From Sinimarinibacterium arenosum (lineage in GTDB: Bacteria; Pseudomonadota; Gammaproteobacteria; Nevskiales; Nevskiaceae), in NCBI RefSeq assembly GCF_005047655.1, contig NZ_SUKF01000001.1, positions 546,745 through 610,744 on the forward strand: a stretch of 64,000 nt of DNA, given 5' to 3'. Position 1 is the first letter of the stretch. The number at the start of each line of letters is the position of its first letter. Both the position numbers and the translations under genes were made by a program. The notes below the pieces were generated by a model. It was not told where the DNA came from. It did not search any database and saw only the letters and a program-made list of their open reading frames with translations. Below are positions 1-64,000 of the stretch, piece by piece.

Positions 1-42
1 TGACCCGGGGCACGGCGTGCGTCCGCGTTGGCGCTGGCAAGC

Positions 43-831
43 TCAGGCGTGACCTGCGGTTATCGCAGGAGCCGATTCGCCCTGGCGGCCGAGGAAGTGG
101 CGCGCATACCGTGGGTGCAGATCACTTACGTTGAGCAGCATGAAAACGTCAGCGCAGTTGAATTCGCGATCCCAGTAGGCGTCACCGCAGGCCTTGGCGC
201 CAAGGCTCAGGTAGGCCTTGAGCAGCGGCGGCATGCGCGGCTTCTCGGTCGGACGGCTGTCGGCGGCCGGCAGCGGAATGTACGGACGTACGCGCTGCGA
301 ATCCGGCGCGAGATGCTTGCTGCGGATCTGCGCGAGGATCGCGTGAGCCGCTGCACCCCCGTCCTCCAGCCCGATGCTGGCGCAGCCGAACAGGTAGTCA
401 AAGCCTTCGTTGATGATGAACGAAGCGATGCCCTGCCACAGCGTTGCGATCACCGCGCCGTTGCGGAATTCCGGATCGACACAGGTGCGGCCGATTTCCA
501 TCAGGCGCCCCGGCAGTGAGTCGATCATCGCCAGATCGAACTCGCCAGACGAGTAGAAGCCGCCAACCTTGGGTGCACGCTCATCGGTCAGGATGCGGGT
601 GCAGGCGACCACGCGGCCGCTGTCCGGCTCTGTCACCGTCAGGTGGCGGCAGTGCGGATCGTATTGATCGTGATCGATGCCCAGGATTCCGCCATCGATT
701 TGCGCGCCGAGTTCGCCAGCGAAAATGCGGTAGCGCAGCTGCTGCGTTTGCAGGATTTGCTCGGGCGTTTGTGCCAGGCCGACTTCGAAACGCGGTCGAC
801 GCGGCAGGTCACCATCCATCTGTGCGGACAT
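43..831 (-). CDS. OlsB-type GNAT acyltransferase (ornithine lipid synthesis)
   Basis: A 262-residue protein resembling the OlsB/COG3176 acyltransferases, which join a 3-hydroxyacyl chain from acyl-ACP to the alpha-amino group of ornithine, the first step towards phosphate-free ornithine lipids. Family-like stretches include QQLRYRIFAGELGA near the N-terminus, GGFYSSGEFDL in the middle, and EIGRTCVDPEFRNG followed by DYLFGCASIG in the acyl-CoA/ACP fold. The ATG start is supported by GGAG seven bases upstream. No OlsA-like second acyltransferase is visible, but only 42 bases remain beyond the stop codon, so a partner could lie outside the window. The gene stands apart from opgH by 127 bp. Other members of this fold acylate other amines, so the substrate is inferred. 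Confidence 0.75.
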   Translation of the reverse strand: MSAQMDGDLPRRPRFEVGLAQTPEQILQTQQLRYRIFAGELGAQIDGGILGIDHDQYDPHCRHLTVTEPDSGRVVACTRILTDERAPKVGGFYSSGEFDLAMIDSLPGRLMEIGRTCVDPEFRNGAVIATLWQGIASFIINEGFDYLFGCASIGLEDGGAAAHAILAQIRSKHLAPDSQRVRPYIPLPAADSRPTEKPRMPPLLKAYLSLGAKACGDAYWDREFNCADVFMLLNVSDLHPRYARHFLGRQGESAPAITAGHA

Positions 832-958
832 GAGAACACTCCAGTTCTGATGCCACGCACTCTATGAAGCCACTGTAAACACGACATGACGACAGCGTGT
901 CGTTTGTGTGACACGCGCCTCCCAAGCTATCAGGGTTTTCGGCGACGCCGGGCGCTGT

Positions 959-3463
959 TTAGCGCGCGCGCCAGCCGGGATCGGCCAACGGATCGGTCCA
1001 GGCCCGCAGATGGAAACGCGCCATGCTGTGCGGGTCCGACAGTAGCCGGTTGCGTGAGATCTCATCAATCTCGCGCGGGGCCAGGCGAGCGGACTCGTCC
1101 ACGGTCCAGTTGCGCTGCGTCCGTGCCGCAGTCGAAAGGCGCGTGCGGTGATGCTCGGACAGGCACAGCAGGGCATTGATCGCCGGATCACCCACCGCGC
1201 TGTGGAACGCGGGCGGGGGGGCTGCGCGACGCAGGCCGGCGCGCAGCCAGCGCAGTTCCCGCGGTGGAATCGATTCTTCCGGAATCAGGAACAGGCGCGC
1301 ATCGCGGGTGCCGCGACCGAGCCTGACCCGTGAGCTCCAGACCGACAGCGGGATCGCCAATACCAAGCTGCCGGCTACGGGAAGCAGCCACCACAGGAAA
1401 TCCGGGTTGAGCCAGTAGATCGCGCCCAACCAGCACAAACCCAGCACGGTGCCGCCGCCGTGACGCCGCAGGGCGTCGCGCCACAAGGTCTGCGCGTCCT
1501 CGCGTGGAGGCGACTGCCATTTGACCGAGAACCCGGCCATTGCGCTCAGCACGTAGCGCGTATGGAACAGCATGCGGATCGGTGCCAGTGCAGCGGAGAA
1601 CAGCATTTCCAGCACGGTGCTGGCGGCGAGTTTGAAGACGCCACCGTAACCCCGCCACTGATCCGGCTTCAGCACGATCAGCAGCATTGCCAGCAGCTTG
1701 GGCAGCAGCAGCAAGGTCATGGTGCCGCCAAACAGGCGGATCGCCCATTCGGGATGCCAGCTCGGCCAGTTCGGAAACAGCTGGTTGGGTTCGGTGAAGT
1801 ATTGCGGTTCGCCGACCGCGAACACTGCAATCAGCGCGGTGGACAGCAGCAGGAACAGGAACCACAGCGGCGCCGACAGGTAGGCCATCACGCCGGTCAT
1901 GAACACGGCGCGATGTGCGGGGTGTAGGCCTTGGGCAAAGAACAGCCGGAAATTCTGCAGATTGCCCTGGCACCAGCGCTGGTCGCGCTTGAGTTCGTCG
2001 AGCAGGGTCGGCGGCATTTCCTCGTAGGAGCCGGGCAGGTCGTAGGCGATCCACACGCCCCAGCCGGCACGGCGCATCAGTGCCGCCTCGACGAAGTCGT
2101 GGCTCATGATTTCGCCGGACAGGGCGCCGCGACCGGGCAGGCGGCCCAGCGCGCAGTGCTCCATGAACGGCGCCACGCGGATGATCGCGTTGTGTCCCCA
2201 GTAGTGCGATTCGCCCAGCTGCCAGCAGTGCAGGCCGGCGGTAAACAGCGGGCCGTACACGCGTGTGGCGAATTGCTGAATGCGTGAATACAGGGTTTCG
2301 CGTCCGGCCGCGCGCGGCGCGGTCTGGATGATGCCCGCGCCGGGATTCGCCTCCATCAGCTGCACCAGACGCTGCAGGCAATCACCGGACATCACGCTGT
2401 CGGCGTCGAGGATCACCATATAGCGATAGGCGCTGCCCCAGCGGCGGCACCAGTCGGCAATATTCCCGGACTTGCGTTTGATGCGGTGGGTGCGGCGGCG
2501 ATAGAAGATGCGGCCGAAGCCGTCGACATCGCGGCACAGGTTCAGCCATGCATCGATTTCCGCCACGCGAGTATCGGCGTTGTAGCTGTCGCTGAGAATG
2601 AACAGATCAAAGCGGTCGCGCAGGCCTTGACGGCAGATCGAATCCCAGGTCGCACGGACGCCGGCAAATACGCGCACGACATCCTCGTTGCAGATCGGCA
2701 CCAGGATCGCGGTGCGCGCGTTCGCATCGATCGCAGTGTCCGCCGCGGCGCTCGCCGAAATCGCGTAACGATCGCGGCCACGCATGAGCACGAAGAAACC
2801 AAGCACCGCGGTCCAGAAACCGGCGGAAATCCACGCGAACAGCACTGCGTAGATGACCAGAATGGTGATTTCCAGCGGGTGTTGCCCGTGGTAGGGCAGG
2901 ATCGCCGACATGTAATAGGTGGCGACGTAGCTCTGCGCCAGAATCAGCAGGACCAGCAACGCCCGGCGGAATCGGCCGGTCAATTTCCACGGCGTCGCCT
3001 GCGACGGCACAACTTCCGCCGCTTCACGCGCATGCATCTGGCCGCGAACGCCCAGCGCGCGCCGGCGCAGCGCCTGCCACAGGCGCTTGAAGGGATTGTT
3101 GTTCCATGGCACCGGACTCATCGACGCGCGTTGCAACGGCGGGGTCGAGACCAGACGGACCTCTCCCTGGCGGTCGGTGACGATGTAGCGGTCCAGCCCG
3201 TGATCGCCCTTGCGCGGAGTGCCGCTCACATAGGCGCGCAGTCGCGCGGAGGCCGAACGCCGAACGGCATCGGTGTCGCTGCCGTCGCTTTCGCCGGCCA
3301 GTGCATGGTGCACGGCGGAAAACGGTACCTGAGCGGGGTCCGCTGCCTGTGCAGCCTGATGCTGCAGGCTCTGGCGCCTTTGCGGGTCGGGTTCCAGCTG
3401 TTCCAGGTATGCCGCCAACCTCGGTTCGCTGGCTGCCGCCTGGGTCCGCTCAGAGATCGCCAA
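959..3463 (-). CDS. opgH: Osmoregulated periplasmic glucan glucosyltransferase OpgH
   Basis: Inner-membrane GT2 glucosyltransferase (834 aa; the E. coli protein is about 847) that polymerises UDP-glucose into the beta-glucan backbone and moves it to the periplasm. Visible catalytic features are SDSYN (291-295), LDADSV (352-357), the HD pair (455-456) and QRWCQG (495-500). Hydrophobic segments lie around residues 168-190, 200-226 and in several stretches after about 515. The reading frame opens at a TTG inside the end of opgG, giving a 14-bp overlap, so the two genes are translationally coupled. No ATG precedes the conserved VHHAL region, so the exact start is uncertain. The family call is firm because similarity to E. 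coli OpgH runs along the full length. Confidence 0.95.
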   Translation of the reverse strand: MAISERTQAAASEPRLAAYLEQLEPDPQRRQSLQHQAAQAADPAQVPFSAVHHALAGESDGSDTDAVRRSASARLRAYVSGTPRKGDHGLDRYIVTDRQGEVRLVSTPPLQRASMSPVPWNNNPFKRLWQALRRRALGVRGQMHAREAAEVVPSQATPWKLTGRFRRALLVLLILAQSYVATYYMSAILPYHGQHPLEITILVIYAVLFAWISAGFWTAVLGFFVLMRGRDRYAISASAAADTAIDANARTAILVPICNEDVVRVFAGVRATWDSICRQGLRDRFDLFILSDSYNADTRVAEIDAWLNLCRDVDGFGRIFYRRRTHRIKRKSGNIADWCRRWGSAYRYMVILDADSVMSGDCLQRLVQLMEANPGAGIIQTAPRAAGRETLYSRIQQFATRVYGPLFTAGLHCWQLGESHYWGHNAIIRVAPFMEHCALGRLPGRGALSGEIMSHDFVEAALMRRAGWGVWIAYDLPGSYEEMPPTLLDELKRDQRWCQGNLQNFRLFFAQGLHPAHRAVFMTGVMAYLSAPLWFLFLLLSTALIAVFAVGEPQYFTEPNQLFPNWPSWHPEWAIRLFGGTMTLLLLPKLLAMLLIVLKPDQWRGYGGVFKLAASTVLEMLFSAALAPIRMLFHTRYVLSAMAGFSVKWQSPPREDAQTLWRDALRRHGGGTVLGLCWLGAIYWLNPDFLWWLLPVAGSLVLAIPLSVWSSRVRLGRGTRDARLFLIPEESIPPRELRWLRAGLRRAAPPPAFHSAVGDPAINALLCLSEHHRTRLSTAARTQRNWTVDESARLAPREIDEISRNRLLSDPHSMARFHLRAWTDPLADPGWRAR

Positions 3464-4982
3464 GGCGGCGCGCCGTCGATGCAGCGGGCAGGACGTATGC
3501 CCAGGTTTCCGAGATGTTGCGCTCGCCGTCGGTCAGCACCGCGCGCATCTCAAGCGGTTTGGACTCGTCCGTGCGCCGGATCCGCAGGCTCAGGCGCCAG
3601 CCGCCGGTGACATCGTTACGGTAGGCCTGGCGTTCCAGCAGCTCACCGCCGTCGCCGATCCAGACGCCGGGAACAATTTTGGCGTCGGCGGGCAGATCAG
3701 TCAGAGGACCGCCGGCGAAGTCGATATGGAAGCGTAGCGAATCGTCGGCGTCCTTGACCCAGCCGTGACCGCGCCGGGTCTGTTCGGCACGTGCAAGATC
3801 CGGATGGTGTTCGGGATTCAGCTGCCAGTACAGGTCGTAGTTAAACGCGACGCTGTCGCCGGCCTGTGGCGCGCGCTCCGGTACCCAATAGGCAACGATG
3901 TTGTCGTTGGTTTCGTCCGGGGTCGGAATCATGACCAGCTCGACCCGGCCCTTGCCCCATTCACCCTTGGGTTCGACCCAGGCACTGGGACGGGTTTCGT
4001 AGCGCGCTTCGAGATCTTCGTAGTGTCCGAAATCGCGGTCGCGCTGCAGCAGTCCGAAACCGCGCGGGTTGGTGGTGCCGAACGAGGTGATCAGCAGGCG
4101 GCGCGGATTGACCAGCGGGCGCCAAACCCATTCCTGATCGGTGTGCACCAGCAGACCGTCGGAGTCGTGTACTTCGGGACGGTAGTCCTCGACTGGCGCC
4201 GGCTGATTCTCGCCGTACATGAACATGCTGGTCAGCGCGCCGATGCCGATCTTGTTGACCTGGCTGCGGAAGAACAGCTTGCAGCTGACCTCGACACGGG
4301 TGTCCTCGCCCGGGCGTACCTTGAAGCGATAGGCGCCAGTCAGGCGCTGGGAGTCGAGCAGCGCATAGATCGTCAACTGGTGATCTTCGGCGCGTGGCCA
4401 TTCGATCCAGAACTCGGTGAACGACGGAAACTCTTCGCCGGTGAGTTCGCCGGTGTCCACTGCCAGCCCGCGCGCCGACAGGCCATAGCGCTGCCCTTTG
4501 CCCAGCGCGCGGAAATAGCTCGCGCCCTGGAATACGATCAGCTCGTCCTTGTAGGCGTCGCTGTTTAGCGGGTAGTGCACGCGGAAGCCGGCAAAGCCCA
4601 GATCCTTGAGCTCGTCGACATTGATCTGATTCTTGCCGTAGTCGAAGTCGCGCGAGTCATAGCGCAATGGCTTCACGCCATCGGCGGTGACGAGGTTGAG
4701 GCGGATCGCACGGTCGTAGTAGCGGCCGGGATGCAGCAGCTGGATCTCGAACGGGATGCGCGTGCCGCGCCAAATTGCATGATCAGGGCGGAAGCGGATA
4801 TCACGGTACTGATCGTAGTTCAGGTTCGCCAGCGTCGGCGGCAGCTTGACCTCGGGCTTCTCATACGGCTTTTCAGCCAGCTTGGACGCTTTCTTGGCAA
4901 CATCGTCGAGATCGAATGCCTGGGCTGGCAGCGCCAGCAGCAGGACCGCAAGAACGAAAAAGCGACGCAGGATGGCCGGCAT
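3450..4982 (-). CDS. opgG: Periplasmic glucan biosynthesis protein OpgG
   Basis: Periplasmic OpgG/OpgD-family protein (510 aa from the chosen ATG; E. coli OpgG is 511) needed for backbone synthesis or branching of osmoregulated periplasmic glucans made by OpgH. A clear Sec signal peptide, MPAILRRFFVLAVLLLALPA followed by QA, is followed by the family opening FDLDDVAKKAS. Conserved features include the YDQYRDIRF and FGTTNPRGFGLLQRDRDF stretches. An in-frame TTG seven codons upstream (5003) is possible, but the ATG gives the better signal peptide; neither has an obvious ribosome-binding site. The 3' end overlaps opgH. The 76 bp to the next gene downstream of rnt should carry the opgGH promoter; a CATACT hexamer is present there without a convincing -35. 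Confidence 0.95.
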   Translation of the reverse strand: MPAILRRFFVLAVLLLALPAQAFDLDDVAKKASKLAEKPYEKPEVKLPPTLANLNYDQYRDIRFRPDHAIWRGTRIPFEIQLLHPGRYYDRAIRLNLVTADGVKPLRYDSRDFDYGKNQINVDELKDLGFAGFRVHYPLNSDAYKDELIVFQGASYFRALGKGQRYGLSARGLAVDTGELTGEEFPSFTEFWIEWPRAEDHQLTIYALLDSQRLTGAYRFKVRPGEDTRVEVSCKLFFRSQVNKIGIGALTSMFMYGENQPAPVEDYRPEVHDSDGLLVHTDQEWVWRPLVNPRRLLITSFGTTNPRGFGLLQRDRDFGHYEDLEARYETRPSAWVEPKGEWGKGRVELVMIPTPDETNDNIVAYWVPERAPQAGDSVAFNYDLYWQLNPEHHPDLARAEQTRRGHGWVKDADDSLRFHIDFAGGPLTDLPADAKIVPGVWIGDGGELLERQAYRNDVTGGWRLSLRIRRTDESKPLEMRAVLTDGERNISETWAYVLPAASTARRLGDL

Positions 4983-5058
4983 GGGTGTGGATAGGTCGGG
5001 CAATAGTCAAGTTTCAGAACAGCAAGTATGCCTCTGTTACAGGGCACTGCGCCAAGCA

Positions 5059-6204
5059 TTAATGACCGGGCACAGCCTGTACGCCCAGCCGGACGCGGTA
5101 GACCGGATACGGGGCGTGTGCGGCAATCGAGGACGGTAGCTGGCCGAGCACATGCTGCAGGCTCGAACAACTAATGTAGAGCCAGCCATCTGTACCGAAG
5201 CTGAATCCGTCAGGCCAGCGCAGGCGCTCGCTCTGCAGCAATGTGGCCATCGACCCGTCCGGGCGCAGCTCGACGATCGCCGAATGCTCCAGATCCGACA
5301 GGTAGATCGTGCCGGCGTTGTCGATGGTGAGTCCGTCGGTCATGGTCTTGGGCGCAAACACTTCAACCCTGCCGGCCAGCGTGGCGGCATCGATGCGCGG
5401 GTCGCGCAGCGACGCGGTGCGGATTCGGTACAGATTCAGGTCGGTCACCGGAGCGAAGTACAGCCACTCGCCGTCGCGGTCCAGTACGATCGAATCCACT
5501 CCAGGGCGAATGGCGATCAGGCCGAACAGCTCCATCCGGCGACCCTGGACGGTGGGTACGTACAGGTCCGGCAGGACCGCGGGATGCTGATCCAGCAGGC
5601 GCCGCGAATGGCGTGCTGCAACGTCATAGACGATCAATGCCGGGCGCTTGCCGAAAAAACTGGCGTCGGCGATGTAGACCCATTGGCCGTCCGGCGATAC
5701 CTGAAAATCGTTCAGGTGCGAACCGAGGCCGGCGATCTCGCGAGGAAATTCGAACTCGTGCACGACCTCGCCGTGGGTCAGATCGAAAGCCAGCAGACGC
5801 GCGGGATGCAGGCCGTGCTGGCCGTTGTCCAAGGTCCACAGGCGGTTCTGGCGGTCGATGCGCAGCGACAGCACGTCGCGGAAGTGCCGGGGTGCGGTGT
5901 TGGCCTGCTGGAATTCGGCCGAAGGCCAGGGCTGCATGCGGCCGTCGACCAACTCGACCACGCTCCACTTTGGGTGTGCTTCCGGATGCAACGTGACGAA
6001 CACGCGCCCGTCGGCGGAAACCGCGATGTTCCCCGGCGGCGTTGGCAGTTCTGCGACGACCTCCAGCGCGGATTCCGGAAGGCGCGGTTCTCCCGTATGG
6101 CGGTCGGGAAAATCGCCGCCGCCGCCGTACTGCCACCTCAGGGTGCCCGCCACGCCGCCGAGCAGAATCACAAGAACGATGACGGCTTTGATCAAAGCGC
6201 GCAT
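5059..6204 (-). CDS. Yellow/major-royal-jelly-family beta-propeller protein
   Basis: A 381-residue protein with an N-terminal membrane anchor or uncleaved signal (residues 5-25, ALIKAVIVLVILLGGVAGTL) followed by repeated propeller blades such as IAVSADGRVFVTLHP, DFQVSPDGQWVYIADASF and LTIDNAGTIYLSDLEH. These match the bacterial MRJP/yellow family (SMP-30/gluconolaconase-like six-bladed propellers). Bacterial members have no agreed reaction; some are annotated as gluconolactonase- or dopachrome-related. It starts 13 bp after the rnt stop codon on the same strand and is probably cotranscribed with rnt, although no functional link is apparent. It probably faces the periplasm. Confidence 0.8.
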   Translation of the reverse strand: MRALIKAVIVLVILLGGVAGTLRWQYGGGGDFPDRHTGEPRLPESALEVVAELPTPPGNIAVSADGRVFVTLHPEAHPKWSVVELVDGRMQPWPSAEFQQANTAPRHFRDVLSLRIDRQNRLWTLDNGQHGLHPARLLAFDLTHGEVVHEFEFPREIAGLGSHLNDFQVSPDGQWVYIADASFFGKRPALIVYDVAARHSRRLLDQHPAVLPDLYVPTVQGRRMELFGLIAIRPGVDSIVLDRDGEWLYFAPVTDLNLYRIRTASLRDPRIDAATLAGRVEVFAPKTMTDGLTIDNAGTIYLSDLEHSAIVELRPDGSMATLLQSERLRWPDGFSFGTDGWLYISCSSLQHVLGQLPSSIAAHAPYPVYRVRLGVQAVPGH

Positions 6205-6217
6205 GGCCGGCTCGGGA

Positions 6218-6874
6218 TCAGGGGTCGGCGGGAGAGTTGCGCGCCTGGCTGAACTCGTCGTAAAGCGGGCGCATGCGATTGACTAGCAGGCAATAGAGGT
6301 CCGCCGTGCTCTCGGCATCGTAGATGGCCGAATGCGCCGCTTCCGCGTCGTAGCCCAGCCCGGTGGCCTGTAGTGCGCGCGCCAGCACCGTCTGCCCCAG
6401 TGCGGCGCCGGCCAGGGTGGCCGTGTCGAACACGCTGAACGGATGGAACGGGCAGCGCTTGGTCGCGGTGCGCTCGACCGCAGCATTCACGAAGCCGAGA
6501 TCGAAGTGGGCGTTGTGCCCCACCAGAATCGCGCGTGTACACCCGTTTTCGGACACGGCTTTGCGAATTGGCCGGAACACGTGATCCAGCGCCTCGCGTT
6601 CGGGCAGTGCCAGCCGCAGTGGATTGTCGATCCGGATGCCGTTGACCTCCAGCGCCGCCGCTTCGATGTTGGCGCCGGGAAACGGTTCGACGTGCGCGAA
6701 TACGGTCTGTCGGCGTACCAGCGTGCCGTCCTCCTCCACCCCGAGGATCACCGCAGCGATCTCGAGCAGCGCGTCGGTGCGCGAATTGAATCCGCCGGTT
6801 TCGACGTCGACAACCACCGGCAGAAAGCCGCGGAAACGGTGACCAACTTTGGTTTTGGGTGCGGAAGAGTCCAT
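6218..6874 (-). CDS. rnt: Ribonuclease T
   Basis: DEDDh-family 3'-5' exoribonuclease (218 aa) that trims tRNA CCA ends and the 3' ends of 5S and 23S rRNA and other stable RNAs. All five acidic/His positions are visible: D23 and E25 in [19 protein letters not shown]125 in [11 protein letters not shown]181 and D186 in [14 protein letters not shown]. The NGIRIDNP and FGHN-type blocks are typical of RNase T rather than DNA polymerase epsilon homologues. The gene is divergent from argG. A TATAAC -10-like hexamer lies at 6895-6900 on the minus strand, about 20 bases before the ATG. It probably leads a two-gene unit with the downstream yellow-type gene. Confidence 0.95.
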
Positions 6875-6958
6875 GAGCGCGGGGTCGTAGTAGCGTTATA
6901 GGATATCCGGAATCACCCGCCGGGTCGGTTCGCGGCCCCGCAGCGGCACCGCGGGACA

Positions 6959-6964
6959 TATAAT
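6959..6964 (+). promoter_or_regulatory. argG -10 element
   Basis: A perfect TATAAT hexamer 53 bases before the argG ATG in a GC-rich surround. No good -35 is seen 16-18 bp upstream. No ArgR-like operator is obvious nearby. Confidence 0.6.
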
Positions 6965-6973
6965 CTCGCCCCC

Positions 6974-6992
6974 CGCGCCGATCGTCGGCGCG
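6974..6992 (+). other. Hairpin in the argG leader
   Basis: A perfect 8-bp stem, CGCGCCGA and TCGGCGCG, closes a three-base TCG loop between the TATAAT and the ribosome-binding AGGG of argG. It falls inside the expected 5' untranslated RNA. It could affect RNA stability or initiation, but no terminator T-run follows. Confidence 0.5.
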
Positions 6993-7017
6993 ACCGTCCA
7001 ATCGCAGGGTTTTACCT

Positions 7018-8241
7018 ATGAGCAAGCAGGGCTCGGCCGTGCGCAAGATTGCGCTGGCCTATTCCGGTGGTCTGGATACTTCGGTCATTCTCAAGTGGCT
7101 GCAGGATGTCTATCAGGCCGAAGTCGTCACCTTCACCGCCGATATCGGTCAGGGCGAGGAGCTCGACTCGGTGCGGCCGAAAGCGCAGCAGTTTGGCGTC
7201 AAGGAAATCTTCATTGACGACCTGCGCGAAGAATTCGTGCGCGATTTCGTGTTCCCGATGTTTCGCGCCAATGCCGTCTATGAAGGCGAGTATCTGCTTG
7301 GCACTTCGATCGCTCGACCGCTGATCGCCAAACGCCTGGTCGACATCGCACGGGAAACCGGATGTGATGCCATCGCCCATGGCGCCACCGGCAAGGGCAA
7401 CGATCAGGTCCGGTTCGAGCTCGGTGCATACGCGCTCTGGCCCGAGGCCAAGGTGATCGCGCCGTGGCGCGAGTGGGACCTGAACTCGCGCGAAAAGCTG
7501 CTGGCCTATGCCGAGACGCACGGCATTCCCATCGCCAAGAAGAAGGACGGCGGCTCGCCGTACTCGATGGACGCCAATGCGCTGCATATCTCCTATGAAG
7601 GGGGCGGCCTGGAGGATCCGTGGTGGTGCCCGCCGGATGACATCTGGCGCCTGACGGCCAACCCTGAAGACGCGCCGGACGAAGCTGAGATCGTCACGAT
7701 CACGTTCGATCGTGGTGACGCAGTGGCCGTCAACGGCCAGCCGCTGAGTCCTTTCGGCGTGCTGGACGCGCTGAACCGACTCGGTGGCCGTCACGGCATC
7801 GGCAGGCTCGACATCGTCGAGAACCGCTACGTCGGCATCAAGTCGCGAGGCTGCTACGAAACACCGGGAGGCACCATTCTGCTGAAGGCCCACCGGGCGA
7901 TCGAGTCCCTGTGCCTTGATCGCGAACAGGCTCACCTGAAGGATGAGATGATGCCGCGCTATGCGCATCTGATCTACAACGGCTACTGGTTCTCTCCGGA
8001 ACGCCGGGCACTGCAGGCTCTGATTGATGACACCCAGCAGCGGGTCAATGGCGAGGTGCGTCTGAAGCTGTTCAAGGGCAGCGTCTACAACGCCGGACGG
8101 CGCTCGGACGATTCCCTGTTCGACGCGACCCTGTCGACCTTCGAGGACGATCGCGGCGCCTACAACCAGAAGGATGCCGAGGGCTTCATCCGTCTGAACG
8201 GGCTGCGCCTGCGCACCTCGGCCAAGCGCGATCAGCGATAA
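7018..8241 (+). CDS. argG: Argininosuccinate synthase
   Basis: Cytoplasmic enzyme (407 aa) joining citrulline and aspartate with ATP to form argininosuccinate, the penultimate step of arginine synthesis. The PP-loop AYSGGLDTS is at residues 14-22. Further family stretches include [15 protein letters not shown]-like [17 protein letters not shown] near the middle and [13 protein letters not shown] later. The ATG has AGGG eight bases upstream. It is transcribed alone, divergent from rnt; argJ, another arginine gene, lies about 40 kb away. The last codons and the stop are copied 141 bp downstream (see the repeat entry). Confidence 0.97.
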
Positions 8242-8258
8242 GTTCTAACGTGGTGAGT

Positions 8259-8288
8259 CCTGCGCACCGTTTCCCTGCGCAGGCTTTT
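8259..8288 (+). terminator. argG intrinsic terminator, first copy
   Basis: CCTGCGCA (8259-8266) pairs with TGCGCAGG (8276-8283) over a nine-base loop, followed by CTTTT, 18 bases after the argG stop codon. The T-run is short, so efficiency is uncertain. Confidence 0.65.
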
Positions 8289-8305
8289 CACGCCTCCCGC
8301 ACCCA

Positions 8306-8331
8306 CCTGTACCGGGCGCGCCCGGTACAGG
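8306..8331. repeat. 26-bp perfect palindrome in the first argG repeat unit
   Basis: The sequence reads CCTGTACCGGGCG followed by its exact reverse complement. The counterpart in the second unit (8447-8472) has three changes near the centre and right half that leave two G-T type pairs and one mismatch in RNA. No T-run follows, so it does not look like a terminator; it could be an extragenic palindrome or a protein site. Confidence 0.8.
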
Positions 8332-8399
8332 GCACCGTGTCGGCGTGATCCGCGCACCGCAGCCAAGCGCGATCAGCGATAAGTTCTAACGTGGTGAGT

Positions 8400-8429
8400 C
8401 CTGCGCAGCGTTTCCCTGCGCAGGCTTTT
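8400..8429 (+). terminator. argG intrinsic terminator, second copy
   Basis: The same eight-base-pair stem and CTTTT as at 8259, carried by the duplicated unit, with one change in the loop. Two terminators in series would strengthen separation of argG from the HiPIP gene. Confidence 0.55.
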
Positions 8430-8749
8430 CACGCCTCCCGCACCCACCTGTGCCGGGCGTACCCGGTACAGGGCACCGTGTCGGCGTGATCCGCACATCT
8501 CTCTCGATTGATCAGCGCGACGCTCTGGAACAGAGTTCGGATTGCCCGATGAGGCGCCCGGTTCCTGAATGCCAGATGAACCTGAAGGGCTGTGCCCGCT
8601 GACAAAGCGCCGTTCGTCAGATACTCCCCCCAGTTCCCCGCTTTGGGTGCCGATTTGTGACGCGGCGTTGATGTGAATCAGGTTAGGATTCGGTCCGGCG
8701 GCGTATAGTGCCGTCATTAGCCAGCCATTGATCGAAGAAGAGGCCAGCC

Positions 8750-9085
8750 ATGAATCAGAACACCATGTCCCGTCGCGCACTGCTGCGCGGTTTTGCCACC
8801 GGTCTTGCGGTGCTGCCGGCACTGCAGCTCGGTTCCGCTGCCGCTGCCGACGCGGCAACGCTGTCGGAGACCGATCCGAGCGCGCAGGCGCTGGGTTACG
8901 TTATCGACGCGACCAAGATCAATTCGGCCAAGGAAGCAGCGTACAAGGCCGGCAGCGCATGCCACTCGTGCGCGCTGTATCAGACCGCGCAGGAAAGCGG
9001 CGGCCATGCGCCGTGCGCCGCATTCCCGGGCAAGGTGGTTGCTTCGGGCGGCTGGTGCCGCGCCTACGCTGCCAAGCCGGCCTGA
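8750..9085 (+). CDS. High-potential iron-sulfur protein (HiPIP), Tat exported
   Basis: A 111-residue precursor with a twin-arginine signal (SRRALLRGF at 7-15, hydrophobic core to about 28, Ala-Ala-Ala cleavage region) and a mature domain with the four HiPIP cluster cysteines C71, C74, C89 and C103, the last two set in HAPCAAFPG and GWCRAY. HiPIPs carry single electrons in the periplasm between the bc1 complex and terminal oxidases or photosynthetic centres. Export by Tat fits cluster insertion in the cytoplasm. GAGG lies upstream of the ATG. It is a single-gene unit between the argG repeats and its own strong terminator; a TATAGT at 8704-8709 could be its -10. Confidence 0.93.
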   Translation: MNQNTMSRRALLRGFATGLAVLPALQLGSAAAADAATLSETDPSAQALGYVIDATKINSAKEAAYKAGSACHSCALYQTAQESGGHAPCAAFPGKVVASGGWCRAYAAKPA

Positions 9086-9105
9086 TCGACGCTTGAAGCC
9101 GTCAG

Positions 9106-9146
9106 ACGCCCCCGCGGACATCGCGTCCGCGGGGGCGTTCTCGTTT
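9106..9146 (+). terminator. Terminator after the HiPIP gene
   Basis: A perfect 14-bp stem (9106-9119 with 9125-9138) closes a five-base loop, 20 bases after the HiPIP stop, followed by TCTCGTTT. It also separates the convergent mscS gene. Confidence 0.85.
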
Positions 9147-9157
9147 GCGGAAGGTGA

Positions 9158-9994
9158 TCAGGCGCCAGTCGGGGGTGTCGGCAGGTGCACGGTCATCTGC
9201 GGGAACGGAATCTCGATACCTTCGGCGTCGAACGCGAGTTTGATGCGCTCGGTCAGATCGCAGCGCGTCGCCCACCAGTCGCCGCTGTTGACCCAGCCGC
9301 GTACGGCAAAATTGACCGAGCTGTCGGCAAGTTCCTTGACCTGCACGCTGCGCTCAGGCTGCGCCAGGATGCGCTTCTCTTCGGCCAGCAGGCGATCCAG
9401 GATCCGCTTGGCCTGGAGCAGGTCCGAGCCGTAACCGATCCCGATCGTCAAATCGATCCGTCGCGTCGGCAGCGCACTGAAATTGGTGATGGTGTTGCCG
9501 GTCACACTGGAGTTGGGTACCACCACGATCTGGTTGTCCGGCGTCTTCAGGATGCAGTGGATGATCTTGATCTCATCGACGGTGCCGAGGATGCCACCGA
9601 TCTCGACAACGTCGCCGACCTTGAATGGACGGAACAGGATGATCATCACGCCGGCCGCCAGCGACGACAGCTGTCCCTGCAACGACAGGCCGATCGCCAA
9701 TGCGGCGCCACCGAGGACTGCCGCGGCGGAAGTGGTGTTGACCCCGAGCTGGCCCAGTGCCGAAATCACGACAATGGCCAGTGCGACGCCATAAGCGACG
9801 TTGCCGAGGAACGACGTCAGGGTTTCGTCAATCTTGCCGCGACGCATCGCGCCCTGCAGCAAGCGCACCAGCAGGCCGGCCAGCCACTTGCCGACAACGA
9901 ATATTGCAAGCGCAGAGACCAGTCGTACCCCCAGGGGCAACGCGAGGTCGACCCATTGCGAGGCTTCACCGATCCGGTCCAGCGAAAAGTCCAT
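9158..9994 (-). CDS. mscS: Small-conductance mechanosensitive channel MscS
   Basis: Inner-membrane channel that releases solutes on hypo-osmotic shock. The 278-residue product matches E. coli MscS (286) closely. An N-terminal pair of membrane helices is followed by the pore helix TM3 with small-residue packing (AAVLGGAALAIGLSLQGQLS), the FRPFKVGDVVEIGG beta domain and the C-terminal cage ending in GIEIPFPQMTVHL. The start at 9994 is chosen because GGAG lies six bases upstream (inside an earlier ATGGAG); upstream ATGs at 10006 and beyond in the same frame lack a ribosome-binding site and add non-family sequence. It is divergent from the hydrolase gene. Confidence 0.93.
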   Translation of the reverse strand: MDFSLDRIGEASQWVDLALPLGVRLVSALAIFVVGKWLAGLLVRLLQGAMRRGKIDETLTSFLGNVAYGVALAIVVISALGQLGVNTTSAAAVLGGAALAIGLSLQGQLSSLAAGVMIILFRPFKVGDVVEIGGILGTVDEIKIIHCILKTPDNQIVVVPNSSVTGNTITNFSALPTRRIDLTIGIGYGSDLLQAKRILDRLLAEEKRILAQPERSVQVKELADSSVNFAVRGWVNSGDWWATRCDLTERIKLAFDAEGIEIPFPQMTVHLPTPPTGA

Positions 9995-10068
9995 TACAGT
10001 CTCCATATTGAGTGCGAGGGGCATGATAACGAACACGCTCCGGGACACAGCCGAGCGGAGCGTGAGCA

Positions 10069-10941
10069 ATGAGTACGGAAGAAGCGATCCAGCGGATGGA
10101 TCTGGGTCGGATAGAGCTGGCCTATCTGGAGCACGGCCAAGGGCCGCTGGTGCTGTGCCTGCACGGTTTCCCGGACACCGCATACAGTTTTGTACCGGTG
10201 ATGCAGCGGATTGCTGCAGCAGGCTACCGCGTGGTCGCGCCGTTCATGCCAGGCTATGCTCCCAGCGGCTTGGCGCGCGACGGCGATTACCGGATTACGA
10301 CCATTGCACAGGACATGCTGCACCTGATCGACGCGCTGGGTGAACGTCGCGCGCTACTGGTTGGCCACGACTGGGGTGCGATCGCAACGTATTTCGCCGC
10401 GACGATGGATCCGCAACGTGTACCTGCCGTCGTTACCGGGGCCATTCCGCATCTGCATCATTTCCTGTTGCGCCCGACACTGCAGCAGCTGAACCGTTCG
10501 CGTTACATCGCCTATTTCCAGCTGCGCGGAATCCCCGAGCGCCGCATCGTCGCGGATGACTTTGCCTGGTTGCTGCAGTTGATCCGGCGTTGGTCGCCGA
10601 GCTGGGCGTTTACCGAGGCTGATCTCGAGCCTCTGAAGGCAACCCTGTCACAGCCCGCGCACCTCGCTGCTGCCTTGGCTTATTACCGTGCGCTGCCAGG
10701 GCTGCTGGCCAGCCGGCTGAATTGGTCGCTGATTCGACAGCCTTTACCCGTTCCGGCAAAGGTGATCTACGGGTCCGAGGACGGTTGCATGGGTGCCGAG
10801 CTGTTTGCAGACCAGACGTATTGTTTTGGTGCGGACTATGAGCCGGTTCGTTTCGAGGGGGCGGGGCATTTCATGCAATGCGAACAACCCGAACGCTTCG
10901 CCAACGAAGTCCTCGCCTTCCTGGCGCAGCATCCGCTGTGA
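10069..10941 (+). CDS. Alpha/beta hydrolase, epoxide hydrolase/dehalogenase-like
   Basis: A 290-residue cytoplasmic alpha/beta-hydrolase. The oxyanion-hole motif LHGFPD, the nucleophile elbow GHDWG (aspartate nucleophile) and a late EGAGHFMQCEQPE histidine place it with epoxide hydrolases and haloalkane dehalogenases, which form an alkyl-enzyme ester on Asp. The substrate is not predictable from sequence. A cap domain sits between about residues 130 and 215. GGAG eight bases before the ATG supports the start. The 3' end is repeated downstream, and a 14-bp inverted repeat brackets the last 22 codons. Confidence 0.85.
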   Translation: MSTEEAIQRMDLGRIELAYLEHGQGPLVLCLHGFPDTAYSFVPVMQRIAAAGYRVVAPFMPGYAPSGLARDGDYRITTIAQDMLHLIDALGERRALLVGHDWGAIATYFAATMDPQRVPAVVTGAIPHLHHFLLRPTLQQLNRSRYIAYFQLRGIPERRIVADDFAWLLQLIRRWSPSWAFTEADLEPLKATLSQPAHLAAALAYYRALPGLLASRLNWSLIRQPLPVPAKVIYGSEDGCMGAELFADQTYCFGADYEPVRFEGAGHFMQCEQPERFANEVLAFLAQHPL

Positions 10942-10952
10942 AATGCCCCGCC
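10860..10952. repeat. 14-bp inverted repeat spanning the hydrolase stop codon
   Basis: GGCGGGGCATTTCA (10860-10873, coding) is the exact reverse complement of TGAAATGCCCCGCC (10939-10952), whose first three bases are the stop codon. The arms are 65 bases apart. In the second repeat unit the left arm is changed, so the pairing is imperfect there. Confidence 0.8.
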
Positions 10953-11196
10953 ACTCGCGGTCGCTTGCATCCCCGCTGACGCGGGGGCCCTGCGCGCTGC
11001 TCATGGCGGTACTTCATGCAATGCGAACAGCCCGAACGCTTCGCCGACGAGGTCCTTGCCTTCCTGGCGCAGCATCCGCTGTGAAATGCCCCGCCACTCG
11101 CGGTCGCTTGCATCACTGCTGACTCTGGACCCCTGCGCTGCCCGCGGCGGTGCTTCAGCAATGCGGAACAAGCTGAACGTATTGCTGGCGAGGTGA
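10860..11196 (+). repeat. Tandem duplication of the hydrolase 3' end, 143-bp unit
   Basis: The block from the Phe-Met-Gln-Cys-Glu codons through the stop (10870-10941) plus 30 downstream bases reappears at 11013-11113. In the 72-base coding part there are four differences: CAA-CAG, AAC-GAC, GAA-GAG and CTC-CTT, three of them synonymous. The following 30 bases are identical. A third, decayed copy is recognisable at about 11147-11196. The second copy has no start codon or upstream gene body and cannot make a hydrolase. This repeat fills nearly all of the 307-bp gap before lptB. Confidence 0.93.
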
Positions 11197-11248
11197 CCGA
11201 TCATTAGTCCTGCACCGCTCGGGATCGGTGCTTGCGCTTGAAGCAAGC

Positions 11249-11977
11249 TCAGAGGTGGAACGATTCGCCGAGGTAGACCTTGCGCACGGTCTCGTTCTGC
11301 AGCAGGACATCCGGCGCCCCTTCGGCAATGACCTGACCTTCAGCCAGGATGTAGGCGCGGCTGCAGATGCCGAGGGTCTCGCGCACGTTGTGGTCAGTGA
11401 TCAAAACGCCGATGCCGCGCTCGCTCAGTTGATAAACGATGGCCTGAATGTCGGCGACGGCGATCGGATCAACGCCGGCAAAGGGTTCGTCGAGCAGAAT
11501 GAAATGCGGATTCGCCGCGAGCGCACGGGCGATCTCGACGCGCCGACGCTCGCCGCCGGAAAGCGATTGGCCTTCGGCTTCGCGAATATGCGTGATGTGC
11601 AGTTCGCCGAGCAGGCGGTCCAGTTCCACCTTGCGCTGGCTGCTCTTGAGGTCGTCGCGCAGTTCCAGGATCGCCATGACGTTGTCGGCTACTGAAAGCT
11701 TGCGGAAGACGCTGGCTTCCTGGGGCAGATAACCAATGCCGAGGCGGGCGCGTGCGTGCATCGGCAACGCCGTGATGTCTCGGTCGTTCAGCAGGATGCG
11801 ACCGCTGTCGGCGCCAACCAGGCCGACGATCATGTAGAACGAGGTGGTCTTGCCGGCGCCGTTGGGTCCAAGCAGGCCGACGATTTCGCCGGCTTCAAGG
11901 TTCAGTGACACGTCTCGCACGACGGTGCGCTTCTTGTAGCGCTTGAACAGATTCTCTGCGACCAGCCTGGATGTCAC
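11249..11977 (-). CDS. lptB: LPS export ABC ATPase LptB
   Basis: Cytoplasmic ATPase (242 aa) of the LptB2FG complex that extracts lipopolysaccharide from the inner membrane. Walker [11 protein letters not shown]-loop YLPQEASVF, signature LSGGERRR, Walker [14 protein letters not shown] and the H-loop TDHNVRET are all present, the last being typical of LptB. The start codon is GTG in a GTGA overlap with the lptA stop, indicating translational coupling. It is the last gene of the yrbG-kdsD-kdsC-lptC-lptA-lptB series. In many relatives rpoN follows lptB; here the next DNA is the hydrolase repeat region. Confidence 0.97.
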
Positions 11978-12594
11978 GGCGTTTCTCCGCGGTCATCGCT
12001 CGCCGGGGGCGTGGTGTCCGGACTCGGGATCGGTGGGGTCTCGGCTTCCGGTGCGACGTCGTGCTCCGGTGGTTGAATCACAATGCGGACCTGGCCGCTG
12101 TCACCGCCGGAAGCACGAATCCGGCGCTGTGCCACGATGTAGTCGATCTGCTCGCCGTTGATCTGATCGCCGCCACGTGTCAACTCGGCGCCACCGGTCA
12201 GACGGACGACACCGGTGCGCGAGTCGTAGTCGATCTGCTGCGCCTGCGCGCTGACCGGTTGCGCAGTCAGGCCTTCGGCACCGGCGGTGCCGCGATGATT
12301 GAGGCGGGCCGGCGAGCCGGTGATGTGTGCTTCGAAGTTGTTTCCCGCGCCCTGAATGACGGTCATGCTGCTGCCGCGCAGTTGCAGGTTTTCCGAGCTG
12401 AGCGAGACGTTTCCGCTGTATTGCGCGGTGCCACCCTGCACCCATTCGGCGCGATCGGCCGTCAGCGTGACCGGGCCGGTCGGGCGCAGCGCGTTGAGCT
12501 CATCGCGAGAACCGGACTGCGCCCAGGCGCTTCCGCTTACGGCCAGCGTGACGGCGAGCGTCAGCCCTAGCATGCAGTCACTGCAGCGGCGCAT
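11974..12594 (-). CDS. lptA: LPS transport periplasmic bridge protein LptA
   Basis: Periplasmic OstA-fold protein (206 aa) that polymerises into the bridge carrying LPS from LptC to LptD. A signal peptide (residues 1-25, cleaved near SAWAQ) is followed by the jellyroll repeats [22 protein letters not shown] and [18 protein letters not shown]-type strands. The acidic Pro-rich tail after about 175 is likely disordered. The ATG at 12594 is favoured by GAGG six bases upstream; an open frame reaching further upstream runs into lptC and lacks family similarity. It overlaps lptC by 17 bp and lptB by 4 bp. Confidence 0.92.
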
Positions 12595-13138
12595 GGTGCA
12601 CCTCGACTTGATCCAGAAATTCCACGCGTTCTCCTGTCCAGTCTGCCTGCATGCCGATGGCGTCCAGGCTGCGTCCCGGGGCTTCGGCGCGAACGGCCGC
12701 CGGGCTGCTGATCGTGCGTGCGTCAAAATTCACCCACAGCTGCGGCGTGTGCAAAGTCACGTCATCCTGCTGTGGCGCCTGACCATCGACGATGACCTGT
12801 GGTTCCAGCAACAGACGCTTCTGACCGGCCGGAACGCTACCGCGATCCGAGGTCAACAGCCACGCGCCCTGAGTGCCGCCGAGGTGCCGCACCGACACGG
12901 CTTGCAGCAGCATCGAGGCATCATCGAAATAGTCGACGCTGTTCGCAGTAACTTCGAACAATGCAGCGCCGGTATCGTCATAGCGCATCCAGTCAGCGCC
13001 TTCGAGATGGTAGCGGGGGCGCTGGACGGTTGCCTCCGGCTCCGCCAGTTCCTGCGGCTGGAAGCTGCGCAGTGTCAGCCACACAGACAGCGCCAACATC
13101 AGGGCGAGGCCCGGCAGCAGGACGACGTTGCGCGGCAC
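12578..13138 (-). CDS. lptC: LPS export protein LptC
   Basis: Bitopic inner-membrane protein (186 aa) with one N-terminal helix (residues 5-24, VVLLPGLALMLALSVWLTL) and a periplasmic OstA-like jellyroll that hands LPS from LptB2FG to LptA. Family-like features include YHLEGADWMRYDDTG-type strands and the late [11 protein letters not shown] ending. It begins directly after the kdsC stop and overlaps lptA, as expected for this conserved operon. LptC is poorly conserved, so order and topology carry much of the evidence. Confidence 0.9.
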   Translation of the reverse strand: MPRNVVLLPGLALMLALSVWLTLRSFQPQELAEPEATVQRPRYHLEGADWMRYDDTGAALFEVTANSVDYFDDASMLLQAVSVRHLGGTQGAWLLTSDRGSVPAGQKRLLLEPQVIVDGQAPQQDDVTLHTPQLWVNFDARTISSPAAVRAEAPGRSLDAIGMQADWTGERVEFLDQVEVHHAPLQ

Positions 13139-13139
13139 G

Positions 13140-13658
13140 TCAGTACGGCAGGCGCTGCTGCGCCGCGAGGATCAGATCGATCGCTTCGCGCACGGCGCCG
13201 TGGCCGCCGCTGTAGCGGCTGACCCAGTGCGCGCATTCGAGCGCGCTGGGGTGGGCGTCGGCGACGGTCATTGCCAGGCCCACGCGCCGCAGCAGCGGCA
13301 GGTCGGGCACGTCGTCACCGATGTGCGCGCACTCTGCATCGGTCAGGCCCAGTTCGGTGCGAATGCGCAGATACGCGGGCTCCTTGTCTTCGGTGTCGAG
13401 CGCAATGTGATCGATCCCCAGCCATTGCAGTCGCTGTCGCATCGACTCGGAGGGGCGTCCGCTGATGACGGCGATGTGCAGTCCCTGTTTGAGGGCCAGC
13501 TTGATGCCGTAGCCGTCGCGGACGTAGTTGGTCTTGGTCTCTTCGCCGTTCGGTCCGATATAGAGCTTGCCGTCGGTGAGGACGCCGTCGATATCGAGGA
13601 ACACGCAGCGGATGGCCTGCGCGCGCTCGTGGATCTGGGCTTCGTCGGGCCGCGTCAT
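13140..13658 (-). CDS. kdsC: KDO-8-phosphate phosphatase KdsC
   Basis: Tetrameric HAD phosphatase of the C0 type (no cap; 172 aa) that removes phosphate from 3-deoxy-D-manno-octulosonate 8-phosphate, giving KDO for the LPS inner core. The nucleophile motif FLDIDGVLTDG, the second motif VISGRPS and the acidic motif HIGDDVPDLPLL are visible. The ATG overlaps the kdsD stop by one base (TGATG); a GTG one codon upstream is the alternative start. Confidence 0.96.
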   Translation of the reverse strand: MTRPDEAQIHERAQAIRCVFLDIDGVLTDGKLYIGPNGEETKTNYVRDGYGIKLALKQGLHIAVISGRPSESMRQRLQWLGIDHIALDTEDKEPAYLRIRTELGLTDAECAHIGDDVPDLPLLRRVGLAMTVADAHPSALECAHWVSRYSGGHGAVREAIDLILAAQQRLPY

Positions 13659-14629
13659 CACACCACTCCGGCGCGTAGCAGATCGTGCATGTGCACGATA
13701 CCGACCAGATGCTGGTCGGCATCCTTGACCAGCAGTGCCGTGATCTTGTGCTGTTCCATCATGGCCACGGCTTCGGCTGCCAGCTTGTCCGACGTGATCG
13801 AGTAGCCGCCCGCGGTCATGACATCGGCAATCGAAGCGGTGCGCACGTCGATGCCCTGATCGAGGATGCGACGCAGGTCGCCGTCGGTGAACAGGCCGAT
13901 GACCTTGCGCTCGTTGTCGAGCACCGCGGTCATGCCCAGGCCCTTGCGCGTCATTTCGAGCAGCGCCGCGGTCAATGGCGTTTCAGGCGCGACCACCGGC
14001 AGGCGCTCCCCTCGGTGCATCACATCGGAAATCTTCAGCAGCAGACGTCGGCCCAGCGAGCCGCCTGGATGGGACAGCGCGAAATCCTCAGGAGTGAAGC
14101 CGCGGGCTTCAAGCAGTGAGACGGCCAGCGCATCGCCCATCGCCAAGGTCGCGGTGGTGCTCGCGGTCGGCGCCAGATTCAGAGGGCAGGCCTCCAGTGC
14201 GACCGAAACGTCGACATGCACGTCAGCTGCCTGCGCCAGGGTTGACTGCGGCTTGCCGGTCATCGCGATCATCGGCGCGCGCATGCGTTTGAACAGCGGC
14301 AGCAGGGTGATGAGCTCTCCGGTTTCACCCGAGTACGAAATGGCGAGGACGACGTCCTGGCGCGTGATCATGCCGAGATCCCCGTGGCTGGCTTCTCCGG
14401 GATGCACGAAGAACGCCGGGGTGCCGGTCGAGGCCAGCGTCGCCGCCAGCTTGCCGCCGATATGTCCGGATTTGCCCATGCCGGTGACGACGATGCGACC
14501 CTTGCAGCCGAGCATGATCTGGCAGGCGCGGACGAAACTGTCGTCAACGCGGGCGAGCAGCGCGGTCAGCGCGTCGCGTTCGATTTCCAGCGCACGGCGC
14601 CCAAGGGCTTTGAGTTTTTCTGGATCCAT
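13658..14629 (-). CDS. kdsD: Arabinose-5-phosphate isomerase KdsD
   Basis: Cytoplasmic aldose-ketose isomerase (323 aa) converting ribulose 5-phosphate to arabinose 5-phosphate, the entry to KDO synthesis. The N-terminal SIS domain carries VTGMGKSGHIGGK and SYSGETGEL; two C-terminal CBS domains (from about residue 205) include LFTDGDLRR and the closing LVGIVHMHDLLRAG. Length and domain order match KdsD/GutQ. It sits 12 bp after yrbG and abuts kdsC. Confidence 0.96.
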   Translation of the reverse strand: MDPEKLKALGRRALEIERDALTALLARVDDSFVRACQIMLGCKGRIVVTGMGKSGHIGGKLAATLASTGTPAFFVHPGEASHGDLGMITRQDVVLAISYSGETGELITLLPLFKRMRAPMIAMTGKPQSTLAQAADVHVDVSVALEACPLNLAPTASTTATLAMGDALAVSLLEARGFTPEDFALSHPGGSLGRRLLLKISDVMHRGERLPVVAPETPLTAALLEMTRKGLGMTAVLDNERKVIGLFTDGDLRRILDQGIDVRTASIADVMTAGGYSITSDKLAAEAVAMMEQHKITALLVKDADQHLVGIVHMHDLLRAGVV

Positions 14630-14641
14630 GTCGAGCCGGTT

Positions 14642-15616
14642 CTAGCCGGAGGCTGCGGAAGCCAGCAGTATAAGGGTGTAGGCGATGTAGACGCCGAGCA
14701 GCAGCGCACCGTCGACGCGTTCGACTTTCAGTGGGTGGCCGCGCAGCCCCGAGGCCGAGGCGAAAAGCAGCAGCATCGTCGCGATCATGATCGGAATGTC
14801 ACGCCACAACAGCATGTGATCTGGTATCGCGCCGGGTACGATCAGCGCTGGCGCGATCAGGATGGCCAGGATGTTGAACAGGTTCGAGCCGAGGATGTTG
14901 CCGATGGCAATGTCGTGCTCGTTTTTCAGCACCCCTGCGACGCTGGCGGCCAGCTCCGGCAGGCTGGTGCCGATGGCAACGATGGTCAGGCCGATCACCA
15001 GGTCGGACACGCCCATCATTCGCGCCAGGTTGACCGCGCCCCAGATCAGCAGCTGCGACGAAGCGACCAGCATTAGCAGGCCGAGCGCGATCCAGAGCAG
15101 CGCGCGTCCGGTGCTGATGGCCGGAGGGACTTCCACGGCCATTTCACTGGCCAGGGGATCGGCAGTGCCGCGCCGGGCCGCGCGCACGCTCCAAACCAGG
15201 AATGCGATCAGCCCTGACGCCAGCAGCAGGCCGTCGATGCGTGTCAGCGCTCCGTCGAGCACCATCAGCAGCAGGGCGACACTGGCCGCCAGCGCCATCG
15301 GCAGCTCGCGACGCAGGATGCCGGACTGCACGTCCAGCGGTCGGATCAAGGCGCAGATGCCGAGGATCAGTGCGACGTTGGCGATGTTCGAGCCCACTAC
15401 GTTGCCCAAGGCGATGCCGCTGTTGCCCTCGATCGACGCCATCGTCGAGACCGCCAGCTCCGGGCTGGACGTACCGAAGCCGACCACGACCATGCCGATC
15501 ACCAGCGGGGACAGGCCCGCGGCACGGGCCAGGCCGGACGCGCCCAGCACGAAGCGGTCGGCGGACCAGACCAGCAGGGCGAGACCCGCAACGACGGCAG
15601 CGACAGACAGAAGCAT
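14642..15616 (-). CDS. yrbG: Calcium/sodium antiporter of the YrbG family
   Basis: Inner-membrane cation/Ca exchanger (324 aa) with about ten helices in two inverted halves. The paired alpha-repeats are clear: GFGTSSPELAVS with GNVVGSNIANVALI in the first half, and AIGTSLPELAASV with GNILGSNLFNILA in the second. Position at the head of the kdsD-lptB series matches E. coli yrbG. The transported ion is inferred from the family; E. coli yrbG mutants show no strong phenotype that I know of. Confidence 0.92.
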   Translation of the reverse strand: MLLSVAAVVAGLALLVWSADRFVLGASGLARAAGLSPLVIGMVVVGFGTSSPELAVSTMASIEGNSGIALGNVVGSNIANVALILGICALIRPLDVQSGILRRELPMALAASVALLLMVLDGALTRIDGLLLASGLIAFLVWSVRAARRGTADPLASEMAVEVPPAISTGRALLWIALGLLMLVASSQLLIWGAVNLARMMGVSDLVIGLTIVAIGTSLPELAASVAGVLKNEHDIAIGNILGSNLFNILAILIAPALIVPGAIPDHMLLWRDIPIMIATMLLLFASASGLRGHPLKVERVDGALLLGVYIAYTLILLASAASG

Positions 15617-15702
15617 GGGGGATCCGGTGACCGGGGGAGCGGAATCTTAGCGGAAGCGCGCTGCCTCCGGCGCCAGCGGGCTGACGTATCGCGCCGCGTT
15701 CC

Positions 15703-17139
15703 TCATGCGGGAACCGCGATCTGGCGCAGCGCCGCATACGCCGCCAGTGCGCGTTCACGGCTGGCGCGGAGATCGACGATCGGTGCCGGATAGCCCCGCT
15801 TCTGCGCCTGTGCCGTCGGCGGGGCGTGCCGCTGTGCGGCCGGCAGCGCGGTCAGCTCCGGCACCCAGCGCGCAATGTAATGGCCCTCGGCGTCGAATCT
15901 CTGTGACTGCAGCGCCGGATTGAAGATGCGGAAGTACGGCGCGGCATCGGCGCCGCAACCGGCGACCCACTGCCAGCCCAGCGTATTGCTGGCCAGATCG
16001 GCATCAACCAGCGTGTCCCAGAACCAGCGTGCGCCCGCCTGCCAGGGGATCAGCAGGTTCTTGGTCAGGACGCTGGCAACGATCATGCGCACACGGTTGT
16101 GCATCCATCCGGTGGTCCACAGCTCGCGCATGCCGGCGTCGACGATCGGAATGCCGGTGCGACCCTGTTGCCAGGCGTGCAGATCCGCCTCCGCCGCATC
16201 GCCCTGGCGCCACGGGAAGTCCGCGAAGCGCGCATGCAGGGGCGCATCAGGGGAGTACGGAAAGTGAAACAGCAGGTGATGGGCAAACTCGCGCCAGCCC
16301 AGTTCGCGCAGGAAATGTTCGGCGTCGGTCGCCAGGTGGGGCGACTCGGCCTGCTCGGTCAGTACCGCGGCGTGAATTTGCCGGGGTGACAGTTCGCCGA
16401 AATGCAGATGTGGTGACAGTCGCGATACCGAGGAGCGGTCGGGATAGTCGCGCCCCTGGTGGTAGTCCGCCAGTGCAGTGTCGGCGAATGTCCGCAATCG
16501 ATGCAGCGCACCGGCCTCGCCGGGAGTCCAGTGTGCATAAAACCCCTGATCCCAGCCGATCCTGGGCAGTAATCCGAGAGCGGCCAGCGGTTCGCCGGTG
16601 GGTCGCTGTGTTGGCGACGGGATTTGAGCAGGCGCCGGAATGGGCGATGGCAGCGGCAGCTGTGTCGAAAGCCTGCGCCAGAACGGGGTGAAGACACGGT
16701 AGGGGTCCCCGGTCGCGGTGCGGATCAGTGCCGGTTCGTGCCAAAGATTGGCCTGAAAGCTTTGCACGTCGATGCCCTGTGCGCGCAGCGCCGACTTGAT
16801 GGCGCGATCGCGCGCAATTGCAGCCGGTTCGTACAACCTGTTCCAGAGCACCGCGGTGGCGCCAGTCCGTTCCGACAGCGCGTTCAGCTGTGACAAGGCA
16901 TCGCCCTGCAGGATGACCAGCGCGCTGCCACGGGCCGCGAGATCGGCCGCCAGGGCGGCCAAGCTGTGATGCAGCCACCAGCGGCTGGCGGCGCCGGTGG
17001 ACCAGGCGTCGAGGCTGTCGTCGTCGTGAATGTAGACCGGAATGACCGTTCGGGCGCTCTCCAGCGCAGCTTGCAAGGCGGGATTGTCCGTCAGGCGCAG
17101 GTCGCGGCGGAACCAAAGCAGCGCGCAGTCGTGTGTCAT
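15703..17139 (-). CDS. phrB: Deoxyribodipyrimidine (CPD) photolyase
   Basis: FAD-dependent light-driven repair enzyme (478 aa, usual length) that splits cyclobutane pyrimidine dimers. The N-terminal antenna Rossmann domain starts LLWFRRDLRLTDNPAL. The FAD domain contains SRLSPHLHFGELSPRQ, FLRELGWREFAHHLLF and TGIPIVDAGMRELWTTGWMH-like blocks, including the photolyase signature around WMHNR and the WDTLVDADLASNTLGWQW region. Mid-protein has a proline-rich insertion (SPIPAPAQIPSPTQ, about 185-200). It is divergent from the ABC transporter genes and 86 bp from yrbG. Confidence 0.95.
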   Translation of the reverse strand: MTHDCALLWFRRDLRLTDNPALQAALESARTVIPVYIHDDDSLDAWSTGAASRWWLHHSLAALAADLAARGSALVILQGDALSQLNALSERTGATAVLWNRLYEPAAIARDRAIKSALRAQGIDVQSFQANLWHEPALIRTATGDPYRVFTPFWRRLSTQLPLPSPIPAPAQIPSPTQRPTGEPLAALGLLPRIGWDQGFYAHWTPGEAGALHRLRTFADTALADYHQGRDYPDRSSVSRLSPHLHFGELSPRQIHAAVLTEQAESPHLATDAEHFLRELGWREFAHHLLFHFPYSPDAPLHARFADFPWRQGDAAEADLHAWQQGRTGIPIVDAGMRELWTTGWMHNRVRMIVASVLTKNLLIPWQAGARWFWDTLVDADLASNTLGWQWVAGCGADAAPYFRIFNPALQSQRFDAEGHYIARWVPELTALPAAQRHAPPTAQAQKRGYPAPIVDLRASRERALAAYAALRQIAVPA

Positions 17140-17180
17140 GTCGTCGGTATCTCGTTCCAGCTGGCCAAATCGAAAGCCCC

Positions 17181-17186
17181 TATAAT
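17181..17186 (+). promoter_or_regulatory. -10 element for the ABC transporter operon
   Basis: A perfect TATAAT only nine bases before the ATG at 17196. A start about seven bases downstream would leave a leader of roughly three bases, so the message may be nearly leaderless. No -35 at 16-18 bp is convincing; TTCCAG at 17155 is 20 bp away. Confidence 0.55.
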
Positions 17187-17195
17187 CCGCGGCCT

Positions 17196-18128
17196 ATGCA
17201 AACGGCCATCGCTATTGCCGGTGTCCGCAAAACCTACGGCCGTCTGACTGCTCTGCGTGGGATCGATTTCTCGATCCGGCAGGGCGAGTTTTTCGGGTTG
17301 CTGGGTCCCAATGGCGCCGGCAAATCCACTCTGATCAGCATCATCGCGGGTCTGACGCGCATGGACGCGGGTCAGGTCAGCGTGATGGGTTACGACACCG
17401 TGCTGCAGTTTCGCCAGGCGCGTCGGCAGCTCGGCGTGGTCCCGCAGGAACTGGTGTTCGATCCATTCTTTACGGTGCGCGACATGCTTCGGATTCAGGC
17501 CGGTTACTACGGCTGTGGCCGCGAAGCCTGGCCGTGGATCGACGAAATGCTGGAACGGCTGGATCTGAGCGAGAAGGCCGGCAGTTCAATGCGCGCGCTG
17601 TCCGGGGGCATGAAACGTCGCGTGCTGATCGCCCAGGCGCTGGTGCATCGGCCGCCGGTGGTGATCCTCGACGAGCCGACCGCGGGTGTCGACGTTGAGC
17701 TGCGCCGCACGCTGTGGGAATTCACCACCGAGCTGCACCGCCAGGGTACGACCGTGGTGCTGACCACGCATTATCTGGAAGAGGCCCAGGAGTTGTGCGA
17801 GCGCATTGCGATCCTGGACAAGGGCGCGCTGCAGGTGATTGAGACTACGCCGCAACTGCTGGCACGCCATCCGTTCCGGTTTCTGCGGTTGAAACTGGCC
17901 GACGGTTCGGTCTTGCCGGAAAGCCTGCGGCCGATGGTTGTCGGCGAGGTCAATGGCGCGATCGAGCTGAAGCTGGAATCCGGCAAGCACCCGATCGCCG
18001 GCGTCTTTGTCGCGCTGCGCGATGCCGGTATCGCGATTGAGGACGTGCAGACGCGCGAGCCGGACCTGGAGGACATCTTCGTCGAGCTCACCGGCGAGCA
18101 CGCGCGACCGCAGGAGGCCGGCGCATGA
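17196..18128 (+). CDS. ABC-2 type transporter ATPase (YadG/CcmA-like)
   Basis: A 310-residue ATPase with Walker A GPNGAGKS (37-44), Q-loop VPQELVFDPFF, signature LSGGMKRR, Walker B VVILDEPTAGVD and H-loop TTHYLEEAQ. The C-terminal 90 residues form the DUF4162-like extension common in drug/polysaccharide ABC-2 ATPases. The ATG at 17196 is preferred over an upstream ATG (17133) that lies ahead of the TATAAT and encodes non-family residues. It overlaps its permease by 4 bp (ATGA). It resembles E. coli YadG; the substrate is unknown. Confidence 0.9.
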   Translation: MQTAIAIAGVRKTYGRLTALRGIDFSIRQGEFFGLLGPNGAGKSTLISIIAGLTRMDAGQVSVMGYDTVLQFRQARRQLGVVPQELVFDPFFTVRDMLRIQAGYYGCGREAWPWIDEMLERLDLSEKAGSSMRALSGGMKRRVLIAQALVHRPPVVILDEPTAGVDVELRRTLWEFTTELHRQGTTVVLTTHYLEEAQELCERIAILDKGALQVIETTPQLLARHPFRFLRLKLADGSVLPESLRPMVVGEVNGAIELKLESGKHPIAGVFVALRDAGIAIEDVQTREPDLEDIFVELTGEHARPQEAGA

Positions 18129-18892
18129 GTCCGGATCAGATCGGGTTTCTCACGCTGCTGAAAAAAGAGGTCAAGCGCTTCTGGTCGGTGCTGGGTCAGA
18201 CCGTGACCGCGCCGGTGATCACGACCGTTCTGTATCTGCTGGTGTTCGCCCAGGCGATGAAGGACCGCTCCTCGGCCTACGACGGCATCAGCTACACCCA
18301 GTTCCTGCTGCCGGGCCTGGTCATGATGGCGGTAATCCAGAACGCATTTGCCAACACCTCATCGTCGATTGTGCAGTCCAAAATCATGGGCAATCTGGTG
18401 TTCCTGCAGATGGCGCCGCTGGGGCCGTTCGAGTGGTTTGGCGCCTATCTGCTGGCAGCCTTGCTGCGGGTGACGCTGGTCGCGATGGCGATGCTGGCGG
18501 TGACCCTGCCGTTTGTTTCGCTGCCGATTCAGGCCCCGTGGGCGCTGCTGGCGGTGTTCCTGCTGTCCGGCTCGAGTCTGGCGGTGATCGGCCTGATTGC
18601 CGGCATCGTCGCCGAGAAGTTCGATCACATTGCCGCATTCACCAACTTCTTCATCGTGCCGTTGTCGTTCCTGTCCGGCGTGTTCTATTCGGTGCACGCG
18701 CTGCCGACGCTGTGGTATCAGGCCAGCCACCTGAATCCGTTTTTCTACATGATCGACGGCTTCCGCTATGGCTTCTTCGGTCAGGCTGATGCGCCGATCG
18801 CGCTGAGCCTGGCCTGGTGCGCGGGGTTTTTCGTGTTGTCATCGGCCGTGTGTCTGCGCATGCTGATCACCGGCTACAAGCTCAAGAAGTGA
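18125..18892 (+). CDS. ABC-2 type transporter permease (YadH-like)
   Basis: Inner-membrane permease (255 aa, about six helices) of the ABC-2 family. Visible stretches include the amphipathic N-terminus with KKEVKRFWSVLGQTV, YLLVFAQAM, SSSIVQSKIMGNLVF and the family block SFLSGVFYSVHALP before a last helix. It pairs with the preceding ATPase to make a homodimeric exporter half-system like YadGH. It is followed after one base by ibaG, so the transporter shares a transcript with ibaG and murA. In Pseudomonas this position next to ibaG-murA is held by mla lipid-transport genes. Confidence 0.9.
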   Translation: MSPDQIGFLTLLKKEVKRFWSVLGQTVTAPVITTVLYLLVFAQAMKDRSSAYDGISYTQFLLPGLVMMAVIQNAFANTSSSIVQSKIMGNLVFLQMAPLGPFEWFGAYLLAALLRVTLVAMAMLAVTLPFVSLPIQAPWALLAVFLLSGSSLAVIGLIAGIVAEKFDHIAAFTNFFIVPLSFLSGVFYSVHALPTLWYQASHLNPFFYMIDGFRYGFFGQADAPIALSLAWCAGFFVLSSAVCLRMLITGYKLKK

Positions 18893-18893
18893 C

Positions 18894-19112
18894 ATGACTA
18901 AAGAACAGATCCAGACAATGATCCAGACCGGCCTGCCCGATGCGCAGGTCACGGTGTACGGCGATGATGGCCAGCACTTCGAGGCCGAGGTGATCTGCGC
19001 GGACTTTGCCGGCAAGCCGATGCTGGCGCAGCATCGCATGGTCTACGCGACGCTGGGCGAGACCATGGGCCGCGAGATCCATGCGTTGCGTCTGCGCACG
19101 CGCGCCAGCTGA
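18894..19112 (+). CDS. ibaG: BolA-family protein IbaG
   Basis: Small BolA/IbaG-type protein (72 aa) that, with monothiol glutaredoxins, binds [2Fe-2S] clusters and is linked in E. coli to acid stress. The helix-turn-helix-like BolA fold is recognised from FEAEVICADFAGKPMLAQHR, with the conserved late His and the YATLGE segment. The ATG comes directly after the permease stop and murA follows nine bases after its own stop, as in E. coli and Pseudomonas. Confidence 0.92.
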   Translation: MTKEQIQTMIQTGLPDAQVTVYGDDGQHFEAEVICADFAGKPMLAQHRMVYATLGETMGREIHALRLRTRAS

Positions 19113-20378
<1,266 letters not shown>

Positions 20379-20430
20379 TCCGGCAGGCTGGAATCCGCGG
20401 CACTTTCGAATTTCACCGCAGGAGCTACCG

Positions 20431-21213
20431 ATGTCCACGAACACGCAGATGGCCAAGCTTGCGGTCCTGATCGACGCCGACAACACCCAGCCGTCGATTT
20501 CGGAGGCCTTGCTGAAGGAGATTGCCAACTACGGCGTGGCCAGCGTGCGCCGCGCCTACGGCGACTGGACCCAGCCGAACCTTAAAGGCTGGAAGGATGT
20601 GCTGACGGTGTCGGCGATCCAGCCGGTGCAGCAGTTCGGCTACACCACCGGCAAGAACGCGACCGACGGCGCGATGATCATTGATGCGATGGATCTGCTG
20701 TATACCGGGATCTACGATGGCTTCTGCCTGGTCTCCAGCGACAGTGATTTCACCGGTCTGGCCCAGCGGCTGCGGCAGGCTGGCAAGATTGTCTACGGTT
20801 TCGGGGAGCACAAGACGCCGCAGTCGCTGGTTTCGGCCTGCGACAAGTTCGTCTATCTGGATGTGCTGCGCGAGGACGTCGCCGACGGCGGCAAGCCCAC
20901 CCCCAAGGACCGCACCACCCTGCGCCGCGACCACAAGCTTGCGCGGCTGCTGCGTGAAGCGCAGAGCGCCGCCAGCGACGATGATGGCTGGGCGCAGCTG
21001 GGGGAAGTGGGCAGCAACATCAGCAAGCAGGCGCCGGATTTCGACCCGCGCAACTACGGGTACAAGAAGCTCGGCGAACTGGTCGGTGCGCTGGGCCTGT
21101 TCGAAATCGACGAGCGCAAACTGGCCGATGGCCGCAGCAAGGCAATCTATCTGCGCCTGGCCGAGGCAGCCCGTGACGGAAAATCCGAAGGGCGCGCTGA
21201 CAAGCGGCGGTAG
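20431..21213 (+). CDS. NYN-domain (PIN-like) putative RNase with C-terminal OST-HTH/LOTUS domain
   Basis: A 260-residue protein of the LabA/DUF88 group. The N-terminal NYN nuclease-like domain starts [13 protein letters not shown] and contains [28 protein letters not shown] and [16 protein letters not shown], giving the four acidic positions expected of a PIN-type metal site. A C-terminal winged-helix region (about 170-245, with [24 protein letters not shown]) matches OST-HTH/LOTUS RNA-binding domains. RNA cleavage is inferred from the fold. The start at 20431 has AGGAG upstream; an in-frame region before it overlaps the end of murA. It lies between murA and hisG. Confidence 0.85.
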
Positions 21214-21267
21214 TCTCAGGCGGCTACAATCGCGCGCTCCTCGCTACAGCCTGTTGTCGCCATCGTC

Positions 21268-21924
21268 ATGACCGCATTGACCATCGCCCTGTCCAAGGGA
21301 CGCATTTTCGACGAAACCCTGCCGCTGCTGGCAGCACTGGGCATGGACCCCGCCGGCGACATCGACCGTCTACTGCGTGTGCCATCGCGCAACAAGGACG
21401 TCTCGCTGCTGATCGTGCGCGCGTCGGATGTGCCGACCTATGTCGAGTACGGTGCGGCCGATCTTGGCGTGGTCGGCAAGGACGTGCTGATGGAGCATGG
21501 CGGTTCGGCACTGTACGAGCCGCTGGATCTGGGCATCGCACAGTGCCGGCTGTCGGTCGCCGCGAAGAAGGACGGCCCGCGCCCGGACGGCGTGCGTCGC
21601 CTGCGCGTCGCCACCAAGTATCCCGAGATCACGCGCCGGCATTTTGCGGCCAAGGGCGAGCAGGTCGAGATCATCAAGCTGTACGGCTCGATGGAGCTGG
21701 CGCCGCTGGTCGGCCTGGCGGATCTGATCGTGGACCTGGTCGCCACTGGCAGCACCTTGAAGGCCAATGGTCTGGTCGAGATCGAGACCATCTGCCAGGT
21801 GACCTCACGCCTGGTGGTCAACAAGGCGGCGATGAAGATGAAGAACGCCGCGATTCAGACCCTGATCGCGCAGATCGCCGAGCGGGTTCAGGCCGGAAAG
21901 ACGCGCCCGGGGAAGGGCAAATGA
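21268..21924 (+). CDS. hisG: ATP phosphoribosyltransferase, short form HisG
   Basis: First step of histidine synthesis: joins ATP and PRPP. At 218 aa it is the short HisG(S) form, which lacks the C-terminal regulatory ACT-like domain and normally needs the HisRS-like subunit HisZ for activity and histidine feedback. Recognisable are [14 protein letters not shown], the [12 protein letters not shown] block and the PRPP loop [14 protein letters not shown]. HisZ is not in this window. It overlaps hisD by four bases. Confidence 0.96.
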
Positions 21925-23216
21925 TTGAGGTGAGGCGGCTGGACGCGGCGGCGCCCGGCTTCGACGCCGAGCTTGATGCGCTGCTGGACCGTGCCCCCGA
22001 GGCCGATGCCGGTGTGGTCAGTGCGGTCGATGCCATCGTTGCCGACGTGCGCGCACGTGGCGATAGCGCGCTGGTCGAATTGACCAACCGCTTCGATCGT
22101 CGCAGCGTCACCGCGGCGACCGAGCTGGAGATCGATCGGGCGCAGCGCCAGGCGGCCTGGGATGCGCTGGATTCGGGTTTGCGCGATGCATTGGAACAAG
22201 CGGCGACGCGTATCCGCGCTTACGCCGAGCACCAGAAGCTCGCCGGCTTCGAATTCACCGATGCGCTGGGCAACCGCCTCGGTCAGCAGGTCACTCCGCT
22301 GGAGCGCGTCGGCATCTATGTGCCGGGCGGCAAGGCGGCGTATCCGTCATCGGTGCTGATGAACGCCATCCCGGCGCGCGTCGCCGGCGTTGACGAAATC
22401 ATCATGGTGGTGCCCGCGCCGGGCGGCGAGCTCAATCCGGTGGTGCTGGCGGCCGCGCATCTGGCCGAGGTGGATCGTGTGTTTACCGTCGGCGGCGCGC
22501 AGGCGGTGGCGGCACTGGCTTACGGCACCGCAACGATTCCCGCCGTGGACAAGATCGTCGGTCCGGGCAACGCCTATGTGGCCGCGGCCAAGCGTGCGGT
22601 GTTCGGCAAGGTCGGCATCGACTCGATCGCCGGGCCTTCGGAAATTGTCGTCATCAGTGATGGCGACAGCGATCCGGACTGGATCGCGATGGACCTGTTC
22701 TCGCAGGCCGAGCACGGCGAGGATTCCGAGTCGATCCTGATCTCGCCGGACGCGGAATTCCTTGAACGCGTCGCCGCGGCGATGGCCGCGCGCGTGCAGA
22801 CACTGCCGCGCGAGGCCACTGTGCGTACCTCGATCCGCGAACGTGGCGCCCTGATTCACGTGGCCGATCTGGATCAGGCCTGCGCGGTATCCAATCGCAT
22901 CGCGCCGGAGCATCTGGAGCTCGCCGTCGAGGATGCGCGCGCGCTGCTGCCGAAGATCCGTCACGCCGGTGCGATCTTCATCGGCCGCCACACGCCGGAA
23001 GCCTTCGGCGACTACTGCGCCGGGCCCAATCACGTGCTGCCCACATCACGCGCCGCGCGGTTCTCCAATCCGCTGGGCGTCTACGAATTCCAGAAGCGCA
23101 GCAGTCTGATCGAATGCACGCCGGACGGTGCGCGCCCGCTGGCGCAGATTGCCGGGTGCATTGCCGACGCCGAGGGCCTGCAGGCCCACGCGCAGTCGGC
23201 GCGCGATCGCGGCTGA
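21921..23216 (+). CDS. hisD: Histidinol dehydrogenase
   Basis: Zinc- and NAD-dependent enzyme (431 aa) performing the last two oxidations to histidine. Visible are [55 protein letters not shown], the zinc/catalytic blocks AEHGEDSES and APEHLEL, and [14 protein letters not shown]. The ATG lies in an ATGA overlap with the hisG stop, so the long open frame upstream of it is not part of the gene. hisC, the usual next gene in Pseudomonas, is absent here; a convergent gene follows after seven bases. Confidence 0.96.
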
Positions 23217-23223
23217 GCCGGCA

Positions 23224-23988
23224 CTACCCGATCGATTCGACGATCCACCGCAGCGCGCGGTAGCCCTCGACCAGCCGCGGTCCGGGGCGGCCCAGATAGG
23301 CTTCGCTGATGGCGTGCACCCGGCGCTGGCGGATGGCGCCGGTGTCCTGCCAGCCGGGACGCTGCAGCACCACGTCGGCGCGATATTTCTCCACCTGCAC
23401 GCCGCACCAGGACATCGCCACGGCGTCGACCGCGAAGCCGGGCGCCTGCTGCGGATCGCAGGACAGGGTCGGAGCCTGAACCGCCGACAGAGCGTTGAGG
23501 CCGCCGGCACGTTCGATCAGATCGTGTACCCACGATTGGCGTGCGGCCCCGATCACCGGTTTGGGCCACCACTCGACCAGGATGCGGGGTGCGTTCGGTG
23601 CGGCCGCGATGGGCGGCATCGCAGTCTGCATCTGCTGCACCAGCGCCGCGCCGCGTTCGGGCACGCCCAGCGCCTCGGCGATCTCGAGGATGCTGGCAAA
23701 CACATCATCCAGGCTGTGCGGATCGATGATGCGATGCGGCAGTCCAGCCTCGGCGATCTCGGCGACGACTCGTTCATGACCGGGGACGGTCAGCGAGGTC
23801 AGGACCAGATCCGGTTTGAGCGCGCAGACGGCGTCAATGTCCAGATTCAGGTCGCGACCGAGTTGCGGCAGCGTGCCGACAACCTCCGGCGGAAAGTCGG
23901 AATCGTTGTCGACCGCAATCAGCAGGTCAGCGCAGCCCAGTGCGCAAACGATCTCGGTATTCGAACAGGTATGTGAAACGACGCGCAC
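23224..23988 (-). CDS. BtuF-like substrate-binding-fold protein without signal peptide
   Basis: A 254-residue protein with the class III periplasmic-binding fold of cobalamin/iron-siderophore binding proteins (BtuF/FepB type). Typical pieces are RVVSHTCSNTEIVCALG, the IDAVCALKPDLVLTS block, and the closing RPGPRLVEGYRALRWIVE. It starts at GTG directly with the domain and shows no signal peptide or lipobox, and no membrane or ATPase partner adjoins. It may act in the cytoplasm or have an unrecognised upstream start; no such start is seen, since the SRPBCC stop is only 14 bp away. Probably cotranscribed with the SRPBCC gene. Confidence 0.75.
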   Translation of the reverse strand: MRVVSHTCSNTEIVCALGCADLLIAVDNDSDFPPEVVGTLPQLGRDLNLDIDAVCALKPDLVLTSLTVPGHERVVAEIAEAGLPHRIIDPHSLDDVFASILEIAEALGVPERGAALVQQMQTAMPPIAAAPNAPRILVEWWPKPVIGAARQSWVHDLIERAGGLNALSAVQAPTLSCDPQQAPGFAVDAVAMSWCGVQVEKYRADVVLQRPGWQDTGAIRQRRVHAISEAYLGRPGPRLVEGYRALRWIVESIG

Positions 23989-24002
23989 GCTCGATCGGAA
24001 CC

Positions 24003-24431
24003 TCAGGATTCAATCTGAGCCAGCGCCTTGGGCGCGTGATGGCGCCAGGCCATACCCAAGATGCGGGCGATCAGCGGTCCGACACCGGGCAGCTTGCCGT
24101 CGAACCGGATCACGTAGTCGATCAGGGTGCTGTTGCCTTCATCGGTGAAGTTGATGATGCCGATATGGTTCTTCAAAGGGCTGCCGCGCGTGATCTGATA
24201 GGCGATGCGCTGCATGGGTTCGAATTCGACAATGGTTTCCTCGAAAGCCAGCGGTCCAGGCCCCATGCTGCGGACCGAGTGCAGGCCGTTGGGATCGTCG
24301 TCGCCCACGCGTATCCGGCGGCAGCGCGCACCAAACAAGGTCGCGAAGCGCTCGTGATCGGCGAAGAACTCGAACACACTGCCGATCGGGGCGTTGACCC
24401 GTTTGCGTAGGCGGACTTCCTGGGACGGCAT
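24003..24431 (-). CDS. SRPBCC-family (START/polyketide cyclase-like) protein
   Basis: A 142-residue helix-grip protein. The opening VRLRKRVNAPIGSVFEFFADHERFAT is typical of SRPBCC proteins, followed by the EETIVEFEPMQRIAYQI strand and a long C-terminal helix from about residue 115. Such proteins bind hydrophobic ligands in a cavity; the ligand here cannot be named. It lies between the BtuF-like gene and rnpB. Confidence 0.75.
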   Translation of the reverse strand: MPSQEVRLRKRVNAPIGSVFEFFADHERFATLFGARCRRIRVGDDDPNGLHSVRSMGPGPLAFEETIVEFEPMQRIAYQITRGSPLKNHIGIINFTDEGNSTLIDYVIRFDGKLPGVGPLIARILGMAWRHHAPKALAQIES

Positions 24432-24518
24432 GCAGACTCCGGTTCAGGCCAATGCGGGCGCAGACTGTAGCAAGGGACGGAAGCTACGGCGCGGTCCCTG
24501 TGCGGCAATAAATGAACG

Positions 24519-24524
24519 ATAATG
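24519..24524 (+). promoter_or_regulatory. rnpB -10 element
   Basis: GATAAT placed seven bases before the first base of the P1 helix, fitting transcription start at the mature 5' end. The -35 region is weak. Confidence 0.5.
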
Positions 24525-24530
24525 GCTGCG

Positions 24531-24930
<400 letters not shown>

Positions 24931-25230
24931 CATTTTCTTCCACTATGACGCGCTGTCCCCCTGACGGCAGGCTTGTCTGTGCCCGTGCGGTTGTTGGTTT
25001 GAGATAATTAGATTTTAAATAAATCTTTATTTATTTAAATATCACAATTCGACTCTGCAGCGCCCAAGCTTGCGTACACGCGACCGCCCCGAAGTGCGGA
25101 AATCCTGGGATGCCGCCTTCGGTCACTTGAAGTTTGTGCGCTAATTTACTGTTTCTAATAAAGAAGATAAGACAGCCCACTGCTTGCTGATAAGCTTTTG
25201 TTTTGCCAATGATTTTGCCCGTTTACGCGC
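24931..25230. other. Gene-free spacer with AT-rich island and a structured element
   Basis: No convincing gene between rnpB and the mraZ promoter. Two things stand out. An AT island at 25001-25049 has only 6 G/C in 49 bases and contains the inverted repeat AGATTT/AAATCT (25010-25026). A hairpin at 25089-25122 pairs CCGAAG with CTTCGG and GCGG with CCGC with one bulged T and a 13-base loop. No T-run follows it. A second AT-rich patch lies at about 25141-25215. Confidence 0.6.
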
Positions 25231-25259
25231 TTGCGGGGGGGAGGTCGGTGGGGTATAGT
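25231..25259 (+). promoter_or_regulatory. mra (dcw cluster) promoter
   Basis: TTGCGG (25231-25236) and TATAGT (25254-25259) are separated by 17 bp. Expected start is near 25266, upstream of the MraZ boxes and 49 bases before the mraZ ATG. Confidence 0.7.
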
Positions 25260-25269
25260 CGTCGCAGTG

Positions 25270-25299
25270 TGGTGGAAAGTGGGAGAGAGTGGGGGAGTT
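25270..25299 (+). promoter_or_regulatory. MraZ-binding repeats
   Basis: Three direct repeats spaced exactly 10 bp: TGGTG (25270), TGGGA (25280) and TGGGG (25290). E. coli MraZ binds TGGGN boxes with five-base spacers in the 5' untranslated region of its own operon, and this arrangement matches. The first box is degenerate. Confidence 0.75.
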
Positions 25300-25314
25300 G
25301 TCCCTACAACGACT

Positions 25315-25755
25315 ATGTTCGCGGGCTCGCATCAATTGATGGTCGATGACAAGGGGCGCCTGGCTATTCCGGCGCGCTTTCGTCAGCCGCTGTCCGATCT
25401 ATGCGGGGCGCAGCTGGTCATCACCAAAGGCCCGAATCCCTGTCTCGAGATCTACCCCGCACCGGAGTTCCTCCGCATCGTTCAGGACATCCAGGCGATG
25501 GAGGATCGGCATACCGCCGAGCTGCTGAAGCAGGTGTTTGTCGGGTTCGCGGTCGAGACTGAAATGGATAAGCAGGGTCGCGTGCTGTTGCCCCCCATGC
25601 TGCGCAAGCGCACGCGCCTGGACGGTGCAGTGGTACTGATGGGGCAGGACTCGCGCTTTGATGTCTGGCCGCAGGACGTCTGGGAAACCCGCTTCGGCGA
25701 AAACTCGGATCTGCTCGCGTCGCTGGAAGACGCTTTCCGGACGCTCAAGCGGTGA
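25315..25755 (+). CDS. mraZ: Transcriptional regulator MraZ
   Basis: DNA-binding autorepressor of the dcw cluster (146 aa) made of two SpoVT/AbrB-like MraZ domains that form a ring. The first begins MFAGSHQLMVDDKGRLAIPA and the second contains EMDKQGRVLLPPMLR. The ATG at 25315 gives the family N-terminus; the same frame is open further upstream across the MraZ boxes, but that is leader. No Shine-Dalgarno sequence is evident directly before the ATG. Confidence 0.96.
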   Translation: MFAGSHQLMVDDKGRLAIPARFRQPLSDLCGAQLVITKGPNPCLEIYPAPEFLRIVQDIQAMEDRHTAELLKQVFVGFAVETEMDKQGRVLLPPMLRKRTRLDGAVVLMGQDSRFDVWPQDVWETRFGENSDLLASLEDAFRTLKR

Positions 25756-25764
25756 GGCGCGCAC

Positions 25765-26723
<959 letters not shown>

Positions 26724-26727
<4 letters not shown>

Positions 26728-26996
26728 AGCGCGGCGAACTGATGGTGCCGTTGATGCTCGCCACTGCCGTGTTCGCGTCTGCGCTGGTGGTGATTCGCAC
26801 CAAGCACGAGAACCGCGCGCTGGTGTCGGAGCTGGAGTCGCTGCGTGACGAGCATGAGCGTCTCGACATGGAGTGGGCGCAGCTGCAGCTTGAGGAAGCG
26901 ACCCTGGCCCATAACAATCGGGTCGAGAAGATCGCGACCGAACAGCTCGGTATGACCGAGCCGTCGGACTACGTCATCGTGAGTGCGGACCGATGA
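26724..26996 (+). CDS. ftsL: Cell division protein FtsL
   Basis: Bitopic divisome protein (90 aa): one membrane helix (about residues 5-21, [17 protein letters not shown]) and a periplasmic coiled coil ([26 protein letters not shown]) that assembles with FtsB and FtsQ. It ends with the family-like [18 protein letters not shown] segment. Sequence conservation is low, but length, topology and position between rsmH and ftsI are decisive. Overlaps ftsI by four bases. Confidence 0.93.
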
Positions 26997-28750
26997 CTGC
27001 GGTTCGCAATCGGTCAGCCACACCAGTCGGTGCATGGCGCTCGGCCGCTGTGCTGGGGTTGCTGGCGCTGGGTGCGGTGGTGGTGCTCGGCCGTGCGTTT
27101 CAGCTGCAGATTCTGGAGCGCGATTTTCTGACCGGCGAAGGCAACAAGCGCCATATCCGCACGATGGAGATTCCGGCGCATCGCGGCGCGATCGTCGATC
27201 GACGCGGCGAGCCGCTGGCGCTGTCAGCGCCGGTGGAATCGATCTGGGTGGTGCCGTCGGCGCTGCTCGAGTCGCCGGCGCACGTCACCGCGCTGGCCAA
27301 GCTGTTGAACCGTCAGCCCGGTGAGTTCAGCAAGTATTTGACCGCGCGCAAGGATCGCCGCTTCGTGTACGTCAGCGACCCGCTGTCGCCAGCTGAGGCG
27401 CAGCGTGTGCTGTCGCTGAAGGCGCCGGGCGTCTTTTCGGAACCGTCGTACGCGCGCTACTACCCCGCCGGTGAAATCGCCGGCCAGCTGGTCGGCTTCT
27501 GTGGTCGTGACGGCAATGGGCTGGAGGGGATCGAGAAAGCGCAGGAGTCGCTGCTTGCCGGTCATGCCGGCGAGCGCCGCGTGATCCGTGATCGCGCCGG
27601 CCGAGTGGTCGAGGACAGCGGCGAATATCGCGAGGCAGAGCCGGGCGATGATGTTGCGCTGACGATCGATCTGCGCGTGCAGTACCTGGCCTATCGCGAG
27701 CTGAAGAATGCGGTGGCCAAGAACAAGGCCAAGGGCGGCGTCATCGTCATTGCCGACAGCAGCACCGGTGAGATTCTGGCGATCGCGTCGCAGCCTGGCT
27801 TCAACCCGAACAATCCGGCGGAGCGTGCGTCCAAAGGTACGCGCAATCGCGCCATCGTCGATTCGTTCGAACCGGGGTCCACGGTCAAACCGCTGCTGGT
27901 CTCGCAGGCGCTCGAGCTGGGCGCATTCCAGCCAGGCAGCCTGATCGACACTACCCCGGGCGTCTTCAAGGTCGGGGCGCTGACGGTGCGCGACGTGCAT
28001 CCGCAGGGCGTTGTCGACCTGACCACACTACTGAGCAAGTCGAGCAATGTGGGTGCCGCGAAGATCGGCATGACGATCGGCGCGGAAGCGGTCTGGTCCG
28101 GCTATCAGCGCTTCGGTTTCGGCGAGCCGGTCTACACCGGCTTTCCCGGTGAGGCGACCCCGGTGTTGCGCAATTTCAAAGAGTGGGGCCAGATCGCTAC
28201 GGCGACGGCTTCGTACGGCTACGGCTTCTCGTTGAATGCGTTGCATCTGGTGCGCGCCTACGCGGCACTCGCAAACGATGGACTGATGTCGCAGCTGAAG
28301 CTGATTCGCGACGGTCGCACATTGCCGCCGCAGCGCGCGGTATCGGCCAATACCGCGCGCGCCGTGCGGCATATGCTGGAGCATGTGGTGGCGCCGACCG
28401 GAACGGCACGGCGCGCGGCTGTTGCCGGCTACCGCGTTGCCGGCAAGACCGGAACCGTGCGCAAAGTCGCTGAAACGGGTGGCTATGCCGGCAACAAGCA
28501 TCAGGCGCTGTTTGTCGGTATGGTGCCAGTGGAGCATCCGCGCCTGGTCGGTCTGGTGATGATCGACGAGCCCAGCGCCGACGGCTATTACGGCGGTCTG
28601 GTCGCGGCGCCGGTGTTTGCCAGTGTCATGCAAGGCGCCGCGCGTCTGCTGCAGATTCCGCCCGGTGACGACGCTCCGACCGTGCCGGAACCTGCAGCGC
28701 GGACCGTTGCATTGCCGCAGGTTGCGACCGCAGGACGGCCGCAGACATGA
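26993..28750 (+). CDS. ftsI: Septal peptidoglycan transpeptidase FtsI (PBP3)
   Basis: Class B penicillin-binding protein (585 aa) cross-linking septal peptidoglycan. An N-terminal membrane helix (residues 18-34) precedes the pedestal domain with RGAIVDRRGEPLA. The transpeptidase domain carries the active-site S296-T-V-K299 in FEPGSTVKP, SSN (350-352) and KTG (485-487). The extreme C-terminus is Ala/Pro-rich. Overlaps ftsL and murE by four bases each; it works with FtsW, encoded 5 kb downstream. Confidence 0.97.
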   Translation: MTAVRNRSATPVGAWRSAAVLGLLALGAVVVLGRAFQLQILERDFLTGEGNKRHIRTMEIPAHRGAIVDRRGEPLALSAPVESIWVVPSALLESPAHVTALAKLLNRQPGEFSKYLTARKDRRFVYVSDPLSPAEAQRVLSLKAPGVFSEPSYARYYPAGEIAGQLVGFCGRDGNGLEGIEKAQESLLAGHAGERRVIRDRAGRVVEDSGEYREAEPGDDVALTIDLRVQYLAYRELKNAVAKNKAKGGVIVIADSSTGEILAIASQPGFNPNNPAERASKGTRNRAIVDSFEPGSTVKPLLVSQALELGAFQPGSLIDTTPGVFKVGALTVRDVHPQGVVDLTTLLSKSSNVGAAKIGMTIGAEAVWSGYQRFGFGEPVYTGFPGEATPVLRNFKEWGQIATATASYGYGFSLNALHLVRAYAALANDGLMSQLKLIRDGRTLPPQRAVSANTARAVRHMLEHVVAPTGTARRAAVAGYRVAGKTGTVRKVAETGGYAGNKHQALFVGMVPVEHPRLVGLVMIDEPSADGYYGGLVAAPVFASVMQGAARLLQIPPGDDAPTVPEPAARTVALPQVATAGRPQT

Positions 28751-30243
28751 GCGGGCGCAATCTTCAGTCGTTGACGCAACTGCTCGCTGGCTACGGTGTG
28801 CCGGTGCCGCCAGAGGTCGAGGTGACCGGCGTTGCGGTCGATTCACGCCGAGTGTCGCCGGGCGACCTGTTTCTGGCGTGCCGTGGTCGTGGCACGCACG
28901 GCTTGGCCCATCTGGACCAGGCGTTGCAGCGTGGCGCCGTGGCGGTGGCATGGGAGCCCGCTCCCGGCTGGGCACCGCCGCAGACAGAGATTCCCGAAGT
29001 CGCGGTTCCGCATCTGGCCGAGCGCGTTGGCGAAATCGCGTCGCGCTGCCTGGGTGAGCCGTCTCGGCAGCTGTACTGCGTCGGGATTACCGGCACTGAC
29101 GGCAAGACTTCGACTGCGTACCTGCTGGCGCAGGCGTTGGATCGACTGAACTTGCCATGCGCCTACGTCGGCACACTGGGGTTCGGGCGGATCGGTGAAC
29201 TTGATCAGGCTACTCACACGACCCCCGACGCGGTGACCTTGCAGTCGCAACTGGCGCGAGCGCTGGCGTCCGGAGCACGGTCTTGCGCGATGGAAGTGTC
29301 GTCGCATGCCCTGGATCAGAAGCGCGTGTCCGGCGTTGCGTTCGATGTTGCGGTGCTGACCAACGTCACACGCGACCATCTGGATTATCACGGCACCGTT
29401 GAGCACTACGCAGCTGCCAAGCGCCAGCTGTTTGCGCGTCCGGAACTGGAAGTTGCGGTGCTCAATCGCGACGATGCCTGCGGCGCGCGTTGGGCCGACG
29501 AACTGAATGTGCCGGTGATGCATTACGGGCTCGGCGGCGAGTTGCCGAAACACGGCACCTATGTGTTGGGCGATGCGCTCGAACTGGATCCTGCCGGCCT
29601 GCGTTTGCAGCTACGCACCTCCTGGGGGGAGGCCGAGCTGCGCAGCCGACTGCTCGGACGCTTCAATGCCTACAACCTGATGGCGGTGCTGGGCGTCCTG
29701 CTGAGCAGAAAAGTCGCACTCGCCGACGCTTTGGCTGCGATCGAGCAGCTGCGCACCGTGCCGGGCCGCATCGAGGGCATCCGCGGTGCAGCCGGTCCGC
29801 TGGTGGTTGTCGACTACGCACACACGCCTGAGGCGCTCGGCCAGATCCTGCGCGCGCTGCGCGCGCATGCGCCGCAGCGCTTGTTGTGCGTGTTCGGCTG
29901 CGGCGGTGATCGCGATCGCGGCAAGCGTCCGCTGATGGGTGCAGTTGCGGCGGAGCTGGCTGACCGGATCATCGTCACTGACGACAACCCGCGCAGCGAA
30001 GATCCGGCACAGATTGCTGCCCAGATCGTCGCCGGTATCGACGCGGCCCAGCGCGAACGGGTTGCCACCGTGCATGACCGCGCCGACGCCATCCGTCGCG
30101 CGGTGGCCGCGGCAGACGCGGGCGACATCGTTGTGATTGCCGGCAAGGGTCACGAGCAGACGCAAACCTATGGAGCCGAGGTGCGGTCCTTCAGTGACCG
30201 TCACTTTGTCGCCGAGCTGCTGGGAACGGAGCTGACGGCATGA
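28747..30243 (+). CDS. murE: UDP-MurNAc-L-Ala-D-Glu:meso-DAP ligase MurE
   Basis: Cytoplasmic Mur ligase (498 aa) adding meso-diaminopimelate to the nucleotide dipeptide. ATP loop TGTDGKTS is at residues 115-122. The motif DDNPRSEDP (near residue 415) is the signature for meso-DAP rather than lysine, so the wall is the usual Gram-negative DAP type. YHGTVEHYAAAK and the C-terminal GKGHEQTQTY are also typical. Overlaps murF by four bases. Confidence 0.97.
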   Translation: MSGRNLQSLTQLLAGYGVPVPPEVEVTGVAVDSRRVSPGDLFLACRGRGTHGLAHLDQALQRGAVAVAWEPAPGWAPPQTEIPEVAVPHLAERVGEIASRCLGEPSRQLYCVGITGTDGKTSTAYLLAQALDRLNLPCAYVGTLGFGRIGELDQATHTTPDAVTLQSQLARALASGARSCAMEVSSHALDQKRVSGVAFDVAVLTNVTRDHLDYHGTVEHYAAAKRQLFARPELEVAVLNRDDACGARWADELNVPVMHYGLGGELPKHGTYVLGDALELDPAGLRLQLRTSWGEAELRSRLLGRFNAYNLMAVLGVLLSRKVALADALAAIEQLRTVPGRIEGIRGAAGPLVVVDYAHTPEALGQILRALRAHAPQRLLCVFGCGGDRDRGKRPLMGAVAAELADRIIVTDDNPRSEDPAQIAAQIVAGIDAAQRERVATVHDRADAIRRAVAAADAGDIVVIAGKGHEQTQTYGAEVRSFSDRHFVAELLGTELTA

Positions 30244-31592
30244 TGCGTCTGTCCGAATTGAGCGCGATGATCGGCGGCGAGTGCCGTGGCGAGGATGTGC
30301 GCTTCGAGCGTGTCGTCATCGACAGTCGCGTGGTTGCGGCGGGTGACCTGTTCGTCGCTTTGCGCGGTGAGCATCATGACGGCCACGGCTTCGTCGAGCG
30401 CGCGCTGCAGGCGGGTGCCGTGGCCGCGCTGGTTTCTGACTGGGTTGATGCATCGATACCGCAGCTGCGTGTCGACGACACCCTGCTCGGTCTGCAGCAG
30501 ATGGCCGCCGGCTGGCGTCAGCGTTTTTCAATGCCTGTGGTGGCGGTGACTGGCAGCAATGGCAAGACCACGACCAAGCAGCTGCTGGCTTCGGTGTTTG
30601 CGGCACGCGGACCGGTGCTGGCGACGCAGGGCAATCTGAACAATCACATCGGGGTGCCGCTGACCTTGCTGGCACTGCGCGAGTCGCATCGCACCGCCGT
30701 GATCGAGATGGGCGCCAATCACGCCGGCGAGATCGCGCAGCTGTGCGAGCTGGCCCGGCCGGACGTCGGCGTGGTTACGCATGCCGGCGATGCACACCTC
30801 GAGGGCTTCGGCTCGCGCGACGGGGTGGCGAAGGCCAAGGGCGAGATGTTCACGGCGCTCAACGGCGGCGTTGCCGTGATCAATGTCGATGACGTCTATG
30901 CGCCGCTCTGGCGGCAGATGGCGCAGAAGGCTTCGGTCCTCGGATTCGGTCTGTCCGATACCGCAGACGTGCAGGCGCTGGATCTGCACGGCGATGCCGA
31001 CGCAACGCGTTTCACCTTGCGCACGCCGTCCGGCAAGGCTGCCGTGCATCTGCCGCTGCCGGGTCGGCACAACGTCATGAACGCGCTGGCCGCTGCTGCA
31101 TGCGGTGTCGCACTGGCAATGGATCCGACGGAGATCGCCGAGGGCCTGTCGCGGGTCGAGGCGGCGCGTGGTCGTCTGAATTGGCATGCGCTGGCACAGG
31201 GCGGTCGTCTGCTCGACGACAGCTACAACGCCAATCCGACGTCCCTGCGTGCCGCGATGGAGCTGCTGGCGAGCCTGCCGGGCCGGCGCGTTCTGGTGCT
31301 CGGCGCGATGGCTGAGGTCGGTGCCGACGCGGTGCAGCGGCATTACGAAGCCGGGCAGCAGGCGCGCGCGCTCGGCATCGACCAGCTCTACGCACACGGC
31401 GAGCTGGCACGCCATGCCGTGCAGGGCTTCGGAGATGCCGGAATTTATTTTGAATCCATCGACGCGCTGATCGCGACGCTGCGTACGCAGCTGGGCAGCG
31501 ACACGGTGGTGTTGGTCAAGGGATCGCGTGCCGCACAGATGGAACGCGTCGTTGCAGCACTGACAGAACAAGTTTACGGGGACACGCACTGA
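30240..31592 (+). CDS. murF: UDP-MurNAc-tripeptide:D-Ala-D-Ala ligase MurF
   Basis: Cytoplasmic Mur ligase (450 aa) adding D-Ala-D-Ala to complete the pentapeptide. ATP loop [11 protein letters not shown] (103-113), [40 protein letters not shown] and [11 protein letters not shown] are present in family order. The stop codon shares one base with the mraY ATG (TGATG). Confidence 0.97.
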
Positions 31593-32677
31593 TGCTCTAC
31601 GCACTCGCCGAGTATCTGAAGCAATACGTCAGCGGCTTCAATGTGCTGACCTATCTGACCTTGCGCAGCGTGCTGGGCATTCTGACCGCACTGGCCTTCT
31701 CGTTCGCATTCGGGCCGTGGATGATCGAACGCCTGTATCGTTTCAAGTTCGGCCAGCCGGTGCGCGAGGACGGACCGGCGACGCATCTGAAGAAAACCGG
31801 AACGCCGACGATGGGCGGCGTGCTGATCCTGTCCGCAATCAGCGTCGCCACGTTGCTGTGGGCCGATCTGGGTAGCCGCTTCGTCTGGTTCGCGCTGCTG
31901 GTGACGGTGGCGTTCGGTGCGGTCGGCTTTGCCGACGACTACATCAAGATCAAGCAGAAGAACCCCAAGGGCCTGCCGGCACGCAAGAAATACTTCTGGC
32001 TGTCACTGGCCGGCTTCGGGGTGTCGACCCTGATCTTCATGATGGCCAAGGAACCGGTCGAGACCACCGTCATCCTGCCGTTCGTGAAGGACATCGCGAT
32101 TTCGTTGGGCATCTTCTTCATTCCGTGGTCGTATCTGGTCATCGTCGGCTCCAGCAATGCGGTCAATCTGACCGACGGCCTCGACGGTCTGGCGATCATG
32201 CCGACAGTGATGGTGGCGTCGGCGCTGGGCGTGTTTGCCTACGCGAGCGGACACGTCAAGATCGCGGCGTATCTCGGCATTCCCTACATCGCCGGTGTGG
32301 GTGAGCTGGCCATTTTCTGCACCGCAATCGCCGGCGCCGGTCTCGGCTTTCTGTGGTTCAACGCCTACCCGGCGCAGGTATTCATGGGTGATGTCGGTGC
32401 GCTGGCACTCGGGGCCGCACTTGGCGTCGTCGCGGTGATCGTGCGCCAGGAAATCGTGCTGGCGATCATGGGCGGCGTGTTCGTTGCCGAAACTTTGTCG
32501 GTCGCGCTGCAGGTGTTGTATTTCAAGTACAGCGGCGGCAAGCGCATCTTCCGCATGGCGCCGCTGCATCATCACTACGAGCTCAAGGGCTGGCCGGAAC
32601 CGAAGATCATCGTGCGCTTCTGGATCGTGACATTGATCCTGGTGCTGATCGGCCTGGCTTCGCTGAAAGTCCGCTGA
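31592..32677 (+). CDS. mraY: Phospho-MurNAc-pentapeptide translocase MraY
   Basis: Integral membrane enzyme (361 aa, about ten helices) linking phospho-MurNAc-pentapeptide to undecaprenyl phosphate to make lipid I. Catalytic stretches [27 protein letters not shown] and the C-terminal [14 protein letters not shown] are intact, as is [10 protein letters not shown] near the N-terminus. Length equals the E. coli protein. Its last base is the first base of the murD start (TGATG). Confidence 0.98.
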
Positions 32678-34065
32678 TGACGCCAGCCATGCCCAGTCTT
32701 GACTCCGCCAACGTCGATTGTCGTCGTTATGACGGCCAGCGCGTGCTGGTGGTCGGCTTGGGCGTGTCCGGAACCTCTGCATTGCGTTACCTTGCGGCTT
32801 GCGGTGCGCAGTTGGTCGTTACCGACTCGCGCGCGGCGCCAGCGGGAATCGATGTGCTGCGCACGCAATTTCCCGAAGTTGAATTTCATCTCGGAAGTTT
32901 CTCGGCACCGCAGCCACTGACTCAGTTCAAGCTGGCAGTGCTGTCTCCCGGCGTTTCTCTGGATGAGCCGTTTGTGGCTGCGCTACGAGACGCGGGTGTC
33001 GAGATCGTCGGCGATATCGAGCTGTTTGCTCGCGCCGCGGGCGCACCGGTGATCGGTATCACGGGCTCCAATGGCAAGTCGACCGTGACCACCCTGGTCG
33101 GCGAAATGGCGCGTGCGGCCGGGTTGCGCACGGCCGTTGGCGGCAATCTCGGAACGCCCGCGCTCGATCTGCTGGCCGACGACGTCGAGCTCTACGTGCT
33201 GGAGCTTTCGAGCTTCCAGCTGGAGACGACCCAGCATCTGCACTGCGTTGCGGCGACGGTGCTGAATCTGTCGCAGGATCACCTCGATCGCCATCACACG
33301 ATGGCGCACTACGCTGCGGTCAAGGCCCGCATTTTCGAGCATTGCGACACCGCAGTGGTGAATCGCGATGATCCGCAGGTGATGGCGATGCTGGCGCCTT
33401 CCGCTGGCCATCGCGTGCTCAGTTTCGGAACCGACATGCCGCTGCTGCCGCGGCAGTACGGATTGCTGCAGCACGGCGGCGATTACACGCTGACCGACGC
33501 CGAACGCAGTTTCACGCTGGACGATTCCGAACTGGGAATCTTCGGCCTGCACAATCTAAGCAACGCATTGGCCGCGCTGGCGCTGACGGAGGCTGCCGGG
33601 ATCGAGCGCGCGGCGTGCCTGCAGGCGCTGCGGCAATTCCGAGGCCTTCCGCATCGCTGCGAGTTTGTGCGCGAACTCGACGGCGTGCGCTATTTCAATG
33701 ACTCCAAGGGCACCAACGTCGGTTCGACCCTGGCAGCGCTCAATGGCCTGCCGGCGCTAATCGTCTGGCTGGGCGGAGGACAGGGCAAGGGGCAGTCGTT
33801 TGCGCCGCTGCGTGAGGCGCTAGCCGGCAAGGGCCGTGCGGCGATCGTCTTCGGAGAAGACGCCGAACGGATCGAATCGGATGTTTTCGGTGCATTGCCG
33901 ATCTACCGTGAGCCGGATATGTCAGCGGCGTTGGCGCGCGCGCGAACTCTGGCGCAGCCGCGTGACCAGGTTCTGCTGTCGCCGGCCTGCGCCAGCTTCG
34001 ACCAGTTCCGCAGTTACGTGGACCGCGGCGATCAGTTTCGCGCGATGGTCGGAGCGCTTGCATGA
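32677..34065 (+). CDS. murD: UDP-MurNAc-L-Ala:D-Glu ligase MurD
   Basis: Cytoplasmic Mur ligase (462 aa) adding D-glutamate. N-terminal Rossmann domain VLVVGLGVSGTSALRYL, ATP loop GITGSNGKSTVT (127-138), the ELSSFQLETT block, NLSQDHLDRHHTM, FNDSKGTNVGSTLAAL and LSPACASFDQF are all present. About 20 residues precede the Rossmann fold, slightly longer than usual. Overlaps ftsW by four bases. Confidence 0.97.
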   Translation: MTPAMPSLDSANVDCRRYDGQRVLVVGLGVSGTSALRYLAACGAQLVVTDSRAAPAGIDVLRTQFPEVEFHLGSFSAPQPLTQFKLAVLSPGVSLDEPFVAALRDAGVEIVGDIELFARAAGAPVIGITGSNGKSTVTTLVGEMARAAGLRTAVGGNLGTPALDLLADDVELYVLELSSFQLETTQHLHCVAATVLNLSQDHLDRHHTMAHYAAVKARIFEHCDTAVVNRDDPQVMAMLAPSAGHRVLSFGTDMPLLPRQYGLLQHGGDYTLTDAERSFTLDDSELGIFGLHNLSNALAALALTEAAGIERAACLQALRQFRGLPHRCEFVRELDGVRYFNDSKGTNVGSTLAALNGLPALIVWLGGGQGKGQSFAPLREALAGKGRAAIVFGEDAERIESDVFGALPIYREPDMSAALARARTLAQPRDQVLLSPACASFDQFRSYVDRGDQFRAMVGALA

Positions 34066-35264
34066 ATCTGCCCGGCCTGCAGTTGCCCAAGCTCGGTCAG
34101 CTGGATCTGCGTTTGCCGATGCCGCAGGCGCGCTTCGGCCTCGACGCCTGGCTGTGCGGCGCGACGGCAGCGCTGCTGGCTTGGGGGCTGATCATGGTGG
34201 CCTCGGCGTCGGTCGCGCAGGCGGAGAAAATTACCGGCGATCCGTTCTACTTTTTCTATCGGCAGCTGCTGTTTGTGGGCCTCGGCGTCGCCTTGGGTGT
34301 GGTGATGTATTGCGTGCCGATGCGGCAGTGGCAGAGCAGTAGTCGCTGGCTGTACTTCTTTGCGTTGTTCCTGCTGGTGATGGTGCTGATTCCGGGCATC
34401 GGTGTGACCGTCAATGCCGCGCGACGCTGGATCGATCTCGGCGTATTCCGTCTGCAGGCGTCAGAGCCGGTGCGTCTGGCGCTGATCATGTTCGTCGCCG
34501 GCTACATCACGCGACGTCAGGTGGTGCTGCAGCACAGCCCCAAGGGGCTGATCGTGCCGGTTGCGGCACTGCTGTTGCCCTGCGCATTGCTGCTGGCCGA
34601 GCCCGATTTCGGAGCGACTGCGATCCTGCTTGGAGTGGTGTTTTTGATGCTGTTCCTGGGCGGCGCGCGGCTGGGTTACTACGCCGGCGTCCTGCTGCTG
34701 GCATTGGTCGGCCTGGGCCTGATCGCGATTGCGGCGCCGTATCGGCTGCGACGTCTGCTGAACTTCACTGATCCCTGGGCTGATGTCGAGAACGGTGGTT
34801 GGCAGCTTGCACAATCGCTGATCGCGGTGGGCCGCGGCGACTGGGCTGGCGTCGGTCTTGGCAACAGCGTGCAGAAGCTGCTGTATCTGCCGGAAATGCA
34901 CACCGATTTCATCTTCGCCATTCTGGCCGAGGAAATGGGACTGGTCGGCATCGCCATCCTGATGGCGCTGTTTGCCGTGATCATCTGGCGCGGCTTCGCG
35001 ATCGCACGCACCGCCGAGGTCAACGGTCGCCTGTTTGCGGCGTACCTGAGCTACGGCTTGAGCGGATGGATCGGTCTGCAGGCGCTGATCAACATGGCCG
35101 TCAACATGGGCCTGTTGCCGACCAAGGGCCTGACCTTGCCGCTGATCAGCTATGGCGGCTCGTCGCTGCTGACTGTCTGCGCGATGCTCGGTTTGCTGTT
35201 GCGGGTCGACTACGAAAACCGCGCTGCAGCGTTCGGTGTCACGTCTGCCGAGGATCCGTCATGA
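34062..35264 (+). CDS. ftsW: Septal peptidoglycan glycosyltransferase FtsW
   Basis: SEDS-family polymerase (400 aa, ten helices) that builds septal glycan strands from lipid II with FtsI. SEDS features include the RRWIDLGVFRLQASEPVRLAL block, LLAEPDFGATAILL, WADVENGGWQLAQSLIAVGRG and HTDFIFAILAEEMGLVG, ending in LPLISYGGSSLL. The cytoplasmic N-terminus (about 35 residues) is rich in Leu/Pro. Overlaps murD and murG by four bases. Confidence 0.97.
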   Translation: MNLPGLQLPKLGQLDLRLPMPQARFGLDAWLCGATAALLAWGLIMVASASVAQAEKITGDPFYFFYRQLLFVGLGVALGVVMYCVPMRQWQSSSRWLYFFALFLLVMVLIPGIGVTVNAARRWIDLGVFRLQASEPVRLALIMFVAGYITRRQVVLQHSPKGLIVPVAALLLPCALLLAEPDFGATAILLGVVFLMLFLGGARLGYYAGVLLLALVGLGLIAIAAPYRLRRLLNFTDPWADVENGGWQLAQSLIAVGRGDWAGVGLGNSVQKLLYLPEMHTDFIFAILAEEMGLVGIAILMALFAVIIWRGFAIARTAEVNGRLFAAYLSYGLSGWIGLQALINMAVNMGLLPTKGLTLPLISYGGSSLLTVCAMLGLLLRVDYENRAAAFGVTSAEDPS

Positions 35265-36328
35265 AACTTCTGATCATGGCGGGTGGCACCGGCGGACACG
35301 TGTATCCGGCGCTCGCCGTCGCCGACTACCTGCGTGCGCAAGGGCATCAGATCGTGTGGATGGGCGCGCCCGACAGCTTCGAGGCGCGCGTGGTGCCGGC
35401 ACACGGCTTCCCGATTGAATTCGTCCGCGTCAGCGGCCTCCGTGGCAAGGGGGTGCGCAAGCTGCTGACCGCGCCGCTGTTGCTGCTGCGTGCGGTATGG
35501 CAGGCCGCCGCGGTGCTGCGGCGGCAACGACCGCAGGCGGTGCTGGGCATGGGTGGCTTTGCGGCCGGTCCCGGCGGCGTTGCGGCGTGGCTGCTGCGCA
35601 CGCCATTGGTGATTCACGAACAGAACGCGGCACCGGGCATGACCAATCGCCTGCTCAGCCGGATCGCTCGCTGCGTGCTGCAGGCGTTCCCCAATACCTT
35701 CGAGCGCGGCGTGGCCGTCGGCAATCCGGTGCGCGAAGGTTTCAGTGCGTTGCCGCAGCCACAGCAACGCCTGGCACACGCGGGTGAACCGCATGTGCTG
35801 GTCATCGGCGGCAGTCAGGGCGCCAAGGCTTTAAACGAACGCGTGCCCGAGGCACTGGCATTGCTGGCGCCGGTTGAACGCCCGCTGGTGCGACACCAGG
35901 CCGGGCGCACGCTGGATGTCGCGCAGGCGGCGTATCGCGCGTCCGGTGTCGAGGCGCAGATCGACGCCTTCATCGACGATATGCCGGCGGCGATGGCATG
36001 GGCTGATCTGGTGGTGTGCCGCTCCGGTGCGTCAACCGTGGCCGAGCTCAGTGCAGCGGGCGTTGCCAGCGTGCTGGTGCCGTTTCCCTACGCGGTCGAC
36101 GACCACCAGACCCGCAACGGCGCCTACCTGGTCGGCGCTGGCGCCGCGGTCATGATCCAGGAATCCGAGCTGACGCCGGCCCGGCTGGCGAGTCAGCTGC
36201 GAGAGCTGCTGGGAGATCGCGAGCGACTGCGGCGCATGGCCGAGGCGGCGCGGGGAACGGCGTGGCCCGACGCCACCGCGCGCATTGCCGATGCCTGCCT
36301 GCGCTGCGCTGAAGGAGTACGCGCATGA
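35261..36328 (+). CDS. murG: Lipid II synthase MurG
   Basis: Peripheral inner-membrane GT28 glycosyltransferase (355 aa) adding GlcNAc to lipid I. N-terminal glycine loop [16 protein letters not shown] (6-21), [37 protein letters not shown] and the C-terminal UDP-site [15 protein letters not shown] with [10 protein letters not shown]. The ATG is in an ATGA overlap with the ftsW stop; the open frame further upstream is not part of it. Confidence 0.97.
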
Positions 36329-37755
36329 GCGACACACTTGAAGCCCTGATGACGCGGCCGATGCGCCGCGTGCGCCGGATTCACATGCTCGGCATCGGGG
36401 GTTCCGGCATGGCCGGCATCGCCGAAGTGCTGATCAATCTCGGTTATGTCGTCAGCGGAACCGATCTGAAGGACGGCGCGGCGACGCAGCGCCTGAGCGC
36501 TCTTGGCGCCACCATTCATTTTGGCCATCGCGCCGAAAATGCGATCGGCGCCGACGTCGTGGTCGTGTCGACCGCGGTCAAGGCGGACAACCCGGAACTG
36601 GTTTTCGCGCACGAACACCGGATTCCGGTGGTACGACGTGCGGAAATGCTGGCGGAGCTGATGCGCTTTCGCTACGGCATCGCGATTGCCGGCACGCACG
36701 GCAAAACCACGACAACCAGTCTGGTGGCCAGCGTGCTGGCCGAAGGGGGCCTGGATCCGACGTATGTGATCGGCGGCAAGTTGAAATCAGCCGACGCCAA
36801 CGCCCGTCTCGGCGCTGGCGGCTATCTGGTTGCAGAGGCGGATGAGAGCGACGCCTCGTTCCTGCATCTGATGCCGATGATGGCGGCAGTGACCAACATC
36901 GATGCCGACCATCTGGAAACCTATGGCGGCGATTTTCGACGGCTGCGTGCAACGTTTGTCGAGTTCCTGCACCGCCTGCCGTTTTACGGTCTGGTGGTGA
37001 TGTGCATCGACGATCCGGTGATTCGCGAGACGCTGCCGGAAGTGGGTCGCCCAGTGTTGACGTATGGCTTTTCCGAAGATGCTGATCTGCGGGCAATCGA
37101 TCTGCGCCCGGAGGGAAGTGGCGCGCATTTTGTTGCCGTTGGCAGCGACGGTTTTCGCGAAACCTTTCACCTGAATCTGCCGGGGCGTCACAACGTGCAG
37201 AACGCGCTGGTTGCGATAGCAATCGCGCGCGAGCTGGGCGTCGACGCCCAGGCGATGCAACGCGCGCTCAGCGGCTTCCAGGGTATTGGCCGCCGCTGCG
37301 AACAGCACGGTGACATTGCTGTCAGCGGTGGCACTGCGCTGTTGGTCGACGATTACGGGCATCACCCGCGCGAGATTGCGGCGACCTTGCAGGCCATGCG
37401 TTCGGCGTATCCGGACCGACGGCTGGTGGTCGCGTTCCAGCCGCATCGATACAGCCGTACGCGCGATCTGTTCGACGATTTCTGCGCGGTTCTGGGCGGG
37501 GCTGACGCATTGGTGCTGAGTGAGGTCTACGCCGCGGGCGAACAGCCGATCGAAGGGGCCGATGCGCGAGCACTGGCACGCGGTATTCGTGCACGCGGTC
37601 AGGTCGAGCCGGTGTTCGTGCCCGGCGGCGTGGGCGAGCTGCCGGCGGTGCTGGCGCGCATCCTGACCGACGGTGACGTATTGCTGACCCTGGGTGCCGG
37701 CGATATCGGCAGCCTGCCGGCATTGTTGCTCAAGTCCGCGGCGGAAAAGCCATGA
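36325..37755 (+). CDS. murC: UDP-MurNAc:L-Ala ligase MurC
   Basis: Cytoplasmic Mur ligase (476 aa) adding the first L-alanine. It shows [20 protein letters not shown] loop AGTHGKTTT (122-130), [39 protein letters not shown], the [10 protein letters not shown] block and FQPHRYSRT. Overlaps murG and murB by four bases each. Confidence 0.98.
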
Positions 37756-38660
37756 ACGCGCTGGCGCGAGATCTGAAGCCGCGCGGTGTGCTGCGCCACG
37801 ACGAACCGATGTCGCGTCACACCTCGTGGCGCGTCGGCGGACCGGCGGCAACCTATTTCGAGCCTGCGGATCGTGCCGACCTGATCGCATTTGTGCAGCA
37901 GCTTCCGGCCGACGAGCCGGTGCTTTGGCTGGGGCTGGGCAGCAACCTGCTGGTGCGCGATGGGGGCTGGCGCGGCACCGTGATCGCACTGCATGGCGCG
38001 GTCGATGAACTGCGGCTGGAATCGGAGTCGATGATCTACGCCGAGGCCGGTGTGCATTGCGCTCGGCTGGCAAAGTTCGCGCAGCAGCACGCCAAGGCCG
38101 GCCTGGGCTTCATGGCTGGAATTCCCGGCAGCGTCGGCGGCGCTCTGGCAATGAATGCCGGCGCCTGGGGCGGCGAGACCTGGGCTCAGGTCGAAGTGGC
38201 TGAAGTGGTGCGGCGTGACGGCAGCACGCAGTGGTTGCCGGCAGCGGACTTTCACTACGGCTATCGGCACGTCGAGATGCCGTCGCAGGCGCTGGGCTTT
38301 CTGGCGGCGCGGCTGCGCGTCAGCGAGGATCCTGATGGTGAGCATGCGCGCTATACCCGTGAGTCACTGGCGCGGCGCAAGGCATCGCAGCCGGTCGGCA
38401 AGCCCAGTGCTGGCAGCACCTTCCGCAATCCGCCCGGTGATCACGCTGCGCGCCTGATCGAATCCTGCGGCCTCAAAGGGCACCGCGTTGGCGGTGCCGA
38501 AGTATCCCCGCAGCACGCCAATTTCATCATTGCCGAAGTCGGAACCCGCGCGTCCGACATCGAGCAATTGATCGAGCACATTCGCCGCACCGTGCAGCTG
38601 CAGACCGGTGTGGAGCTTCACCCCGAGGTTCGTATCGTTGGAGAACCAGTTCATGCGTAG
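37752..38660 (+). CDS. murB: UDP-N-acetylenolpyruvoylglucosamine reductase MurB
   Basis: FAD/NADPH enzyme (302 aa) reducing enolpyruvyl-UDP-GlcNAc to UDP-MurNAc. The [10 protein letters not shown] opening, FAD motif [29 protein letters not shown] and the late GSTFRNP serine with [11 protein letters not shown] are visible. The short, insertion-poor architecture with [14 protein letters not shown] fits the shorter (Caulobacter/Bacillus-like) class rather than the 340-residue E. coli type. Its end overlaps ddl by eight bases. Confidence 0.96.
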
Positions 38661-39612
38661 ACGTGTTACCGATCCCGCTGCATTCGGGCGCGTTGCCGTG
38701 CTGATGGGCGGCTGGTCATCGGAGCGCGAGGTTTCGTTGTGGTCCGGGCAGGGCGTGACCGACGCATTGAAGTCGCTTGGCGTCGATGCGAAAGCGGTCG
38801 ATGCCGATCGTGCCACCGTGCTGCGCCTGGGCGAGCTGGGCTTCGACCGGGCGTTCAATGTGTTGCATGGTACCGGCGGCGAAGACGGCACCGTGCAGGC
38901 GGTGCTGGATCTGCAGAACATTCCGTATACCGGCAGTGGCGTGCTGGCATCCGCGCTGGCGATGGACAAGCTGCGGACCAAGCGCATGTGGAAAGCCGAA
39001 GGTCTGCCAACGCCGGACTGGATGGTGCTGCATACCGCCGATGACGCCCGCGCTGCCGGTTCGCGATTGGGTTACCCCTATTTCGTCAAACCCGCCGAAG
39101 AGGGCTCCAGCGTCGGGGTGAACAAGGTCAAGCACGCCGACACTGCGGTCGCTGCATTCGAGAACGCCGCGCGCAGCGCATCGGGTATGCGACGCACGGT
39201 CATTGCAGAGCGTTTTGTCGACGGCAGCGAGTACACCTGTTCAATGCTGGATGGCGTTGCGTTGCCGGTGATCCGGATCGAACCGGATGGCGAGTTCTAC
39301 GACTACAACGCCAAGTATCTGTCCGACGCGACGCGCTATCACTGTCCCGCGGGTCTCGATCCGCGCCTGGAGGCGCAGATCCAGCAGACTTGTCTGCAGG
39401 CCTTCGAGCTCGTCGGCGCCGAGGGTTGGGGTCGTGTCGATTTCATGCTTGATTCTGCGCAGCAGCCGTGGCTGATCGAGGTCAACACGGTGCCCGGGAT
39501 GACCTCGCACAGTCTGGTGCCGATGGCGGCACGCGCAGTGGGCATGGACTACGCCGCATTGTGCTGGGCGATTCTCGAGACCACGTTGTGCGATCAGGGC
39601 GAGGCTGCGTGA
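38653..39612 (+). CDS. ddl: D-alanine-D-alanine ligase
   Basis: ATP-grasp ligase (319 aa) making D-Ala-D-Ala for MurF. Motifs: VLMGGWSSEREVSLWSG, VLHGTGGEDGTVQ, GVLASALAMDK, YPYFVKPAEEGSSVGV, the metal/ATP residues in EGWGRVDFMLD and EVNTVPGMTSHSLVP. The ATG at 38653 is placed by GGAG nine bases upstream and by the start of the fold; it lies inside the murB end. The stop overlaps a GTG start of ftsQ. Confidence 0.96.
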   Translation: MRRRVTDPAAFGRVAVLMGGWSSEREVSLWSGQGVTDALKSLGVDAKAVDADRATVLRLGELGFDRAFNVLHGTGGEDGTVQAVLDLQNIPYTGSGVLASALAMDKLRTKRMWKAEGLPTPDWMVLHTADDARAAGSRLGYPYFVKPAEEGSSVGVNKVKHADTAVAAFENAARSASGMRRTVIAERFVDGSEYTCSMLDGVALPVIRIEPDGEFYDYNAKYLSDATRYHCPAGLDPRLEAQIQQTCLQAFELVGAEGWGRVDFMLDSAQQPWLIEVNTVPGMTSHSLVPMAARAVGMDYAALCWAILETTLCDQGEAA

Positions 39613-40373
39613 GCGCGCTGACCATGACTGCCGACGACTTCCGCGACAGCGAGGCAACCGATCGTTATGGTCTCGGGCGGATGCTGCTGGGCGCGGCCGC
39701 CCTGCTTGCGATTGGTCTCGGCGGCTGGGCGGTATTTCGTGTCACCGGGACGCAGACGGTGTCGCAGCTGCGCATCGAAGGGCATCTGGACCGCGTGCGG
39801 CCACAGGACATCGATACCGTCGTGCGGCCGTTGCTGGATACCCGATTCATCGAAGTCGATCTGAATCAGGTGCACGCGGCGGTGGCCGCGCTGTCGTGGA
39901 TCGCACGGGTCCGGGTGGAGCGCGCCTGGCCGGCGACGGTGCGTCTGCACGTCTGGGAGCGCGAGCCGGTTGCACGTTGGGGCGAGCATTCTCTGCTTGA
40001 CCTCGATGCCCAGGTCTTCGATCCCGGCGAGCGAGAGGTCCCGGCGGATTTGCCGCTGCTGTCGGGGGCGTCCGGAACCGCATCGCAGGTGATCGGGATG
40101 TATCGCCGCATGCAGGCGCAACTCGGCGATACGCCGCTGGCGCTGAACGGACTGCACCAGGATGCGCGCGGTGACTGGACCGGCATCACTGTGTCCGGCA
40201 TCGAGCTGCGCTTCGGCCGCAGCGATCCGACCGCGTCACTGCCAACACTGCTGGGTCCCGTGCTGCAGACCTTGTCGCAACGACTGCCCGAGGTTGCGCA
40301 TGTGGATCTTCGTTACACCAATGGTTTTTCGGTGGGCTGGCGTGAGCCGTCCTCCGCTACACAGGGGAAATAG
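39609..40373 (+). CDS. ftsQ: Cell division protein FtsQ
   Basis: Bitopic divisome protein (254 aa) with one membrane helix (about 27-47), a periplasmic POTRA domain (VSQLRIEGHLDRVRPQDID) and a beta domain (SWIARVRVERAWPATVRLHV, WEREPVARW) that holds FtsB-FtsL. The chosen GTG lies in a GTGA overlap with the ddl stop; an ATG five codons later is the alternative. ftsA follows after two bases. Confidence 0.93.
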   Translation: MSALTMTADDFRDSEATDRYGLGRMLLGAAALLAIGLGGWAVFRVTGTQTVSQLRIEGHLDRVRPQDIDTVVRPLLDTRFIEVDLNQVHAAVAALSWIARVRVERAWPATVRLHVWEREPVARWGEHSLLDLDAQVFDPGEREVPADLPLLSGASGTASQVIGMYRRMQAQLGDTPLALNGLHQDARGDWTGITVSGIELRFGRSDPTASLPTLLGPVLQTLSQRLPEVAHVDLRYTNGFSVGWREPSSATQGK

Positions 40374-40375
40374 AC

Positions 40376-41605
40376 ATGGCACGACGTGAGGAGCGCAATC
40401 TCCTGGTCGGACTCGACATCGGTACATCCAAGTGCGTGGCGGTAGTCGGCCAGGTCACACCGGAAGGTCAGGTAGAAGTGGTCGGTCGCGGTGAGCATGT
40501 CTCGCGCGGCATGAATCGCGGCGATGTGGTCAATATCGAGCTGACCACTCAGGCGATCAAACGCGCGGTCGAGAATGCCGAGCACATGGCGAACTGCCGT
40601 GCGCAGTCGGTCTTCGTTGGAATCTCGGGGACTCACATCCGCAGCCTGAATTCGACCGGCGTCGCGCCGGTGCGTGCGGGCAGCGTGTCGGAACGTGACG
40701 TCGACAGCGTAATGGATGCGGCACGCGCGATCGCAATCCCGGCCGACCAGAAGATCTTGCATGTGATCCCGCAGGAATTCGTCGTCGATGGCCGTGAGGG
40801 CATTCACGATCCGATCGGCATGCACGGCGTGCGCCTGGAAGCCAAGGTGCACATCGTTACGGGTTCGATCTCGGCGGCGCAGAACATTCACAAATGCGTC
40901 GAGTCCTGCGGGCTCAAGGTCGACAAGCTGATCCTGCAGCACCTGGCATCGAGCTACGCGACACTGCTGCCAGATGAGCGCGACCTTGGTGTGTGCATGG
41001 TCGACATCGGTGGCGGTACTTCGGATATTGCGGTGTTCAAGGGCGGCACGATCCGGCATACCGCTGTGCTGCCGATCGCCGGCAATCAGGTCACCAACGA
41101 CATCAGTGTGGCATTCCGCACCCCGGCGCCCTACGCGGAGGAGATCAAGGTCAAGTACGGCGTGGCACTGCCGGAATTTGCGGCCGGCGACGACGAGATC
41201 GAAGTCAAGGGCGTTGGTGATCAGCCGCCGCGGCGGCTGTCTCGTCTCACCCTGGCGGAGGTGATCAAGCCGCGCTACGAGGAACTGTTCCGCTTCATTC
41301 GCAAGGAGCTGCACCGTTCCGATTGGTACGACTTGATCGCTGGGGGTGTCGTGCTGACCGGCGGTTCTGCGCAAATGCCCGGTGTGGTTGAACTGGCCGA
41401 GGAGATCTTCGAGCTTCCGGTGCGTCTGGGGACGCCGCACAACGTCGACGGACTCAAGGATGTGACGCGCAGCCCGGCGTACTCCACAGCGGTGGGCCTG
41501 CTGCTGTATGGCCGTTCCTCCAAGCCGCAAATCGCGAAGGCGCCGACGCAAGGCATGGGCTACTGGGCGCAGCGCGTCGGCGACTGGTTCCGGGGCAGTT
41601 TCTGA
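40376..41605 (+). CDS. ftsA: Cell division actin-like protein FtsA
   Basis: Actin-fold ATPase (409 aa) that tethers FtsZ to the membrane and recruits later division proteins. Phosphate-binding VGLDIGTSKCVAVVG, the 1C subdomain with VIPQEFVVDG, the second phosphate loop VDIGGGTSDIAVF and adenosine motif LTGGSAQMPG are visible. The C-terminal GYWAQRVGDWFRGSF is the amphipathic membrane-targeting helix. AGGGG precedes the ATG. A 210-bp AT-rich gap separates it from ftsZ. Confidence 0.97.
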   Translation: MARREERNLLVGLDIGTSKCVAVVGQVTPEGQVEVVGRGEHVSRGMNRGDVVNIELTTQAIKRAVENAEHMANCRAQSVFVGISGTHIRSLNSTGVAPVRAGSVSERDVDSVMDAARAIAIPADQKILHVIPQEFVVDGREGIHDPIGMHGVRLEAKVHIVTGSISAAQNIHKCVESCGLKVDKLILQHLASSYATLLPDERDLGVCMVDIGGGTSDIAVFKGGTIRHTAVLPIAGNQVTNDISVAFRTPAPYAEEIKVKYGVALPEFAAGDDEIEVKGVGDQPPRRLSRLTLAEVIKPRYEELFRFIRKELHRSDWYDLIAGGVVLTGGSAQMPGVVELAEEIFELPVRLGTPHNVDGLKDVTRSPAYSTAVGLLLYGRSSKPQIAKAPTQGMGYWAQRVGDWFRGSF

Positions 41606-41680
41606 GCGCCGCGCCGCGACACATTTTGCGTATCAAGCTGCTGTTTTTTATTAAACAATTTCATTACTAAATTATTGACA

Positions 41681-41708
41681 TTTACACAGTTTTTAAACAC
41701 ACTAAGAT
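41681..41708 (+). promoter_or_regulatory. Likely ftsZ promoter in AT-rich spacer
   Basis: TTTACA (41681-41686) and TAAGAT (41703-41708) are 16 bp apart, about 110 bases before the ftsZ ATG. The surrounding 41640-41735 is very AT-rich against the rest of the cluster, as in strong promoter regions with UP elements. A perfect TTGACA at 41675 has no hexamer at proper distance. TATAAA at 41723 could serve a second start. Confidence 0.5.
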
Positions 41709-41815
41709 TGCGGATTAGTAGATATAAAAAAACACCTGACGCCACGACCAACGCAGTTGTTGCGGACGGGTAAACGACACACACGGAAATCGCGTTCACG
41801 CGCAGGAGCAAGAAC

Positions 41816-43027
41816 ATGGGACACGCAAGAGAGATTTTTGAATTAGAGGACGGCCAACGTAAGCGCGCTGTGATTCGCGTGATCGGCGTTGGCGGCGGTG
41901 GGTGCAACACCGTCAACCAGATGTCGCAGGCGGGCATCGAAGGTGTCGACTTCGTCTGTGCCAACACGGATCGGGATCATCTGGAACGCTGCGTGCCGAC
42001 TAACCAGATTCAGCTCGGCGTTGAGATCACGCGCGGACTGGGTGCCGGCTCCAATCCGGAAGTCGGGCGCCAGGCTGCCGAAGAAGACCGTGATCGCATC
42101 CGCGAGATGATCCAGGGCACCGACCTGCTATTCGTTACGGCGGGCATGGGTGGCGGCACCGGTACCGGCGCTGCGCCGGTGATTGCCGAGATCGCCAAGG
42201 AACTGGGCATCCTGACCGTCGCGGTCGTGACCAAGCCGTTCACACACGAAGGCAAGAAGCGCATGGCGGTGGCGATGAAGGGTGTCGACGATCTGCGTCA
42301 GTACACCGATTCGCTGATCATGATCCCGAACGAGAAGCTCGGCTTGGTGCTGGGCACCAAGATCACCGTGCTGAACTGTTTCAAGGCTGCCAACGACGTG
42401 CTGCAGAACGCAGTGCAGGGCATTTCGGACCTCATTACGCGTCCTGGTTTGGTCAACGTCGACTTCGCGGACGTGCGCACAGTGATGTCCAACCGCGGCA
42501 TGTCGATGATGGGTATCGGCGAGGCCAGCGGTGAGAGCCGCGCCGAGAAAGCAGTTGAAATGGCTCTGTCGAGCCCGCTGCTGGATGACATCGAGCTGCA
42601 CGGCGCACGCGGTTTGCTGGTTAACGTGACCTGCGACGAGTCGCTGACGATGGAAGAGCTCGAGTACATCAACTCGCGTGTTTCCGAGATTGCTTCCGAT
42701 GAAGCCGACGCCAAGTGCGGCATGTCGATGAACCCGAACCTGGATGGCGTGCTGCGCGTGACGGTGGTGGCAACCGGACTGCCGGGCAACAAGCACTCAC
42801 AGCAGCAGTCGCCGCAGATGGCGCAGCAGAACCCGCGCGTTGCACAGTTTGTGCGGCCTGAGATGCAGATGCCGGTGATGCCGAATCTGGGTTCGCCGAG
42901 TCTCGATATTCCAGCCGTGCATCGTCAGCAGCGCAAGGTCGCCGTCGGCGGCAATGGCGGGGCATTCCCGCTGCTGGACGAAGACATCATCAATATTCCC
43001 GCGTTTCTGCGGAACCAGGCGGACTAA
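41816..43027 (+). CDS. ftsZ: Cell division tubulin FtsZ
   Basis: Tubulin-like GTPase (403 aa) forming the Z ring. The nucleotide loop GGGTGTGA is at 113-120, with IGVGGGGCNTVNQM near the start and the T7 loop NVDFADVRTVM. A flexible Gln-rich linker (about 320-360) leads to the conserved C-terminal peptide EDIINIPAFLRNQ, which binds FtsA and ZapD (zapD is also in this window). AGGAG seven bases before the ATG. Confidence 0.98.
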   Translation: MGHAREIFELEDGQRKRAVIRVIGVGGGGCNTVNQMSQAGIEGVDFVCANTDRDHLERCVPTNQIQLGVEITRGLGAGSNPEVGRQAAEEDRDRIREMIQGTDLLFVTAGMGGGTGTGAAPVIAEIAKELGILTVAVVTKPFTHEGKKRMAVAMKGVDDLRQYTDSLIMIPNEKLGLVLGTKITVLNCFKAANDVLQNAVQGISDLITRPGLVNVDFADVRTVMSNRGMSMMGIGEASGESRAEKAVEMALSSPLLDDIELHGARGLLVNVTCDESLTMEELEYINSRVSEIASDEADAKCGMSMNPNLDGVLRVTVVATGLPGNKHSQQQSPQMAQQNPRVAQFVRPEMQMPVMPNLGSPSLDIPAVHRQQRKVAVGGNGGAFPLLDEDIINIPAFLRNQAD

Positions 43028-43055
43028 AGGGGCCTCCGCAGGCCTCCGCAACGCA

Positions 43056-43108
43056 ACGGGTTTGCCCTGAACGCCGGTTCGGGATTCAGGGCGAATTCAG
43101 AAACCCGT
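43056..43108 (+). other. Large bulged hairpin between ftsZ and lpxC
   Basis: ACGGGTTT (43056-43063) pairs with AAACCCGT (43101-43108), and the adjoining GCCCTGAA (43064-43071) pairs with TTCAGGGC (43085-43092), giving 16 base pairs with one eight-base bulge and an inner CCG/CGG. There is no T-run. It could stabilise the 3' end of ftsZ mRNA. Confidence 0.7.
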
Positions 43109-43110
43109 GT

Positions 43111-43174
43111 TAGACTTCCGTGTCAATTGGGCGCAGTGCACATCGTGCTGCGCCCGACTTTTTTCCCCAATTGA
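43111..43174 (+). promoter_or_regulatory. lpxC leader with terminator and competing stem
   Basis: TAGACT (43111-43116) may be a -10 that would start RNA near 43123. From there TCAATTGGG (43123-43131) is the exact complement of CCCAATTGA (43166-43174), whose formation would use the three G bases that also start the terminator stem at 43129. The lpxC ATG follows seven bases after the second arm, with no Shine-Dalgarno sequence. This could be an attenuator-like switch; function is inferred from pairing only. Confidence 0.45.
43129..43164 (+). terminator. Intrinsic terminator between ftsZ and lpxC
   Basis: GGGCGCA (43129-43135) pairs with TGCGCCC (43149-43155), then GCAC with GTGC around an ATC loop with a two-base bulge. 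GAC and six T bases follow. It ends only 17 bases before the lpxC ATG. Confidence 0.8.
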
Positions 43175-43180
43175 TACGCG

Positions 43181-44101
43181 ATGATCCGACAACGCACGCT
43201 CAAGCAGGCGGTCCGCGCCAGCGGCATCGGTCTGCACTCTGGCCGCAAGGTGTACATGTCCCTGCTGCCCGCCGGTCCGGACACTGGAATCGTGTTCCGG
43301 CGCACCGATCTCAATCCGCACGCTGAAGTTCCTGCGCAGGCGCATCTGCTGCGCGAGGCGGTGATGTGCAGCACGCTGGTCAGCGACGCCGGCGACAAGA
43401 TCATGACGGTCGAGCACCTGATGTCGGCCTTTGCCGGCCTGGGGATTGATAACTGTCTGGTCGAATTGTCCTCGCCTGAAGTGCCGATTCTCGATGGCAG
43501 TTCCGGGCCGTTCGTATTCCTGATCCAGTCTGCCGGAATCCACGAGCAGGACGCGCCCAAGCGCTTCATCCGCATCCGTCAGCCGGTGCAGGTGGCCGAA
43601 GGGGACAAGTGGGCGCGATTCGAGCCGTTCGATGGGTTCCGGTTGTCGTTTTCCATCGATTTCCGGCATCCGGCGTTTCGCGCCTCGGCGCAGAATCGGG
43701 TCATCGATTTTTCCTCGGCGACCTATGTCCGTGAGGTCAGCCGCGCGCGGACTTTTGGTTTCATGCGCGAACTCGACACCTTGCGTGCCGCCAATCTGGG
43801 TCTGGGTGCAAGCCTGGACAACGTGGTGGCATTGGACGAGTACCGGGTCGTCAATCACGATGGCCTGCGCTACGAAGACGAGTTTGTCCGCCACAAGATT
43901 CTGGACGCGATCGGCGATCTCTATCTGCTCGGGCATCCGGTAATTGGGGCATATACCGCTTACAAATCGGGACACGCCCTGAACAACAAGCTGGTCCGGG
44001 CGGTGCTGGAAGATCGCTCTGCGTTCGAGATCGTGACCTTCGAGGACGAGAACCAGCCGGCGCCGATCACCTTCGTCAGGGGCAGTCTGGCGGCAGCTTG
44101 A
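43181..44101 (+). CDS. lpxC: UDP-3-O-acyl-GlcNAc deacetylase LpxC
   Basis: Zinc deacetylase (306 aa) for the committed step of lipid A synthesis. Zinc ligands H79 (MTVEHLM), H238 and D242 ([10 protein letters not shown]) and the catalytic H265 (KSGHALNNK) are at the same numbers as in E. coli. E78 of the TVEH motif is present. The C-terminus is short and lacks an obvious change. It lies immediately after a terminator structure, so its expression may be independent of ftsZ. Confidence 0.98.
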
Positions 44102-44196
44102 GCGGCGGTTTGAACCCCAGGTGCAGCCGCCCAGCGGGAAATTGCGCAGTTTCAGCCACTTGCCTTGCGTCACCTGGATGCGGGCAGTAAACTCGG

Positions 44197-44520
44197 TCAG
44201 ATGTCCGTTGCTGGGGGAAGCACCTTCGCCTCGATGCGGGTGCAATGCAGATGGTGACGGTCATTGAGCCAAGCAAGCAGTGAACGATTTCGGTGGCGCA
44301 GCTGCACCAGCGCCGCAGCGGTTGTGGCGTACAGCACGGCGGTTTCGTCGCGCACATTGGCCAGTCTGACGTGGTCGGTCCAGGGTTCAGAGCACCATTC
44401 GCTCAGGGTCCGGTTGATGTCCGCAAAAGTCTGCGCCCGCCGTAGCAGGCTGCCGATCGACTGTTGGTCATGGCTCGGCAGTTGCTTGACGCTTCTAGGC
44501 TCACGTGGATCGGGGATCAT
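44197..44520 (-). CDS. dciA: DUF721/DciA-family replicative helicase loader
   Basis: A 107-residue DUF721 protein. DciA proteins load or activate DnaB helicase in bacteria lacking the phage-derived DnaC. The recognisable segment is the KH-like pattern LLRRAQTFADINRTLSEW followed by VRLANVRDETAVLYATTAAALVQLRHR. Position between lpxC and the M23 gene is the one seen in Pseudomonas. The ATG at 44520 is chosen because upstream in-frame codons run into the divergent M23 gene. It is convergent with lpxC. Confidence 0.8.
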   Translation of the reverse strand: MIPDPREPRSVKQLPSHDQQSIGSLLRRAQTFADINRTLSEWCSEPWTDHVRLANVRDETAVLYATTAAALVQLRHRNRSLLAWLNDRHHLHCTRIEAKVLPPATDI

Positions 44521-44532
44521 AAGCGTATAAAT

Positions 44533-45477
44533 ATGGACATTATTGTCGTCAGCCACCGACGCGGTCGCACCTGGAAGTTTGCGCTCAATCCGCGCCATGT
44601 CTTCGTGTGGTTGCCGCTGGTTGCCGTGGTTTTCGCCATTGCGGCGGTGTCCTTCAAGGCCGGTCAGTTTTTCGAGTCAGTACCGCTGCTGAGCAGCAAG
44701 AATACCGCGCTGCCCTCATCGCTGGTGGCCGACTGGGCACAGGAAGTGCGGCAGCAGCGCGAGGCGCTCGCCAGCGCGCGTTCCGAGGCCGAGCAGAACT
44801 CGGCGGCACTGGCGCGACGTATCGCCCAGCTTCAGGCCCATGTGATGCGTCTCGACGCCGCGGGTCAGCGCCTGACCGAGATTGCCGGACTGGACGAGGG
44901 CGAATTCAACTTCGACCAGAATCCGCCAGTTGGTGGCCCCGAATCGGTCGCTTTTGCTGATAGCGATGTCAGCTCAGTCTTCACGTCGCTGGACGGTTTC
45001 GAGCGCCAGCTCGCCGACCGCGAACGCCAGTTGAGGGTTTTGGAAGATCTCCTGCTATCCAGCCGGATGCAGCGTCAGGTCCGGCCGTCCGGCTGGCCGA
45101 TCCGCAGCGGCTTCATCAGCTCGCTGTTCGGCGTGCGGACCGATCCGTTCACCGGACGTCTGACGCGCCACATGGGTATCGATTTCGCGGGTCGCGATGG
45201 ATCCGATGTGATGGCGGTCGCCGCCGGAATCGTGACGGAGGCGGGTTCCCATGATGGCTACGGCAACCTGGTCGAAATCAATCACGGCAACGGCTACACG
45301 ACGCGTTACGGGCACAACAAGGCGATCAAGGTGAAGATTGGCGACAAGGTTGCCAAGGGACAACGGATCGCCCTGATGGGATCGACGGGACGTTCCACCG
45401 GGCCGCACGTGCATTTCGAGGTTCTGTACAACGGCTCGCTGGTCAACCCGGACCAGTACATTCACGCGGCGCGCTGA
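44533..45477 (+). CDS. M23/LytM-family peptidase, membrane anchored
   Basis: A 314-residue protein with a short cytoplasmic start (MDIIVVSHRRGRTWKF), one membrane helix (about 25-45), a coiled coil (about 75-125) and a C-terminal LytM domain. Zinc ligands are visible in RHMGIDFAG and GPHVHFEV, with the central HGNGYTTRYGHN, so it is likely an active endopeptidase of septal or peripheral peptidoglycan rather than an EnvC-like activator. The start is fixed by homologues that begin with the same MxIIxxS pattern. Only 12 bp separate its ATG from that of dciA. secA follows on the same strand. Confidence 0.88.
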   Translation: MDIIVVSHRRGRTWKFALNPRHVFVWLPLVAVVFAIAAVSFKAGQFFESVPLLSSKNTALPSSLVADWAQEVRQQREALASARSEAEQNSAALARRIAQLQAHVMRLDAAGQRLTEIAGLDEGEFNFDQNPPVGGPESVAFADSDVSSVFTSLDGFERQLADRERQLRVLEDLLLSSRMQRQVRPSGWPIRSGFISSLFGVRTDPFTGRLTRHMGIDFAGRDGSDVMAVAAGIVTEAGSHDGYGNLVEINHGNGYTTRYGHNKAIKVKIGDKVAKGQRIALMGSTGRSTGPHVHFEVLYNGSLVNPDQYIHAAR

Positions 45478-45523
45478 TTCCGGCCGGGCCGTGGCGCTCA
45501 ACGTGAACTTGAACGGGCCGGAA
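45478..45523. repeat. Inverted repeat after the M23 gene
   Basis: TTCCGGCC (45478-45485, directly after the stop codon) and GGCCGGAA (45516-45523) are exact complements, 30 bases apart. There is no T-run, so a terminator role is doubtful. A CATAAT at 45540-45545 may be the secA -10. Confidence 0.5.
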
Positions 45524-45609
45524 GCCGTCCCCAGTTAGGCATAATACGCCGCACACGACGGTTCACACGCCCATCCGCGTCAACGAGCGCGGCTTTACCG
45601 ACGATACCT

Positions 45610-48387
45610 ATGGTTAACAATCTGCTGGCTCGCGTATTCGGGAGCCGCAACAAGCGTATTCTCAAGCGGCTTGATCGCCTTGTCGTCGATGTGGGCGCAC
45701 ACGAGGCTCGCTTTGCGGGATTTAGCGATGCTGAGCTGGCCGATCAGACGCGTCTGTTCCGTGAGCGGCTGGCCAAGGGTGAGACTCTTGATCAGCTCCA
45801 GCCAGAGGCATTTGCCCTGGTGCGCGAGGCGGGCAAGCGCGTGCTCAACATGCGCCACTTTGATGTCCAGCTCATCGGCGGGGCGGTGCTGCATCAGGGC
45901 AAGATCGCCGAAATGCGCACCGGTGAGGGCAAGACACTGGTTGCCACCCTGTCGGCCTACCTGAATGCGCTGCCGGCGAAGGGCGTGCATGTTGTTACCG
46001 TCAACGACTATCTGGCGCGACGCGATTCCGAGTGGATGGGGCGGATCTTCCGCTTCCTCGGACTGACGGTCGGCGTCGTGGTGTCGGGACAGACCAGCGC
46101 CGAGAAGCGCGAGGCCTACGCCTGCGACATTACTTACGCCACCAATAACGAGCTGGGTTTCGACTATCTGCGCGATAACATGGCGTTTTCGCTGGACGAC
46201 AAGGTCCAGCGACCGCCGTTCTACGCCATTGTCGACGAGGTTGACTCGATTCTGATCGACGAGGCGCGCACGCCGCTGATCATCAGCGGTCCGGCGGACG
46301 ATGATCCGGAACTGTATCGCCGCATCAACGCGCTGATTCCCAAGCTGGTGCCGCAGCAGGAAGAGGAAGGCCCGGGTGATTTTTCGCTGGAGGAAAAATC
46401 CAAGCAGGTTCATCTGACCGAAGAAGGGCACGAGAAGGTCGAGGAGCTGATGCGTTCTGCGCAGCTGCTCGGCGAGGAAGACAGCCTTTACGACGCGGCC
46501 AATGTCATCCTGCTGCATCACCTCAACGCACTGCTGCGTGCGCATCATCTGTACAAGCGCGACGTCGAATACATCGTGCGCGGCGGTCAGGTCATCATCA
46601 TCGACGAGTTCACCGGGCGCATGATGTCCGGTCGTCGCTGGAGCGATGGCCTGCATCAGGCGGTCGAAGCCAAGGAAGGCGTGCAGATCCAGCAGGAAAA
46701 CCAGACGCTGGCGAGCATCACGTTCCAGAACTATTTCCGGCTGTACGAAAAGCTGTCCGGCATGACAGGCACTGCGGATACCGAGGCATTCGAATTCCAG
46801 AGCATTTACGGCTTGGAAGTCGTGGTGATTCCGACCAATCGCGAAATGCTGCGCAAGGACTTCGGCGATTTGGTGTTCATGACCGCCAAGGAGAAGTTCG
46901 AGGCCGTTATTTCCGAGATCAAGGACGCTCATGCCAAGCAGCAGCCGGTGCTGGTCGGTACTGCAAGCATCGAGACCTCCGAGCTGCTGTCGTCCCTGTT
47001 GACCAAGGCCGGCATTGTTCACGAGGTTCTCAACGCCAAGCAGCATGAGCGCGAGGCAGACATCGTGGCGCAGGCCGGGCGTCCGGGAGCGGTCACGATC
47101 GCGACCAACATGGCTGGCCGTGGTACCGATATCGTGCTGGGCGGCAGCCTGGAGGCGGAGCTGGCGGCGATTCCGGTCGAGGAGGCAGCGGCACGGGATG
47201 CTGCGCGGGATGCCTGGCAGCAGCGTCACGATCAGGTCCTGCAGGCTGGCGGCTTGTATGTGATCGGCTCGGAACGTCACGAATCCCGGCGTATCGACAA
47301 CCAGCTGCGCGGACGTTCCGGGCGTCAGGGTGATCCCGGGGCGTCGCGTTTCTTCCTGTCGCTGGATGACACCCTGATGCGCATCTTCACGCCCCCGCGG
47401 ATGCGGGCGATGCTGCAGCGTCTGGGCATGGCGGAAGGCGAAGCGATAGAGCATCGCTGGGTGACGCGTGCGATCGAAACCGCTCAGCGCAAGGTCGAGG
47501 CGCACAACTTCGACATCCGCAAGCACTTGCTGGAATTCGACAACGTCGCCAACGATCAGCGCAAGGCAATCTATGAGCTGCGCAACGGAATCATGGGCGC
47601 CGAGCGCGTGACTTCGATGGTCGACGACATTCGTCCCGACGTCGTCAACGCAGTTATTGATGCCTATATTCCGCCGCAGACGATTGAAGACATGTGGAAT
47701 GTCGACGGGCTGCAGGACACGCTTAAACGTGACTTCGCGCTCGACCTGCCGATCCGTGAATGGCTGGACAAGGAAGGCGATCTCAACGAGAAATCCTTGC
47801 GTGCGCGGATCATCGAGACCCTGCAATCTGCCTACCAGCAGAAGAAGGATCAGGCTGGCGCAGCGGTGCTGGAGCATTTCGAGAAGGCCGCGATGCTGCA
47901 GACCCTAGACAATCTCTGGCGCGAACACCTGGCCGCGATGGATTACCTGCGACAGGGTATTCACCTGCGTGGTTATGCGCAGAAGGATCCGAAACAGGAG
48001 TTCAAGCGCGAAGCCTTCACCATGTTCAACGACATGCTGTCGCGCTACAAGCATGACGTTACTGCGCTGCTGGCGCGTGTGCGCATCCAGAGTGAAGAGG
48101 AAGTGCGTGCTGTCGAGGAGCAGCGCCGGCGTCAGGCCGAGGCGTTGGAGCAAAAAATGCGCATGCAGCATGAGGCTGCGCCTGCAGTGGACGCGCAGGT
48201 TTCTTCCGGTGATTTTGAGGCAGGTGGTGGCGCACAGGCTGCGGGCGGCCGCCGTCTCGAGGCCGCTACGGCTGTAACTCCCCGGCCGGAAACCGTCGTT
48301 CGGGACATGCCCAAGGTTGGGCGCAACGATCCCTGTCCCTGCGGCAGCGGTAAGAAATTCAAGCACTGTCACGGTGCGTTGATCTGA
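45610..48387 (+). CDS. secA: Preprotein translocase ATPase SecA
   Basis: Motor ATPase (925 aa) pushing unfolded preproteins through SecYEG. Walker A MRTGEGKT is at 102-109, with [40 protein letters not shown], and [10 protein letters not shown] of the helicase core. The C-terminal zinc site [17 protein letters not shown] is intact and should bind SecB and ribosomes. No SecM-like gene precedes it; dciA and the M23 gene occupy that position. An own terminator follows. Confidence 0.98.
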
Positions 48388-48436
48388 TTCATCGCCCCGG
48401 CACTGGTGCCGCGGGCGCGAAGACCGCAGAATAAGA

Positions 48437-48471
48437 AAAGGCGCCGGGGTTACCGGGCGCCTTTCTTTTTT
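48437..48471 (+). terminator. secA terminator
   Basis: AAAGGCGCC (48437-48445) pairs with GGCGCCTTT (48456-48464) over a ten-base loop, followed by C and six T bases, 50 bases after the secA stop. Confidence 0.9.
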
Positions 48472-48492
48472 GCCTGAATCGGGAATGCAGCC

Positions 48493-49713
48493 ATGGCCGT
48501 CAATCTTCAAGCTCCTTCGACCCTATTGCCGATCGCGGGCGCCCGACTGGGTGTCGCCGAGGCTGCAATCAAGCGCCCGGGTCGCAAGGACATGCTGCTG
48601 ATCGAGCTGGTGCAAGGGACGCAGGTGGCCGGCGTGTTTACGCGCAACGCTTTTTGCGCCGCTCCGGTACAGATCTGTCGTGAAGTTCTGGCCACGGGGG
48701 TCCCGGTGCGCGGCCTGCTGATCAATTCTGGCAACGCCAATGCAGGAACAGGCCAGGAGGGTCTGCTGCGGGCGCGTCGCAGTCTGGCGGCTGCAGCGGC
48801 GGCGCTGGACTGCGACGCCGGCCAAGTGTTGCCGTTTTCGACAGGGGTGATCGGACAAGCGCTGCCGGACGAGCGCATGACTGCAGCGATGCCGCGGGCT
48901 CAGTCCGGCCTTGTCGGAGACGGCTGGATTGCTGCCGGCCAGGCGATCATGACCACCGATACGGTGATGAAGGGCGCGAGTCGTCAGGTCCAGACCGCGG
49001 CGGGAACCGTGACCGTGACCGGCATTGCCAAGGGTGCGGGCATGATCTGTCCGGATATGGCGACCTTGCTTGCTTTCATTGGTACCGATGCTCGTTTGAG
49101 TGCCGAGGCAACCCAGCGGTGCCTGCAAGCAGCGGTGGCGCAGTCGTTCAATTGCGTGACCGTGGATGGCGACACTTCGACCAATGACAGTGTCGTCCTG
49201 TTTTCTACCGGAGCGGTTGGCGGTCGCGAGCTGGCGCAGGACGACGCGGATTTTCCGCTGATCTGTGATGCCGTCGCTGCGGTTTGCATAGAACTGGCAC
49301 AGGCGGTGATCCGTGATGGCGAGGGCGCAACGCGGCTGATTACCGTCGAGGTTTCAGGTGCTGGTTCCGAGGCTGAAGCCCGGATGGTGGCCTACACCCT
49401 GGCGCATTCCCCGTTGTTCAAAACGGCCGCATTCGCTGGTGATGCCAACTGGGGCCGCATACTTGCGGCGGTCGGACGCAGCGGCGTGCCTGAGCTGGAT
49501 GTGGGCCGCATCGATATCGATATCGATGATGTTGCGCTGATCCGAGGCGGTGAACCGGACCCGGCCTACGCGGAGGCGCGGGGGGCGGCGGTGTTTGCCA
49601 AATCCGAATACACCGTGTCGATCAGGCTTGGTCGCGGTGATGCGCAAACTCGGATCTGGACCTGCGACCTGAGCTACGACTACGTCAAGATCAACGCCGA
49701 ATACCGCACATGA
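48493..49713 (+). CDS. argJ: Glutamate N-acetyltransferase/ornithine acetyltransferase ArgJ
   Basis: Arginine-pathway enzyme (406 aa) moving the acetyl group from N-acetylornithine to glutamate. It self-cleaves between A190 and T191 in PDMATLLAF to form alpha and beta chains; T191 is the nucleophile. Other features are NSGNANAGTGQEG, FSTGVIG and FNCVTVDGDTSTNDS. Having argJ implies the recycling form of the pathway. It begins after the secA terminator and overlaps the Nudix gene by four bases. Confidence 0.97.
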   Translation: MAVNLQAPSTLLPIAGARLGVAEAAIKRPGRKDMLLIELVQGTQVAGVFTRNAFCAAPVQICREVLATGVPVRGLLINSGNANAGTGQEGLLRARRSLAAAAAALDCDAGQVLPFSTGVIGQALPDERMTAAMPRAQSGLVGDGWIAAGQAIMTTDTVMKGASRQVQTAAGTVTVTGIAKGAGMICPDMATLLAFIGTDARLSAEATQRCLQAAVAQSFNCVTVDGDTSTNDSVVLFSTGAVGGRELAQDDADFPLICDAVAAVCIELAQAVIRDGEGATRLITVEVSGAGSEAEARMVAYTLAHSPLFKTAAFAGDANWGRILAAVGRSGVPELDVGRIDIDIDDVALIRGGEPDPAYAEARGAAVFAKSEYTVSIRLGRGDAQTRIWTCDLSYDYVKINAEYRT

Positions 49714-50651
49714 CGCCGGCCAAGGACGCGGTCATCGCCGTCGCCTGCGGTGTACTAATGGCGGATTCCGGAGCGGTGCTGATCGCACAGCGTCCGACCG
49801 ACAAGATTGCCGCAGGACTGTGGGAGTTTCCCGGCGGCAAGATTGAAGCGGGCGAAAGTCCGCGGGCGGCACTGGATCGTGAGCTGCATGAGGAACTGGG
49901 TATCGAAGTTGAGGCGGCTCGGCCATTGATGCGACTCCAGCACGCCTACTCCAGTCGTACCGTGCTGCTTGACGTCTGGAAGGTTGGGGCGTGGCGCGGA
50001 GAGCCGCACGGGCGCGAACAGCAGGCGTTCGCGTGGTGCCGACCAGAGGCGTTGACGCAGTACCCGCTGTTGGCCGCCGATGCGCCGATTGTTCGGGCTC
50101 TGCAGTTGCCGGAGCAGTACGTTTTCAGTCCGCCGGATGCGACGCTGGCGCAGCTGCAGTCCGGAATATCCCGACTTCCGAGCGACGCATTGCTGCGACT
50201 GCGCCTGCCGTCGCTTGACGATGCAGCTTATCGGGAGGTTGCCGTGCGCCTGGCTGATGCCCTGCGCGGCACGGAAGTCCGCCTGGTGCTGGATCGCGAT
50301 GCGAGCATGGCGGTTGAACTTGGAGCTTGGGGCTTGCACCTGTCCGCGGCGCGGTTGTATCAGCCGGAGGCGTTGAATACTGAGGGGCTAAAGGTCATTG
50401 CCTCCGCGCATCATCGTCGCGACCTGGAACGTGCCGTGCAGCTGGGCTGCGATGCCGCGGTTTTGGGTAACGTCGGCGTGACGAAAACCCATCCGAAGGC
50501 GCCGCCGTTGGGCTGGACAGGATTCGAGCGCGAAACCTTTGGCGTGCCGATGCCGGTTTACGCGATCGGCGGGGTGGGGTCGGCAGATCTGCCCGCGGCA
50601 TTTTCGGCCTATGCGCAGGGCGTGGCCGGGATTTCTGCTTACTGGCGCTGA
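49710..50651 (+). CDS. Nudix (MutT-like) hydrolase fused to a ThiE-like domain
   Basis: A 313-residue two-domain protein. Residues 1-130 form a MutT-type Nudix domain with the complete box GGKIEAGESPRAALDRE plus LHEELG, and residues from about 135 on form a TIM-barrel resembling thiamine-phosphate synthase/TenI, with ASAHHRRDLERAVQLGCDAAVLGNV and YAIGGVGSADLP. The first domain should sanitise 8-oxo-dGTP or a similar nucleotide. The second keeps barrel glycine motifs, but whether it makes thiamine phosphate is unclear. The same fusion lies after argJ in Pseudomonas. Confidence 0.9.
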   Translation: MTPAKDAVIAVACGVLMADSGAVLIAQRPTDKIAAGLWEFPGGKIEAGESPRAALDRELHEELGIEVEAARPLMRLQHAYSSRTVLLDVWKVGAWRGEPHGREQQAFAWCRPEALTQYPLLAADAPIVRALQLPEQYVFSPPDATLAQLQSGISRLPSDALLRLRLPSLDDAAYREVAVRLADALRGTEVRLVLDRDASMAVELGAWGLHLSAARLYQPEALNTEGLKVIASAHHRRDLERAVQLGCDAAVLGNVGVTKTHPKAPPLGWTGFERETFGVPMPVYAIGGVGSADLPAAFSAYAQGVAGISAYWR

Positions 50652-50684
50652 GTCGGGGCGGTACCGCAGGTCCCTGCCGGGGCG

Positions 50685-50894
50685 TTAATTCCGGTCGTCA
50701 GTGGTGCCCGGGTCCAGGGCATCCGGTGCGTCGTCTGCCGGCAGGCTGCGCTGCTCGCTGAACCAGGCACCCAGGTCAATCAGCTTGCAGCGCTCGCTGC
50801 AGAACGGACGCCAGCGATTGCTTGGGTCCAGTCGGGTCGATTGACCGCATTGAGGGCATGCGGCGATCCGCAATCGTTCAGCCGAGGATGACAT
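50685..50894 (-). CDS. yacG: DNA gyrase inhibitor YacG
   Basis: A 69-residue zinc protein that binds GyrB and blocks gyrase in E. coli. The four cysteines are C13 and C16 (CPQCGQ) and C32 and C36 (FCSERCKLIDLGAW), with the acidic, proline-containing tail usual for the family. The ATG at 50894 is four bases after the zapD stop, and the fold begins here; upstream in-frame codons lie inside zapD. Confidence 0.9.
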   Translation of the reverse strand: MSSSAERLRIAACPQCGQSTRLDPSNRWRPFCSERCKLIDLGAWFSEQRSLPADDAPDALDPGTTDDRN

Positions 50895-50898
50895 CGGG

Positions 50899-51675
50899 TT
50901 ACAGCGCGCAGAACTGGATACGGAATGCGATATCGTGCATCGCCTGATGCGCGCGAGCATTGGCGTCGCGGGCGTCCATGAAGCGTACGGTGCAGCGATG
51001 CTTGCCGGCGCTGATCTCTGGGTATACACCGGCATCATAAGGAACCAAGACCCGGATCAGCTGGCAGGGTCCGGGCGGGGTGATTACGTACATGCCGCTG
51101 CGTGCGATTGCCGGCTGAGCTTCGACGCTCGCGCGGAGCATGCGCAGATTCAGGTTGATCGCGTCCTCGAACGGCTGAACATCGGCGTGCCAGGCGTCAA
51201 GGTCGCGGTGCACGCGTTCGCGCGGCTGCGAAAGCCAGTAATGGTAGTGCGCCAGGTCGAAGCCGCAGGTGCCGCCGGGGATGCCGGAGCGATTCAGAAT
51301 GCCGGTCAGGAAATCGCTTTCACGCAGTAGCGAGCCGGCAAACTGCGTTGCCAGCTGCTGCAGGCCATTCTGGGTTCGGGTGATTTCGGACAGGATGCTG
51401 TCCAGCCGCTGCTGATCAATGCCGGGTCGGGCCGCCAGGCGCGTCAAGTGCGCATGCTGATCACTCAGCTCTTTGAGGATGTCATTCTTAAGATCCGATC
51501 GCGACAGTACGACGAGGGTATCCAGCAGCGTGTTCAGCGTTGCGCGAATGCCAAATTCGCTGGCGTCCTGCCGGTGGTGACGGTGCTGCGCAAACAGGAA
51601 TTCGAGGCGCAAGAAGGTGCGAACCCGCTCCGTTAGGGGTTGCTCGAAGGTGATGAATTCTCCGGCCTCCGGCAC
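50899..51675 (-). CDS. zapD: FtsZ-bundling protein ZapD
   Basis: Cytoplasmic divisome protein (258 aa) that cross-links FtsZ filaments by binding the FtsZ C-terminal peptide. The diagnostic opening ITFEQPLTERVRTFLRLEFLF is split by few changes from the family, followed by the helical domain and a C-terminal beta domain (CQLIRVLVPYDAGVYPEISAGKH region). It starts at GTG. Its partner ftsZ is 8 kb away on the other strand. Cotranscribed with coaE and yacG. Confidence 0.93.
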   Translation of the reverse strand: MPEAGEFITFEQPLTERVRTFLRLEFLFAQHRHHRQDASEFGIRATLNTLLDTLVVLSRSDLKNDILKELSDQHAHLTRLAARPGIDQQRLDSILSEITRTQNGLQQLATQFAGSLLRESDFLTGILNRSGIPGGTCGFDLAHYHYWLSQPRERVHRDLDAWHADVQPFEDAINLNLRMLRASVEAQPAIARSGMYVITPPGPCQLIRVLVPYDAGVYPEISAGKHRCTVRFMDARDANARAHQAMHDIAFRIQFCAL

Positions 51676-51713
51676 AGCGCACAGACATCCACGTGGAAAA
51701 AAAACATTGTGAC

Positions 51714-52364
51714 TTAGATCACGGACATGGGCAATCGCAGGCCGGCCGCATTCGGCGCTCCCTCGGCCGCGAGGCGCAGGTAAAACTGGTGCAGCGTCGA
51801 CGCCGCTTCTCGCAGAGTGGCGAGGTCGGTGTTGTTGACGATCACATCGTCAGCCGCGTCCAGACGCTGCTGGCGCGAGGCTTGAGCGGCAAGCATCTGC
51901 CTGGCCAGGCTGTCATCGATGCCGTCGCGCTGGCACAGTCGCCGGAGCTGGACCGCTTCATCGGCATCCACCACCAGTACGCGGTCAACCAGCGGACGCA
52001 TGCCGGCTTCCACCAGGATGGCAACGCTGAGGATGCAGTAGGGGCCCTGCTGCTGCGCCAGCCAAGCGGTCATCTGTTGGCGAATTGCGGGATGGGTGAT
52101 GGACTCGAGTTGCCGTCGCGCGTCGGGGTGTGCAAACACGCGTTGACGCATGCGTGCTCGATCCAGTGAGCCGTCCTTCAGCAGCATATCTGCGCCAAAA
52201 GCAGCCACAATTTGCGCCAGAGCAGGTTTTCCGGGGGCGACGACGTCACGGGCCACCTGGTCCGCGTCCAGCACCGGGACGCCGAGTTGAATGAACTCGT
52301 CCTGTACGGTGGACTTGCCACTGGCGATGCCGCCGGTAAGGCCAACGCGCAGAATTGTGGCCAC
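51714..52364 (-). CDS. coaE: Dephospho-CoA kinase
   Basis: P-loop kinase (216 aa) for the last step of coenzyme A synthesis. Walker A VGLTGGIASGKST at residues 7-19, VLDADQVARDVVAPG, the ITHPAIR motif, and DADEAVQLRRLCQRDG are present. GTG start. It sits between pilD and zapD, an order shared with Pseudomonas and Xanthomonas. Confidence 0.96.
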   Translation of the reverse strand: MATILRVGLTGGIASGKSTVQDEFIQLGVPVLDADQVARDVVAPGKPALAQIVAAFGADMLLKDGSLDRARMRQRVFAHPDARRQLESITHPAIRQQMTAWLAQQQGPYCILSVAILVEAGMRPLVDRVLVVDADEAVQLRRLCQRDGIDDSLARQMLAAQASRQQRLDAADDVIVNNTDLATLREAASTLHQFYLRLAAEGAPNAAGLRLPMSVI

Positions 52365-52380
52365 CGTCTGTGCCTCAGCC

Positions 52381-53250
52381 TCAGCCTAGGCCGCTGACGC
52401 GGAAATATGCGGACTGAATCTGTTGGCCGTAGACCATGGCCAACCAGCCCGCTGCTGCCAGATAGGGGCCAAACGGGATCGGTACTTGCCGATCGTGCCG
52501 ACGAAAAACGACCAGCCCGATGCCAATCGTTGCCCCAACCAGTGATGACAGCAGAATCACCATCGGCAACGCCTGCCAGCCCAGCCAGGCTCCGAGGGCG
52601 GCGAGCAGCTTGAAGTCGCCGTAGCCCATGCCTTCCTTGCCGGTCACCAGGCGGAACAGGTGGAATACCGCCCACAGACTCAGATATCCGGCCATGGCAC
52701 CGATAATCGCGGTTTCAGGCGCGACGAATACAGGAACCAAGCTCGCGGCCAGGCCCAGCCACAGCAGCGGCAAGGTCAGGTCATCGGGCAGTAGCTGGGT
52801 GTGCAAATCGATCAACGCCAAGGCCAGCAGCATCCACGTGATGATCAGCGCCGCAGCCAGTTGGGGCCCCCAGCCGAAGTGCCACGCACAGAGACCTGCC
52901 AGCACTCCTGAGGCAGCCTCCACCAGCGGGTATTGCACTGAAATTGGCGCGCGGCAGGCGGCACAGCGGCCGCGGAGCAGCATCCAGCTGATGATCGGAA
53001 CGTTCTGCCACGGCCTGATGGGTGCCGAGCACGAGGGGCAGCGCGACGCCGGTCGGACCAACGAAATGCGCTCCTCGGAGACCGGAGCGAGTTCCAGAAT
53101 CTCCCGAGCTTCGCGGCGCCAGCTTTGCTCCAGCATGCGTGGAACCCGCAGGATCACGACATTCAGAAAGCTGCCGACGAGCAAGCCCAACACGACAGTA
53201 CAGGCGAGCAGAAGGGCGGGGCTGTCGCGCAGCCCGTCAAGTAAGGTCAT
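52381..53250 (-). CDS. pilD: Prepilin peptidase/N-methyltransferase PilD
   Basis: Inner-membrane aspartic protease (289 aa, about eight helices) that cleaves type IV prepilins after glycine and methylates the new N-terminus. Cytoplasmic zinc motif C71, C74, C96 and C99 (CPSCSAPIRPW, CAACRAP); catalytic aspartates D148 (LIDLHTQLLPD) and D212 (GMGYGDFK). Substrates should include PilA encoded at 59.8 kb. It follows pilC on the same strand. Confidence 0.97.
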   Translation of the reverse strand: MTLLDGLRDSPALLLACTVVLGLLVGSFLNVVILRVPRMLEQSWRREAREILELAPVSEERISLVRPASRCPSCSAPIRPWQNVPIISWMLLRGRCAACRAPISVQYPLVEAASGVLAGLCAWHFGWGPQLAAALIITWMLLALALIDLHTQLLPDDLTLPLLWLGLAASLVPVFVAPETAIIGAMAGYLSLWAVFHLFRLVTGKEGMGYGDFKLLAALGAWLGWQALPMVILLSSLVGATIGIGLVVFRRHDRQVPIPFGPYLAAAGWLAMVYGQQIQSAYFRVSGLG

Positions 53251-53273
53251 ACCGGCAAATTTCGCCTTCTTAT

Positions 53274-54500
53274 TTAGATTGCTTGGCCGATCTTAAAGAT
53301 TGGCAAGTACATTGCTACGACCAATCCGCCTACAAGAACGCCAAGAATTACCATGATCATTGGCTCCAGTAGGCTGGATAGTGCATCGACGAGGTTGTCG
53401 ACCTCGGCTTCGTAAAAATCGGCCACCTTTGCGCACATCGCGTCGAGAGATCCGGATTCTTCACCAATGGCGACCATTTGGGTTGCCATATTCGGGAACA
53501 GGCCGGATTGCTGCATGGTCAATTGAAGCTGTTGCCCAGTTGATACTTGGTCGCGCATGACCAAAATCGCATCGGTAAATACAATATTGCCTGCGGCCTT
53601 TGCTACTGGCTCCATGGCTTCGACAAGCGGGACGCCCGCTGCGAACATGGTTGATAGAGTGCGTGCGAATCGGGCGACTGCCGATTTATAAAGAATGTCG
53701 CCGACCACTGGAACTTTTAGCATTATCCGGTCAAGAAAGCGTCGGAAGGTCGCTGATCGCTTGTGCGACTCAAGGAACGCAAAAATCGCACCGCCTACGA
53801 TGAGCAGCACCAACCACCACTTGTTCTGAACAAACTCCGAAAGACTCACAACCATTTGGGTGAATGCCGGAAGATCGGCACCAAAGCCTTCGAACAAGCT
53901 TTTGAATTGTGGCACAACAAAGTACAACAAGATGCCCGTTACTATAACGGCGACGACCATCACTGCCGCGGGATAGGTCATGGCTTTCTTAACTTTTTTC
54001 TTGATGGCTTCCGTCTTTTCTTTGTAAACCGCAATTTTGTCGAGCAGCGCTTCCAATGTTCCGGACTTCTCTCCTGCATCAACTAGATTTACTACGAGAT
54101 CATCAAAATGGAGCGGAAATTTTTTCAGCGCTTCAGTGAATGAGGCGCCTCCTTCGATGTGGCCCTTGATCGCCATGATCATTTCACCCATGCTGGGATT
54201 TTCATGGCCGCGCCCCACGATTTCGAGCGACTGAACCAAGGGGACTCCAGCCGCCATCATAGTTGCCATTTGGCGTAAGAAGATCGCGATATCACCAGAA
54301 GTGATCTTCCGTTTTCTCGGTGCGAGCAATGTTGATTGCTTGCGAACGGAAATCGGATTGATGCCCTGCTTGCGCAGCTGCATCTTGATGAAGTGGTCCG
54401 ATGGCCCCCCAGACGTTCCCTTGACGCGGTTGCCCTTGCGATCCGTACCTTCCCACTTGAAGGTATATTCCTTGACTGCCGCCGTTGCTGCTGTCGCCAT
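53274..54500 (-). CDS. pilC: Type IV pilus inner-membrane platform protein PilC
   Basis: Polytopic platform protein (408 aa) with two GspF/PilC domains, coupling the PilB motor to pilin assembly. The opening YTFKWEGTDRKGNRVKG, RKQSTLLAPRKRKI, FLRQMATMMAAGVPLVQSLE and the second-domain counterpart FARTLSTMFAAGVPLVEAME show the internal duplication. Base composition is lower in GC than upstream chromosomal genes (29 of 60 in a sampled line at 53941). Confidence 0.97.
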   Translation of the reverse strand: MATAATAAVKEYTFKWEGTDRKGNRVKGTSGGPSDHFIKMQLRKQGINPISVRKQSTLLAPRKRKITSGDIAIFLRQMATMMAAGVPLVQSLEIVGRGHENPSMGEMIMAIKGHIEGGASFTEALKKFPLHFDDLVVNLVDAGEKSGTLEALLDKIAVYKEKTEAIKKKVKKAMTYPAAVMVVAVIVTGILLYFVVPQFKSLFEGFGADLPAFTQMVVSLSEFVQNKWWLVLLIVGGAIFAFLESHKRSATFRRFLDRIMLKVPVVGDILYKSAVARFARTLSTMFAAGVPLVEAMEPVAKAAGNIVFTDAILVMRDQVSTGQQLQLTMQQSGLFPNMATQMVAIGEESGSLDAMCAKVADFYEAEVDNLVDALSSLLEPMIMVILGVLVGGLVVAMYLPIFKIGQAI

Positions 54501-54526
54501 TGGTTCAATGCCTCAGGGTGCCCGCA

Positions 54527-56260
54527 CTATTCGCCCATGGTACAGGCGTTGGCCTGCAGTAAATCAATGACGCCGTGGCGCACTTTCTTCAGTGCGGACT
54601 GTCGAAGATCGGCGACACCTTCCTTCTTGGCCTGGTCCGCGATTTCGATGGCACTGCCGCCTTCCATGATGATGCGTCCCATTTCGTCTGAAAATGGCAT
54701 GACCTGATAAATACCTGTGCGGCCTTTGTAGCCGCTGTCACACTGATCACAGCCCACCGCTTCAAAGATGGTGAAATCCGACGCAGAGAGTTCTTCCTCG
54801 GTAAACCCTTGTTTAATCAACTCTGCTTTCGGAATGCTCGCCGGCCGTTTGCAGCTGCTGCACAACTTGCGCGCCAACCGCTGGGCGATGATCAGGCTCA
54901 GCGTGGAAGCGATGTTGTATGCCGGTACGCCCATGTTCATCAGACGCACAATCGTCTGCGGGGCGTCATTCGTATGCAAGGTCGAGAGGACCAAATGGCC
55001 GGTTTGAGCGGCTTTAATGGCAATTTCGGCTGTTTCCAGGTCGCGAATTTCGCCAACCATGATGATGTCAGGATCCTGGCGGAGGAACGCTTTCAGCGCT
55101 GCTGCGAAGGTGAGTCCGACCCTGGGATTGACGTTGACCTGATTGATGCCTGGCAAGTTAATTTCAGCCGGATCCTCGGCTGTGGAAATATTCGCATCCT
55201 CGGTATTCAGGATGTTCAGCCCGGTATAGAGCGAAACGGTCTTGCCTGACCCGGTCGGTCCCGTGACCAGAATCATTCCTTGGGGGCGGTCCAGGGCTTT
55301 CATGAACTCCGCTTTCTGCTCAGGCTCGTAGCCCAATGCATCAATTCCGAGCTTGGCGCTGGACGGGTCCAGAATACGGCAGACGATTTTTTCACCGAAA
55401 AGCGTCGGGCAGGAACTTACACGGAAGTCGATGGCGCGAGTCTTGGAAATATAGAGTTTGATTCGGCCGTCCTGGGGGACGCGCCGTTCCGCGAGATCCA
55501 GTCGCGACATCACTTTGACGCGAGCAGCCAAGCGGCCGGCTTGGCTGACTGGAGGCGTGGCAATAGTTTTCAGCTCGCCGTCACGCCGATACCGGATGCG
55601 GTATGTCTTTTCATATGGCTCGAAGTGAATATCAGACGCTCCCTGATTGATGGCATCGACCATGATTTTATTGACATAACGAATGATCGGTGCATCTTCA
55701 GCATCCGCTCGAGTAACATCGTGCCCGCCACCTTCCTCGCCACCTTCGGAAATTTCCAGGTTCTCGAGATCCTCGTCGCCGAGATCCATCTGCTGAGATT
55801 CCGCTGCGGTTGCAGCGACATCAATGGCCCGGATCAGCTTGTCTTCGGTGACCAGAACGGATTCAGTCTGGCACCCAGTGGCAAATTTGATTTCGTCCAG
55901 GGCCTGTAAATTTGTCGGATCGGAAACTGCGACATAGATCTTTTTTCCGCGCTGGAATATCGGAAGCGCGTGGACCTTGCGAAGGACTCGTTCGCTGACC
56001 TGGCGTGCGATTTCCGGATCGATCTCGACTGCGCCCAAATCGATGAGGGGTGCTCCAAACTCCTGGCTTGCGGCCTCTGCGATGGCACTTGGTGTGACGA
56101 TCTTGGATTCAACCAGGAGGGACACCAACGGCTTGCCGCCCTTGAGGGACTTCTGCTGCACGTCGCGCGCCTGATCCTCTGTGAGGAGCTTGTCAGCGAC
56201 GAGACGTCGTGCCAAGCCTCCAAGGAACGAAGGATTGACGGGTTGCTGTCCTGTTGCCAT
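54527..56260 (-). CDS. pilB: Type IV pilus extension ATPase PilB
   Basis: Hexameric GspE/PilB motor (577 aa) driving pilus extension. The N-terminal MshEN/T2SSE domain (about 15-150) is followed by the GASDIHFEPYE box (207-217), Walker A GPTGSGKT (334-341), and a tetracysteine zinc motif made of CSSCKRP and CDQCDSGYKGRTG. The start MATGQQP at 56260 is chosen as the fold begins soon after; an in-frame ATG-free extension to 56326 is possible. AGGA lies upstream but 14 bases away. Confidence 0.95.
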   Translation of the reverse strand: MATGQQPVNPSFLGGLARRLVADKLLTEDQARDVQQKSLKGGKPLVSLLVESKIVTPSAIAEAASQEFGAPLIDLGAVEIDPEIARQVSERVLRKVHALPIFQRGKKIYVAVSDPTNLQALDEIKFATGCQTESVLVTEDKLIRAIDVAATAAESQQMDLGDEDLENLEISEGGEEGGGHDVTRADAEDAPIIRYVNKIMVDAINQGASDIHFEPYEKTYRIRYRRDGELKTIATPPVSQAGRLAARVKVMSRLDLAERRVPQDGRIKLYISKTRAIDFRVSSCPTLFGEKIVCRILDPSSAKLGIDALGYEPEQKAEFMKALDRPQGMILVTGPTGSGKTVSLYTGLNILNTEDANISTAEDPAEINLPGINQVNVNPRVGLTFAAALKAFLRQDPDIIMVGEIRDLETAEIAIKAAQTGHLVLSTLHTNDAPQTIVRLMNMGVPAYNIASTLSLIIAQRLARKLCSSCKRPASIPKAELIKQGFTEEELSASDFTIFEAVGCDQCDSGYKGRTGIYQVMPFSDEMGRIIMEGGSAIEIADQAKKEGVADLRQSALKKVRHGVIDLLQANACTMGE

Positions 56261-56471
56261 GTTTGTTGACGCGTTCCTGACGCCTAGGTATACGGTGACT
56301 CTAAGCAGGCCATGGGCAAGCGTCAATTCGGGTCTTTATCCCTGATGATGTCAGTCTGAAGGGACGTCAAAAATGTTTTTTCTCGCGAATTGGTGCTCCG
56401 CAGGTTCCGGCGCACTGGTACTACGTGGCGAATTAAATATATAGAAAGCGCGACACTTGGAAGGCCCATCA

Positions 56472-57734
56472 ATGAATTCATTAGGAATGGAGGCCGCAGC
56501 ATTGGGGCGATCGCCTGCGCCGCTTCGGATCACCATTGCCAGCGGTTTGCTCTGGCTGGCGGTCGTCTTGCCAGTTATTGGAACTGTCTGGCTTGGTAGC
56601 GTAAGCACAAACGATTTTGCAGCTGCGCTGCAGTTTGCATTTGTGCTAGTCATGGCGCCAGAAGCGGCGATAGAGCTTAAGCATGCTTGGTCGTTCAGGG
56701 TCATGCGTATCGCAGCGTTTGCGTCAATGCTCTGCATGGCATCTTGGCACTTTTTCCAGGGGCCATTTCTGGCAATTCCCAGAAGCAGCGACTATCTCGT
56801 GCTTATTCTGTTCGCAGCCGCAGCGGTAGGCTGGTTCCGTCAAGTGAAGGATACGGGATTTGAGTGGGTTTTCCGCGCCAAGGCGGTCGCTTTGGTGGTC
56901 GCGATGGTATGGATCGGGCTGACATGGTGGCTGCTTGACGACACAGCCGACGGGCAAAGGATTTTTCGACATACACCGATATACCGGCATGTTCGACATC
57001 TCAGCTACGACCTATTTGCAGTGACAGCGCTGGCAATTTATTTCAGCTCTGTTGCTCCGACCAAGACGCGCTGGCAGTTTGCCCTATTATTTTTGGCTTT
57101 GGGCTATCTCACTACTTGGTCGGCTGGGCGTGGGGGCATGCTCGCTCTTGCTGTTTTTGTTGCTGTGCTTGTTGCCTCCAGCAAGCGTGAGTTCTGGGGG
57201 GGGCGGAATCTACTTCCATTCGGGTTCTTTTTGCTCGGATGCCTGCTGACGACGCTGGATGGCAATGCCGACCGACTGGCGATGCGAGTTGACCAAACTC
57301 TTTCAGGATCGGTAAATCACATCTCTTCCGGAAGGATTGGCATCTGGACCGGCAGCCTCGAACGGCTGATGCAGTCAACCCCAGCAGTTTTTTTTGGATA
57401 CGGGCCGGATGCGTTACTTCGGCTCGGAATTCCAGCAAACTTGCCCGGCAACGGCGGAATCGTGCAGCCACACAGCGCCATCATTCAATGGTTGCTTGAG
57501 TTTGGCGTCGTGGGGACATTGGCCATTGTTGGTGTTTTGGCTACATCTTGCAGGCAGGCACTGGGGGTGCTAGCCGGTAATTCGGAGCTCAGTTCGCAAA
57601 AGACCGCTGCGGCATTGCTGCTGGCACTGCTGGTGTACGCATTGGTCGACGGAATTTTCTACCACGCGATACCCCTAACCCTTGTCGTGCTGACCTGCGC
57701 CTATCTGGCCGCGCAGCAAGGCCGGCGGCGCTGA
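56472..57734 (+). CDS. O-antigen ligase/PglL-like membrane protein, possible pilin glycosylase
   Basis: A 420-residue polytopic protein (about 11 hydrophobic segments) with the Wzy_C/O-antigen-ligase pattern: a WSAGRGGMLAL arginine motif (217-227), the SSGRIGIW segment, and a late periplasmic loop PHSAIIQWLLEFGVVG (333-348) with H334, where ligases and pilin oligosaccharyltransferases usually carry His-Asn. GGAAGG seven bases before the ATG sets the start. It runs opposite to all pil genes, between pilB and pilA, and its last 60 bases overlap the end of the sulfatase-type gene. O-glycosylation of PilA (TfpO/PilO-like) is inference from location and family. Confidence 0.75.
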   Translation: MNSLGMEAAALGRSPAPLRITIASGLLWLAVVLPVIGTVWLGSVSTNDFAAALQFAFVLVMAPEAAIELKHAWSFRVMRIAAFASMLCMASWHFFQGPFLAIPRSSDYLVLILFAAAAVGWFRQVKDTGFEWVFRAKAVALVVAMVWIGLTWWLLDDTADGQRIFRHTPIYRHVRHLSYDLFAVTALAIYFSSVAPTKTRWQFALLFLALGYLTTWSAGRGGMLALAVFVAVLVASSKREFWGGRNLLPFGFFLLGCLLTTLDGNADRLAMRVDQTLSGSVNHISSGRIGIWTGSLERLMQSTPAVFFGYGPDALLRLGIPANLPGNGGIVQPHSAIIQWLLEFGVVGTLAIVGVLATSCRQALGVLAGNSELSSQKTAAALLLALLVYALVDGIFYHAIPLTLVVLTCAYLAAQQGRRR

Positions 57735-59762
57735 ATAAGGCATCGAATCGCACCATGCCTCAATTCGGGGGCGCATGTCAGGATTCTTACAGGCAGCCTC
57801 AAGCAGCGGTGGGTTCTCGACGCCAGCAGGTCTCACGTCGACTGGATAGACATCCCAATTGGGGCCATTTGCAAAGACCAGTTGAGGTTCTGGACCGTTA
57901 CGCATTAGAGCAAGTACGCGCTGTCCGTCAGTTACGCCGTAGTCCTTCAGATTAGTCGCTTGTCGAAGCGCGGTCTGCTTCATTTCCAGGCGGCCATCCT
58001 CAGTAATATCGTATGTGCTCTCAGCAATTCGTAGAGCAGCATCTCCGTCTGGATGAGTCAGATTAAATCCTTTTGGCGTAAAGCCCGTTTCGATTTCAAC
58101 CTCGGTTCGAATTCTGCCTATAGGCGCCTTGTTAGTTCCTATCGTTTTGAAGACGACATCTGGCGTCACTCCATCGAGTGCTGTTTGGATAGGAATTCCC
58201 GCAAGAGCTTCAAGTGCTATCGGCAAATCCTGTAGCGAGAGTAGTTGATCTGACTGCCCAGGTGGAATCTTTCCGGCGACCGACCGGCCGCTAAACATGA
58301 AGAATACCTGCCATTGAATTGCATCCAGTAGTGTCCCTCCGTGCCCGCCCATCTGCGGTGTGACCGGGTGCCGCGCTCCATAAAGCGTTTGTTGGACTTT
58401 TGATCCATTACTAGATGGCTGGAGTCCTTCGCCATGATCAGCAAGCAAGACGACGATGGTATTTTTGTTGATATAGTTCAGCACCTCTAAAGCTTGATGG
58501 AGCTCATTCAGCTGATCATCCAACACCCTGGTGGAGTTGTAGTACGAGCTTCCGGGAGTCTCGTCCATGGAGGAGTGGTAAGGCCAATGAGCGAGACACA
58601 GATGTATCGCAATAAACGTTGGCCGATTCCCTGCCGGTCCGATTGCCGCTTTCAGGCGTCTAATAAATCGCGAGGGTCGGTATGCCTGGGAAAATGCCCG
58701 ATTCCCAACCAGCGACGGGAAAAGGAATTCGGCTCCTGGCGCTTGAATCGCGAGATTGATCAGTGGCTGGTCTCCGAATTGTCCTAGCAGGAAGTCGGAC
58801 ACGCCCGGAAGCGGGCTAACGACCTGATCGAAGCCAAACTTCTCTTCAATATTGCTGAATCTAGTTTCGTCCGTTGCATAAATGGTTCGGTATCCATGCT
58901 GGCGGAAATTCCACGCTACGCTGCTTTTGCCTGCATTGCCTGCAGTAACGAGATTTCCTCGAATACCTGAATCACGGGCGGACTTCCCAGTCAGCATTGT
59001 TACCCATGCTGGGAATGTGCGTGCTAGCGGTGAAACAACATTGCTTTGCACAAAAGAATTACGGCGTAGCCTCTGCAGCGTTGGCATCTGCACCGGATCG
59101 TCCGACAGCGCGACATCGCGGCGTAGTGAGTCCAATCCGATGACTACGACGTTGGGCTGATTGCGCTGGGAGGCGTATGCACTTTGTGTGGGTGTTGAAA
59201 ATCGCGCGCTTATAGTTCCGTAAAGTGTCGCGCCGACAACAATAATCATAAGAAGGGAGACGCGCATTGATGGCATGGACCGATGCCACCGCATAGTTCG
59301 AATAGATGCGTGGGTTCGTAACCCAATTCGCCAGGACGTCCAAACTATGCATGCAAAATCGAGTACAAGCGCAGAATTTTGTTGAGTTATGGGTTCAATT
59401 GCCCATGCCCAGACTGAACCAGGAAACCAAAGCTGGTTCCACCTGAGGATCAGCCAACTAACCGCAGTCCAGGTTGCGATTACGAGAGCAACCGGGCGGG
59501 TCGAACTTCTGTTAAAACTATTGCTTGGGCGGGAAAGTTGTGCAATTACCCAGAAATACGCGCCATACAGGGCAAGCGCAAAGATGATCTGCGAGCCGAA
59601 ATCAATAAAGGCGTGTGGCTGTGAGACGAAGGTATTCCAGGCAAAGCCTGCGGCTTTTGTGCTATCCAGTTGAATCGAAAAACTTGTGCTTGCTAGGGCC
59701 CAGTGCGCATATGCGGATATCGCTACAAGTAACAACAGCGTTGTGCGTTGATGTAATGTCAT
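57675..59762 (-). CDS. Membrane-anchored sulfatase-superfamily protein (possible phospho-group transferase)
   Basis: A 695-residue protein with about five N-terminal membrane segments (residues 8-25, 55-75, 90-107, 115-145, 167-185) and a periplasmic alkaline-phosphatase/sulfatase-fold domain from about 203. Metal and active-site candidates are D211 (VVVIGLDSLRRD), D442-H443 (LLADHGEGL) and H474 (MGGHGGTLL). At the nucleophile position the sequence is LARTFPAWVTMLTGK with T249 and no C-x-P-x-R sulfatase motif, which suggests a phosphoethanolamine/phosphoglycerol-type transferase rather than a sulfatase. The pilA terminator separates it from pilA. GC is low (48% in the line at 58081). Confidence 0.75.
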   Translation of the reverse strand: MTLHQRTTLLLLVAISAYAHWALASTSFSIQLDSTKAAGFAWNTFVSQPHAFIDFGSQIIFALALYGAYFWVIAQLSRPSNSFNRSSTRPVALVIATWTAVSWLILRWNQLWFPGSVWAWAIEPITQQNSALVLDFACIVWTSWRIGLRTHASIRTMRWHRSMPSMRVSLLMIIVVGATLYGTISARFSTPTQSAYASQRNQPNVVVIGLDSLRRDVALSDDPVQMPTLQRLRRNSFVQSNVVSPLARTFPAWVTMLTGKSARDSGIRGNLVTAGNAGKSSVAWNFRQHGYRTIYATDETRFSNIEEKFGFDQVVSPLPGVSDFLLGQFGDQPLINLAIQAPGAEFLFPSLVGNRAFSQAYRPSRFIRRLKAAIGPAGNRPTFIAIHLCLAHWPYHSSMDETPGSSYYNSTRVLDDQLNELHQALEVLNYINKNTIVVLLADHGEGLQPSSNGSKVQQTLYGARHPVTPQMGGHGGTLLDAIQWQVFFMFSGRSVAGKIPPGQSDQLLSLQDLPIALEALAGIPIQTALDGVTPDVVFKTIGTNKAPIGRIRTEVEIETGFTPKGFNLTHPDGDAALRIAESTYDITEDGRLEMKQTALRQATNLKDYGVTDGQRVLALMRNGPEPQLVFANGPNWDVYPVDVRPAGVENPPLLEAACKNPDMRPRIEAWCDSMPYSAPPALLRGQIGAGQHDKG

Positions 59763-59784
59763 GCCGTGCGCGCAGGCTCAAATG

Positions 59785-59809
59785 AAGACGCCGCCAAAGT
59801 GGCGGCGTC
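59785..59809 (-). terminator. pilA terminator
   Basis: On the minus strand GACGCCGCC, five-base loop ACTTT, GGCGGCGTC and then TTCATTT, 36 bases after the pilA stop. It should limit read-through into the sulfatase-type gene. Confidence 0.85.
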
Positions 59810-59844
59810 CAAACTGCTAGACAGAGTAACTGCCAAGCATCATC

Positions 59845-60258
59845 TTAGACACGGCACTCGGCCGGGACATACTTATTATTTGCAGCATCCGAAACTTCGC
59901 AGAGCCATGCGATACCTGCCGAGACAGTGCTAGGTGTGTAGGTTAGGACAACACTTTTCGCGGCAGCTGTGCCGGTGACCGTAATCACTCCACTGGCGCA
60001 TGCCAGTGAGGCTGCATTCTTGGTGGCAGTCGAAAAAGTATTGACGCCGTTGCAGGCGGTGGCGTCGATCGTTCCGCCGCCATTTGCAATGTTCTCACCA
60101 ATGGTGGCTTTTGCACCTGACGCCATCACGGCGAGCTCGGAGACGCGTGCGCGCACCGTGTAATCCTGATACGCCGGCAGCGCGATGGCGGCCAGAATGC
60201 CGATGATGGCGACGACGATCATCAGTTCGATCAGGGTAAAGCCTTGCTGCTTCTTCAT
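59845..60258 (-). CDS. pilA: Type IV major pilin PilA
   Basis: Type IVa prepilin (137 aa) with leader MKKQQG, cleavage before F7, the conserved Glu at mature position 5 in [20 protein letters not shown] and an assembly helix. Mature length is about 131. Cysteines occur in ATACNGV, LACASG, WLCEV and near the C-terminus (AECRV); the last pair would form the D-region disulfide loop. The ATG at 60258 has GGAG seven bases upstream. Thr/Ser-rich segments in the middle could be modification sites. Driven by a sigma-54 promoter. Confidence 0.96.
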
Positions 60259-60321
60259 GAACACTCTCCAGAAGGTGGACGATTGGCGCCGCAGGAATTG
60301 TGCCTGTGCGTATATTCCTAC

Positions 60322-60337
60322 AGCAGGGGCTGTGCCA
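60322..60337 (-). promoter_or_regulatory. Sigma-54 promoter of pilA
   Basis: On the minus strand TGGCAC, five bases, CTGCT: a -24/-12 element with a single departure from TGGCAC-N5-TTGCT. It lies 64-79 bases before the pilA ATG, as in Pseudomonas, where PilR-RpoN drives pilA. Confidence 0.85.
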
Positions 60338-60535
60338 CTGAGCGGAATCCGCTTCAAACCTAGATAAAGCAATGAGTTGCCATGTGGACAACTTGATTCG
60401 GCATGTCCGAAGCCGTGACTTTATTGTCAGTTGATGACGCTAAATGTCAGTTTTGGTCACGCGGCGGGGAGACCTGCGGGGCTTCGGGGATATCAGACAG
60501 CGTGATCGAACTGGTGGCTCACGCTGCTAAACTAG

Positions 60536-63169
<2,634 letters not shown>

Positions 63170-63173
63170 CGTC

Positions 63174-63728
63174 GTGAGCCTCCGTCTCGCCGCATGTTGT
63201 CTCGCTGCACTGCTCTTGAGCGGCTGCGGATTTCGTCTGGCGGGCACACGGCCGCTGCCCGAGACCTTGCGCGATGTTTATATTGAAGTCATCACGCCCT
63301 ATCAGGTGGTGCCGCCGCCACTTGAAAGCTCGCTGCGTTCGATATTGCAGCGTCGCGGGGCAACGGTCCGCGGGAGTGCCGGCGCCGGCACCACGATCAT
63401 TCGCCTGAGCGACCTGAATGAGCGGCGAGAAGTGCTGTCGATCGGCATCGATGGCAAGGCGCTTGAGTATCGGCTGGTGACCAGCGTTCGTTATGCCGCT
63501 TACGCGGGCGGGCGAGTTCTTGCAGGGCCTGACGAGCTGCGGCTGACCCGCGACTACAGCTTCCAGCCGGCGCAGGTATTGGCCAAGGAAGCTGAGGAAG
63601 CGCGCTTGCGTGAATTCATTCAGACCCAGCTCGCCGAGTTGATGATGCTGCGACTGGAGACGCAGGCAAGCCACCGTGAAGAAGGAGCGGCATTGGCCGC
63701 CGATGCCCCAGCCGATGCCGCGCACTGA
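63174..63728 (+). CDS. lptE: LPS-assembly lipoprotein LptE
   Basis: Outer-membrane lipoprotein (184 aa) that plugs LptD during LPS insertion. Lipobox LLSGC with the lipidated C18, then GFRLAGTRPLP and the family stretch VVPPPLESSLRSILQRRGATV; the C-terminal helix EFIQTQLAELMMLRLE is also typical. The start is GTG just after the leuS stop. In many gammaproteobacteria holA follows; here the next gene is unrelated. Confidence 0.93.
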   Translation: MSLRLAACCLAALLLSGCGFRLAGTRPLPETLRDVYIEVITPYQVVPPPLESSLRSILQRRGATVRGSAGAGTTIIRLSDLNERREVLSIGIDGKALEYRLVTSVRYAAYAGGRVLAGPDELRLTRDYSFQPAQVLAKEAEEARLREFIQTQLAELMMLRLETQASHREEGAALAADAPADAAH

Positions 63729-63821
63729 CCGTTGTGATTGATTGCAGCGCGGCAGGGTGCATCGAATTGGGCCCCGTCATCGTAAAACTCTAGTTCTAGA
63801 TTCGACTTCAGGGAGATTGGT

Positions 63822-64000
63822 GTGCTGGGACGGTTGCTGTTGTTGTGCGGTCTGCTGTGCGTGGGGCCGGCCGATGCCGGCTGGTCCGGGGAGCTGGAGT
63901 TCGGCTATCTGGCCAGTTCAGGAAATACGCAGACCGAGTCGCTCAACGGCAAGTTCGGACTCGACTATGCCGGGGATCAGTGGAAGAACGCGCTGATCGC
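63822..64000 (+). CDS. DUF481 (YdiY-like) outer-membrane protein, 5' part
   Basis: Cut by the window end; 59 codons are visible. A GTG start with GGGAG seven bases upstream opens a signal peptide (LGRLLLLCGLLCVGPADA) followed by GWSGELEFGYLASSGNTQTE and the alternating strand LNGKFGLDYAGDQWKNALI, which is the start pattern of DUF481 salt-induced beta-barrel proteins. Function of the family is unknown. Confidence 0.75.
   Translation, partial: MLGRLLLLCGLLCVGPADAGWSGELEFGYLASSGNTQTESLNGKFGLDYAGDQWKNALI

Follow-up and report, generated by a model that had tools for sequence, protein, structure and literature searches.

The pilus locus of the window, a stretch of 64,000 nucleotides from Sinimarinibacterium arenosum, contains two genes for membrane enzymes between pilB and the major pilin gene pilA, which raises the question of whether their products act on the pilin. 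The analysis described here indicates that the two enzymes probably decorate the pilin, one of them attaching a sugar and the other a group that contains phosphate. To our knowledge, phospho-forms of pilin are known mainly from Neisseria, with a transferase of the EptA family. If the present reading is true, phospho-modification of pili would be more widespread and detectable from genome context, and a second enzyme family may extend it to Tad pili. A paired glycan and phospho-form system would also make the interplay of both modifications, seen in gonococcus (PMC4010543), testable in environmental bacteria.

Organization of the Locus

The genes were found where the original prediction had placed them, in the order pilB (-), ligase (+), enzyme (-) and pilA (-) (Table 1). 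The ligase gene, for which an alternative TTG start at 56457 is open too, is oriented opposite to pilB, the enzyme gene and pilA, and its 3′ end overlaps that of the enzyme gene by 60 bp. Unlike this inverted ligase gene, those of the related loci in G043 and G035 are located downstream of the enzyme gene on the same strand.

Table 1. Coordinates of genes and other features in the pilus locus, given as positions of the window.
Feature	Position	Strand	Evidence
pilD, prepilin peptidase	52381-53250	(-)	PF06750, PF01478
pilC	53274-54500	(-)	PF00482
pilB, assembly ATPase, bordering gene	54527-56326	(-)	TIGR02538, 845 bits
Membrane ligase with Wzy_C domain and WaaL fold, 420 aa from ATG 56472	56472-57734	(+)	PF04932 Wzy_C, 46.7 bits
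Tail-to-tail overlap (60 bp) between the reading frames of ligase and enzyme	57675-57734	opposite strands	
Membrane-anchored alkaline-phosphatase-superfamily enzyme, 695 aa	57675-59762	(-)	PF00884 Sulfatase, 68.9 bits
11-bp hairpin in the pilA/enzyme gap, candidate attenuator	59786-59810	(-)	folding energy vs shuffles
pilA, major type IV pilin, 137 aa precursor	59845-60258	(-)	PF00114 Pilin, 48.6 bits; PF07963, 45.4 bits
leuS, beyond pilA	starts 60569	(+)	

A gap of 82 bp separates pilA from the start of the enzyme gene, which lies on the same strand. The hairpin in this gap, with a folding energy of -25.3 kcal/mol for a 61-nt stretch (z -3.27), has a tail that is moderately T-rich only, and it is not among the terminators listed by a simple terminator scan. 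In a comparison with no shuffle control, T-tailed hairpins 3′ of pilA were also seen in G043, G035, G074 and G357 and a weak one in G387, and none was found after pilA in G221. A promoter scan resulted in 2 promoters, with 3.1 expected.

The usual adjacency of pilA and pilB, which the locus had been thought to interrupt, turned out to be overstated. In 17 of the 41 Nevskiales pilB loci examined, that of the window included, a type IV pilin gene lies upstream in the available stretch; in 2 of these 17, the nearest one is located within 200 bp of pilB. The interval between pilA and pilB is variable across the Nevskiales. Low G + C content as a sign of recent import of the enzyme (52.2%) and ligase (55.6%) genes into the window (62.7%) was dropped, because pilC (51.0%) and pilB (55.6%) are similarly low and the G + C content therefore discriminates nothing.

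Active Site and Classification of the Enzyme

The enzyme is composed of N-terminal membrane helices and a catalytic domain (residues ~200-672) with the active-site residues D211, T249, D442, H443, and H474. Its fold, its metal-binding Asp/His set and its nucleophile assign it to the alkaline-phosphatase superfamily. The fold of this superfamily is common to sulfatases and the LPS-related YejM/PbgA. When both proteins were compared with PHROGs, the enzyme had a single weak match, of unknown function, and the ligase had no match.

Type I sulfatases have a Cys or Ser nucleophile (formylglycine) in the motif C/S-x-P-x-R. In the alignment, T249 is opposite the Cys of the arylsulfatase C-x-P-S-R motif and Trp253 opposite its Arg; the enzyme was ruled out as a sulfatase because Thr249 stands in place of the Cys/Ser nucleophile. 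This position is occupied by Thr in 39 of 40 family members (with Ser in L090) and in all 14 pilin-linked rows, and the metal and nucleophile residues are conserved in 38-40 of the 40. The predicted resemblance of the active site to that of a phospho-group transferase was supported, as a Thr nucleophile would be consistent with such a transfer.

Kinship to the PptA/EptA family, which had also been proposed, was not confirmed. The domain EptA_B_N (PF08019) is absent from the Pfam matches of the enzyme (E 0.001) and has no match in the genome at E 1e-10, and with this N-terminal domain missing, membership in the family was ruled out. The enzyme sequence is closer to the sulfatase branch than to the EptA type. 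In a structure comparison, WaaL was the best match of the ligase model, and no EptA chains are among the 50 matches listed for the enzyme.

Identity and Distribution of the Ligase

The only domain detected in the ligase is PF04932, which together with the predicted structure is of the WaaL type. Of the earlier description as “O-antigen-ligase/PglL-like”, membership in the PglL general O-oligosaccharyltransferases was not supported, as both PglL_A and Wzy_C_2 are lacking. No NCBIfam model matches the window ligase at E 0.01; its relative in G221 has a weak match to the TfpM model (24.6 bits at a cut-off of 600).

The ligase is the sole Wzy_C protein of its genome, and G043 and G035 likewise contain only one. 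G042 and G045, which belong to the same genus, have no Wzy_C match, so that members of the genus can do without such a ligase. The ligase profile A2 detected 4 of 85 Nevskiales genomes at E 1e-10. The three strong matches (E 1e-200 or better) are located in the pilA cassette, all in genomes among the four that carry the enzyme, and the weak match in G005 also sits between pilA and pilB. Ligases of this subfamily are encoded beside the enzyme in 5 of 14 pilin-linked loci (the window, G043, G035, G221, and G125) from three families; the other nine, some of which are truncated by contig ends, show no ligase match there. A further relative in G150 has no pilin in the 8.5 kb covered there. A possible source of the glycan donor is a locus with a Wzx-type flippase, glycosyltransferases and the one sugar-phosphate transferase (PF02397) of the genome.

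Linkage of the Enzyme Family to Pilin Genes

Using profile A1 (E up to 1e-30), the enzyme family was found in 4 of 85 Nevskiales genomes, in all four directly after pilA on the same strand. In total, 14 of 40 family members, the window included, are located near a major pilin gene, 11 of them near type IV (T4a) and three near Flp pilins, and these 14 span at least 10 families and two phyla. As a control, 20 loci with EptA_B_N (5.6-15.2 kb each) were searched, none of which contains a pilin gene. The remaining 26 family members, all scanned with wide flanks, are near no pilin, several of their loci being truncated by contig ends (e.g., L008, L113, L119, and L122); for this reason, the wider family has another function as well.

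In the enzyme tree, which has an arbitrary root and a bootstrap that is not settled, a single branch with moderate support (81/88) parts the 14 linked from the 26 unlinked members, and 0 of 500 label shuffles were as low as the observed distribution of linkage. In a first tree, with pilins counted within ~1.5 kb in most loci, 9 of 40 rows were linked and four label changes were needed. After this tree, linkage was redefined by widening the flanks and adding Flp pilins for linked and unlinked rows alike, which relabelled L007, L087, and L088. For the final tree, L111 and L112 were added and duplicates were dropped (L009 = L072, L015 = L075). The two additions, both linked (G792 and G802), result from a profile built solely on nine linked members, so that this search favours linked-like sequences. 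A scan of the genome contigs with a single protein as query gave no match.

The occurrence of relatives near pilin genes in unrelated bacteria points to a class of pilus modifiers, which, judged from gene context, may have gone unrecognised so far. Among the open-access literature matches listed, no title or abstract opening describes such an enzyme beside pilA. The chances appear evenly balanced that this is a Thr-nucleophile membrane subfamily dedicated to major pilins (T4a and Flp/Tad, in at least 10 families including a second phylum), forming mobile dual-modification cassettes with a TfpM-like ligase independently of PptA/EptA.

PilA and Its Relatives

The C-terminus of PilA reads ...KYVPAECRV. 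Because it ends in CRV, the C-terminal acceptor Ser (TfpO) or Ser/Thr (TfpM) is absent and the TfpO-type acceptor rule was not borne out. The pilins of G035, G221, and G125 terminate in Ser, and no common C-terminal motif was found across 10 of the 11 linked type IV pilins (L020 was left out), which end in CRV, CRV, CRQQS, CRGGGGGS, CRTGGGS, CRNTT, CRATS, CRA, CRS, and CR.

PilA of the window shares 76% identity with PilA of G035 (a different genus) and 54-55% with PilA of G043 (the same genus), whereas PilB is 66% and 84% identical, respectively. The enzyme tree joins the window with G035 (support 100/93), a pairing favoured by the tree only, as the enzyme identities are 42% (G035) and 44% (G043). 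The contrast of PilA and PilB identities and the enzyme tree together suggest cassette-like behaviour.

Proposed Function and Alternative Explanations

The locus is best read, with a probability of roughly 0.58, as a pilin-accessory cassette, in which the ligase would glycosylate PilA and the enzyme would transfer the head group of a phospholipid to PilA or to its glycan. After synthesis, PilA would remain in the inner membrane, where it would be modified from the periplasmic side ahead of pilus assembly or in the course of it. The ligase would move a lipid-linked glycan onto a side chain of PilA. In the enzyme, the nucleophile T249 and a metal site of D211, D442, H443, and H474 would accept a head group that contains phosphate, for which a membrane phospholipid would be the simplest donor, and pass it on to PilA or, less probably, to the PilA glycan. 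The module proposed originally is supported by comparison (enzyme and pilin tied in at least 10 families, a ligase in 5 of 14 loci, a locus resembling known cassettes), but not in its assignments to PptA/EptA, PglL and TfpO/TfpM. Its dedication to one pilin is suggested by the gene neighbourhood.

It is unlikely, though worth considering, that the ligase alone acts on PilA and the enzyme on the glycan or the lipid carrier, e.g., by modifying the pilin glycan with phosphoglycerol or phosphoethanolamine. This would fit the five loci in which both genes occur together, the enzyme gene in G125, which is flanked by a GT2 glycosyltransferase gene on one side and a ligase gene on the other, and the neighbouring genes in G792, which appear glycosyltransferase-like by eye. 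However, G074 has no ligase match beside the enzyme, and the pilin-adjacent enzymes in G327 and G387 (the latter a 6.7-kb contig) have neither a ligase match nor, by eye, a glycosyltransferase.

Quite unlikely is a chance location of two envelope (LPS) enzymes in the region between pilA and pilB, with the ligase as the WaaL of the genome. Being the only Wzy_C match here as in G043 and G035, the ligase could serve LPS, its model matches WaaL best, a Wzx-type glycan locus is present elsewhere in the genome and the interval is a variable one. Against this, the genus mates G042 and G045 do without Wzy_C, all four A2 matches lie in the pilA cassette or the pilA-pilB interval, and the closeness of enzyme and pilin recurs in at least 10 families, for which one chance insertion is an insufficient explanation. 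A catalytically silent or regulatory sensor like YejM/PbgA, coupling pilus assembly to the envelope state, is very improbable, as the conserved metal and nucleophile residues are those expected of an active enzyme.

Comparison With Known Systems

The pilin-accessory cassette proposed here resembles those of Pseudomonas aeruginosa, in which pilA is accompanied by tfpO, tfpW/X, tfpY, and tfpZ, varying between strains, and a terminator after pilA is a characteristic mark (PMC11841053). In the window, an accessory gene also follows pilA directly, and the hairpin between them is a candidate for such a terminator; the ligase gene is inverted, however, and no alkaline-phosphatase-superfamily enzyme is named in the available excerpt of that source. 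The same source describes glycosylated pilins as protecting against phages that are specific for pili (PMC11841053).

Like the Wzy_C ligases TfpO/PilO and TfpM, which are encoded near their own pilin and lack PglL_A and Wzy_C_2 (PMC12645811), the window ligase is encoded near a pilin gene and lacks both domains. It differs from them in its NCBIfam result and in a PilA without C-terminal Ser/Thr, and from the O-antigen ligase WaaL in the position of its gene in a pilus locus.

Neisseria PptA transfers phosphoethanolamine or phosphocholine onto pilin (PMC10434233, PMC4010543). The window enzyme is, like PptA, EptA and EptB, a membrane enzyme of the alkaline-phosphatase superfamily, and the reaction proposed for it is the one known from PptA (PMC10434233, PMC4010543). 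In contrast to PptA/EptA, it has no EptA_B_N, is nearer to the sulfatase branch and is encoded near a pilin gene, as is none of the 20 EptA-type loci. In Aggregatibacter, phosphocholine is present on Flp fimbriae and the homologues described are of the PptA type (PMC10434233), unlike the window enzyme; the likeness to that system is that three members of the family are encoded near Flp pilin genes.

Organization of the pilB-pilA region

In the window, pilD, pilC and pilB, all encoded on the minus strand, are followed by the gene of a Wzy_C ligase (plus strand), that of a 695-aa membrane enzyme (minus), pilA (minus) and leuS (plus). Reading this gene order confirmed the coordinates originally predicted for a module between pilB and pilA. 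The ligase gene runs against the direction of the genes on either side and shares its last 60 bp, tail to tail, with the enzyme gene, and the 82 bp between the pilA end and the enzyme start contain an 11-bp hairpin. The only PF02397 match of the genome is located in a glycan locus with a sulfotransferase gene.

Coordinates of the features in the window and in the compared loci
Feature	Location	Position	Strand
Predicted module	window	56472..60258	
Ligase (Wzy_C/WaaL fold)	window	56472-57734	+
Enzyme (alkaline phosphatase superfamily)	window	57675-59762	-
Sulfotransferase gene, glycan locus	L178	14093-15022	
pilA island, G125	L108	1-14000	
Tandem pilin genes, G005	L050	3461-5266	
pilA-pilB interval, G048	L043	3044-10223	

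Linkage of the enzyme family to pilin genes

Within the order Nevskiales, profile A1 (E up to 1e-30) detected the enzyme family in 4 of 85 genomes (G000, which is that of the window, G043, G035, and G074), in all of which the gene directly follows a same-strand pilA. The class sample yielded 21 matches in 20 of 369 genomes, own genome counted; of the other 20 matches, six lie within a pilA locus (G357, G387, G221, G327, G125, and G381) and 14 outside. Profile A7, built from pilin-linked members, matched in 4 of the 398 genomes of the phylum sample, and the two new ones (G792, G802) carry a Flp pilin gene 1-4 kb from the enzyme relative. Furthermore, 14 non-duplicate contigs were counted, of which 12 are unlinked and two linked: in L007 the relative adjoins a pair of Flp pilin genes, with further Flp/Tad genes nearby, and in L020 (Aminicenantes) it adjoins a type IV pilin-like gene in a locus that also has relatives of pilC and pilB. 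In total, 14 of 40 family members are linked to a major type IV or Flp pilin gene. One gene intervenes in G381 and G802, about 5 kb in G125, and in the remaining linked loci, G792 excepted, enzyme and pilin genes are direct or almost direct neighbours.

L111 and L112 (the loci of G792 and G802), like L007, have a family member near a Flp pilin gene. Other Flp/Tad assembly genes in L007 and L111 are RcpC/CpaB (both), a secretin (L007) and a prepilin peptidase (L111). Five unlinked loci with no pilin nearby (L006, L008, L010, L011, L012) share, by eye, a gene of ~810 aa and a phosphoribosyltransferase-like gene.

In the tree of the 40 members, a single branch (support 81/88, present in 84% of 200 bootstrap trees) parts the 14 linked from the 26 unlinked members; none of 500 label shuffles gave a split as low as that observed. 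The pilin motif was absent from all 20 EptA_B_N control loci (5.6-15.2 kb each), and the one match in 30 smaller EptA loci (L151) is no pilin by eye.

Pairing with the ligase and the pilA-pilB interval

Five of the 14 linked loci, from three families, encode the ligase as well as the enzyme (G000, G043, G035, G221, and G125). The gene order is pilA, enzyme, ligase in G221; in G125, PilS-/PilR-like genes, two pilin-like genes, membrane proteins and a GT2 gene precede enzyme and ligase. This G125 island is large, its PilS/PilR-like calls were made by eye, and the one of its large membrane proteins that was checked has no Pfam match. The ligase search of the class sample matched in 5 of 369 genomes, three of which carry the enzyme (G000, G221, G125); G338 has the ligase with pilA nearby and no enzyme, and the G150 match, at a contig end, has no pilin in the 8.5 kb available.

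The interval upstream of pilB varies in the order (41 pilB loci read): a type IV pilin was found upstream, within the available stretch, in 17 loci, in two of these at most 200 bp from pilB. A pilA-proximal ligase is a recurring theme in the order, because a Wzy_C match lies no more than 10 kb from pilB in 13 of the 78 genomes where pilB could be placed (tables compared by hand), and because a pilin is followed by a larger ligase of 657-673 aa in G008, G052, G017, and G011. The combination of a ligase with the phospho-enzyme is less common, occurring in 3 of the 85 genomes of the order. G005 has three tandem, very similar pilin genes, then a Wzy_C ligase, then pilB. The 6.8-kb interval of G048, whose PilA shares 76% identity with the window PilA, encodes a GT2, a methyltransferase and a 693-aa protein without Pfam match.

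Interpretation of the locus

A cassette that modifies the pilin is the likeliest explanation of the locus (probability about 0.58), with chemistry and acceptors inferred. The variability of the interval would also suit two LPS or envelope enzymes that happen to lie there, the ligase being WaaL; given the recurrent linkage of one enzyme subfamily to pilins, this is rather unlikely for the pair, and the ligase by itself may act on LPS. With this linkage and the partial pairing of enzyme and ligase, the original prediction of a pilin-modification module was upheld in part; its enzyme falls outside the EptA family. The recurring pilin-linked subfamily is a broader result than the module itself.

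The window PilA shares 76% identity with the PilA of G035, from another genus, and 54-55% with the PilA of G043, from the same genus, whereas PilB shows 66% and 84%, respectively. Window and G035 are joined in the enzyme tree (support 100/93), at about equal enzyme identities of 42% (G035) and 44% (G043). The PilA and PilB identities together with this grouping suggest, though they do not prove, that pilA moves jointly with the enzyme gene as a cassette.

Comparison with known systems

Pseudomonas aeruginosa and others are known to have pilin-accessory cassettes in which a terminator follows pilA (PMC11841053). The pilin-linked ligases TfpO and TfpM are presented in PMC12645811 as having neither PglL_A nor Wzy_C_2 and as using a pilin C-terminal Ser or Ser/Thr as acceptor; the window PilA, in contrast, has no C-terminal Ser/Thr. 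Phosphocholine-bearing Flp fimbriae are on record, and PptA is a known pilin phospho-form transferase, according to PMC10434233 and PMC4010543. Unlike PptA, the window enzyme lies outside the EptA family and its gene adjoins that of its pilin.
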